From Phycisphaerae bacterium (GTDB taxonomy: Bacteria; Planctomycetota; Phycisphaerae; UBA1845): 42,460 nt of DNA. Shown here one piece after another: positions 1 to 42,460 of this stretch; position 1 is the first letter of the stretch, and every line of letters starts with the position of its first letter. The DNA lies in contig JAUIEW010000011.1 in assembly GCA_030429365.1 (NCBI GenBank), forward strand, positions 1-42,460. The letters run 5' to 3'. The position numbers and the translations under genes were made by a program. The notes beneath the pieces were generated by a model that was given only the letters and a program-made list of their open reading frames with translations, was not told where the DNA came from and did not search any database.

Positions 1-188
1 TCGCAGAAGGCGTCGAGACAAAAGACCAACTCGCACAGATCCTCGCCTTCGATTGCGACTATGCACAAGGCTACTACTTCGCCAAACCGCTCGATCCGCA
101 GGACGCCTGGGACCTGATTCAAAGCGAACCGACGTTTGAGACCAACGCGCAGGCCGCAACCAAGCAGTTTGCCGGAGTCAGCCATTGA
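1..188 (+). CDS. EAL-domain protein, C-terminal fragment
   Basis: The reading frame enters from the left edge (first full codon at 3) and ends at TGA 186-188, leaving 61 residues visible. The segment carries the last two conserved blocks of an EAL domain: A-E-G-V-E-T followed about 16 residues later by Q-G-Y-Y-F-A-K-P-L. EAL domains hydrolyse cyclic di-GMP, and in such proteins this end is often preceded by GGDEF or sensor domains. The catalytic E-A-L motif itself would lie outside the window, so activity cannot be judged. About 30 residues follow the domain and resemble nothing I recognise. Confidence 0.85.
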   Translation, partial: AEGVETKDQLAQILAFDCDYAQGYYFAKPLDPQDAWDLIQSEPTFETNAQAATKQFAGVSH

Positions 189-251
189 GGTATGCTTCGC
201 CGACGAATCATCGTACTGTGAAATCGCCAGTCTCCTTGAGCACAATAGAGA

Positions 252-283
252 CGCCGCGGGCTCACTTGATCGAACCCGCGGCG
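252..283. terminator. GC-rich stem-loop after the EAL gene
   Basis: CGCCGCGGG (252-260) and CCCGCGGCG (275-283) form a perfect 9-bp stem with a 14-nt loop. It lies between the EAL gene and the convergent remnant at 308. No T-run follows on either strand, so it may be a weak terminator or only an mRNA 3'-end structure. Confidence 0.4.
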
Positions 284-307
284 CACTCCCGACCGAAATT
301 GAATTCC

Positions 308-679
308 TCATGGATTCTGGCGCACTTGGAATTCCGCAGAATCGCTTAGATCAATGTCCCCATCATAATTGAAGTCGAAGGACTCGCACCCGTTGCCAGC
401 CCCCAAATCGGGACCGGCCAGGTTTTCGAATGCATGGCTTCCATTGACGACATCAATGGCGTCCGCGCAGTCACCGTTGTTAGGCGGGATGACAAACACC
501 GGACCGCTCGAAATGAATTCCGACAGAGCGAACGACGAGTCAAACGTCTGCACGCTCCAGTGGTACAGGCCTACGGTCAGGTTGTGGATGGTCCAGCTTC
601 GGTTGTGATGGATGTGTCCACATTCGTCGACAAAACGCGGTGATTGGGAAAGCCAAACGCGATGCCACGGGCGCATCAA
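308..679 (-). pseudogene. C-terminal remnant of a VCBS-type secreted protein
   Basis: The frame encodes a piece resembling the late region of VCBS/ASPIC-type proteins (N-R-S-W-T-I-H-N-L-T-V-G-L-Y-H-W-S-V-Q-T), then the EF-hand-like tag of this locus (N-Y-D-G-D-I-D-L-S-D-S-A-E-F-Q). A stop codon (TGA) sits at 688-686, just upstream in the same frame, and no propeller repeats are found further up. The only starts available lie inside the homologous stretch. I read it as the surviving 3' end of a once larger gene. The first half of the tag is also degenerate, with no first acidic loop. An alternative is a frameshifted gene whose 5' part has drifted beyond recognition. Confidence 0.55.
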
Positions 680-803
680 ATACCGTCAAAGCTGCCCAGT
701 GGTTTGTTGGTGAGACGTTGACGGCACCAAGCATTTGATCCAGCGAAATCACCTTTTGCGGTCGGCGACAGATTTCGGCAATTTGGTTTTACCCTAAGCT
801 GCG

Positions 804-1418
804 TTAGCTCGCGCGATGTCGTTTCCTGCGCAGTACGCCAATGCCCAACACCATCGCCATCAAACCGGTTGTGGGCTCGGGCGTAACAACGAACGAAAGC
901 GTAAACGGAGCGGAGTCTGCGTGCAGGCTGTTTTGATCGGTCAGTGTGAACTCGGCTGACAGAATCGTACCGATCGGCGTGCCCGGGTCGGCGACGAACG
1001 TCAGGTGCTGATGCCAAAGCAAGCCGGGGCCTTCCGGTGCACCGACGAATTCGTGCAGCGCGCCGTCCACTTCGAGAATCGGCGACAAACCCTGGGTGTA
1101 CATCGAGAACCCCGAATCAAAACTCTCACGTCGAAGCGAAACGCCGGAGATGCTCTCCAAAGCGTAAGCGCCATCGCCCGGCCGATCGGTCCCCTCGCCA
1201 TCCCATCCGGGTTCGATCGATCCATAGAAACCTGCCAACGGTCCCGTTTCAATCAGCGGCAATTCGTACGGCTGAAAGACCTGTGACGGATACTGAATGT
1301 CGAGAACCTGCTGAGCGCTGCCGTCGTGATAGATGGTAAAATCGATCAACGTCGCCCGAGCCGATGCAGCCGACATAAGAACCGCACACAGTGACAATAC
1401 ACAAAACGTCTTTTTCAT
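804..1418 (-). CDS. PEP-CTERM surface protein with an HxH motif
   Basis: This is a 204-aa exported protein. It has a signal peptide (M-K-K-T-F-C-V-L-S-L-C-A-V-L) and a C-terminal sorting signal: T-P-E-P-T-T, a hydrophobic helix, then R-R-K-R-H-R. PEP-CTERM proteins are processed by an exosortase, which is not in the window. The ectodomain contains W-H-Q-H-L-T-F followed about 35 residues later by S-A-P-F-T-L-S-F. This pattern recalls the P_ac_wall/all3515-type anchored proteins, some of which are linked to metal homeostasis. The start is set by a strong GAGGAGGAAGGA ribosome site just upstream of ATG 1418. It lies 23 nt after the 495-aa gene, probably as the last gene of a three-gene operon. 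The metal link is inference. Confidence 0.8.
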   Translation of the reverse strand: MKKTFCVLSLCAVLMSAASARATLIDFTIYHDGSAQQVLDIQYPSQVFQPYELPLIETGPLAGFYGSIEPGWDGEGTDRPGDGAYALESISGVSLRRESFDSGFSMYTQGLSPILEVDGALHEFVGAPEGPGLLWHQHLTFVADPGTPIGTILSAEFTLTDQNSLHADSAPFTLSFVVTPEPTTGLMAMVLGIGVLRRKRHRAS

Positions 1419-1441
1419 CTTTTCCTTCCTCCTCTTGAAGT

Positions 1442-2929
1442 TTATGGCGCAAATCTGAAGCGCCGTTGAAATTCGCTGAAGTCCAGCAAGTCAACATCGT
1501 CGTCGAAATCAAAATCAAACACGTAGCAGTCTTCATCCGACACAAAACCAGCAGGACCATCACCGCAACCGGGCCAAGCCAGCGTGTCGGCATCATCAAC
1601 CACACCGCTGTCGTCGAAGTCGCCGGTCGGGCAAGGTCGTTCTTTCATCGCAGAAATCGCGAACACGCCGACGACGCCGTTTCCCGTGTAGTCGTCAAAT
1701 GTAATGCCGATCAATTCGCGCGCCGGATCAACGGGAAATGTGACCCGCTGAAAATAGAAACTGTCGCCCGATACCGTGTCGATGCCCGCGCCGTCGCTGC
1801 GCACAAATCCTCCGCCGACGCGCGCCCCGCTGCGACCGACCGAAAGAATCGGAAGCGGGTTCGTGGTGATGTGCCAATCGTGCAGCGGGAAGTACAACGG
1901 GTTAACAACCGCCTGCCGGAGGATGACGATCTGGTCCGCACCGGTGGCGTAGTTCATGCGGGCGACAAGCGAGTCGGCATTGGAAAACGCCCCCGCGCTA
2001 CCGAGCAGCATCTCGACGCTTTCATACATCCCGCTTTGATCCGCAGCCGTCAGCTCAACGGCGGCTTGCGACGAAAGCGAACCGTTGTCGAGCATGCAGT
2101 TGGCGAACATCCCCTCCAGGTGCTCGCCGCCTGGCCCACCCAACTCGAAAACATCGACCCGCCCATCGATCGGTAATCCCTGGTCGTTGCCATACGCCCC
2201 GTTGACGACCCACGAGTAGCCGGCATCAAACGAAAGCGGCGTATCCCCGTCGCCACTGTCAACGACGTCAGCATTGAAGACGCTCGTCAAGTCAAGTCGA
2301 ATCGGGCGCACACACTGCGGCGTCGATGCAAACGACAATGAAAATTCCTCTGATTCGAAAAAGAAGTCAGACACGAAGCGCTGACTCATGTGGTACGTCC
2401 CGCCTCGTCGTATCATCCAAAGAGGATGCACATGTCCCGCCGACTGGTTGGCGTAGTACCACTCGTCGCCGTCTTCAGCCATCGCGAGCAGACCGAACGG
2501 GTCGGCCATCACCATATGCACATCGCTGGGCCAATGGATGCGCTGCAAGCCAACCTCAAACGGTTGTCCGCCAGTGTGGGCGGTGGTCATCGCGTGGCAG
2601 GGGTTGGCTGAGTCGACGTAATCCAAGCCCGGTGCGTCTTCGACGTAGCAGAACCCGCCGAATTCCGGACGGGCGAGCAGCGAGTTCGTCGCCAGCCGCG
2701 TCAGTGGGGTCACTTCGCCCGGTGTGGTTGGTTCGGTCTCACCCAACGGGATGGGGCTGCCGACTCGCGCATCGGGCAACACAAATAGCCGCAACGGGTC
2801 CAGCGTCGGACACGAACCGGTTCCGTTGGGGTCGACCGGACTGTGCCCCACGACAATCCCCTCATGGGCCTCAGTCGGTGTCGCGACAAAAGCGGCGATG
2901 ATCAACAGTGGTATGGCGCGGTATCTCAC
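1442..2929 (-). CDS. Secreted 495-aa protein with HxH motif and EF-hand-like tag
   Basis: The start is GTG 2929, with a GAGG ribosome site 8 nt upstream that overlaps the stop region of the pseudopilin gene. A signal peptide runs to about residue 21 (A-T-P-T-E-A-H-E-G). Near residue 165 is G-H-V-H-P-L-W followed by S-E-E-F-S-L-S-F, the same HxH/SxxFxLSF pattern as in the PEP-CTERM protein downstream. The second half (residues about 210-420) is a region I do not recognise. The C-terminus is the locus-type tag: G-D-F-D-D-S-G-V-V-D-D-A-D, then D-F-D-D-D-V-D-L-L-D-F-S-E-F-Q. It is probably extracytoplasmic. I can assign no enzymatic motif, and its function is unknown. Confidence 0.8.
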   Translation of the reverse strand: MRYRAIPLLIIAAFVATPTEAHEGIVVGHSPVDPNGTGSCPTLDPLRLFVLPDARVGSPIPLGETEPTTPGEVTPLTRLATNSLLARPEFGGFCYVEDAPGLDYVDSANPCHAMTTAHTGGQPFEVGLQRIHWPSDVHMVMADPFGLLAMAEDGDEWYYANQSAGHVHPLWMIRRGGTYHMSQRFVSDFFFESEEFSLSFASTPQCVRPIRLDLTSVFNADVVDSGDGDTPLSFDAGYSWVVNGAYGNDQGLPIDGRVDVFELGGPGGEHLEGMFANCMLDNGSLSSQAAVELTAADQSGMYESVEMLLGSAGAFSNADSLVARMNYATGADQIVILRQAVVNPLYFPLHDWHITTNPLPILSVGRSGARVGGGFVRSDGAGIDTVSGDSFYFQRVTFPVDPARELIGITFDDYTGNGVVGVFAISAMKERPCPTGDFDDSGVVDDADTLAWPGCGDGPAGFVSDEDCYVFDFDFDDDVDLLDFSEFQRRFRFAP

Positions 2930-2939
2930 GGGCTATTCC

Positions 2940-3698
2940 TCACTTGGGTTTCCCTTTGGGGTTCCAATGATCGTGTAGGACGGTGTCCTTGGTTTCGTTG
3001 AGTTTGAATGTCCAATCGAACGCGAGCACTTCTGCGTGGGCATCGGCGAACGTGTAGTTGGCTTTTTTTCGATGGCGCTCAAGCGCGACGGATTCTTTCG
3101 GTTCGGATGTCGGCGTACCGGTGAGCAAATTCGGTATCCACTGGTCCGCATGAATGTGATCGGCGAAGTCCTCGAATCCTTTGGTCTCGACGTGTTCGCC
3201 GAAGTGAATCGTCTGCTCGGGTCGGGGCATAAGATCGCGCCGAACGAAACCGTAGCGCGGCGTCGGATCGGGCGCGCCGAGCGGTGGCGCGGCTTCCGGT
3301 GAAAAGTAGATATTCACGCCGTAACTGCTTCTGCGATCATTTTTCAATTGGTCGGCTGGCGTATCGTTTGGGTCGAACCAATCGGTGCTGCGGTCCGACG
3401 GACAGCGATAGAGCAGATCGTTACCGGCGTACGGCTGCAATGTCTTGATCCAGACAGCATCCTGATCGCCGTGCTTGGTCAATGGGTAATAGTCGTTGTT
3501 GCTGTCTGAATACATCGCCGAGGCCATGCCCATCTGGCGCACGTTGCTCAGGCAGACGGTGGCTTTGGCCTGGTCCCGTGCCCCCTTCAGCGAAGGCAGC
3601 AAGATCGCAATCAACAAAGCAATGATGGAAACCACGACGAGCAGTTCAACCAGCGTAAAGGCCGCTTTGGTTGATTGGTTGTGGTGGGCGGCATCCAT
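2940..3698 (-). CDS. Pseudopilin-like protein (prepilin-type N-terminus)
   Basis: A 252-aa protein with a type IV pilin/pseudopilin leader: a short basic-polar start, then A-F-T-L-V-E-L-L-V-V-V-S-I-I-A-L-L-I-A-I, with the conserved Glu at +5 after the predicted cleavage. The rest is a soluble domain of the kind abundant in Planctomycetes (DUF1559-like). It contains paired Cys residues (V-C-L-S-N and Y-R-C-P-S-D) and near the end H-R-K-K-A-N-Y-T-F-A-D-A-H, close to the H-X9-DG pattern. The frame stays open far upstream to 4247, but the leader fixes ATG 3698, preceded by a GAAAGAAG-like ribosome site. It is the first gene of the operon 3698-804. The usual role is uncertain (secretion pseudopilus or surface fibre). 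Confidence 0.85.
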   Translation of the reverse strand: MDAAHHNQSTKAAFTLVELLVVVSIIALLIAILLPSLKGARDQAKATVCLSNVRQMGMASAMYSDSNNDYYPLTKHGDQDAVWIKTLQPYAGNDLLYRCPSDRSTDWFDPNDTPADQLKNDRRSSYGVNIYFSPEAAPPLGAPDPTPRYGFVRRDLMPRPEQTIHFGEHVETKGFEDFADHIHADQWIPNLLTGTPTSEPKESVALERHRKKANYTFADAHAEVLAFDWTFKLNETKDTVLHDHWNPKGKPK

Positions 3699-3881
3699 TC
3701 GCGGCGCACTTCTTTCAGTCACGGCTGGAGGGCAATCTCCCTCCTGTTGCGCATGATGGCCAAGGATAGCGCCCCGTGACCGCGTCGCCAGATGGAAACC
3801 CGACCTGTTTTCTGTGGGGAAGATTCCCACAACGCGCCGAATTGACCGGCGGCTCGAATCGCAGCCGCCTTCGGATGCGTT
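3699..3881. promoter_or_regulatory. Divergent intergenic region with two palindromes
   Basis: The region separates the minus-strand pseudopilin operon from the plus-strand kinase gene. It holds two short inverted repeats: GGAGGG/CCCTCC at 3727-3744, in the presumed leader of the pseudopilin operon, and TGTGGG/CCCACA at 3813-3831, about 50 bp before the kinase. I see no convincing -35/-10 pair. The second palindrome could be a binding site for the adjacent NarL-type regulator, but that is inference. Confidence 0.3.
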
Positions 3882-5195
3882 ATGATGTGCGGTAACGCAA
3901 TGGCCGCACGAACGTCTGGCAAATACCTGCTTCGAAATGTCTATCTGCTCAGCGCAGTCTCGGCGATCACATGCGCCGCGCTGACTGCACTGTTCAGTTG
4001 GCAACATCTGCAGCAACATCGAGACGAAGCCCATGCCGCATCGCATCGTGTTGAGACCCAACGCCTCATCGCCGACATTCAGGCGATGCTGCTGCGTCCG
4101 GATTGGTCCACGCAGGTTGAGAGAATCGACGATGACATCACGCAGCTGTTGGATGATCTCCCAAACGATTCGCCGGACTTGATCATCCGCAAGTTCATCG
4201 AGTCGTGGGATGCGCTGCGCGACGGGCATGACGCATCGAATTCTCAAATCGCTCGGAGCGATCCACTATTCGCTGCTTTCGTTTCGGACCTCGATCAGTT
4301 GGGTTCGCATCTCGAACACGACATGGAGTCAGCCAACCATGGTCATTTTGGATCGTCCGGTTCAACGAGACATCTCTGGCTGGCTGGTTTGATTCTCGCA
4401 TGCGGCGCATGGGGTGTGGGTTGGCTCCTTGCCGCCATTGTGCGCTCGCAGCGGGCGGTGGAAGATGCGCATGCAACGCTTGAAGAACGGGTCAGCGATC
4501 GAACGGCGGAGCTTGCCGATCGAAACGTCCAGCTGCATGACGAAGTGGAGCGTCGTCGCGAACTTGAGTTGGAAATCCTGACGATCGCTTCCGAAGAACA
4601 GCGCCGCATCGCGGGTTACCTGCACGACGATCTCGGGCAGCGTTTGACCGGACTGGCGCTTGGGACAAAAACGCTCGAGCGACAACTACCCGAAGACGCC
4701 CGCCAACGTGCCGAAGAATTGACGCAGCAGGCCACCGCCACCTCCGTCGCGCTGCGCAATATTGTCCGCGGTCTATATCCATCCAAAATGAACCGCGACG
4801 AACTCATACATGCGCTGGATGCTCTGGCGGCTGACACCCACGCCCACAGCGGATGTGGGGTCAATATCGATGCGGAAGGTGCGCTGAATCTTCCGAATGA
4901 AGCCGAAAACGTACAGATATATGGCATCGTGCGCGAAGCCGTCACCAACGCCGTTCGTCATGGTCACGCGAAGAACATCGACATCCGTCTGGCAACAAGC
5001 AACGGTATGATCGCACTCACCGTCATCGACGATGGCAGCGGGTTTGAAGAAACAAACCGTGCCGAAACCGAGGGCGTGGGCCTGCAACTGATGCGCTACC
5101 GTGCAGACATCCTGCGCGGTTCGATCGCCATCGAGTCGTTGGTTGGCAGTGGCGTACGGGTCGACGTTGAATTTCCGATGGGCGAAAAAAAATGA
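3882..5195 (+). CDS. NarL-family sensor histidine kinase (HisKA_3)
   Basis: A 437-aa membrane kinase. Transmembrane helix 1 is near residues 18-38, a periplasmic sensor region of about 125 residues follows, and helix 2 lies near 165-190 (L-A-G-L-I-L-A-C-G-A-W-G-V-G-W-L-L). After a helical linker comes the HisKA_3 box E-E-Q-R-R-I-A-G-Y-L-H-D-D-L-G-Q-R-L with phospho-acceptor His about 248. The HATPase follows, with R-E-A-V-T-N-A-V-R-H-G (N box) and D-D-G-S-G-F (G1). The stimulus is not evident; the periplasmic part matches no sensor I recognise. The ATG at 3900 is an equally plausible start, as neither has a strong ribosome site. The stop overlaps the response regulator start by 4 nt, which indicates translational coupling. 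Confidence 0.92.
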   Translation: MMCGNAMAARTSGKYLLRNVYLLSAVSAITCAALTALFSWQHLQQHRDEAHAASHRVETQRLIADIQAMLLRPDWSTQVERIDDDITQLLDDLPNDSPDLIIRKFIESWDALRDGHDASNSQIARSDPLFAAFVSDLDQLGSHLEHDMESANHGHFGSSGSTRHLWLAGLILACGAWGVGWLLAAIVRSQRAVEDAHATLEERVSDRTAELADRNVQLHDEVERRRELELEILTIASEEQRRIAGYLHDDLGQRLTGLALGTKTLERQLPEDARQRAEELTQQATATSVALRNIVRGLYPSKMNRDELIHALDALAADTHAHSGCGVNIDAEGALNLPNEAENVQIYGIVREAVTNAVRHGHAKNIDIRLATSNGMIALTVIDDGSGFEETNRAETEGVGLQLMRYRADILRGSIAIESLVGSGVRVDVEFPMGEKK

Positions 5196-5869
5196 CCGAA
5201 GACACGAAATCAATGCTTCGAATATTTCTCATGGACGATCATCCGATTGTCACCGACGGACTTGCGCGTCTCATCGACAACGAAGCCGGCCTCAAAGTCT
5301 GCGGCACGGCGATGGATGTGGAAACCGCGCGGGAAGCGATTATCAAAGAGAAGCCCGATGTAGCCGTGCTCGATCTCGCGATGGGAAAAGACAGTGGTCT
5401 GGAGTTGGCGGCGGATCTTCGACACGTCGCACCGGACGTCAAGCTGCTTTTGCTCTCGATGTACGACGAACAGGTTTACGCCGAACGGGCGCTTCAGGTC
5501 GGGGCGCTCGGGTACATCATGAAAGAAGAGGCGGCTGACCGCATCATCGACGCCATCCGTCGGGTGGCTGACGGCAAGGTGGTGCTGAGCGAGCGGATGA
5601 CCGACTTTCTGTTGCATCGAGCCGCGCAGAACGGCGGTAGGCCTCAGGCGCCATCGATCAAGCTACTCAGCGATCGTGAATTGGAAACGCTCCGCCTGAC
5701 CGGGATGGGCCGAACGTCACGCGAAATCGCCGAGCAACTCCACTTGAGCATCAAGACTGTGGACAACTACAAGGAACGCATCAAACGCAAGCTCGAACTG
5801 CGCAACGCTCAAGAACTCGCCCGCTACGCGTTTGAATTCGCGTCCAATCGAACCACAAATGGGTTGTGA
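5192..5869 (+). CDS. NarL/LuxR-family response regulator
   Basis: A 225-aa protein with an N-terminal receiver domain: acidic pair D15-D16 (F-L-M-D-D-H-P), phospho-acceptor D61 in V-A-V-L-D-L-A-M, and conserved Lys in Y-I-M-K-E-E-A. It has a C-terminal GerE/LuxR helix-turn-helix (L-S-D-R-E-L-E-T-L-R-L, then I-A-E-Q-L-H-L-S-I-K-T-V-D-N-Y). It should be phosphorylated by the overlapping upstream kinase and act as a DNA-binding regulator. Its targets are unknown; the adjacent divergent pseudopilin operon and the 848-aa VCBS gene are candidates by position only. An in-frame ATG at 5213, just before L-R-I-F-L-M-D-D-H, could also start a functional protein. Confidence 0.93.
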   Translation: MTEDTKSMLRIFLMDDHPIVTDGLARLIDNEAGLKVCGTAMDVETAREAIIKEKPDVAVLDLAMGKDSGLELAADLRHVAPDVKLLLLSMYDEQVYAERALQVGALGYIMKEEAADRIIDAIRRVADGKVVLSERMTDFLLHRAAQNGGRPQAPSIKLLSDRELETLRLTGMGRTSREIAEQLHLSIKTVDNYKERIKRKLELRNAQELARYAFEFASNRTTNGL

Positions 5870-5914
5870 GACTGTTGGCTATCGCCGATGACGCACAACT
5901 GCGGTAATGGCCCC

Positions 5915-8461
5915 CTACGAACCGCCGCGCAGGGACTGGAACGTCGAAAAATCGCACAGGTCCACGTCCTGATCGCAGTCAAAATCAAATGACCTGCAAT
6001 CCTCATCGCTCACGGACACACCAGGCGAGGTGAGGCAACCAACCAGTGCCTGCGCATCATCGTCATCGATGTTGCCATCGTCGTCATAATCGCCGTCGGC
6101 ATACGGACAGGTAAAGTTGTCGTTTCGCCACAAATGCATCACGGCGTAGTTGTCGTAGGCGATGCTGATGATTTCGTGATCGCCGTCTTGATCAAGATCG
6201 GCGACGCGGGCGCCGAGGTGTCCTTCCTTTCCACTGTCGATCAACCGCTCAGTAAAATCACCACACCCGTCGTTCTCCCAAATCTGCAACTTTCGGGAGC
6301 CGCGGTGCTCCTGCGTGATGACGTCGATGTCGCCATCGTGGTCCATGTCGGCCACGTCCATGCTGTTCGTGGTGTTCTGCGTAACGATGGTGTGACGCAC
6401 CCACGGACTTTGCGTTGGATCGGTGGGCGCTTCAAACCAAAATGTGGAAGCACTTTGCGATTGCGTCTCTTGTGTGCAGACGATGTCCGCTCGCAAATCG
6501 CCGTTGAGTTCTGCGATCTTGATCCGATCGGGATATTGCTCAGCCCCAGCCGGAACAATCTCGCCGACGCCATATTCCTGCCAATTGCCGCTGCCATCAC
6601 CCGGATTGCGGGCCCACTTCATCCCCTTCGCCCCGCTGCCTGCGAAGTACGCCACCGCGACATCGGTCAGCCCGTCTCGATCGATGTCACCGATACCAAT
6701 ATCCTCGCTGATGCATTGGTCGACTAGAACCGTCATGGGCCAATTGCCAGCTTCTGGATTGCTCGCCGGAATTTCGTAGGAATAAAGCTTATCGCCGTTA
6801 TTAAACAGTATCTCCAGACGACCGCCCGGTATGATGTCGGCCGCTGCGTATCCTTGCGGGATATCGTGAACCGGTTCATACGGCGCATCATTGTCAACCA
6901 AGTAGGCCGTCCAACTTGTGCCCGCGATATCGTCGGCTTCGAGCCAGTAAATCTGCGGGCCGGTAGACGCAATCGCATCACCAAACGCATCGCCATCGAC
7001 ATCCACCACGAGACTCGCGTCCACGTCAAAACCAACGTTGAAGTCGACACTGGGCCAGGGCGCAGTATTCATCGCCCCGCCGGGGTTGCGATAAAACCAC
7101 CGTCCGGATACCAGGTCGAGAAAGCCATCGCCGTTGATGTCACCCCAGCCGAGACCGAAGTACGCATTCTGATTTTCGAAACGCTGGCGGTCGTTGTCGA
7201 TCTCGACGTAATGCCATTGATCAAGCGGGATGGTCCCCGACGGCTCGGCCAACGTGTTGCGCCAAATCTCGGTCGGCTGCGTGTCCCAGCTGCGAATGCC
7301 AATGATATCCCAGTCACCGTCCTCGTCGAAATCGCCGATCTCGGCGCTGTACGAACCCTGACTCTGAATTGTGATCGGCGTCCAATTTGATCCACCATCA
7401 CCCAGCATCAAACGTAGCCCGCGCTGCGGCGATTGCGGCATGCCGCCATACACAACATCGACATGACCGTCACCGTTGAAGTCTTTGGCTTGCAGGTTGT
7501 GACAGTCTTCACACACCGAAACGATCACGTGTTCGGTCCATGGACCGTTTTTCGGGTTGGTGGCGCTGTACCACGACACCGGATAACCGGTGTATTCCGA
7601 TTGCGAGAAGACAACGTCGTTGTTCCCGTTGCCATCGATGTCCGCCACCACGACTTTGCAGCTGTTGCCCTCCCAACCGACGTTCTGGTTGTACCATTTG
7701 TTGTCGATGTTGCGATTGACGTAAGTTCCCGTGCGCGGGTTCAATGGCGTTTCAAGCCAGAAACCATTCAGCACGATGTCGGGATCGCCATCACCGTCGA
7801 GGTCGCCGACGTCCATGCCCTCGTGTGATGCGTGATTGATTTCCTTCTTAACCCACGACTGGGGTCCGTCGTTGAACCAAACCTGCGTGCGGCTGTCTTC
7901 TCGCGTGACGATGTCCTTTCGCCCGTCTCGATCAATGTCTGCGATCACGATGTCCTTCGTGTACTCACTCGCGCCGATGTGGTGCACAGTCCACGTACCG
8001 CTCACGTCGTTGCAGCCAGCCAGTGGATTCTCGATCCAGACGACCCGCCCGTTGACATCTCCGCTATCACCGATGCGGGTCACGACATCGAGGTCACCGT
8101 CGAGGTCCAAGTCGGCCAACTGCAGATCGTCGGCACGAAAGTAAGGCCATCCATGCGTCGAACCGTTGAGCGTGAGCAACGTTTCCCGATTGAAATCGGG
8201 CGCGCGGTAGAGCCAAAGCAGGTTATCCGGAAAGATCGACGTCGCGATGACATCGTTGTCACCGTCTCCATCGACATCCCCGACGGTTCGCTCATAGGCA
8301 ACGGCTGACGCATCGATCACGGTCCGCTCAAAATCAACCGCCCCATAGGCTGCGCTGCGCGAACGTTCGTCAGGATCGCCCAACGGAACACCTGACGTAA
8401 TCGCCTCTGCCGCCCCCAGAGCGATAAACGTGATCATTAGTTTGCGTATGGACTGATACAT
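5915..8461 (-). CDS. Secreted VCBS/FG-GAP repeat protein with EF-hand-like tag
   Basis: An 848-aa exported protein. ATG 8461 is chosen because AAAGGGG lies 6 nt upstream and the next residues form a signal peptide (Y-Q-S-I-R-K-L-M-I-T-F-I-A-L-G-A-A). The body is a run of about a dozen FG-GAP/VCBS-like blades carrying D-x-D-G-D-G-D-x-D-I/V-V loops (for example V-G-D-V-D-G-D-G-D-N-D-V and I-A-D-I-D-R-D-G-R-K-D-I-V). These fold as calcium-binding beta-propellers. The C-terminus has the locus-type paired tag (D-Y-D-D-D-G-N-I-D-D-D-D, then D-C-D-Q-D-V-D-L-C-D-F-S-T-F-Q). No catalytic motif is visible, so it is probably an adhesive or glycan-contacting surface protein. It converges on the response regulator with a 45-bp gap. 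Confidence 0.88.
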   Translation of the reverse strand: MYQSIRKLMITFIALGAAEAITSGVPLGDPDERSRSAAYGAVDFERTVIDASAVAYERTVGDVDGDGDNDVIATSIFPDNLLWLYRAPDFNRETLLTLNGSTHGWPYFRADDLQLADLDLDGDLDVVTRIGDSGDVNGRVVWIENPLAGCNDVSGTWTVHHIGASEYTKDIVIADIDRDGRKDIVTREDSRTQVWFNDGPQSWVKKEINHASHEGMDVGDLDGDGDPDIVLNGFWLETPLNPRTGTYVNRNIDNKWYNQNVGWEGNSCKVVVADIDGNGNNDVVFSQSEYTGYPVSWYSATNPKNGPWTEHVIVSVCEDCHNLQAKDFNGDGHVDVVYGGMPQSPQRGLRLMLGDGGSNWTPITIQSQGSYSAEIGDFDEDGDWDIIGIRSWDTQPTEIWRNTLAEPSGTIPLDQWHYVEIDNDRQRFENQNAYFGLGWGDINGDGFLDLVSGRWFYRNPGGAMNTAPWPSVDFNVGFDVDASLVVDVDGDAFGDAIASTGPQIYWLEADDIAGTSWTAYLVDNDAPYEPVHDIPQGYAAADIIPGGRLEILFNNGDKLYSYEIPASNPEAGNWPMTVLVDQCISEDIGIGDIDRDGLTDVAVAYFAGSGAKGMKWARNPGDGSGNWQEYGVGEIVPAGAEQYPDRIKIAELNGDLRADIVCTQETQSQSASTFWFEAPTDPTQSPWVRHTIVTQNTTNSMDVADMDHDGDIDVITQEHRGSRKLQIWENDGCGDFTERLIDSGKEGHLGARVADLDQDGDHEIISIAYDNYAVMHLWRNDNFTCPYADGDYDDDGNIDDDDAQALVGCLTSPGVSVSDEDCRSFDFDCDQDVDLCDFSTFQSLRGGS

Positions 8462-8642
8462 CTTGTCCCCTTTCCATGGACATCCTTCGAAGTTCACCAT
8501 CAGACGGTACGTGCGCGCGTTAAAGCGCATCTAATGACCACCTAAAGAATCCGATAATGAACTGGAGTGAATGACTTCGTCGTACTTTCCTTGTGGGCTC
8601 ACAACGCCTCGACCGCGTACTTCTCTCATGTTCTCATGGCGC

Positions 8643-8767
8643 AAAAAAATTCGACGTGATGTCGCACGCGAAGTACGCAATCACGTCGGCCCTATTCGAT
8701 GTCGAAACCCTTGGCGCTGCCATGTTGCCCATGAAGCGTGACATAGCACACGCTTGGGATGCCCCCT
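8643..8767 (-). ncRNA. Candidate small RNA or structured leader
   Basis: Read on the minus strand, a promoter-like pair (8774-8802) is followed by a stem-loop of AAGCGTG/CACGCTT arms (8734-8740 with 8749-8755), extended by CCC/GGG pairing beyond a bulge. A perfect 9-bp hairpin then follows (CGACGTGAT 8652-8660 with ATCACGTCG 8680-8688) and ends in a run of seven T residues (8643-8649). That is the layout of a small RNA of about 120 nt with a rho-independent terminator. It lies about 180 nt upstream of the VCBS gene, so a terminated leader of that gene is the alternative. No open frame of note fits it. Found by eye; expression is unknown. Confidence 0.33.
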
Positions 8768-8773
8768 GCGACA

Positions 8774-8802
8774 ATCAAAGCCAATTGGTTTGATTGTTTC
8801 AA
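8774..8802 (-). promoter_or_regulatory. Promoter-like pair over a near-perfect palindrome
   Basis: On the minus strand TTGAAA (8802-8797) and TTTGAT (8779-8774) are 17 nt apart. The interval is a palindrome: ACAATCAAA (8771-8779) pairs with TTTGATTGT (8789-8797) around CCAATTGG. Such an overlap suggests an operator on the promoter of the candidate small RNA. The -10 matches the consensus at only four of six positions. Confidence 0.3.
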
Positions 8803-9233
8803 TGGGGAATTTTACGTCATTGGCATCCGAGAACAGAATGTAAACATTTTTCAATCTGACTTTCAAAAGCCAGATGCGCACGATTGCAACTGCAATTTGA
8901 GGTTGCGCGCCCCGGATCGCGCTCGTGCAAATTTCTCGCCGTGTTAAAGGGTTGGTTTTGCAAATCGTGTGGATCTTTGCGCTGCGCGACGATGCTGGTT
9001 GGCGTTTCTCGATCAACCGGATTGCTCGCTTCACTCTGTTGCGGCAGCGCAATCAATCGGCCAAACTCGAATCGCCATGCAATCTGCGCGCTTCCTCACT
9101 CGACATCTTCGCCACCGCATAGAAACGGCGGGGCACAACGGGGTTCCGATAATTTGAGGCCCTCACTTCCCGAAAACACTTGTTCTGGACGCAAAAAATC
9201 TTCGTGGCGGCCGACGAAGTCGAACAAGACGGT
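8803..9233. other. Intergenic stretch without a recognised gene
   Basis: This about 430-bp stretch has only short overlapping frames on both strands. None has a ribosome site, signal peptide or family resemblance. It is more AT-rich at its left end (around 8800-8860) than the coding regions. I see no repeat, tRNA or mobile-element end in it. Confidence 0.4.
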
Positions 9234-9262
9234 TTCATTGCGGGTGACTGCAACGCTATAAT
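9234..9262 (+). promoter_or_regulatory. Likely promoter of the 479-aa GH16 gene
   Basis: A perfect TATAAT (9257-9262) follows a weak -35 (TTCATT, 9234-9239) at 17 bp. Transcription would start near 9269, about 60 nt before the ATG at 9330. The perfect -10 is unusual for this window. Confidence 0.5.
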
Positions 9263-9266
9263 CCAT

Positions 9267-9302
9267 GCCCCATCGCGGCTCCAATGCGTTCGACGATGGG
9301 GC
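9267..9302 (+). promoter_or_regulatory. Stem-loop at the 5' end of the GH16 mRNA
   Basis: GCCCCATCG (9267-9275) pairs perfectly with CGATGGGGC (9294-9302) around an 18-nt loop. The stem begins at the predicted transcription start and ends 13 nt before the AGGAG ribosome site at 9316. It could protect the 5' end or take part in control. Confidence 0.45.
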
Positions 9303-9329
9303 TTGAATCGCGAACAGGAGATCTGGCTG

Positions 9330-10769
9330 ATGGCTTTTCGCTCGTGGACACTCATGGCGGTACTCGTCGTTGCGAATAGCGCCGTCGATGCGTTCGGGCA
9401 ATGCCAGTTGGCCAACCCCAGTTTCGAGTTGGCGGACAACGGCCCGCCAACCTTCGCCGAGTGGAACCAGTTTGGCATTGTGGGCGGAACCGGAAGCCCC
9501 GTCGTCCATGGAAGCCGGTCAGCCGCCGTCAAAGGACCAAACCTTGGCGGGTGGGATATTTCAGCGTTCTGGCAGAGTCTCGATACCGCACCCGGTGAAC
9601 GATGGGTGGTCTCCGGGCGGGTGCTGCATTCGTCTTTGGACGTCTTAAACGGCAACGCAAAAGGTGTTGTCAATGTCGAATGGCGCGATGCCGGCGGCAA
9701 CTTAATCGACTTCGAATCGCATGACGTACTGCTGCCGACTGACTCGACCGATACGTGGCACGAGTTCTCGTTTACAACGCAGTTTGCACCGGCAGGGTCA
9801 GCCGCTGCCCGCCTCCTGCTGGCGTTTTTACAGAGTCCGGCGCAGGAAACCGGAACTGTTTTCTATGATTTGATCCAGTTCGATCGTGCAGGCCCGCCGA
9901 CGCGCGACGAGCAGCAATGGAGTGATTTCCCCGGCGGACGTGTCATCGATTTTGCAGGGCACGATTGGCGCGTTAAAGGTCCAGGTGTGTTTGGCCCCGG
10001 CCCGAGTTTCTTCGGCGACAGCGCGAACAATGTCTGGGTTGATGCTCAGGGCCAACTGCACCTGACGATCAAGAACATCGGCGGTACGTGGCAGAGCACC
10101 GAAGTGACACTCGAAGATCCGCTCGGTTATGGCGATTACATCTTCACGACCGTCGGGCAACTCGACCTGATGCCAGCGAACGTTGTGCTGGGGCTATTCC
10201 TTTGGCAATACCCGGTGTGTTACGATCCAGGCAATCCCTGGAATCTGCACAACGAAATCGATGTGGAGATCAGTCGGTGGGGAAATCCCGCAGATGACGT
10301 GGCTCAATTCGTCGTTCAGCCGTACTACGTCCCCAGCAACATCTCGCGATTTGATATCACTTATTCGAAAGGCGAAATGGTCAGTTATGCACTGCGCTGG
10401 CTGCCCGATCGCATCGAAGCGCGGGCCTGGCGCGGCGGACCGTCAGATGAATCGCCAGCAACGCTGATCGCGTCATGGGTGAACTCGGGGGCTTACCTTC
10501 CTCGGCCCGAACAGCCGCGCGTCCACATCAACCTTTGGCAGTTGGATGGGCCGCCCAACGACGGTCAGGATCAGGAAGTCGTGTTGAACACGTTTCGATT
10601 CGTGCCCATCTGCGTGGATCTGTTGGCCGACAAACGCGCCCATTGCTTCTTGGCGTGCATGGACGGCCCCTTCTCAATCCAACCATCGACGTGCGGCGAA
10701 TTCGACACCGACAACGATGGCGACATCGACCTCGTTGACTTTGCCGACCAACTCAACTCACTGCGCTAG
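9330..10769 (+). CDS. GH16-type glycoside hydrolase with N-terminal CBM-like module
   Basis: A 479-aa secreted protein. The start at ATG 9330 has AGGAG 9 nt upstream and a signal peptide ending near A-V-D-A-F-G. Residues about 24-190 form a CBM4/9-like jelly roll (opening with L-A-N-P-S-F-E-L). Residues about 205-425 are a GH16-like domain with N-E309-I-D311-V-E313, the nucleophile/helper/acid-base triad. The spacing ExDxE is the straight-strand form seen in lichenases and relatives, unlike the ExDxxE form in the other three GH16 proteins here. The C-terminus has one clear acidic loop (D-N-D-G-D-I-D-L-V-D-F-A); the first half of the tag is degenerate. The substrate is probably a beta-glucan, but this subgroup is poorly defined. 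Confidence 0.82.
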   Translation: MAFRSWTLMAVLVVANSAVDAFGQCQLANPSFELADNGPPTFAEWNQFGIVGGTGSPVVHGSRSAAVKGPNLGGWDISAFWQSLDTAPGERWVVSGRVLHSSLDVLNGNAKGVVNVEWRDAGGNLIDFESHDVLLPTDSTDTWHEFSFTTQFAPAGSAAARLLLAFLQSPAQETGTVFYDLIQFDRAGPPTRDEQQWSDFPGGRVIDFAGHDWRVKGPGVFGPGPSFFGDSANNVWVDAQGQLHLTIKNIGGTWQSTEVTLEDPLGYGDYIFTTVGQLDLMPANVVLGLFLWQYPVCYDPGNPWNLHNEIDVEISRWGNPADDVAQFVVQPYYVPSNISRFDITYSKGEMVSYALRWLPDRIEARAWRGGPSDESPATLIASWVNSGAYLPRPEQPRVHINLWQLDGPPNDGQDQEVVLNTFRFVPICVDLLADKRAHCFLACMDGPFSIQPSTCGEFDTDNDGDIDLVDFADQLNSLR

Positions 10770-10770
10770 A

Positions 10771-13080
10771 TCAATTCGCAGCCGTCGTCACCTTGGCTGT
10801 ATTCTTGGCGATTTCGAAATCGGCTTCGAGGCTGGCGTTTGAATCCGGACCGACCCAGACCTTGAACTTGCCCGGTTCGAGTCGATAAACACCGGCATTG
10901 TCGTAGAAGCCCAACTCATTTGCAGCAATCGTGAACTTCACCGACTGCGTCTCGCCAGGCTTGAGGTGAATCCGGCGGAATCGCTTCAATTCGCGGATCG
11001 GTCGCGTGATGGACGTCACCATGTCGCGCATGTAGACCTGAACCACTTCGTCACCAGCCACCTGTCCCGTGTTCGACACGTCCACGCTCAATTCAACTGC
11101 ATCGTTCGCATCAAACTGTTTCTGATTCAGCGCAAGGTTGGCGAATTCAAACGTCGTATAGCTCTTACCGTAGCCGAATGGGTAGAGCGGCGTCCACGCA
11201 ACATCGATGTACTTGGACGTGTAGCGCTCCGACGTTGGCGGGCGTCCGGTGTTTTCGTGAGCGTAATAGATCGGAACCTGCCCGACGTTTCTTGGCGTGG
11301 TCATGGGCATCTTGCCGCCCGGGTTGTAGGCGCCAAAGAGAACGTCGGCGATCGCATTGCCCGACTCCACGCCAAGATGCCACGCCATGATCATCGCGTC
11401 GGCATTTTCCGCAAGCCACGGGACGCTGAGTGGACGACCGGCCATCAACACTACCGCGGTCGGTTTCTTCAACTCGATGATCGCTTTGGCCAATTCAAGT
11501 TGAATTCCAGGAAGCCCCAGCGAAGATCGGCAATGCGCTTCACCCGAGAGATCTTCACTCTCGCCCAAAACGAGCACAACGTAATCGCTTTCCGAGGCGA
11601 TCTTCTTCGCTTCATCAAAACCGGAGCGATCCGACTCCAGGACGCCGCATCCACGGGCATGTTGCACACGAATCGCATTACCGGCTCGAGCCTTCATCCC
11701 CTCTTCAACCGTCACGACATCATCGGGTTCGCCGAAGACCGCCCATGTTCCCATCGGGTCTTTCTTCGAAGTCGCCAATGGTCCAATCACTGCAATGGAC
11801 TTGACACTCTTGGGAATGGGCAGCGTCTGATCTTCGTTGTTCAACAAGACGATGCTTTTTCGCGCAACATCGCGGGCGGCTGCCCGATGCTCCTTGCACA
11901 GGGTGAGGCGCTTCTGCTCTTTGGGATCGGCGTACGGTCGATCGAACAGCCCGAGGCGAAACTTGGCCTCCAGGACCCGGGCGACGTTTCGATCGACATC
12001 GGTCTCCTTAATCAAGCCGTTCGAGACCGCTTCCGCCAGATGGGTTCGAAACGAGAACGACGACATGTCCATGTCGATCCCGGCCAATAGTGCCTGACGG
12101 GCGGCGTCCGCATCGTCGGCAGCTGTCCCGTGGGCGACCATTTCGGTCGTCGAACTCCAGTCGCTGACGACGAAGCCGTCGAACGCCCAGCGTTTGCGCA
12201 GGATGTCATCGAGAATCATTTGATTGGCAGTGCACGGCGTCCCGTTGAGACTGTTGAACGCAGACATGATGGAACCGACGCCCGATTCGACGGCGGTCTT
12301 GAACGGCGGAAGATAGACGTTGTGCAGCGTCGTCTGCGAAATATCGACGGCGTTGTAATCGCGCCCGCCTTCGGCCCCACCATAGGCCACGAAGTGCTTG
12401 GCACAGGCAAGAATCGTATCCCTTGCCGTCAGATCATCGCCCTGAAATCCCTCAATGCGCGCCTTGGCCATCACCGAACCGAGATACGGATCTTCGCCGG
12501 CGCCCTCAGCCACGCGCCCCCAACGTGGATCGCGACCGATGTCCATCATGGGCGCAAACGTCCAATGCGTCCCTGCAGCCGCAGCTTCGATGGCGGAGAT
12601 GCGCGCTGACTGGCGGACGGCTTCAGGATCGAACGACGCGGTCTCCGCGAGCGGGATTGGGAAGATCGTTCGAAACCCGTGAATGACATCGTTGGCAAGT
12701 ATCAGCGGAATACCCAGTCGCGACTCATCGACCGCGACGTGTTGGAACTCGTTGGCGCGCTCAGCCGTCTTGATCCCTAGAAACGAACCAATCATCCCCG
12801 CGCGAACTTGGCCGGCGAGGTCGGCATACTTTTGTTCAGCGGTTTCGGGATTCGTCTCTTGATGAATACCGCCCCACATCTGGGTGAACTGTCCAAGTTT
12901 TTCTTCAAGCGTCATCTTGGCGATCAGTTGTTTGACCCGTTCGCTGGTGTCCGGTTTCTTTGCGGAAGCATCGACGGATTCTTGACCGACGGATTTCTCG
13001 GCGAAGGTGGTGGCGCAAGCGAAGAGCAAGACGAGAATTGGAAGGACCATTCTGGAAGGGGTGAACGCGCGTTTGGACAT
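10771..13080 (-). CDS. Secreted GH3 beta-glucosidase (BglX-like)
   Basis: A 769-aa protein, close in length to Escherichia coli BglX. A signal peptide is followed by the GH3 N-terminal barrel (M-T-L-E-E-K-L-G-Q-F), the nucleophile D307 in G-F-V-V-S-D-W, the GH3 C-terminal domain (V-L-G-E-S-E-D-L-S-G-E-A, L-G-L-P-G-I-Q) and a fibronectin-III-like end (V-S-N-T-G-x-V-A-G-D-E-V-V-Q-V-Y). It should release glucose from beta-linked oligosaccharides outside the cytoplasm, acting after the GH16 enzymes. The ATG at 13080 has GGAGGG 11 nt upstream. It is divergent from the sugar-importer operon, suggesting shared control. Its stop codon is one base away from that of the convergent GH16 gene, leaving no room for a terminator. 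Confidence 0.93.
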   Translation of the reverse strand: MSKRAFTPSRMVLPILVLLFACATTFAEKSVGQESVDASAKKPDTSERVKQLIAKMTLEEKLGQFTQMWGGIHQETNPETAEQKYADLAGQVRAGMIGSFLGIKTAERANEFQHVAVDESRLGIPLILANDVIHGFRTIFPIPLAETASFDPEAVRQSARISAIEAAAAGTHWTFAPMMDIGRDPRWGRVAEGAGEDPYLGSVMAKARIEGFQGDDLTARDTILACAKHFVAYGGAEGGRDYNAVDISQTTLHNVYLPPFKTAVESGVGSIMSAFNSLNGTPCTANQMILDDILRKRWAFDGFVVSDWSSTTEMVAHGTAADDADAARQALLAGIDMDMSSFSFRTHLAEAVSNGLIKETDVDRNVARVLEAKFRLGLFDRPYADPKEQKRLTLCKEHRAAARDVARKSIVLLNNEDQTLPIPKSVKSIAVIGPLATSKKDPMGTWAVFGEPDDVVTVEEGMKARAGNAIRVQHARGCGVLESDRSGFDEAKKIASESDYVVLVLGESEDLSGEAHCRSSLGLPGIQLELAKAIIELKKPTAVVLMAGRPLSVPWLAENADAMIMAWHLGVESGNAIADVLFGAYNPGGKMPMTTPRNVGQVPIYYAHENTGRPPTSERYTSKYIDVAWTPLYPFGYGKSYTTFEFANLALNQKQFDANDAVELSVDVSNTGQVAGDEVVQVYMRDMVTSITRPIRELKRFRRIHLKPGETQSVKFTIAANELGFYDNAGVYRLEPGKFKVWVGPDSNASLEADFEIAKNTAKVTTAAN

Positions 13081-13124
13081 GATGACTTGAACCCTCCGAA
13101 TTCACTCTGGCAAACCGAATCAAA

Positions 13125-13136
13125 TTAACCGGTTCA
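13125..13136. promoter_or_regulatory. Candidate LacI-type operator between GH3 and the importer
   Basis: TTAACCGGTTCA contains the symmetric core AACCGGTT (13127-13134) with a central CG, as is typical of LacI-family sites. On the minus strand it lies just after a weak TATACC -10 for the GH3 gene, where bound repressor would block initiation. A related AGTTTCAG is at 13200-13207 in the same 294-bp divergent region. Binding by the regulator at 16827 is inference. Confidence 0.35.
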
Positions 13137-13374
13137 GGTATAGCAAGATTCGCCCAAGTCGAAAAGGTACAACCCTCGCCCAATGGCGTGTTAAAAAACA
13201 GTTTCAGGTTGTTATCAAATGACCGTTGTGCTGCAATGGACCACCCAAATACCTCCGCCGTTTACTGCTCAATACCGGCGCAGGTTTGCGGAAAATGTGC
13301 ATCCGGACAAAATTCCTTTGTGCCACGGCATTGTCAGCCGTCGCCATTCGTTTGCCCCTCTGGATCGCAACGAG

Positions 13375-14838
13375 ATGAATGCGGTTCGAATACTCTTGCT
13401 TGCAAGCGTCGTGTTGGGGTTGGTGTTGCTGTGCCTCAACGCCCCTCCGCGCAGCGAGCCTGCGCCAGCCGCGTTCACACATGTTGTCTATTGGGAGAAA
13501 TGGTCCGGCTACGAGGCCCAGGCTGCCCGCGCGGTTGTCGATACATTCAACGCGACCATTGGAAAAGAACAGAAAATATTCGTCGAGTATGTCCCCGTCG
13601 CCAACGTCGATGTTAAAGCGCAGATCGCCATCGTTGGCGGCGACCCACCCGATGTGGTCGGTCTGTGGCAACGCAATGTGTCGGGTTTCGCAGCCGCCAA
13701 CGCATTGATCCCGCTTGATGAAATCGGAGACACTGATCCGGTTGAGACGATGACCATCGAGCGTCTTTGGAACGCCTGCAAGTACCATGACGAGTTGTTC
13801 GCCGTGCCTTCCACACCGGCAACCATCGCCCTTTACTGGAATCGCAGGCTATTTGCAGACTCTGCTCAAGCTCTGATTGACGCCGGTATGGACCCCAGCC
13901 AAGCGCCGCGCACGCTTGAAGAACTGAAACGTGCGTCCGAGATCCTTTCGGTGCGTGATGACAAGAATCGACTTGAACGCATGGGATATCTTCCGGGAAC
14001 GGCTGGCTCATTCGATTGGTATTGGCACACGTGGCCGACCTGGTGGGGTGTCACCTGGACCGATCCATCGACGGATCGCCTCGACGTTGCGCGCTTCGAC
14101 GTTGTCGAAGCCCATCGGTGGGTGCAATCCTACACCCGCGACTACGGGTTCAAGAATGTGCTGGACTTTGAATCGAAGCTCGGCGCATTTGGAGCGCCGG
14201 ACAATCCATTTCTGACCGGTGAAGTGGTTATGGTGCGACAGGGACCGTGGATGGCCCACCTGCTGCGCCGATTCAAACCCGACATGGATGTCGGCGTCGC
14301 ACCGTTTCCGACACGAAGCGGCGAGCCCATCGGTTTCTTTGAAATGGATGTCCTCGCAATTCCACGCGGCGCCAAGAATCCTCAAGCGGCATGGACGTTT
14401 GTCGATTGGCTCTACGCGGGCGAACCGATAACGATTTCAGGCTATCGAGAACTCGCCCCTTGGCTCGATGGCGCAACCCTGAAAGACGCGCTGGGTGATA
14501 CGGACCAATCCGAACTGCAATTGAAACCCATTGAGTGGCTGTGCTGGCTCCACGGGAAGAACAGCCCCCTCGCCGATCTTTCAGATGCATTCGTAAAAAC
14601 GCATCCCAACAAGGGCATCGACGTTCACGAATTCCTTGCTCGGCAAACACCAGCCGCCACCCTGCCGCCGCTACCCAACTGGTCAGAGTTGCTCTCCGAA
14701 TACCGCGCGGCATATGGTGAAGTCTGGATCAGCGATTGCGATGTCCAGGCGCGATTCGAAAAATGCCAACGGGAAATCGAGGCACTTACCAAGACATGCG
14801 TCGCCCGTTATCTGCGTTGGGGAGTGACCTACCCATGA
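13375..14838 (+). CDS. ABC transporter sugar-binding protein
   Basis: A 487-aa solute-binding protein of the MalE/UgpB-like class (SBP_bac_1). After a hydrophobic leader it has the typical A-F-T-H-V-V-Y-W-E-K-W-S-G start, G-G-D-P-P-D-V-V hinge segment and Y-W-N-R-R-L-F block. The leader contains Cys20 (V-L-L-C), which is not a canonical lipobox, so it may be released or membrane-anchored. It should capture oligosaccharides made by the GH16 enzymes and pass them to the two permeases. The start ATG 13375 is chosen for the leader; the ribosome site is weak. The last codons overlap the next gene (ATGA, 14835-14838). Confidence 0.9.
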   Translation: MNAVRILLLASVVLGLVLLCLNAPPRSEPAPAAFTHVVYWEKWSGYEAQAARAVVDTFNATIGKEQKIFVEYVPVANVDVKAQIAIVGGDPPDVVGLWQRNVSGFAAANALIPLDEIGDTDPVETMTIERLWNACKYHDELFAVPSTPATIALYWNRRLFADSAQALIDAGMDPSQAPRTLEELKRASEILSVRDDKNRLERMGYLPGTAGSFDWYWHTWPTWWGVTWTDPSTDRLDVARFDVVEAHRWVQSYTRDYGFKNVLDFESKLGAFGAPDNPFLTGEVVMVRQGPWMAHLLRRFKPDMDVGVAPFPTRSGEPIGFFEMDVLAIPRGAKNPQAAWTFVDWLYAGEPITISGYRELAPWLDGATLKDALGDTDQSELQLKPIEWLCWLHGKNSPLADLSDAFVKTHPNKGIDVHEFLARQTPAATLPPLPNWSELLSEYRAAYGEVWISDCDVQARFEKCQREIEALTKTCVARYLRWGVTYP

Positions 14839-15731
14839 GCGCTACCGAACGCGAAGGACGATGGTTGGATGTGCGGGCCACGCTCTGGTCGACGCCTTGG
14901 CTTGTCGGTGGACTTGTCTTCGTCCTCGCGCCCCTTGTCACGACGATCCTACTGAGCTTTTGCCAGTTCAACGGCATGCGCATGCCGGCATTTTGCGGGC
15001 TGGAGAATTGGTATGCGCTGTTCGATGACTCGGTTCTTGGGCTGACGCTTGCGAATACTTCGACATTTGCGCTGCTGACGCTGGGACTTGGCACGGTTGT
15101 GTCGCTGGCCACCGCGGTCGCATTGCACCATGCCAAGGTCGGCGCAACCTGGTGGCGCGTCTGCATGTTGGCGCCGACGATGACGCCGTTGGTGGCTGTC
15201 GGGATCATCTGGCGCTGGGCGCTCAACGGCGAGTACGGCTTGGTCAACAATTGCCTTGCATGGTTTGGAATTGACGGACCCAATTGGTTGCTCGACGCCA
15301 ACTGGACGCTGCCGAGCGTGGTCCTCATCAGCCTTTGGGGGGTCGGCCAATCAAGCCTGATCCTCCTGATCGGGATCTCCGACGTCCCGAAAACCCTGCA
15401 GGAGGCGGCGAAAACCGATGGGGCCAGCCCGATCGCCCAATTCCGCCTGATCACGCTGCCGATGATCGCGCCGCTAATTCTGTTCAATTTGCTCGTGGAC
15501 ATGCTCTACGTCTGGCAGACGTTTGCCGTTCCTTACATCATGCTGCCAGGCGGCGGACCCGGGCGCAAATGTTATTTCTTCACCATGTACATCTACGACA
15601 TGGCCTTTCGCTATCAACGATTCGGATACGCGTGCGCGTTGTGTTGTGTTGAGTTGCTGGTTGTGCTGATCCCACTGTTTATCGCCCGTATGTTAATTCG
15701 ACGACTTCCGATTGTTCCACACGCACTCTGA
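14835..15731 (+). CDS. ABC transporter permease, MalF/UgpA type
   Basis: A 298-aa inner-membrane permease with about six helices. The EAA loop that docks the ATPase is present: E-A-A-K-T-D-G-A-S-P-I-A-Q-F-R-L-I-T-L-P. It overlaps the binding-protein stop by 4 nt (ATGA) and the next permease start by 1 nt (TGATG), so the three genes are translationally coupled. With the partner permease it would form the channel for beta-glucan oligosaccharides. No ATPase gene is nearby; a shared MsmX/UgpC-type ATPase elsewhere in the genome is the usual solution. Confidence 0.93.
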   Translation: MSATEREGRWLDVRATLWSTPWLVGGLVFVLAPLVTTILLSFCQFNGMRMPAFCGLENWYALFDDSVLGLTLANTSTFALLTLGLGTVVSLATAVALHHAKVGATWWRVCMLAPTMTPLVAVGIIWRWALNGEYGLVNNCLAWFGIDGPNWLLDANWTLPSVVLISLWGVGQSSLILLIGISDVPKTLQEAAKTDGASPIAQFRLITLPMIAPLILFNLLVDMLYVWQTFAVPYIMLPGGGPGRKCYFFTMYIYDMAFRYQRFGYACALCCVELLVVLIPLFIARMLIRRLPIVPHAL

Positions 15732-16636
15732 TGAAGAAGGCCTCGCCCATTTCATTCGTCCGTACGCTTCCCGCGATCATCGTCTCGGCGATGTTTGTGT
15801 TTCCGTTGCTGTGGATGATCGCCACGAGTGCCAAGCCGATCGATGAGGTGCGGTCCGCGAATCTGAAACTGCTGCCCGAAGATGCAAGCCGCATTCCGCA
15901 GTACATCGTCGAAAACTACGACTCGGGTGTGTGGAAGGAACTGCCCGATGGTCGGCGCGTCAACGTCAGCGAAGGCGCATGGTCAACAGATGTTGTTGAT
16001 TTTCCCACGCAGTTTCGCAACACGGTGGTGGTGGCTTCGTTGAGCACGCTGGGACTCCTGCTGTCCAGTTCGATTGTCGCGTATGGCATGGTGTTCGTTC
16101 CTTGGCGCGGACGTCGATACATGCAGGCGCTGTTGTTTGTCGCGATGGCCATCCCCTTTCCAGTCATCATCATTCCGACTTACCTGCTCTTCAAATACCT
16201 CGGTTGGATTGGAACGCTCAAACCGTTGTGGCTACCCGCATGGTTCGGGGGCGCGTTTGGAATTTATCTCCTGATGCAGTTCTTCAAACGAATCCCCGAC
16301 GAGTATTTTGATGCCGGGCGCATCGACGGACTGTCCCATGCCGGTTTGTTTCGACACATCGTTTTACCGTTGAGCAGACCGGCGATCATTGTGGTCGGCA
16401 TGTTTCATCTGGCATTTGTGTGGAACGACTTTCTCGGACCACTGTTGTTCCTCCATCACGAATCGCAATTCACGCTTGCGATCGGGTTGCAGCGCCTCAT
16501 GCAGCAACATGGCGGGACGGCATGGAATACTTTGATGGCCGCCTGCACCATCTCGCTCATCCCACTTCTGTTGATATTCATCGCGGTCGAACCGCTGCTG
16601 ATGAACGCCCTGCGCACCGCGTTTCGCAAGGGATAG
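15731..16636 (+). CDS. ABC transporter permease, MalG/UgpE type
   Basis: A 301-aa membrane protein with an EAA-type loop (D-A-G-R-I-D-G-L-S-H-A-G-L-F-R-H-I-V-L-P). Between the first helix and the transmembrane core (residues about 35-95) is a polar loop with W-K-E-L-P-D-G-R-R-V-N-V-S-E, somewhat longer than in MalG and seen in some planctomycete homologues. It is the last gene of the importer operon. A 190-bp gap without an obvious terminator separates it from lacI, which has its own promoter-like sequence. Confidence 0.93.
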   Translation: MKKASPISFVRTLPAIIVSAMFVFPLLWMIATSAKPIDEVRSANLKLLPEDASRIPQYIVENYDSGVWKELPDGRRVNVSEGAWSTDVVDFPTQFRNTVVVASLSTLGLLLSSSIVAYGMVFVPWRGRRYMQALLFVAMAIPFPVIIIPTYLLFKYLGWIGTLKPLWLPAWFGGAFGIYLLMQFFKRIPDEYFDAGRIDGLSHAGLFRHIVLPLSRPAIIVVGMFHLAFVWNDFLGPLLFLHHESQFTLAIGLQRLMQQHGGTAWNTLMAACTISLIPLLLIFIAVEPLLMNALRTAFRKG

Positions 16637-16752
16637 ACGCCCGCCAGCCCTCGCCCAGCAGCCACCCAACACAGCCATAACCTTTTATTCCACATGATCT
16701 TACTGACGAGCCAACTTCACCAAAAAGAGTGAAACAACCGCGCCGAATTGTG

Positions 16753-16781
16753 TTGAAATCGTGGCCAGATTGCGGTATTGT
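16753..16781 (+). promoter_or_regulatory. Promoter of the lacI-family gene
   Basis: TTGAAA (16753-16758) and TATTGT (16776-16781) are separated by exactly 17 bp. Transcription would begin near 16788, about 40 nt before ATG 16827. Confidence 0.5.
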
Positions 16782-16790
16782 TGCCGATAC

Positions 16791-16805
16791 TGTTTCAGGT
16801 AAACA
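16791..16805. promoter_or_regulatory. Candidate autoregulatory operator of lacI
   Basis: TGTTTCAGGTAAACA is a TGTTT-N5-AAACA palindrome lying just after the predicted transcription start. An opposed half-site TGAAACA is at 16730-16736, upstream of the -35. The two matching halves, TGAAACA and TGTTTCA, are 61 bp apart and bracket the promoter, a spacing close to six helical turns. Autoregulation through looping is inference. Confidence 0.4.
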
Positions 16806-16826
16806 TTCAAACGCAAGGGCAATGAG

Positions 16827-17909
16827 ATGAGTTCAGTTCGTCAAATCGCTCGAGAGGCCGGCGTGTCAATCACGACGGTGTCGCGCGCACTCAACAACGA
16901 TCGCAACGTCAGCGAAAAGACACGCGAAATCGTCCTCGCCATCGCCAACAAGACCGGTTACATCTCGCGCGTCGGCAGGAAATCCACCACCAACATCGCC
17001 ATCACCTACACCGGGCGCGAGATGATCGCGTCCGCTTTTGACTTCGCTGTATTGGAAGGCATTTCAGAGGCCGTCGATGAACACCATCTCGACCTCATGA
17101 TTCTCAAACCGCAGCGCGACAAGTCATCAGAGGAAACCTACTCGCAGTACTTCATGCGCAAGGGCGTGCGCGGCGTCATCCTGCGAACGTCGGTTGAATC
17201 CATGCACGTGTGCGAGCAGATCGTCGCAGAAGGTTTTCCAGCGATCGTGCTTAGCGAGCGATTCGACAACGAAGCCGTCAGCTACATCGATTGCATTTCG
17301 GGCGAGGAAACCACGCGGGCGGTTGACTATCTGTTTTCATTGGGACATCGGCGCATCGCGTTCGGCATGAACACCATTCCCGACTGCGATCACTTCGACC
17401 GCCTCGAAGGATACAAGGCATCGCTCAAGGCGCACGACGTTCCGATCGATCAAAGCCTGATCTTCAGGAACCCGGCTAACCTCATCGGCGGCGCCACGAT
17501 CTTGAAGATGGCGATGACGATGGCCAACCCACCGACCGCGATGGTTCTTGCCGACCCGCAACTGGCGATTGGCGCGATCAACAAAGCACATGAACTCGGC
17601 ATTCAGATTCCGCACGACTTGTCGATCGTGGGGTTTGATGATGGTGATGCAAGGTTTTCCGTGTATCCGACCATGACGGCAGTGTGCCAAGACGCCCGAG
17701 CCCTTGGTCGGGAAGCAACCAGGGCACTCAATGGGCTCTTGGGTGGCGACACAGGACAGCGCATTCGACAATCGGTGTCGTGCTTTCTTGAGATTCACCA
17801 TTCCACCGCACCGCCCAAACACGCCGCTGAAAAGAATTGGCCCAAACAAGAAAACAATCGTCAGAGCGATGTAGCCAAAGCTGAAGAACGGAATCGCGCA
17901 GCCGGTTAG
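16827..17909 (+). CDS. LacI-family transcriptional regulator
   Basis: A 360-aa regulator. The helix-turn-helix is at residues 1-48 (V-R-Q-I-A-R-E-A-G-V-S-I-T-T-V-S-R-A-L-N). The ligand-binding domain is of the periplasmic-binding-protein type (Y-L-F-S-L-G-H-R-R-I-A-F, then D-L-S-I-V-G-F-D-D). It most likely senses an imported oligosaccharide and controls this beta-glucan locus. The stretch after G-Y-I is only S-R-V-G-R-K-S-T-T-N before I-A-I, so the usual hinge motif (P-N-x-x-A-R-x-L) is missing. A charged tail of about 30 residues ends the protein. The start ATG lies about 40 nt after the predicted transcription start. Confidence 0.93.
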   Translation: MSSVRQIAREAGVSITTVSRALNNDRNVSEKTREIVLAIANKTGYISRVGRKSTTNIAITYTGREMIASAFDFAVLEGISEAVDEHHLDLMILKPQRDKSSEETYSQYFMRKGVRGVILRTSVESMHVCEQIVAEGFPAIVLSERFDNEAVSYIDCISGEETTRAVDYLFSLGHRRIAFGMNTIPDCDHFDRLEGYKASLKAHDVPIDQSLIFRNPANLIGGATILKMAMTMANPPTAMVLADPQLAIGAINKAHELGIQIPHDLSIVGFDDGDARFSVYPTMTAVCQDARALGREATRALNGLLGGDTGQRIRQSVSCFLEIHHSTAPPKHAAEKNWPKQENNRQSDVAKAEERNRAAG

Positions 17910-17937
17910 GCATTGCTGCACATTGGAGAGTCGTTTC

Positions 17938-19047
17938 ATGAATCGCCAAAGAAGAATGAGAACTCGTCGGGTGCAGGAACCTGATCAACGGGCGTTCACC
18001 CTCGTCGAATTGTTGGTTGTTGTTTCGATCATTGCACTCTTGATATCCATCCTCCTGCCCTCGCTGCGTAGCGCGCGCGACCAAGCCAAACTCGCAACGT
18101 GCCTTGCACACATGCGCGGAACCGGTCAATCGGTCAGCATGTTCGCGCAGGATCACAATGGTCGCTTTCAGATCACGACGGACGAAGTTGGTCTTGATCT
18201 CGCCGACGCATCGCGCGACCGCTACGAATACGGAATCGGCGATGAGTTGCTGTCCTGGCCCGTTGCAATCGCGCAAGGCGCCGGGATGAAGTTCAGGCAG
18301 AACTGGGATTGGGGCGTTCGGGCTACCGATTACCAGGATGCACTGACCCAGAAGGAACTCATCCAGGACGAATTGGAACTCGTGGTCTGTCCTTCCGATC
18401 GCGTCAAACTCGCGACACCCTACTACCCGCAGAATCTTCCCAGCGGTGACGGTTTGAAAGGGACCGGCGATCCCGACAACGCCCGGGCAAGCCAAACGGG
18501 CATGTCTTACTGGGGACGGCTCAGTTACGCCGTCAACGAAGACATCACCGGCGCTGAAGTCGGTGTGAGCCAGGGCAACCCGGCGTGCTGGCGGGCGGTT
18601 TCTGTTGGATCGGGCGCATGGTTTGAATGCGTCGGCGAAAAGCTCTACCCCGGGACGCATCCGTGTCGCCAGAGCGGAACCGGAACACGACTGCAAGGAA
18701 ACCTCGACAAGATTTTCGGACCTGGCGAGGTCGGATTGATCTTCGAGGCGGGACGCGACTCACAAGATCAGAATATTGCGAACACCGGATTCTCAAACTT
18801 GGTTCTCAGCGCGCAGGCAAGCGGTCCCTATCTGGGAGACGCGGTCAACGCCAACGAGGCTGACGGCGGACTCGCAGCAGACCGCATTCCGCGCAAGCGA
18901 CACCCACGCGGAAAATTGAACGTTCTATTTGGCGACCTGCATGGCGGTACAGTTCTCCCGGTCAAATTCAACAGCGATAACGAACCGATCGAGTTTTCAC
19001 CGCGCGTTCGCGTTTCGCCGTACCAACCAAGATCGACAGTGAACTGA
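17938..19047 (+). CDS. Pseudopilin-like protein in the beta-glucan locus
   Basis: A 369-aa protein with a prepilin-type leader: R-R-V-Q-E-P-D-Q-R, then A-F-T-L-V-E-L-L-V-V-V-S-I-I-A-L-L-I-S-I. The start ATG 17938 has GGAGAG upstream. The remainder is a large soluble domain with several Cys residues (A-T-C-L-A-H, V-V-C-P-S-D) and an end resembling H-X9-DG (R-K-R-H-P-R-G-K-L-N-V-L-F-G-D-L-H). It shares the architecture of the pseudopilin at 2940-3698 but is about 115 residues longer. It sits between the regulator (28 nt) and a GH16 gene (61 nt), suggesting co-transcription and a role in secreting or assembling the degradative proteins. The role is inference. Confidence 0.85.
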   Translation: MNRQRRMRTRRVQEPDQRAFTLVELLVVVSIIALLISILLPSLRSARDQAKLATCLAHMRGTGQSVSMFAQDHNGRFQITTDEVGLDLADASRDRYEYGIGDELLSWPVAIAQGAGMKFRQNWDWGVRATDYQDALTQKELIQDELELVVCPSDRVKLATPYYPQNLPSGDGLKGTGDPDNARASQTGMSYWGRLSYAVNEDITGAEVGVSQGNPACWRAVSVGSGAWFECVGEKLYPGTHPCRQSGTGTRLQGNLDKIFGPGEVGLIFEAGRDSQDQNIANTGFSNLVLSAQASGPYLGDAVNANEADGGLAADRIPRKRHPRGKLNVLFGDLHGGTVLPVKFNSDNEPIEFSPRVRVSPYQPRSTVN

Positions 19048-19108
19048 TCAACAGGAACCAGCCAGCAATGGCGACGGCACACGGATGCGCTGATTTGAGC
19101 TAATAGCC

Positions 19109-21421
19109 ATGAATTCTGACGCAGGCCCACAACCCAATGCCGTCGCGCAACCTCGCCAGAACCCTCGTGGCGCAGCGATCGCGTTTGCATGCATGGCTGT
19201 TGCGTCCATTCAATGCTTCTTATTCGCTGCGCAAGTACGCGCCGACGTGACCAATCCCGGTTTCGAGTCGGGAAGCTTTGGGAGTTGGCAGACGTTCGGG
19301 GCCCACGTTGCTGTCGCTCCCATCACACCGCACAACGGTAGCTACGTGGCTGCGATTTCCGGCGAAAACTCCGGCGCCACCAACTACACCGGCTTCTTTC
19401 AGAACATTCCCACAACCGAAGGCATCGACTGGGTCGCATCGGCTTGGGTGCGTCACAACACGAACACCGCGCTGACCGGAACGGCCAACCAGTGCATGCT
19501 CAAGATTGAGTTCTACCGCGTTGCCAACGGTGCGTACGGCACGCCCGACATGCTTTCCGAGCACAGCAAACTCATTCTCGACGGATCCACGCCTCAGAAT
19601 CTGTGGACCGAACACATGCTGCCAGCAACCGCGCCGGCTGACGCGGTCGAAGCGCGCGTCACGGTTCTGTTTATTCAGCACAACGATGACCCTGGTTCTG
19701 TCGTGGTCGACGACATGTCGATGATCCCCAACACGCCGACAAGCGGCGCCTGGGATTTGATCTGGGGTGATGAATTTGATGAACCCACCGTCGATGCGAC
19801 CAAGTGGCGCGTGGAAGACATTCATCAGATCAAAAACAACGAGCTTCAATACTACGCGCCCGACGATGTGTACCAGACGACGGTAGACGGTCGAAGCGTG
19901 CTGACGTTGCGCAGCCAGCAACGGGTTATCTCCGGGTTTGACAATCAGGGCGGGTTTGGAACGTGGAACTATTCGTCCGGATTGGTCGACACCAAAGATC
20001 GTTTCGCCACAACGTATGGCCGAATCGAAGTCGGCGCTCAACTACCGAGCGACAAGGGCATGTGGCCCGCACACTGGGGACTGGCGTCCGACGGCGGTTG
20101 GCCTCCAGAGATCGACATCATGGAAGCCATCGGACAGGTTCCCAACGTGGTGCACATGAGTCATCACTGGGGACCGCTCGGTCCGAATTGGGAACCGCCA
20201 TGGGAGATCGGCCAGACCGTGACCGGAACGTACAACGGCCCCGATTTCACTGCGGGTTTTCATGAATTCGCAGTCGAGTGGTGGCCCGGACAGATTGATT
20301 GGTTTGTCGACGGCGTGCTCCGACATTCGAGCACCAACGCGAACGTGCCGAATGAGCCGTTCTTCTGGATACTCAACACCGCCGTCGGCGGCGATTGGCC
20401 CGGTCCGCCCGACGCGACGACGACCTTTCCGCAGCATCACTACATCGACTACGTGCGCGTGTACGTCCCAAATGATCCCGGCGACGCGCTGGTTGATTTG
20501 ATCGATACGACCCGGACGATCGGCGCAATCGATGGCTTTATTTCGACCGGCGAATACCAGTTGTCGACAACTGGCATGAACAACGGCGCTGGCGACATCA
20601 TCGGTGCAACATCAACACTGCACTTTGATTCTGACAGTGATGGAAATTTCGTTCTCGGATTCAACAATACCGCGGCTTGGCCAACCAACCCGACGCGCGG
20701 TGTGATCGTGTATGTCGATTCGATCCCAGGTGGGTTCGCATCGACGTACGAGCTGAAGGATCAAAGCGATCCATCGCGCCGATTGATTTCCGGCAAGGGA
20801 TCAAACGGACAGCGTGGCGATCTATTCTTCCCGCTCGGAGTTCGAGCCGACTACGCAATCTGTTTGTTTCCAACACTCGTTGGCGTTTACCGAATCGACA
20901 AAACCCAACACGAGTTTATTCAAGGCGCATTTCTAAATGCCCCCACTGATATCCTCGGTGGTGATGAAGTCAGCTATGCCGGCTCGGATGGCGAACGCGA
21001 ACTGCGCATCCGGTTGGCGCATCTGTCATCAAAGCCGTCATCAACACTTCGCGTGTTTGCCAATGTGTTCGACACAACATCCGGCGAACGGTTCAACGAA
21101 TTCGTCGGAGCCTCGGCGGGTAACCCATGGGATGGCGGCAACATTCCTGCCGGTCAATCAACCGTGATGAAGCCGGGTGACTTTTTGTGTCTGCAGGCCG
21201 CCCCCGGGTTTTACGACGCCGATGCGGATGGCGATGTCGACGACGCTGATTTTTCGATGTTGGCTGCCTGCTTTGCGGGCCCGACCGATCCACCTTTGCA
21301 GGGGGGCAGCCTGACACCTGAGGACTGCCTGTTGATTTTCGATGTTGGATCAGACGGTCACATCGATCTGAAGGACTTCAAGGAATTCCAACTTCGGTTC
21401 GGCGGTGACGAATCGAGTTAG
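19109..21421 (+). CDS. GH16 endo-beta-glucanase (laminarinase-like), multi-domain
   Basis: A 770-aa exported enzyme. A long polar N-terminus precedes the hydrophobic signal (A-I-A-F-A-C-M-A-V-A-S-I). Residues about 47-205 form a CBM4/9-like module (V-T-N-P-G-F-E-S-G). Residues about 210-455 are GH16: W-G-D-E-F-D-E-P at its start, catalytic E334-I-D336-I-M-E339 (ExDxxE form of laminarinases) and Y-I-D-Y-V-R-V-Y at its end. Residues about 470-700 are a domain I cannot name, probably beta-rich, with D-G-F-I-S-T-G-E-Y near its start. The C-terminal tag has D-A-D-G-D-V-D-D-A-D and G-S-D-G-H-I-D-L-K-D-F-K-E-F-Q. The probable substrate is beta-1,3-glucan. Confidence 0.9.
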   Translation: MNSDAGPQPNAVAQPRQNPRGAAIAFACMAVASIQCFLFAAQVRADVTNPGFESGSFGSWQTFGAHVAVAPITPHNGSYVAAISGENSGATNYTGFFQNIPTTEGIDWVASAWVRHNTNTALTGTANQCMLKIEFYRVANGAYGTPDMLSEHSKLILDGSTPQNLWTEHMLPATAPADAVEARVTVLFIQHNDDPGSVVVDDMSMIPNTPTSGAWDLIWGDEFDEPTVDATKWRVEDIHQIKNNELQYYAPDDVYQTTVDGRSVLTLRSQQRVISGFDNQGGFGTWNYSSGLVDTKDRFATTYGRIEVGAQLPSDKGMWPAHWGLASDGGWPPEIDIMEAIGQVPNVVHMSHHWGPLGPNWEPPWEIGQTVTGTYNGPDFTAGFHEFAVEWWPGQIDWFVDGVLRHSSTNANVPNEPFFWILNTAVGGDWPGPPDATTTFPQHHYIDYVRVYVPNDPGDALVDLIDTTRTIGAIDGFISTGEYQLSTTGMNNGAGDIIGATSTLHFDSDSDGNFVLGFNNTAAWPTNPTRGVIVYVDSIPGGFASTYELKDQSDPSRRLISGKGSNGQRGDLFFPLGVRADYAICLFPTLVGVYRIDKTQHEFIQGAFLNAPTDILGGDEVSYAGSDGERELRIRLAHLSSKPSSTLRVFANVFDTTSGERFNEFVGASAGNPWDGGNIPAGQSTVMKPGDFLCLQAAPGFYDADADGDVDDADFSMLAACFAGPTDPPLQGGSLTPEDCLLIFDVGSDGHIDLKDFKEFQLRFGGDESS

Positions 21422-21481
21422 CGTAAGTTTGAAATGCATCTGTACTTGGCGTGTGAAGGCGGCAAACGAAATTGGATTGCG

Positions 21482-21530
21482 CTGGTTTGAAAACCAGACT
21501 TGGCGAAACAACTGGACATTGAACGTTCAA
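21482..21530. promoter_or_regulatory. Palindrome cluster upstream of the repeat-protein gene
   Basis: In 49 bp there are CTGGTTT-GA-AAACCAG (21482-21497), the 11-mer TTGGCGAAACA (21500-21510) and TTGAACGTTCAA (21519-21530, a perfect 12-bp palindrome with central CG). The 11-mer recurs at 26651-26661 before another gene of the locus. The cluster lies 59-107 bp before the start at 21589, a reasonable place for operators. No clear -10 was found. Confidence 0.4.
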
Positions 21531-21588
21531 AAAACTCGCCCACTTGCGGGAATGGCGAATTGCGGCGAAACGTGGAAAGGAGCATCTG

Positions 21589-24500
21589 ATGAAGTTGGTA
21601 GGAGGATTGTGGAAGCGGCAATCGGTCGTCCAAATTCTGTGCGTCGGTTGGATTGCGGCAACCTGTTCGGCAGCGCCGTTGATCTTGGAAGAAGATCTCG
21701 ATTCGGTCACGGAGACCGGCTCGTATGAATTCAGTGGATTCGGTTTTGTCAGCAATGTGCCCTGGGACGACGGCGTCACGGGCGAAAATGTCTTCGCAGG
21801 CACAGAAGGCAATGCCCGTTTTGGATTGGTGACAGCGGAAGGTGTCGCGACAGGTGGCGTGGGCGGTTCTGGTGCAGGTCGCATCGAAGTCGCAAACGTT
21901 GGCTTTAGCGCGATCTTCGAAGACTTCCTGAATATCACCGCAACAGGCGGCGGGATTTTCGTCTCGTCCAACGGTGCGGCTGGCTTCACCGAAAACTGGG
22001 ACGACGGAATCGCCGATGAAGGCGCGTTTTTCGGAACAACTGTTGATGCGGTCCTCGGTGTCGATGGAGGCGCTTCGGCTCAAGGCGTGAACACCGGTGG
22101 AAACCCGGGACAAGCCGGCGAGCTGGATGTCGAGGGCGTCATCCTCAACAGCGGTGAGTGGTTTGCCGGCATGTCGATCCAATCCGGTGCGTTGGAAGGG
22201 GCCAATCCGTTTGTCAACGGCGGGTTCGACGAAGGCGGCGGATCGTTTGACGGCTGGACGGTCTTCGGCGCAAACAACTTCCTCGAAACACTCCCTGCCC
22301 CGGTGAACGGCACGCACATCTTCAAGACATTCGGTGGATTCTCCGGCTTCAATTCGTCGGGTGTCTATCAAGACTTAATCGGGCAACCCGGACAGACCTG
22401 GGAACTCCGCGTCTTTACCCGCAACGAAACCATCCTCAACGGCGGACTCGACGGCATCACCGGCGCAAACCAAAACGAATTCATCATGAAGATCGAATTC
22501 TATGATGGCGTCGATTTTGAAACGCCGTTGGCAGAAGACGAATTGGTCATGGTTGACAACAGCACCCCGACCAACGTCTGGATTCAGAATACGCTTCAGT
22601 TTACGGCACCGGCTGGCACCGCGGTCGCCCGCGCCGTGCTTTCCTTCGATCAGCCGGCCAACGAAGGCGGCGCCGGTTTCGCCGACGCGGTGACCTTTGA
22701 AGTTGTCAGTGGTCCCGCACAATCACTCGTTGACCTCTCACAAATCAGCTTGACGGCTGACATCCGCGGCGCGGCGGACATTGGCGATGGTGAAGTTCTT
22801 GGCGATGTTCAACTTCGCCTGGAAGACCCAAACCAAAATCGCCTGATCGCATCGGGTAGTGCCGACACGATTTTCCAATCGTTTGGCGGATTGCTCAGCA
22901 CGTTTGTCGAAGCCAACACGAACGGAATCCCGACGCCGGGCATCTTCGATTTGAACGCATCGTCGTACACGGTTGTGGTTGCGTTTGACAACGAAGGAAC
23001 CACGCCTTGGGGAACGGGCGGTACGCTGACCGTCGACAACATCGTTCTCACGAACAGTGACTCAACTGGCAGCGCTTGGTATGCCGGTTTGTTTTGGGAC
23101 GGATTGACCACGACACTCGACGCCGCCTGCGCTCCATCGCAGTACTTTGTGTCGGCTGACGTTTTTGGTGATACGAATGGCGGCGACTATGTCGTGCGTG
23201 TCGAAGGCAATCGCGTCACCCAAGCCGGTCTCGATGAAGACTTCACCGATGCAACAGCCATCGGCGGCGGTAACTTCCTCAACACCAACAGCGTGGAGTT
23301 CCAATACGTACCGGGCTGGGACACTGGTTTGATGGGTGAAGCTGCGTTCGGTGGTTACACCAACGGCTCATTCTGCGAAGACTTCCCCCCATTCTTCTTC
23401 TGTGGAACCACCGGTTTCATCGCCCGCGCCCAAACATCGGGCGGTGACCCAGACGAGTATGGCCAGTTGAAGGTTGAAAACCTGGTGATCGGTGCTGGTG
23501 GAAGTTGGAGCGGTGGATTGATCTGGGCAAACCAGGGTCTTGCTTCAAGCGATCTTTCACAAGTCACGTTGGAGGCAACGGTCCGCGGTATCGCAGCCCC
23601 GGCAGAAAACGTCGGCCCGATTGAACTTCGCATCGAAGACGCCCAACTCGACCGTCTTTACACGACCATCATTCCGACCGGTGGCTGGGATACGATCGGC
23701 GGAACGTTGGATACGTTTATCGAAGCCGGTGCGGCTGGCGGTGGCGGCGACGGCACGTTCAATCTTGATTCGCCAACCTACACGGTCGTTGTTGCATTCC
23801 CCGACGCGCCGGAATCCACATGGGGCACGGGCGGTCGCATCGATGTCGACAACCTGTACCTCACACCGGTCGATGTGGTCACACCGATTGGTGAAGTTGC
23901 GTTCACCAATACCGCGGACGGAGCCACGTTCCAAGCAAACGGCGGTTACCTGAACGAAGGTACAAGCACGTTTGTCGATGGCGACTTCGACGAGGACTTT
24001 GAAGGCGCGTTCATCGCCACGACCGGTATCGTGTTTGCTTCCGTGGTGAATCCCACCGCCGGCGACATCGACAACTGGGATGAAGGCCTGGACAATGAGC
24101 ACGCATTCTTCGGTCAGTACGGCGGCGCTTTCCTCAACCCAACCGGAACCGTTAGCGCCGGTGTTTGCGAAACATGTGGCGTCGATAGTTCGAAGGCCGT
24201 TGTGCTCGATGTGTTCAATGTAAACATCGGTGCGGGCACCTGGTACGCGGGCCTGACTTGGCCGGACCAGATTCTCAGGCTCGACGGAAACCTCGATGAC
24301 ATTCGACTTCGTGCGCGCGTACGTGCGATCGCGGATGATCCGGGCGAAACAACCGGCATCATGACGGTTCGTCTCGAAGATCCCGATATCGATTTCCTCG
24401 CGGTCGATGTCCCCGCCGACGGAACCTGGCAAACGATTGATGTTGCACTTTCGGATCCATCGGTTGTCCAAGGCGGCGTCGGAAACAGCGACGGATTCAT

Positions 24501-24906
24501 CAATCAAAATGCGCCGTCGTATAGCTTCGCAGTGGTTCTGCTTGGTGGAGGTGACGGAACCCTTGGAACCGGCGTCACCGTTCAGGTGGACGAGTTGTTC
24601 CTCACGCGCATCGGTTCACGATTCCAGGATGCCGACAGCTACACGGTGACAGCCACATTCGAAAACGAGTTGGCCACCTGGGGCCTCGATGGTGCGCTGA
24701 ATGTTGACAACGTGATTCTTTCGGCGACTGGTAACACCGATGGCGACTCCGATTCCGACCTGAGCGACTTCGCGGCGTTCCAGCGATGCTTCTCCGACGG
24801 CGCGGTGACCGCTGGATGCGAATGTGCCGACTTGACCGGAGACGGCATGGTGACCGTTGAAGATTTTGAAATCTTCGAGCGGTTCCTTGATGGGCCGGCT
24901 CAGTAG
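21589..24906 (+). CDS. 1105-aa secreted repeat protein with inserted CBM-like module
   Basis: ATG 21589 has AAGGAG 6 nt upstream, and a signal peptide ends near A-T-C-S-A-A. The mature protein is built from about three long repeats plus a partial one at the front. Each repeat has W-D-x-G-x-x-x-E-x-A-F-x-G, a W-Y-A-G-L-x-W-like block, R-L-E-D-P and S-Y-T-V-V-V-A-F followed by W-G-T-G-G. Signature positions are near residues 55, 132, 583 and 826. Residues about 196-375 hold a CBM4/9-like module (F-V-N-G-G-F-D-E-G-G-G) that interrupts the first full repeat. The C-terminus has D-G-D-S-D-S-D-L-S-D-F-A-A-F-Q and L-T-G-D-G-M-V-T-V-E-D-F. No catalytic motif was recognised. It may be a glycan-binding surface protein. 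I do not recognise the repeat family. Confidence 0.8.
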   Translation: MKLVGGLWKRQSVVQILCVGWIAATCSAAPLILEEDLDSVTETGSYEFSGFGFVSNVPWDDGVTGENVFAGTEGNARFGLVTAEGVATGGVGGSGAGRIEVANVGFSAIFEDFLNITATGGGIFVSSNGAAGFTENWDDGIADEGAFFGTTVDAVLGVDGGASAQGVNTGGNPGQAGELDVEGVILNSGEWFAGMSIQSGALEGANPFVNGGFDEGGGSFDGWTVFGANNFLETLPAPVNGTHIFKTFGGFSGFNSSGVYQDLIGQPGQTWELRVFTRNETILNGGLDGITGANQNEFIMKIEFYDGVDFETPLAEDELVMVDNSTPTNVWIQNTLQFTAPAGTAVARAVLSFDQPANEGGAGFADAVTFEVVSGPAQSLVDLSQISLTADIRGAADIGDGEVLGDVQLRLEDPNQNRLIASGSADTIFQSFGGLLSTFVEANTNGIPTPGIFDLNASSYTVVVAFDNEGTTPWGTGGTLTVDNIVLTNSDSTGSAWYAGLFWDGLTTTLDAACAPSQYFVSADVFGDTNGGDYVVRVEGNRVTQAGLDEDFTDATAIGGGNFLNTNSVEFQYVPGWDTGLMGEAAFGGYTNGSFCEDFPPFFFCGTTGFIARAQTSGGDPDEYGQLKVENLVIGAGGSWSGGLIWANQGLASSDLSQVTLEATVRGIAAPAENVGPIELRIEDAQLDRLYTTIIPTGGWDTIGGTLDTFIEAGAAGGGGDGTFNLDSPTYTVVVAFPDAPESTWGTGGRIDVDNLYLTPVDVVTPIGEVAFTNTADGATFQANGGYLNEGTSTFVDGDFDEDFEGAFIATTGIVFASVVNPTAGDIDNWDEGLDNEHAFFGQYGGAFLNPTGTVSAGVCETCGVDSSKAVVLDVFNVNIGAGTWYAGLTWPDQILRLDGNLDDIRLRARVRAIADDPGETTGIMTVRLEDPDIDFLAVDVPADGTWQTIDVALSDPSVVQGGVGNSDGFINQNAPSYSFAVVLLGGGDGTLGTGVTVQVDELFLTRIGSRFQDADSYTVTATFENELATWGLDGALNVDNVILSATGNTDGDSDSDLSDFAAFQRCFSDGAVTAGCECADLTGDGMVTVEDFEIFERFLDGPAQ

Positions 24907-24957
24907 TTTTGACTTGGTTTTCAGGGGTCGGTGACGACCGGCGCCATGAGGCATTCT

Positions 24958-24998
24958 GGGGAACAAATCCGCACCGACCAAGTGTGGGTTTGTTCCCC
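24958..24998. terminator. Stem-loop between the repeat protein and GH1
   Basis: GGGGAACAAA (24958-24967) pairs perfectly with TTTGTTCCCC (24989-24998) around a 21-nt loop; GTCATTTT follows. A smaller hairpin, GGTCG/CGACC, lies just before it near 24926. The weak T-run makes this a possible terminator or processing structure between 21589-24906 and the GH1 gene. Confidence 0.45.
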
Positions 24999-25065
24999 GT
25001 CATTTTGGCGCGTATGATGCCGGGCTTGTTTGGGATTCCTTGCCCGAGAAGCGAATGTTCATCGG

Positions 25066-26430
25066 ATGATATCAAAAGACGGCTACACTTTTCCGGAAGA
25101 ATTCGTGTGGGGAGCGGCGACATCCGCTTTCCAAATCGAAGGATCCGTCGATGCAGATAACCGCAAGCCGTCGATTTGGGACGGCTTTGGTCTTGGCGCC
25201 CGAGACGGTCGCAACGCTTGCGACCACTTCAAGAGGTTCGCATCCGATGTGGCGTTGATGGGAGACTTCGGTCTTCAGGCCTATCGATTTTCCATCTCTT
25301 GGCCCCGCGTTCTGCCGGACGGTGTCGGTTCACCCTGCGAAGCCGGATTGGAATTCTATGATCGGCTCGTTGATGCGTGCCTCGAGCGCAACGTCGAACC
25401 GTATGTCACGCTGTATCACTGGGATCTCCCGATTGCGCTGCACGCGCGCGGCGGTTGGTTCTCGCGCGATTCGGTTGAGTGGTTTGCGGACTACGCGGAA
25501 TTGATGGTGAAGCGACTCTCGGATCGGGTCTCTCATTGGATCACCATCAACGAACCCCAGGTCTTTCTCTCACACGGACTATTAACCGGAGATCATGCGC
25601 CGGGTGAAAAACATTCGCTGGGCGAAGTGTTGCAAGCCGGGCATCACGTGCTTCTTGCCCACGGCGAGGCGGTCCGGCGCATTCGCGAGTACGCAAGAAA
25701 ACCAGCGATCGTAGGCATCGCACCGGCTGGCTGCATCAATCTTCCGAGTACGTTGGACCGCGCAAATATCGGTATCGCCCGCGAACGAACCATGGGCGTT
25801 TCCAGGAAACACTTGTTCAACAATGTCTGGTGGATGGATCCCGTGTTTCGAGGTTCCTACCCCGAACAAGGCCTGCGCGAATACGGCAAACAAGCGCCGC
25901 TGCATTTGGATTCCGATTTCGAAATCATTTCAGAACCGATCGACTTTCTGGGCTTGAACATTTACTACGGACATGAAGTTGCGATCGAAAACGAAAAAGC
26001 CACGGAAACACGCGACCTGCCGAGTGGACATCCGCGCACCGCATTTGGTTGGCCGGTCACACCGGAAGTTCTCTACTGGGGGCCGACCTGGATCTACGAC
26101 CGATACAACGTTCCGATTTACATCACCGAGAACGGCATGTCGAATACCGATTGGCCGAACGTCGAAGGTCGCGTTGAAGATCCGCAGCGCATTGATTTTC
26201 TCAAGCGCTACCTGGCCGAACTTCACAAAGGCATCACCGACGGCGCAGACATTCGCGGTTACTTTCACTGGTCGTTTCTCGACAACTTCGAATGGGACAA
26301 AGGGTGTCGCCAACGCTTCGGCTTGATTCACGTCGATTTTGAAACGCAGGAGCGCACCCCCAAATCGTCTGCATACTGGTATCGCAACTGCATCCAATCG
26401 AACGGGTATTCGATCCTGCCTGAAGACTAG
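25066..26430 (+). CDS. Cytoplasmic GH1 beta-glucosidase
   Basis: A 454-aa enzyme, normal length for GH1 and without a signal peptide. Motifs: F-V-W-G-A-A-T-S-A-F-Q-I-E-G at the N-terminus, L-Y-H-W-D-L-P, acid/base E163 in T-I-N-E-P, nucleophile E355 in Y-I-T-E-N-G and W-S-F-L-D-N-F-E-W near the end. It would split imported beta-glucan disaccharides or short oligosaccharides to glucose, completing the pathway of the ABC importer. Start ATG 25066 fits GH1 alignments; a TTG at 25030 would add 12 residues but has no better ribosome site. GH1 members differ in aglycone preference, so the exact linkage is not readable. Confidence 0.94.
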   Translation: MISKDGYTFPEEFVWGAATSAFQIEGSVDADNRKPSIWDGFGLGARDGRNACDHFKRFASDVALMGDFGLQAYRFSISWPRVLPDGVGSPCEAGLEFYDRLVDACLERNVEPYVTLYHWDLPIALHARGGWFSRDSVEWFADYAELMVKRLSDRVSHWITINEPQVFLSHGLLTGDHAPGEKHSLGEVLQAGHHVLLAHGEAVRRIREYARKPAIVGIAPAGCINLPSTLDRANIGIARERTMGVSRKHLFNNVWWMDPVFRGSYPEQGLREYGKQAPLHLDSDFEIISEPIDFLGLNIYYGHEVAIENEKATETRDLPSGHPRTAFGWPVTPEVLYWGPTWIYDRYNVPIYITENGMSNTDWPNVEGRVEDPQRIDFLKRYLAELHKGITDGADIRGYFHWSFLDNFEWDKGCRQRFGLIHVDFETQERTPKSSAYWYRNCIQSNGYSILPED

Positions 26431-26679
26431 CAAGTGCCATTTTGTCGATGGATGTCACCCATCGCGAACGGCTGAATTCCGCGCATCAAAGTCGGGCCGC
26501 AGCGGTCCAAACAGCGTCGCGTGGTACCGTTTTCTTGCCCCCGATACCCTTCGCTTAAATCGCGCCATTTCGAAGCTAAATTCGCGCCAAATAGGCCGAT
26601 AATCGCCCCTTCAACGAGGGTCATTTCGACGGACTGAAACAACTGACGCATTGGCGAAACAGTTGCCGCCAGTTTCGAA
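26431..26679. other. Intergenic stretch with TGAAACA-type elements
   Basis: After the GH1 gene there is a small CGATGG/CCATCG hairpin (26446-26464) without a T-run. Near the right end are CTGAAACA (26634-26641) and TTGGCGAAACA (26651-26661), both recurring elsewhere in the locus. No gene is supported here. Confidence 0.4.
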
Positions 26680-26728
26680 CGTAAATACATGAAAACACTT
26701 GTATTTACGGCAGCTGAAAAGGTATAAT
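26680..26728 (+). promoter_or_regulatory. Promoter with perfect inverted repeat over the -35
   Basis: CGTAAATACA (26680-26689) and TGTATTTACG (26700-26709) are perfect 10-bp arms with a 10-bp spacer. TTGTAT (26699-26704) serves as a weak -35, and a perfect TATAAT lies at 26723-26728, 18 bp on. The right arm covers the -35, which is typical of a repressor or activator site. Transcription would start about 80 nt before ATG 26816. Confidence 0.6.
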
Positions 26729-26815
26729 CAGGGCGTGATTTGTGGTGTTTGTGAGCGCCGCGATTCAGCTTTTTTTCTCTCTGCCTGGCAAACTTTTCTC
26801 GGAGGAGATTCTCTC

Positions 26816-27544
26816 ATGAAGCGACTGCGTAATTTACATGTTTGTGCCCTGCTTCTTTCGGGGTTACTGGCGAGTCCGGCGCTCGCCGATCTGTCGTTCT
26901 ATTCGCAAGATTTTGAAGGCTTGAATCAGGCCGATCCAGCCGCCTTGGGAAATGATGGTTGGCTTGGTTTTGCGAACGTCTTTGATTCAGGCGGTGGCTA
27001 CCTTTACGGGTACGGCGTGTTCCCGGCACCGAATGGTACACCCGGATTCTCTTCAATCGCTGCCGGCGAAGGTGGTGTTGATCAAGGCGCGCAACAACTG
27101 GTGACGTACAGCGATTACAACAACGCGGACCACGGCGTTGGCAACCTGATCGAAACCAACGTGTTCCAGGAATTCACGATTGGTGCTGCGGATGTTGGTT
27201 CGACCTGGACGTTTGAGTTCGATGCCAAACTTGGCGACCTTATTGCTCCGTCGACCGCCCAGGCATTCATCAAAACACTCGATCCGAACAACGGATTTGC
27301 GCTGACCAACTTTGTCACGATGGACACGCACACATTGCCCACGACTTGGGGCACGTATTCAATCCAACTCGCGATCGACGGTTCACTGCCGGGCCAACTG
27401 TTCCAGATTGGTTTCCTGACTCTGGCAACAAACTACGACGCGAGCGGCATTGTGTATGACAACGTCAATTTCACACCGGAACCTGCAAGCCTTGCACTGT
27501 TGGGTCTGGGTGGCCTTGCGTTGATTCGCCGTCGCAAAGCGTAA
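26816..27544 (+). CDS. PEP-CTERM protein with jelly-roll-like ectodomain
   Basis: A 242-aa exported protein. ATG 26816 is preceded by GGAGGAG (26801-26807). The signal peptide ends at A-L-A-D. The ectodomain begins Y-S-Q-D-F-E-G-L and ends with Y-D-N-V-N-F, the ends typical of CBM4/9-like or related beta-sandwich domains. The tail is T-P-E-P-A-S, a hydrophobic helix (L-A-L-L-G-L-G-G-L-A-L-I) and R-R-R-K. It should be sorted by an exosortase to the cell surface. It has its own promoter and terminator, so it may be strongly and separately expressed. A role in binding glycan at the surface is inferred from its setting. Confidence 0.85.
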   Translation: MKRLRNLHVCALLLSGLLASPALADLSFYSQDFEGLNQADPAALGNDGWLGFANVFDSGGGYLYGYGVFPAPNGTPGFSSIAAGEGGVDQGAQQLVTYSDYNNADHGVGNLIETNVFQEFTIGAADVGSTWTFEFDAKLGDLIAPSTAQAFIKTLDPNNGFALTNFVTMDTHTLPTTWGTYSIQLAIDGSLPGQLFQIGFLTLATNYDASGIVYDNVNFTPEPASLALLGLGGLALIRRRKA

Positions 27545-27571
27545 AGCGAGTCGAACTGAATGAAGAAGCAC

Positions 27572-27607
27572 AAAGGCTGCCCGATGACCTCAGGCAGCCT
27601 TTTTTTT
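27572..27607 (+). terminator. Rho-independent terminator of the PEP-CTERM gene
   Basis: AAAGGCTGCC (27572-27581) pairs with GGCAGCCTTT (27593-27602) around an 11-nt loop, and a T-run extends to 27607. It lies 28 nt after the stop codon and is the clearest terminator in the window. Confidence 0.9.
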
Positions 27608-27943
27608 GCCGCCTCAAAATGTGAATGGCCGCGTCGCAGAAGGATGCCTTCGCCTGATTCGAAACGGCTTCCAATAGATATCTTGTGCGCGGACTGAATT
27701 TGAGATTGCCCGTATCTACGGAGAACCGCCGGCGATGTCCGAGCGAAAAACCACTCGCGGAACATGGGCACAACAGCTTGCTGCAAAAGGACTTACAACT
27801 TCTTGGAACGCATGCATTTTTGCTGAAGACCACCTGATCTTGTTTAGCTGATGAGATGTTTATTTTCGATTCACGTTGTGTGCTCACACCGCGCTCGCCC
27901 GTTGGGCAAAGCGATCGAAGCCAACATGGAGGGCCACCAACCA
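27608..27943. other. Leader and intergenic region of the 1186-aa GH16 gene
   Basis: There is no gene in these 336 bp. An in-frame ATG at 27851 would extend the GH16 protein by 31 residues, but those residues do not form a signal peptide. No convincing -35/-10 pair or palindrome was found. Confidence 0.4.
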
Positions 27944-30900
27944 ATGTTCACTCTTAAGTCTACTGCCAGATTAACTGCCATTCTCGCCAGCACATTCTTG
28001 GCGTCCGCCGCCTCTGGACAAACGCTGGTGTGGTCCGAGGAGTTCGACGGACCGACCATCGACCATTCAACGTGGACTTACAATGTTGGAGGCAGCGGGT
28101 TTGGCAATGGCGAACTGCAGTACTACACCGCACGTCCGGAGAACATTCGCATCGACGCAGGCAGTTTGGTCATCGAAGCCCGTCGAGAAGACTACCTCGG
28201 CGACAAAGCGTTCACCTCGTCAAGACTGATCACCAACGGGCGCTTTGCATTCAAATATGGAACAGTCGAGGCACGCATCAAACTGCCAAACGTCGACAAC
28301 GGATTGTGGCCAGCACTTTGGATCATGGGTTCAAACTTCGGCGCGATCAATTGGCCCGCGTGCGGCGAAGTCGACATTATGGAGTTCGGTCGCAAAGACG
28401 GATTCGAAGCCGGTGTGGTCAACCGGCGCGTCGTGTCGGCTGCCCACTGGGAATTCGACGGCGAACATGCGCTGAATCACACCTTCACCGACCGCCCAGT
28501 TGACCTCCATCTTGACTATCACCTGTTCAAGATGGAATGGACGCCCGATTACATCCGGACCTATGTTGACAATGATCTGTTCTGGACCATCGACATCAGC
28601 GACCCGGTCAACGATCAACTCACCGAATTCCACGACCCGATGTTTTTGCTTACGAACGTGGCTGTCGGCGGTTGGAACTTCATCGAAATCACCGACCCGA
28701 ACTTGATCACGGCCAGTTTCCCAGCCCGCATGTATATCGACTACATCCGTCTCTACGACAATGGTGACACGGAACTTTTCTACGGCGAAGACAATGAAGA
28801 GTCCGGTGTCTTCGGCGTGTTCACCGAAACAACACCAGTCGACAACGGCGTCATTTACGAAACCGATGCATCATTGTTTCTGTGGAACAACCTCACCGAA
28901 GTCGCGGACACGGCATACGAAGGCAGCGACGTTTGGAGCATGACCGCAGCACCGGGCGATTGGTGGGGCATGGGCGTCTTGTCCACACAGTTCGATCGCA
29001 ACCTCAAGAATTACTCCGACGGACACATGCACATCCACATGAAAACGACGAGCACGGAGCCATTCAAGATCGGGCTCAAGAGTGCAACGTCGGGCGAAAG
29101 CTGGGTAACGTTTGAAGATGGCGTGACGACATACGGCTTGGTGCGCGATGGCAATTGGCACGAGGTGATCATTCCGCTCAACAACTTCCTCAACATCGAT
29201 TTCAACACCGTCAGCCAGCTGTTCATGATTGCTGGTGATCCGCCGGCAGCCCCGGTTGAGTTTGCGATTGACAATATCTACTGGACGGAAAGCGTCGAGC
29301 GCACAACACCGGAAAACGGAAGCTTCGGCATCTTCACCGAGGATCCTGCCCACAAGACGGCTGGCGATTATCAACTTGGCGTCGATGGCGAATTCTACAT
29401 CTGGGCGGACACGCTATTGGAGGGAACGCAGTCGCCGTATGAAGGCACGTCAAGTCTTTCGCTGACTTCAGCACCGGGACAAATCTGGTTCGGCGCAGCA
29501 TTCACGCCCACGATCAAATACAACCTCTCGGCGTTCCGTTTTCCCGAAAGCAGATTGCACCTCGCGCTGAAAACCAGTTCGACGACGACGTTCCGATTGG
29601 GCATGCGCAGTGGAAACGTTGATGACATCGGTCAGAAGTGGATCGATTTTGCCAATGGAAGCGATCCATACGGTTTCGTCCGCGACGGGAACTGGCACGT
29701 GATCGAAATCCCGATGACCGATTTCACCGATTCGGTTGACCTGACCGAAGTCAGCATGCTCCTCCAACTGCTGGGCGTGACCGGACCGATCTCCGACATC
29801 GAGATCGACGACGTTTGTCTGCTTGGCGGAGGCGATGCGCTGGCGATTGGCGCGGGCAAGCCCGAAGCCGTGGCTGGCGACGACCAGGTCTTGGTGCTAC
29901 CGACCAACAGCACCGTTCTCGATGGTTCGCTGAGCACCGACGACGGCGTGATCACCGATTTTGCATGGGAACAAGTCAGCGGCCCATCGACGGCAACGCT
30001 GAGCGGCGAGACGACCGCGATCCTGAACGTTTCAAATCTTGTTCACGGCGTTTACGTATTCAAGTTAACGGTGACCGATGACAACGCCCTGACCGACTCC
30101 GATTCGGTGACCGTTACAGTCGCAACACCCGCACCGACAGCCGACGCCGGTCCAGACCAAGAAGTCGAACTGCCCTCCAACAGCGTCGTTTTGACGGGCT
30201 CAGGTTCAGACGTTGACGGCACGATCGTCTCATATGCCTGGACGCAAGTCAGCGGGCCTGCCACAGCGACGTTGACTGACGAAGACACAACCACCGCAAC
30301 CGCAAGCGATTTGTATGTCGGCACGTACGTCTTTGAATTGACGGTGACGGACAACGATCTGTTGACCGGAAGCGACCAGGTGACCGTCGTCGTCACCAAT
30401 CCGCCTCAGAACATCGCGCTAAACAAACCGGCCACCGCGTCCTCATCGTCCGTCAGCGAAATGATCGCCAACGGCGGATTTGAATTGGGGGCGGGCGTTG
30501 ACGCGGACAATTGGACCCTGCTCGAGTTCCCAGCCGGTAGCTCGGTTGCGATCGCGGACCGCGCGGGAACAGTTCCCAACAGCGGGTCATGGCATCTTTC
30601 GCTTAACGTGGTCGGTGCAGCCAACGGTGGACCGGCGGCTGAGGCCCAACAGTTGACACAGACGGGATCGGTGATTCCGGGCGAGTCCTACACGCTGGAA
30701 GCACAGATACGGCGTGTCGGCGCGTTTGGTCCCGGTGTGGTGTCGCAGATTGCCATCCAATGGCTCGACAGCGATGCGAGTCATGGCGGCGGCGTGAAGG
30801 GTTCAACCGGTTTCCAGGGTATCGAAGGCGCACTGACTGAAAACTACGCAACGTTTGGTTTCGCCGGAGTCATCGCACCTGCCGGCGCAGACGCCGCGCT

Positions 30901-31504
30901 GATTCAGGTTCGGTTGGCCGGCGGTGCGATTGCCGGATCATCGGGTGAAATCGCTTGCGACGACTTGACGTTGTCCTCGGCGGGCGGCCCACAAGGTCCG
31001 GACCTTGCCGTTGATGGTGATGACGGAACAAGCTGGGTCAGTGCGGCTGGCGATCCCCAATGGATCGAAATCGATCTGGGCGCCACGTACGAAATGAACC
31101 AGGTTGTTTTGGATTGGGCCGATGCATCGGCACTCGAATACGACATCGACGTTTCGGATGACGGTGTCAACTGGTCAACGGTTTATTCGAACCCCAACGG
31201 ACTGGGCGGTGTCGAATCGTTCCCGATTTCAGCGATCGGCAGCTACATCCGCCTGTACTCACACACCGGCAATACCGCCAACGGTTGTTCACTCAACGAA
31301 TTTGAAGTCTATGGCGTTCTACAGCCGGGCGACATTGACGACGACGGAGATGTGGACCTTGACGACTTGGCGCTATTGGTTGGTTGCCTGACCGGACCGG
31401 CTGTCGAAGTCATGCCGGGTTGCTTTGCGGCTGACCTGGATCTCAGCGCGACGGTGGATCTTCACGACTTTGCGAAGTTCCAAGCCGCGTTCACAGGACC
31501 TTAG
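27944..31504 (+). CDS. Giant multi-modular GH16 laminarinase-like enzyme
   Basis: A 1186-aa enzyme. Start ATG 27944 is chosen because GGAGGG (27928-27933) lies upstream and a clean signal peptide follows. Domain order: GH16 at about 22-280 with catalytic E142-V-D144-I-M-E147; two tandem beta-rich modules of about 165 residues (about 290-640; G-V-F-G-V-F-T-E and G-S-F-G-I-F-T-E openings, R-D-G-N-W-H in both); two PKD-like domains (about 641-822); then an F5/8-type (discoidin) module interrupted by a CBM4/9-like module at about 840-1014; then the EF-hand-like tag (D-I-D-D-D-G-D-V-D-L-D-D and D-L-H-D-F-A-K-F-Q). It probably cuts beta-1,3-glucan at the cell surface. Confidence 0.92.
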   Translation: MFTLKSTARLTAILASTFLASAASGQTLVWSEEFDGPTIDHSTWTYNVGGSGFGNGELQYYTARPENIRIDAGSLVIEARREDYLGDKAFTSSRLITNGRFAFKYGTVEARIKLPNVDNGLWPALWIMGSNFGAINWPACGEVDIMEFGRKDGFEAGVVNRRVVSAAHWEFDGEHALNHTFTDRPVDLHLDYHLFKMEWTPDYIRTYVDNDLFWTIDISDPVNDQLTEFHDPMFLLTNVAVGGWNFIEITDPNLITASFPARMYIDYIRLYDNGDTELFYGEDNEESGVFGVFTETTPVDNGVIYETDASLFLWNNLTEVADTAYEGSDVWSMTAAPGDWWGMGVLSTQFDRNLKNYSDGHMHIHMKTTSTEPFKIGLKSATSGESWVTFEDGVTTYGLVRDGNWHEVIIPLNNFLNIDFNTVSQLFMIAGDPPAAPVEFAIDNIYWTESVERTTPENGSFGIFTEDPAHKTAGDYQLGVDGEFYIWADTLLEGTQSPYEGTSSLSLTSAPGQIWFGAAFTPTIKYNLSAFRFPESRLHLALKTSSTTTFRLGMRSGNVDDIGQKWIDFANGSDPYGFVRDGNWHVIEIPMTDFTDSVDLTEVSMLLQLLGVTGPISDIEIDDVCLLGGGDALAIGAGKPEAVAGDDQVLVLPTNSTVLDGSLSTDDGVITDFAWEQVSGPSTATLSGETTAILNVSNLVHGVYVFKLTVTDDNALTDSDSVTVTVATPAPTADAGPDQEVELPSNSVVLTGSGSDVDGTIVSYAWTQVSGPATATLTDEDTTTATASDLYVGTYVFELTVTDNDLLTGSDQVTVVVTNPPQNIALNKPATASSSSVSEMIANGGFELGAGVDADNWTLLEFPAGSSVAIADRAGTVPNSGSWHLSLNVVGAANGGPAAEAQQLTQTGSVIPGESYTLEAQIRRVGAFGPGVVSQIAIQWLDSDASHGGGVKGSTGFQGIEGALTENYATFGFAGVIAPAGADAALIQVRLAGGAIAGSSGEIACDDLTLSSAGGPQGPDLAVDGDDGTSWVSAAGDPQWIEIDLGATYEMNQVVLDWADASALEYDIDVSDDGVNWSTVYSNPNGLGGVESFPISAIGSYIRLYSHTGNTANGCSLNEFEVYGVLQPGDIDDDGDVDLDDLALLVGCLTGPAVEVMPGCFAADLDLSATVDLHDFAKFQAAFTGP

Positions 31505-31520
31505 GATATGAGTTGCCCGG

Positions 31521-31549
31521 CCCGTCGAATGTCTTTCGACTTCGACGGG
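31521..31549 (+). terminator. Stem-loop after the 1186-aa GH16 gene
   Basis: CCCGTCGAA (31521-31529) and TTCGACGGG (31541-31549) form a perfect 9-bp stem with an 11-nt loop, 17 nt after the stop. The following CTTTCTTTC is only moderately T-rich, so termination may be partial. Confidence 0.55.
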
Positions 31550-31582
31550 TCAGGTCTTTCTTTCAGAATATTGGCTCTCCAT

Positions 31583-31620
31583 CGCGTGAGTTGTTGCGGA
31601 GTGTTTCCGCACCTCACGCG
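31583..31620 (+). promoter_or_regulatory. Leader stem-loop of the 225-aa PEP-CTERM gene
   Basis: CGCGTGAG (31583-31590) pairs with CTCACGCG (31613-31620), and TGCGGA pairs with TCCGCA inside it. This long interrupted stem ends about 20 nt before the AGGAGGTG ribosome site. It could be an mRNA-stabilising leader or a partial terminator for read-through from the GH16 gene. Confidence 0.45.
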
Positions 31621-31654
31621 CCGATCACTCAATGAATCTCTTAGGAGGTGAAAC

Positions 31655-32332
31655 ATGCGTAAGAAAGTTGTTGCCACATGTTTTGGAATGGTCGCGGCAT
31701 TCGCCATGGGCGTATCGCCGGCGGCGGCCACCGTTGTCTCTGGAAATGGCGGATTTGAGATCGCCGGAAGCGGCGGAGCAGCCGACTCGGATCAATGGAC
31801 CGAAATCACCACGTCGCCTGCAAACATCTCGGAACGTACCACAACAAACCCGAACGCAGGGTCGTATTCGCACCATCTTTACGCGGAAGGCATGGACGCA
31901 CTAGGAACCGTTGCGGCCATCACGCAGCACTCGGCCAATGATGCCGGATTTGCGTCACTGTTGGAAGGCACGGTACTCAACGCATCATTCGACGCGATGA
32001 CGCCATTTGGACCGGGGGGCGTGATGAATTACTCATTGCGTATTCTCAATAGCGCCGGCGCAATCGTGCAGATTTACAACAACACGATTCCGTCACCGAG
32101 CGCGGTGTACAACACCTACACGACGCCCGACCTGACGGTCCCCTCGTTTGGCGCCGCACCCAATGATGCGTTCTATGCGTTCATCGAAATTAACGCAGCC
32201 GCTGGTGGCTTCGTTGGTTCGTCGGCTGAGGTCTATGTCGACAACGTGACGATCAACGGTACGCTCATTCCCGAACCAAGTTCAGCTTTGTTGCTGCTCT
32301 TTGGTGCAATGGGACTGCGCCGCCGTCGCTAG
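31655..32332 (+). CDS. PEP-CTERM protein with CBM4/9-like ectodomain
   Basis: A 225-aa exported protein with a near-consensus ribosome site (AGGAGGTG) before ATG 31655 and a signal peptide ending A-A-A-T. The ectodomain opens with S-G-N-G-G-F-E-I-A and closes with V-Y-V-D-N-V-T-I-N-G, the same opening and closing style as the CBM4/9-like modules in the GH16 proteins nearby. The tail is I-P-E-P-S-S, a hydrophobic helix and R-R-R-R, the exosortase sorting signal. It is probably a surface-anchored glycan-binding protein. It lies 150 bp after the giant GH16 gene and ends at a strong terminator. Confidence 0.85.
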   Translation: MRKKVVATCFGMVAAFAMGVSPAAATVVSGNGGFEIAGSGGAADSDQWTEITTSPANISERTTTNPNAGSYSHHLYAEGMDALGTVAAITQHSANDAGFASLLEGTVLNASFDAMTPFGPGGVMNYSLRILNSAGAIVQIYNNTIPSPSAVYNTYTTPDLTVPSFGAAPNDAFYAFIEINAAAGGFVGSSAEVYVDNVTINGTLIPEPSSALLLLFGAMGLRRRR

Positions 32333-32367
32333 ATTCGGTCCTACGCGTTTAGGCACTTAGACAATCA

Positions 32368-32417
32368 GCCTCCCGCACCCTTGTTGGAATCGCCAAAGGG
32401 GGCGGGAGGCATTTTTT
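32368..32417 (+). terminator. Rho-independent terminator
   Basis: GCCTCCCGC (32368-32376) pairs with GCGGGAGGC (32402-32410), with further pairing inside (CCCTT with AAGGG), and TTTTTT follows at 32412-32417. It closes the plus-strand unit before the convergent GH16 gene. Confidence 0.85.
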
Positions 32418-32483
32418 GTAACTACGTTTTCTGCGCAGCGTGATGACAGTCAACGATCAATCGGACTGTTTGGTCAGAGACGA

Positions 32484-33977
32484 CTAGCGTGCCCGTTCGA
32501 ATTCGCAAAAGTCAAAGAGATCCACGTCGTTGTCGCCATCGAATTTGCACGCGTTGAATTGTGCCGTCGAGCAGCCGAGCGGCGCATTGAAAATGTTCGG
32601 ACCCGCGAGGCATGTCGTGAAAATCGCGTGATCTGCAACATCGACATCGCCATCCATGTCGAGATCGGCTGGACTGAGAAGTTCAAAATCGATGTAACCG
32701 AAGTTGTATTCGCCGTTTCCGCCACCGTTGGCAAAGCGCATGATCTGCTCACCGGCATCGAGTTGGGCGATTGCGTACACACTGGTCCAGTTCTGCCAGC
32801 CGCCCGTCCCCGGCGCCGTGACGGTTCCGGTCTTGTTGACGCCGTCAAATTCAAGATGAAAATCGCCGCCGGCAAGTTGCGACGACACTCGGAACTCAAG
32901 TCGATACGTGCCAGCCGTCGCGACATCAACGGTGTACTCCATCCACTCATTGGCGCACATCCACCCAACGTTGAAACCGCCTTCGCTGCTGGCTTCGATA
33001 TCAACGCTTTCGTCAGGCCGATACACGCCGCCGTTGTTGGACGCATCGCAGTCGAAATACGCAACCCCCGCACCACCATTGTCAAACGCCTCGGCTTCGA
33101 TTCGCCCGGGAATCGGAATCGCCGTTCCTGTGAACGGTGACTGCGAGCCGGGCGCCAGGTCATATACGCGGACCCAATCAACCTGCAGCGTTGTGGTCGC
33201 GGGCGAAAAGACACTTGAACCATCGGGCGGGCCTGGGTATCCCCCGCCGACAGCAACGTTTAGCAGAAGATGAAACGGAACGTCGAACGGAGCCCGGTTG
33301 TTCTGCGGTGCGGCGGTGCTGTACCAACTGTTGCTGATCTCGGTGTGGTAGAGGATGTCATCGACGTACCACCGGATGGCGTCCGGTTCCCAGTCAACGC
33401 GATACGTGTGGAAATCGGCGGAGAAGTCCGTACCGGGAGAATAGAAATCCACGGCGAACGTGTTTTCCGGCCAAGGCCCGCCAAAATGTAGCGCCCCACC
33501 GATGATCTGGGCGTCGTTCTTGGTTTCCATGATGTCGATTTCGCCGCTCGCCGCCCAACCGCCATACGGCGAGTTCGTCGGCAACATCCAAAATGCCGGC
33601 CAAACACCTTGCGTTTTGGGCATTTTCATGCGGGCTTCAAACCGTCCGTAGAGAAAGTCCTGATTGTTGCGCGTGCGAATGCGCGCGGATGTGTAGTCGA
33701 AGCCAAGATAGTCTTCTTCCAAAGCAACGATGTTCAGCATGCCGCCGGACACTGAAATATTGACCGGCCGATTGGTGTAGTATTGCAGCTCGCCGTTTCC
33801 CCAACCCGGTATCCCGTATGCATCACCATTGCCAATCATGTACTCCCAATCGGACGTGTTGAGGCTGCTGCCGTCGAATTCATCAGACCAAACCAAAGTA
33901 GCTTGACCGAATGAGTTGGCGGACGAGAAGAGCAGTCCGACAAATAGCGCGACACCGATACGTTTGGTTCTGGTCAA
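32484..33977 (-). CDS. GH16 laminarinase-like enzyme with CBM6-like module
   Basis: A 497-aa secreted enzyme. The start is read as TTG 33977: AAGGAG lies 6 nt upstream and the next residues (T-R-T-K-R-I-G-V-A-L-F-V-G-L-L-F) are a good signal peptide. A GTG at 34004 would put the ribosome site inside the gene. GH16 spans residues about 27-280, with W-S-D-E-F-D-G at its start and catalytic E146-I-D148-I-M-E151. Residues about 290-430 are CBM6-like (G-R-I-E-A-E-A-F-D, E-Y-T-V-D-V-A-T-A-G-T-Y). The tag is D-L-D-M-D-G-D-V-D-V-A-D and D-G-D-N-D-V-D-L-F-D-F-C-E-F. It likely cleaves beta-1,3-glucan. Confidence 0.92.
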   Translation of the reverse strand: MTRTKRIGVALFVGLLFSSANSFGQATLVWSDEFDGSSLNTSDWEYMIGNGDAYGIPGWGNGELQYYTNRPVNISVSGGMLNIVALEEDYLGFDYTSARIRTRNNQDFLYGRFEARMKMPKTQGVWPAFWMLPTNSPYGGWAASGEIDIMETKNDAQIIGGALHFGGPWPENTFAVDFYSPGTDFSADFHTYRVDWEPDAIRWYVDDILYHTEISNSWYSTAAPQNNRAPFDVPFHLLLNVAVGGGYPGPPDGSSVFSPATTTLQVDWVRVYDLAPGSQSPFTGTAIPIPGRIEAEAFDNGGAGVAYFDCDASNNGGVYRPDESVDIEASSEGGFNVGWMCANEWMEYTVDVATAGTYRLEFRVSSQLAGGDFHLEFDGVNKTGTVTAPGTGGWQNWTSVYAIAQLDAGEQIMRFANGGGNGEYNFGYIDFELLSPADLDMDGDVDVADHAIFTTCLAGPNIFNAPLGCSTAQFNACKFDGDNDVDLFDFCEFERAR

Positions 33978-34568
33978 GGGAGGCTCCTTCGAATTGTTCA
34001 ACACCCGCGTTACGAACGGGTGCGCTTGGAGACGTTGATTGTAGTCGAACCGTGCATCGGAATCGAGAAGTTTAAGCGCCGCCTGCAGCGTATATGGGTG
34101 CCAAACAGCTGAATAAAACGGTCAATAATAACAGCAGTTGTATACCCATGCGGGCATGCACCGATTGGCAACCTTGAAACCACCGTCCGGTGCGGCAACA
34201 GTTTCAAGAACGCGTCATTTGATGCCATTGATCGCTTTCGAAATTCTGGCTTCAACCATACATCGAATTGGCGAACGACCGGCTGAACTCACGACGAATT
34301 CAGCGGCATGAGTTTGAAGCCAATTCACCGAAAAGCGATTGCGTCGCGAAGACTGAACGTGGTCGGCGAAATCAGACCGGACGAATTCGTGTCGGTCGCT
34401 CGAACTTCGCGATACGTACGAACCGATGACCATGTACGCTCTTCCATCCGACACGACGAGCGAATCAACGTCCATAAAATGCCCGTAAACAAGCCATTTC
34501 AGCGGTATCTGCAGCCAGCAACAAGTCATCGTGGCAATCGATTGAATCGGTGTGGTAGAATCGTTCTG
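33978..34568. promoter_or_regulatory. Divergent 591-bp region with a perfect TGAAAC repeat
   Basis: No gene is supported here. CTTGAAAC (34173-34180) and GTTTCAAG (34201-34208) are perfect 8-bp arms flanking a small CACCG/CGGTG hairpin. TACAAT on the minus strand (34043-34038) is a possible -10 for the GH16 gene. Short frames in 34308-34560 have no ribosome site or recognisable product. Confidence 0.45.
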
Positions 34569-36740
34569 ATGGAAAATCGTACCCGAAATTTCGCAGAAAC
34601 TCACTTGAAGGCCACACTGCGACGACGTCATTGCGCGATGACGGCGTTGTCGATTTTCATTTTCGTTTTGACCATCCCCGCCGTCGCAGCGCCGAGCACC
34701 TTCTATGTGTCGCCTGACGGTGACGATGCCGACCCAGGAACAATCGACCAGCCCTTCGCCACGTTGGACCAAGCGCGGCTCGCCGTGCGCTCGCGGCTGA
34801 CGGCTGGCATAAGCGAAGACATCTGGGTCTATCTGCGAGGTGGCGTGTATCGAATTGAGTCGCCCATTGTGTTTGACCCGCAGGACTCGGCTCCTCCCGG
34901 TTTCTTTGTCCACTATGTGGCGTACGAAGATGAGCGCCCCGTGATTAGCGGTGGACGATTGATCGATGGGTGGACCGACCACGGCGATGGCACGTGGACC
35001 ACAACTGTACCAGGTGTCGCGACCGGAGACTGGACATTTCGCGAAATCTTCGTCAATGGCCAGCGCCGTCAGCGAGCGCGACATCCCAACAGCGGTTTTC
35101 TTTACGTCGCCGGACCAAACCCAGCCGTCGGCGACGAAACCCGGTTTTCGTTTTCATTCGCGCCGGGTGATCTGCCGACCGGAACGAACCTCGCCGGGGC
35201 AGAGATCAACATGCTGCACGAGTGGACGACATCGCGCGTGCGAATCGCCAACGTGGATCAAACGGCGCGGACATTGACAACGGATCAGCCCCTCGGGGCG
35301 TTCGGACTCATCCATTCGATCTTCCAAACGGACGACCATCCGCGCTACGCTGTCGAGAATCATCCGTCGCTGCTGGATGCGCCGGGGGAATGGTATCTCG
35401 ATGAACCGACGGGCCAACTGACCTATCGCCCCATGCCGGGGGAGTTTGCTGCGACCGCAGAAGTCGTTGCGCCGATTGCCAAGGAACTTCTCGTCGCGCG
35501 CGGCGACTTTGACGATGGCACACCGGTTCGCAATCTGCGATTCGTCAATCTCGCCTTCGAACACTGCGCCTGGGCGCTTCCACCGGGCGGTTATTCGACC
35601 TACCAATCGGGATATTACGAGCAGCGCGGTTTGATTCCCTATGAACTCCCTGCCGCGGTTAAGTTTGAGGTGGCTGAAGGCTGCGAGTTGCTGCGAACAA
35701 AGGTGTCGCACTGCGGCGGATGGGGCTTGATGCTTGGCGCATGGTGTCGCAACTGCTCGCTCACTGGATCGATCGTGACGGACATCGCGGGCAACGGCGT
35801 ACTGATTGGTGAAGATCGATATCGCCGAGTCGGCAACGCCCAATGGGTCGACAGCAACGGCGATCAAGTCGCGTACAACAATCAGGCGACTTCCAATATC
35901 GTGCAGGATTGCGGTGTTGTGTTTCAAGGGAGCGCGGGTCTGTGGGTCGGTCTCACCGAGAAGTCCAGCATTCGAAACAACCTCATTCGCCGCATCCCGC
36001 ACATCGGACTGTCGGCGGGCGGTTTCTGGAACGATCTTGAGTCGCCAGCGCGCGAACTCTTGATCATAAACAATCGACTGCAAGACATCGTTCAACTCAT
36101 GTCCGATGGCGGCGCGGTGTATACCGTTGGATGGCAGCCGCTGTCCGCGATACGCGGCAATCTCATATCGGGCATCCCCTCAGCACCTGGACTCGCACAG
36201 AATACGGGCATTTTCGTCGATGAAGGGTCGACGGGATTCACGATTCTCGACAACGGCATCTTCGACGTTGACGACGCACTATTCAAATTCCACTATGCCG
36301 GTGAGAACTCGCTGGTCAGCAACACACTGCGACTCAGTTCACCCGGCGCCGAAGCATACTACTTTCAATCGACCGACATCTCCGACATCACGCAAATCAA
36401 CAACGTCATCATCGATCCCTCGTCACCGCCTGCCGGATGCGAGTACCCAGTCTGCGGTGAAGCGGCGTCTGCCGGCTTGCTCATGGAACATGAGGCTTGG
36501 ATCTATTTCGATCGCGACGGCGACGGCGTCGCCGACTTTGAAGACGCATGCGTCGAGCGCCGCCCCGGCGACGTCAGCGGCGACGGCGAGATCAACGGTC
36601 TCGATATCGCCGAAATGGTCCGCGTGCTGACGGGCGACGTATCAGACAGCGACAACTACTGTGCGGCTGACACCGACGGCAACGGCATCGTCAACCCAGC
36701 CGACGCCGACGTATTCCTGCAATCACTCCTGCAACCGTAA
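34569..36740 (+). CDS. Secreted parallel beta-helix protein with EF-hand-like tag
   Basis: A 723-aa protein from ATG 34569; ATG 34638 is an alternative that gives a shorter leader directly before the hydrophobic signal (S-I-F-I-F-V-L-T-I-P-A-V-A-A). The start F-Y-V-S-P-D-G-D-D-A-D-P-G-T and later P-F-A-T-L-D-Q-A are the standard opening of right-handed beta-helix carbohydrate-active proteins. F-V-N-G-Q-R-R-Q-R-A-R-H-P-N is typical of a set that includes GH141-like proteins, though I cannot confirm a GH family. The end has V-S-G-D-G-E-I-N-G-L-D and D-T-D-G-N-G-I-V-N-P-A-D, which is closer to classical dockerin-like repeats. It may act on side chains or another polysaccharide. Confidence 0.78.
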   Translation: MENRTRNFAETHLKATLRRRHCAMTALSIFIFVLTIPAVAAPSTFYVSPDGDDADPGTIDQPFATLDQARLAVRSRLTAGISEDIWVYLRGGVYRIESPIVFDPQDSAPPGFFVHYVAYEDERPVISGGRLIDGWTDHGDGTWTTTVPGVATGDWTFREIFVNGQRRQRARHPNSGFLYVAGPNPAVGDETRFSFSFAPGDLPTGTNLAGAEINMLHEWTTSRVRIANVDQTARTLTTDQPLGAFGLIHSIFQTDDHPRYAVENHPSLLDAPGEWYLDEPTGQLTYRPMPGEFAATAEVVAPIAKELLVARGDFDDGTPVRNLRFVNLAFEHCAWALPPGGYSTYQSGYYEQRGLIPYELPAAVKFEVAEGCELLRTKVSHCGGWGLMLGAWCRNCSLTGSIVTDIAGNGVLIGEDRYRRVGNAQWVDSNGDQVAYNNQATSNIVQDCGVVFQGSAGLWVGLTEKSSIRNNLIRRIPHIGLSAGGFWNDLESPARELLIINNRLQDIVQLMSDGGAVYTVGWQPLSAIRGNLISGIPSAPGLAQNTGIFVDEGSTGFTILDNGIFDVDDALFKFHYAGENSLVSNTLRLSSPGAEAYYFQSTDISDITQINNVIIDPSSPPAGCEYPVCGEAASAGLLMEHEAWIYFDRDGDGVADFEDACVERRPGDVSGDGEINGLDIAEMVRVLTGDVSDSDNYCAADTDGNGIVNPADADVFLQSLLQP

Positions 36741-36776
36741 ATCTGCGATTCACGCGCGAATCTGCAACCAGATATA

Positions 36777-39700
36777 TCACATTGTTTTCTTGGCACCGGC
36801 CGGAGTAATGTTGACTTGGATCGGTTCGATCCAGGTTTTGAATTCGTCGGTGTAGTACAGATACGCTCGACTGGCGGGCCCCGTGTATTGACCGGGGATC
36901 GCGGCGACCAACGTGAGCGGAATTTCGACCGACTGGCCCGCACTCATCCCGCGCCAATACAACACGACCTCGCGGCCTATGACTTCGTACGCGGCGATCT
37001 TCTCCGACTTGACCAGTTCCTTTAGCTGATCGTGACGCGGTTCCAACCCACCGGGCAGACCGACGATCGCCACTGGCGTCGGGATCGCCGCATCGGTTCG
37101 ATTGCGAACGGTGACGACGGCTTCGGTGACTTCACCTTCCGCGACCGATGCATCGTTTAATTTCACCTTCAAATCAAGGGCGCACTGATCGCTCGAGGCC
37201 AACTGCGTGCTGAAGAAATCGACGGTGACGGCGTAAGGCATGTCGCTGCCGTCATCCATCCGCAGCGTGATCGTGTGCGTTCCCGGCGTCAGCAAACCTG
37301 CAACATCTGGGCAATCGATTTCGCCCTGCGTTTCGGGTTTGAATGCCACCGGCTCGCCGACTGGTTGTCCATTGTGCAAAACGGTGATTGCACCTGCGGC
37401 TTTCGGGCGTGCTTTTGATCGATCGTACGCAACAATGGCCTGCAGCGCAAGCACCGTCGATTGCGTGGAGCCGAACCGACCGGCTTTGCACGATTCAAAC
37501 AGACTGCGCACGCCCTTTTCGACCGACGCGGTGTAAGTCGGATCGTGCAGCCAGGCCAGGACAGCCAGCGCCGTCGTCTCCACGTTGAGCGCTTCACCGC
37601 CGCTACCGACGATGGACGTGGTCGCCCCATCAATCCAACCGCGGTCATTTTGCCGTTCAGCAAGACGATCCATGAAGCGCTTCGCCGACGCCTTGTCGCC
37701 GGCAAGCGTCATGATGTTCGCAGCCAGCGCGGTGACGTAACTGTTCGCATCGCTCTCTGCCGCTTCTCGAAATGCAGCGACTTCTTTCTCAAGCCCGGTT
37801 TCGCCCGACTCCAGAAGCGCCCAGAGGATATACCCGTTCGAGCAATTGCGATCTTCAATCCAGGTATGCAGCGCTCGGCGACCTCGCGTGAATCCCCCCT
37901 TGCCGTCGCGCGTTTTCAACAACCACTGACGCGTGCGCTCGATCATCGCTGCGTCAACGTCGCGCACCTTGGCCATATCGCAAAACTGCATGAGTCCGTA
38001 CGCCGTCAACGCTTCATGACCCGGGTCCTGCCCGAACCATTCGTAACCCTTCTTGCTGCACTCAAAACCGGTGAGCTTGTCGTAGCTTTTTTGCAGGTTC
38101 TCAATGCTGCGGGCGATCAACTGCGGATCGACGCCGCTGTGCGTGAGAAAATACTGCTGAGCCATCACCAGCGGATAACTCGTGGAACTCGTCTGTTCAA
38201 AGCAGCCGTGAGGTTCTCGAATCAATCGCTCGAGCGCGGACGTCATGTTCGAAAGCGGCGTAGGGTACACGGTGATCTTTGCATTGACGCTGCCAGCCAC
38301 CACGTTTTCAGGGATAACAATCTCGTGCGTCGTCGGATCGTTGGGCGTGAGCACACCGCCGTGGGCCAACTCGACTGGAAAGCCCAGCGGCTTGATCATC
38401 ACGGGCCGCGTCACGACATCGGTTTGATCGGCTGACTGACCGTGGATCGTAAGCGTCGTCGCGCTCGCCCCACTGTCGACATGGACATGAATCAGACCGC
38501 GGCCGCGATTGTTCTCATCGAGCGTAATCGGCGCGACCGGTTCGACGGTAACGCCGGCTGCCGTGTCGACTTCGATCGTCGCGCTGCCGCCATGTCCCAG
38601 CGTGTTGCTGACGACGCCAACTGGAATGATCAGCGTATCGCCAGCCGTCACTTCCAGCGGCAGCTTCGGTTCGATGTAGAACGGTTTGACCGATTCGACG
38701 ACAGCCCCGCCCTGCCCGATGTGCCCGTCATCGTTGAACGCGTCGGCGAAGATGCGAAACGATGTGACCGCATCGCTCAGCGCGAAGCGTACCTTGGCCT
38801 GTCCCGTTTTCGCGTCGGTGCGAACACCGGCATGCCAATAGAGCGTCTCCGAAAAATCGACGCGATCGGTCGGCTGACGTCCCGTACGAAGTTGATGGGC
38901 GTATTCGCGGACCGCGACCATTTCGCTCGACACTGCAAGACCGGCGTCGAATCGGTCGGCGTTGGCCAGTTGTTTCAACCGTCCTCGTTGCGCTCGCCGC
39001 CCCGCCCTCCGATCCTTTTCCGGCACCTCCATTTCTTCGGCGTCTGGGACATTCTTGTCGTCGACACCGTCGACTTGATTCAAATTCCGACCAACGGGCA
39101 CCAGCTTCCGTTCCTGCACCATTGACGCCGCGGGCACGGGAGCCAATGCTACTTCCATGTCGCGAACAGGCACCCCAAAATTGATGTCGGCGGCAACTTC
39201 AAGAACCTCGGCGCCCTTACCACCGGATCCGCCCCGACCAACAAACCCACGTTCGTACTTGGGATGGGGACTGCGATAGGCCAAAACGCGCAGACCCGCA
39301 TCTTCGTTTTGGGCCATGAATTCCTCGGCGTGATGAAACGCGAATCGTCGCCACCCCTGCGTGCCCAGCAGCAAATCGATCGCCCGCGGCGCTTCGGGGT
39401 TGGCCTCATCCAGATAAACGTGCGCGTCGGCAATCTCGCGCGCTTCCGGTTCAAGAAACACCATCACCGGCAACCGCGGCGCCTGCTCGCGCTTTTCGAT
39501 CATCTCCAAAATGCTGTCATCGGTCACCGTCAACCCGACGACCGCACTGATCGGCGAACCGGAATCGTCGGTCGTCGTAACCGTAAACGATGCCGCATCA
39601 CCCGGAGTGTATTGCTCGCGATCAGGCGTGACCTCGATCGCAATCGGATGCTTCGGTTTGCGAAAGACAAGCCGCTCAGCCAGTGGTTTGCCATTGGCGT

Positions 39701-40940
39701 CGTAGACCGTGGCGATGAGGACGCCATCTACCGTATCCGGCGCCGCGAAGATGACATCGGTCAGCGCTCCTGGCGCGGGTGCGAGGGTGGCTTGCGCTAT
39801 TGTGCTCTCCCGTTGACTCAAAGTGACAGTCAGTGGCATTGGCGCAGTACCGCCCACCCGAAGCTGAATCGCATCATCGGCTTCGATGACGTCGGCTACC
39901 GATCGCACGACCGCCCCCTGGTCCTTAACTTCGGGTAGCGGAAACGTCGTGCGGATGCCGGCTGGTTCGGCGATGTGTAGTTCATAGCGACCGCCCGGCT
40001 GCGGCGTGAAGTTGAAGCGCCCGCGACCTTCGTGCTCGGTTTTGAACGTGGCGACAGTCGCACCAAGATCATCCACAACGTTTGCGACGATGTCGGCTGG
40101 CTTGTCGTTGGGCGTACGCGCTTCGACGTACACACGCGTGGGCAGACCCGCGACCAAATCACCGCTCTCGGGGTATATCGACAGGTCCAGCGTTTGCAGC
40201 AAGATCGGAATGGTTTTGCTGGCCGTCTCGACCACTCCACCATCTTCGATCACCATCGCCAGCGTTCCTTCGCCCCGTGCGATTTTCTCAGGAAGATCGA
40301 ATCGCGCCGTGCAATTTCCATTCGCGTCCACCTTCGATTCGCTACGGTGCGCCTCGGCTCCATCGACGCGGGCGATGACCGTCACCTTTGCACCATCGGG
40401 TACGCCGCCCTCCGCCCGGTCAACGTGCAGCGATGCGCTGACCGTGTCGCCGGGACCGTAACCATCGCGCAAGAATTCGATTTGCGTTTTCAAACGTGGA
40501 GCGCGATAGCTGCGAATGTCGAAGCTACGCTCGGCTGGCGGTTGGCCGGTGTATGGATCGGTGATTTTGACGACGTACGGACCGCCGGCTTGCTCGTCGG
40601 GAATATCCCACGCTAACGCCAACACGCTGTCCTGCGATGTGGCGTATCCACCGGAAACGCGTTCGCCTTTGGGACCGTGGATCTCAACGAATCCGTGGAA
40701 TTGCGTGTCAGCCGGCGATGGTTTGTGCGTGGTCGCGTGAAGTCGCACACCGCGCACGTAAACGCGCTCACCCGGGCGATAGATCGACTTGTCCGTCGAC
40801 ACGAACGTCAGATAACGTTCACCACCGCCCAGCGACTCCGACGTACTCCGGTTGATGTCCGGCACGGTAGCCGCGGCCAGCAGCGCCACAAAGCACGAAA
40901 GCATTCCGACCGCGATCATACGACTCGTCATTTTCAACAT
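36777..40940 (-). CDS. Alpha-2-macroglobulin-like protein with thioester motif
   Basis: A 1387-aa exported protein, ATG 40940, with a signal peptide ending near A-L-L-A-A-A. It has no proper lipobox, unlike Escherichia coli YfhM. An MG2-type segment (K-S-I-Y-R-P-G-E-R-V-Y-V-R-G) is near residue 55. The A2M core (E-T-L-Y-W-H-A-G-V) is near 690, and the thioester motif G-C913-F-E-Q lies in the helical thioester domain (about 870-1190). A strongly basic stretch at about 642-657 (K-D-R-R-A-G-R-R) sits where a protease bait region would be expected. Such proteins trap proteases in the periplasm. No pbpC gene, the common partner, is adjacent; instead a divergent DUF4139-like gene is. Confidence 0.9.
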   Translation of the reverse strand: MLKMTSRMIAVGMLSCFVALLAAATVPDINRSTSESLGGGERYLTFVSTDKSIYRPGERVYVRGVRLHATTHKPSPADTQFHGFVEIHGPKGERVSGGYATSQDSVLALAWDIPDEQAGGPYVVKITDPYTGQPPAERSFDIRSYRAPRLKTQIEFLRDGYGPGDTVSASLHVDRAEGGVPDGAKVTVIARVDGAEAHRSESKVDANGNCTARFDLPEKIARGEGTLAMVIEDGGVVETASKTIPILLQTLDLSIYPESGDLVAGLPTRVYVEARTPNDKPADIVANVVDDLGATVATFKTEHEGRGRFNFTPQPGGRYELHIAEPAGIRTTFPLPEVKDQGAVVRSVADVIEADDAIQLRVGGTAPMPLTVTLSQRESTIAQATLAPAPGALTDVIFAAPDTVDGVLIATVYDANGKPLAERLVFRKPKHPIAIEVTPDREQYTPGDAASFTVTTTDDSGSPISAVVGLTVTDDSILEMIEKREQAPRLPVMVFLEPEAREIADAHVYLDEANPEAPRAIDLLLGTQGWRRFAFHHAEEFMAQNEDAGLRVLAYRSPHPKYERGFVGRGGSGGKGAEVLEVAADINFGVPVRDMEVALAPVPAASMVQERKLVPVGRNLNQVDGVDDKNVPDAEEMEVPEKDRRAGRRAQRGRLKQLANADRFDAGLAVSSEMVAVREYAHQLRTGRQPTDRVDFSETLYWHAGVRTDAKTGQAKVRFALSDAVTSFRIFADAFNDDGHIGQGGAVVESVKPFYIEPKLPLEVTAGDTLIIPVGVVSNTLGHGGSATIEVDTAAGVTVEPVAPITLDENNRGRGLIHVHVDSGASATTLTIHGQSADQTDVVTRPVMIKPLGFPVELAHGGVLTPNDPTTHEIVIPENVVAGSVNAKITVYPTPLSNMTSALERLIREPHGCFEQTSSTSYPLVMAQQYFLTHSGVDPQLIARSIENLQKSYDKLTGFECSKKGYEWFGQDPGHEALTAYGLMQFCDMAKVRDVDAAMIERTRQWLLKTRDGKGGFTRGRRALHTWIEDRNCSNGYILWALLESGETGLEKEVAAFREAAESDANSYVTALAANIMTLAGDKASAKRFMDRLAERQNDRGWIDGATTSIVGSGGEALNVETTALAVLAWLHDPTYTASVEKGVRSLFESCKAGRFGSTQSTVLALQAIVAYDRSKARPKAAGAITVLHNGQPVGEPVAFKPETQGEIDCPDVAGLLTPGTHTITLRMDDGSDMPYAVTVDFFSTQLASSDQCALDLKVKLNDASVAEGEVTEAVVTVRNRTDAAIPTPVAIVGLPGGLEPRHDQLKELVKSEKIAAYEVIGREVVLYWRGMSAGQSVEIPLTLVAAIPGQYTGPASRAYLYYTDEFKTWIEPIQVNITPAGAKKTM

Positions 40941-41167
40941 GGCAGGCCCCGTTTGTTGTGTGGGTGTTTCAGTTGCGTATCACGAAGGACGTGTGGGGTT
41001 GGACGCCGCCACCCTCGCAAAGTTCCCGATGGAAGAATCTTTTTCAGTCCCCCCGCCTGTTACGATCTGAATACGAAACCCCAGCCGACTGGCCGCATCC
41101 AACCCTTGTGACGCACCAGTAGAAACACGGAACCCGTACGTCCGCTGCCCGCAAAGGAGATGCCGCC
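40941..41167. promoter_or_regulatory. Divergent promoter region
   Basis: These 227 bp separate the macroglobulin gene from the DUF4139-like gene. TGTTTCAG occurs at 40965-40972, just upstream of the macroglobulin start, and matches elements at 16791 and 26634. I see no confident -35/-10 pair. AAAGGAG at 41153-41159 is the ribosome site of the plus-strand gene. Confidence 0.35.
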
Positions 41168-42460
41168 ATGTGCAATCCCCCACGCCGAAAGTCCCTGCCT
41201 GTCACAATCCTGCTCTTTGTTGGCTTTGTTATCACGTTTCTACCCGAGGCGCGGGCGGCAGGCGCGTTGGACAACCCCAACCGCCTGACGCTGAAGACTT
41301 CGCGCGTCGTCATCTTCAAGGACGGGTACGGGCTGTTCGTCAAACAAGCCAACGGTGTGGCCGATAAGGACGGCCGCGTGTTCACCAACGAAGTTCCCGA
41401 CGGCGCGATCCTCGGAAGTTTCTGGGCCAGCGCGGGCGATCGCACCTTGGGCATGCACGCCGAATGGATCGAAGAAAAAAGCGAACGCAAGCGCATGACG
41501 TCGTGCATCTCAATTCTCGACATGCTCCGCGCCAACCAGGGCAAGTCGGTCCAACTGGGATTGCACAACCGAAGCGAACCGCCTATCTACGGTCGCTTGA
41601 TCGAAGTGCTTGATCTCGACGCCAAACCAATCGGGCCCGACCTTCTGCTCTCCAATGCCTATAGCCACCACGCAAGCACGCTGCCGACATCCAACCGTCA
41701 ACCCGGCTTGACGATTCGCGAGTTGATTCCGACTGGCGGCCAATTTGTGTTGATCGAAACGCCAGAGCACCAGCGTTTGGTCATGCCTGTCGCCGACGTG
41801 CGCACCGTGTCCGGCGAAGACATCGTCACCCAGATCGAACGCACCGATGAAGTCGTCTCGGTGGGTAAGCGGTTGACCTTCGACCTCGGCAAGCAAGCGG
41901 CTGGCCAACCGGTCGAGTTGAATCTGTTCTACTTTTCCGAGGGCGTGCGATGGATCCCCACCTACCGCCTGGACTGCGAAACGGCCACCGAAGCCAACCT
42001 TGATCTTCAAGGCGAATTGCTCAACGAAGCCGAAGACATCACCGACGCTGCGATTGATCTCGTCGTCGGTGTGCCGAATTTTCGATTCAAGTCAGTCGTG
42101 TCGCCGCTGTCGCTTGAGCAGGTGCTGCGTCAAACGCTGGCCGCCGCCGCTCCGAACCTGATGGGCCAAATGCGAAACGATTTCTTCGCGCAACGCTCCG
42201 GTGAACGTCCGCACGGCCTAGCAGTTCCAGCCCCCATTCAAAGTGGTGATGTGCTCGACATCGCGCCGGAGTTGGCCGCAAACGCAGCGCAGGATTTGTT
42301 CGTCTATAGCCAACAAAACGTCACCTTAAAGAAAGGGGCTCGACTGAGCTTGCCGCTTTGGCGTAGCGACATTCCCCTCCGCGACTTGTACACGATGGAC
42401 ATCCGCGTGGCCCGGGATTTTGAATCGGGACAAATCCTAAACGCAGTCGCCTCGGCAGAC
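41168..42460 (+). CDS. DUF4139-like secreted protein, N-terminal part
   Basis: An open frame of 431 codons from ATG 41168 to the right edge, with AAAGGAG 8 nt upstream and a signal peptide (L-P-V-T-I-L-L-F-V-G-F-V-I-T-F, A-R-A-A-G). It contains I-F-K-D-G-Y-G-L-F-V near residue 50 and G-V-R-W-I-P-T-Y-R-L near residue 260, the latter characteristic of DUF4139/mucoidy-inhibitor-like proteins. The function of that family is poorly known. It is divergent from the alpha-2-macroglobulin-like gene, and both are exported, so an envelope role is likely. The C-terminus is outside the window. Confidence 0.75.
   Translation, partial: MCNPPRRKSLPVTILLFVGFVITFLPEARAAGALDNPNRLTLKTSRVVIFKDGYGLFVKQANGVADKDGRVFTNEVPDGAILGSFWASAGDRTLGMHAEWIEEKSERKRMTSCISILDMLRANQGKSVQLGLHNRSEPPIYGRLIEVLDLDAKPIGPDLLLSNAYSHHASTLPTSNRQPGLTIRELIPTGGQFVLIETPEHQRLVMPVADVRTVSGEDIVTQIERTDEVVSVGKRLTFDLGKQAAGQPVELNLFYFSEGVRWIPTYRLDCETATEANLDLQGELLNEAEDITDAAIDLVVGVPNFRFKSVVSPLSLEQVLRQTLAAAAPNLMGQMRNDFFAQRSGERPHGLAVPAPIQSGDVLDIAPELAANAAQDLFVYSQQNVTLKKGARLSLPLWRSDIPLRDLYTMDIRVARDFESGQILNAVASAD

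Follow-up and report, generated by a model that had tools for sequence, protein, structure and literature searches.

A secreted planctomycete protein in which a predicted jelly-roll unit appears to be split into four by three homologous units, with a likely part in beta-glucan capture

Repeat proteins are usually viewed as beads on a string. The window analysed here, a stretch of 42,460 nucleotides, holds a gene that raises the question of whether repeated domains are always arranged in this way, and of what a protein built otherwise would do. A sequence-only reading had described about three repeats of more than 200 residues in the product of this gene, the first of them split by a carbohydrate-binding module (CBM). 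The repeats and their signatures proved to be real, but the count is four units, and in place of three repeats with one interruption we find three units that are very probably nested inside the fourth.

The gene and the start of its product are as follows:

21589..24906, + strand: whole gene, coding for a secreted 1105-aa protein of probably nested architecture (open reading frame, Shine-Dalgarno sequence, 12 further full-length homologs sharing the layout)
21589..21675, + strand: signal-peptide-like N-terminus (residues 1-29; basic start, hydrophobic core, small residues before AAP)

The ATG start of the open reading frame (21589-24906) is preceded by a strong Shine-Dalgarno sequence, GGAAAGGAG, and AF2 places a helix of low confidence at residues 4-25, in the signal-peptide-like region. 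Signatures of the W-D-x-G type recur along the chain at residues 137 (WDDGIADEGAFFG), 577 (WDTGLMGEAAFGG) and 830 (WDEGLDNEHAFFG), together with tryptophan blocks at 191 (WFAGM), 497 and 885 (WYAGL) and 640 (WSGGL), RLEDP at 410 and 928, RIEDA at 681, and WGTGG at 474 and 745.

These signatures belong to four copies of a unit of about 209 positions, three of them complete (R1, R2 and R3) and one (D0) split into four. Smith-Waterman scores for the pairs R1/R2, R1/R3 and R2/R3 lie 23-31 SD over shuffles. A BLASTP self-comparison of the protein gave no off-diagonal match, so that profile methods were needed to reveal the repeats, and discontinuous copies of this kind escape simple repeat or domain calling. 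The complete units are:

21913..22203, + strand: guest unit R1, first part (residues 109-205; profile 2-93; hmmsearch profile)
22729..23061, + strand: guest unit R1, second part (residues 381-491; profile 101-207; profile match)
23227..23877, + strand: guest unit R2, complete (residues 547-763; profile match; single-unit model with pLDDT 89.2 and pTM 0.88)
23983..24618, + strand: guest unit R3, complete (residues 799-1010; profile match; model region 796-1008 against CBM4-2, Z 14.4)

When R1 (109-491), R2 (547-763) and R3 (799-1010) were removed from the region between the signal peptide and the C-terminal tag, residues 31-108, 492-546, 764-798 and 1011-1048 remained, which correspond to the fragments of the outer unit:

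21679..21912, + strand: outer unit D0, fragment 1 (R0, residues 31-108; profile 2-80; hmmsearch)
23062..23226, + strand: outer unit D0, fragment 2 (x, residues 492-546; profile 82-132; profile match)
23878..23982, + strand: outer unit D0, fragment 3 (y, residues 764-798; profile ~133-159; 8-22 bits, 13/13 homologs)
24619..24732, + strand: outer unit D0, fragment 4 (z, residues 1011-1048; profile 173-207; profile match)

A profile built from only the R2 and R3 units of 13 homologs tiles D0 at about 2-80, 82-132, 133-159 and 173-207 in 13/13 homologs, fragments x and y being weak when taken singly (7-40 bits). With a whole-repeat profile, the D0 pieces of the relative L021 fall at positions 2-80, 81-132, 137-160 and 176-210 of 212, and pieces 1, 2 and 4 of the window protein are matched at equal borders. 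The natural order of the fragments was the best of the 24 permutations in 13/13 homologs, with a rotation always as the runner-up, and when the eight fragments are grouped in all 4140 possible ways, the nested grouping is the only one in which each unit has every strand exactly once. Under a simple null that places four fragments at random, they would tile in order and without overlap with a probability of about 9e-6, a figure that counts once since the homologs are not independent. Furthermore, the joined D0 consensus matches the unit consensus throughout its length, and the fragments retain the unit motifs WDDGIxGE, WYAGL, YxLR, FQSxGGxL, YTVTxxF and WGTxGxLxVDN. R1 is the nearest unit for three of the four fragments; for x it is R2, by a small margin. 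Together, the tiling, the order and the unique grouping lead to the layout D0a-R1a-CBM-R1b-D0b-R2-D0c-R3-D0d-tag. The units are interleaved (D0 R1 D0 R2 D0 R3 D0) and do not follow each other head to tail as tandem repeats would, the host pieces make up one complete domain, the guests are complete, and the homologs keep the layout. On these alignments we hold the nested architecture to be highly probable.

Structural predictions are compatible with this arrangement. AF2 modelling of the entire protein gave a mean pLDDT of 75.4 and a pTM of just 0.42; in this model the strands of the D0 fragments are confident, with pLDDT 88-91 at residues 520-539, 770-779 and 1020-1039, and they share profile columns with the strands of R1 and R2. 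Strands also run unbroken over the borders at 533-550 (x to R2) and 749-775 (R2 to y), as would be expected where a guest replaces a hairpin turn. The sequence-only reading had proposed structure prediction of one repeat as a check, and the AF2 model of R2 alone resembles CBM11 (Foldseek E 2.8e-6; Z 12.2), CBM4-2 (VIA-align Z 14.2, 154 residues, 2.8 A) and CBM22 (Z 13.0), with 7zkq, a complex I assembly factor, also among its fold matches; the fold-match list of the full-length model is dominated by the module inserted in R1 and says nothing firm about D0. The unit is thus predicted to be a beta-sandwich jelly roll of the CBM4/CBM11/CBM22 type, and the four D0 fragments would assemble in space into one such fold.

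The unit in the window protein matched no Pfam or NCBIfam family, the repeat region gave no convincing Pfam/NCBIfam match in Pfam scans of the 13 homologs, and no convincing match to the unit came up among PDB sequences, with the 13-sequence homolog profile as well. The earlier suggestion of a new glycan-binding or structural family, against which a clear match to a known Pfam module would have spoken, therefore stands for the sequence family and falls for the fold: novelty is confined to the sequence family and the architecture, and the fold is already known.

A first search returned one full-length relative, L021 ('Planctomycetota bacterium isolate PLA2'), which is 46% identical. Among 114 genomes of the order, profile searches detected the unit in 13, where it belonged without exception to this protein of about 1100 residues, whether whole, broken or cut by a contig end; three genomes (G468, G644 and G715) have two gene copies each. 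No single-unit or un-nested relatives were present among these 114 genomes, the other orders in the class sample (397 genomes, profile search) lacked the unit, and in a phylum sample of 392 genomes a profile search found it only in the window's own genome. Two short matches from a search across the phylum (L023 and L024, 32-33% over about 75 aa) were judged to be due to chance, as was a weak profile match in G526 (E 4.7e-4) that vanished with a larger profile. The homolog alignment is shallow, comprising 13 sequences from one order.

Shared by all of these sequences, the layout was kept while they drifted to 35-45% identity. In a tree of 52 units, D0 (support 100/99) and R1 (98/95) were each monophyletic, and a 97/89 branch separated D0 and R1 from R2 and R3; the joined D0 thus behaves as a single paralogue, and its grouping implies that the nesting is older than the split of the sampled families. 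Four homologs (L064, L065, L066 and L068) have no EDFDTV-like first strand where R3 begins and carry a comparable stretch after the final strand of R3. L065 gives a clear score for this stretch, L066 a moderate one, and L064 and L068 weak ones. We regard this as a lead, from the alignments, that guest R3 may be circularly permuted in these four homologs. At two other loci the nested gene is either split into two overlapping frames (L074:4464-7585) or truncated and carrying an in-frame TAA (L072:8900-10912), through decay or assembly error.

R1 is itself interrupted. Its profile match breaks at about 93/101, and residues ~206-380 separate the WFAGM block from the DLSQISLTA block, which are contiguous in R2 and R3. 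The proposal that a CBM4/9-like unit splits the first repeat is thus borne out:

22204..22728, + strand: CBM16/CBM4_9-like module within R1 (residues 206-380; Pfam, PDB and fold matches, kinship to the GH16 CBM)

Pfam CBM_4_9 is matched by this module in 2/13 homologs (best E 2.7e-5) and not in the window copy, and a 13-sequence profile matched a CBM16 in the PDB at E 0.04. The fold matches of its predicted model, 2zey (TMt 0.76-0.77, Z 15.0, 142 residues) and 8xmz (Z 15.6), place it among the jelly rolls and liken it to CBM16 and to a porphyran-binding CBM (Z 15.0-15.6). The CBM at the N-terminus of the GH16 encoded next to the nested gene (GH16a) has itself a CBM_4_9 match (E 6.9e-5) that just misses the curated cut-off. 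Profile comparison puts this CBM and the nested module in one family (E 1.8e-33 for the window pair, to 1.6e-49 elsewhere), of which every homolog contains a member, and no other finding says as much about the ligand as this kinship does. Elsewhere in the window, the N-terminal part of a protein of unknown family (9180-10769) matches the same nested-CBM profile (E 1.9e-20).

The chain ends in a further putative module:

24733..24903, + strand: dockerin-like C-terminal tag (residues 1049-1105; two D-x-D-x-D/G motifs; Pfam Dockerin_1, below cut-off)

The Dockerin_1 score of the window protein is 13.9 bits against a cut-off of 22.9, and with an E limit of 1, matches appeared in 9/13 homologs, the strongest at 7.1e-4. 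About 40 places in the genome bear dockerin-like tags; one cohesin-like domain exceeds the Pfam cut-off (G000 C267:7014-7385, L101), and no multi-cohesin scaffold was seen in the genome. With some 40 tags and a single cohesin-like domain, a cellulosome-like dock is possible and is not supported.

The surroundings of the gene point to beta-glucan use. The window encodes a GH3 enzyme, an ABC sugar transporter, LacI, a prepilin-like protein, a GH16 with a CBM, the nested gene, a GH1, two more GH16 enzymes and PEP-CTERM proteins, and the nearest neighbours are:

16827..19047, + strand: LacI-type regulator and prepilin-like protein, conserved upstream neighbours (locus comparison)
19109..21421, + strand: GH16 gene (EIDIME) with an N-terminal CBM of the nested-CBM family (motif, profile)

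LacI lies upstream in 13/14 homologous loci and a pseudopilin in 12/14, while a GH16 is within reach in 7/14 and a GH3 in 5/14, neither of these enzymes being present within the stretch read at some loci (L065, L066, L068 and L070). All three GH16 enzymes of the window contain E[IV]DIME, which we take to be a motif associated with laminarinase-type GH16. These three (19109-21421, 27851-31504 and 32484-34004) carry differing accessory modules (CBM16-like; PKD and F5/8 type C; CBM6). The prepilin-like protein (17923-19047), which adjoins LacI and has an N-methylation motif, may belong to the same glucan-capture system as the nested gene. The glycan-binding role suggested earlier is compatible with both the predicted jelly-roll fold and this locus, and we lean towards a secreted, multivalent beta-glucan-binding protein acting with GH16 enzymes.

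Other explanations have to be weighed against this reading. The chain might consist of plain tandem repeats plus decayed partial copies, with R0, x, y and z independent of each other and forming no joint fold. The shortness and weak individual scores of x and y, and the slight differences in nearest unit among the fragments, would fit such decay. It is nonetheless very improbable, given that the fragments are ordered, never overlap and have constant borders in 13/13 homologs, which are 35-82% identical to the window protein, that they keep the unit motifs and high AF2 confidence, and that the sole complete grouping of 4140 is the nested one.

If the nested layout is right, the protein might still be mainly structural, as part of a surface layer, a stalk or an adhesin, and not a glucan binder. 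Jelly rolls are versatile and include non-glycan roles, no neighbour apart from LacI is as constant as the pseudopilin gene, and glucanases are not nearby at some loci. Set against these points are the CBM of the neighbouring GH16's family in every homolog and the GH16, GH3 and GH1 enzymes and ABC sugar transporter near the nested gene in most loci, and we consider a mainly structural protein unlikely, yet the most serious of the competing accounts. The conserved acidic residues of each unit (WDxGxxxE, LRxED) might also suggest an enzyme domain, such as a beta-sandwich lyase or hydrolase, with catalytic copies. No enzyme family was matched, however, the best fold matches are binding modules, and acidic positions common to all four units look more like structural or metal sites, so that an enzymatic unit is scarcely credible.

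Our best explanation of the whole therefore remains a nested, five-module secreted protein, likely for multivalent beta-glucan capture, to which we give a probability of about 0.7. Such a protein would have arisen by repeated domain insertion, in which a jelly-roll unit of the CBM4/CBM11/CBM22 type, D0, was split into four and each gap filled by a complete homologous unit: R1 after about strand 6 of D0, R2 in the turn after its LRxED strand, and R3 in the loop before its YTVxxxF strand. An unrelated CBM16/CBM4_9-like module would have entered another loop, that of R1, and the chain would end in the dockerin-like tag. The models lead us to expect that the four D0 fragments form one jelly roll together, and if they do, the guests would protrude from the loops of D0 and not follow each other on a string. 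We think it reasonably likely that this is a case of recursive self-nesting, in which a host carries three self-homologs in different loops, one copy holds a foreign CBM, the third guest is seemingly circularly permuted in some homologs, and the host closes only after the full chain is made, giving a branched, multivalent device for glucan capture. Outside the cell, possibly at its surface, it would capture beta-1,3-type glucan multivalently for the GH16, GH3 and GH1 enzymes and the ABC transporter encoded by the locus.

In this protein the folding of a domain broken up by three full domains could be studied on a natural example, and it bears on the origin of self-insertion and on whether branched display of binding modules aids the capture of soluble glucan. 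With it comes an unnamed module family, tied to beta-glucan use, in a little-studied planctomycete group. A partial literature search, which leaves priority unproven, found no described example of a host with three guests alike in kind and size.

With the CBM4, CBM11 and CBM22 modules, such as CBM4-2 of the R. marinus xylanase and CBM11 of C. thermocellum, the unit shares its predicted fold, secretion and glycan context, but it is only 10-17% identical to them, has no Pfam match and exceeds them in length by about 50 residues. CBMs ordinarily follow one another in tandem, whereas D0 harbours three units of its own kind. The R1 module is like CBM16 and Pfam CBM_4_9 in fold, and weakly in sequence, but sits in a jelly-roll loop in all homologs and not at a chain end. 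Surface glycan-binding proteins (SGBP) of Bacteroidetes polysaccharide utilisation loci have a role similar to the one proposed, the non-catalytic extracellular capture of glycan encoded beside glycoside hydrolases; their loci use SusCD, while that of the nested gene has LacI, a pseudopilin and an ABC transporter. Domain insertion occurs in 20% of multidomain proteins, and both nesting, which reaches six levels in the RNA polymerase of cyanobacteria, and hosts of several guests are known (PMC13114784). As in the A1-B-A2 and nested-insertion proteins described there, a guest here interrupts a host. However, 65.8% of insertions join different homology groups and guests are smaller than hosts (median 115 versus 199 residues) (PMC13114784); unlike these typical insertions, the guests of D0 are homologous to their host and equal to it in size and kind.
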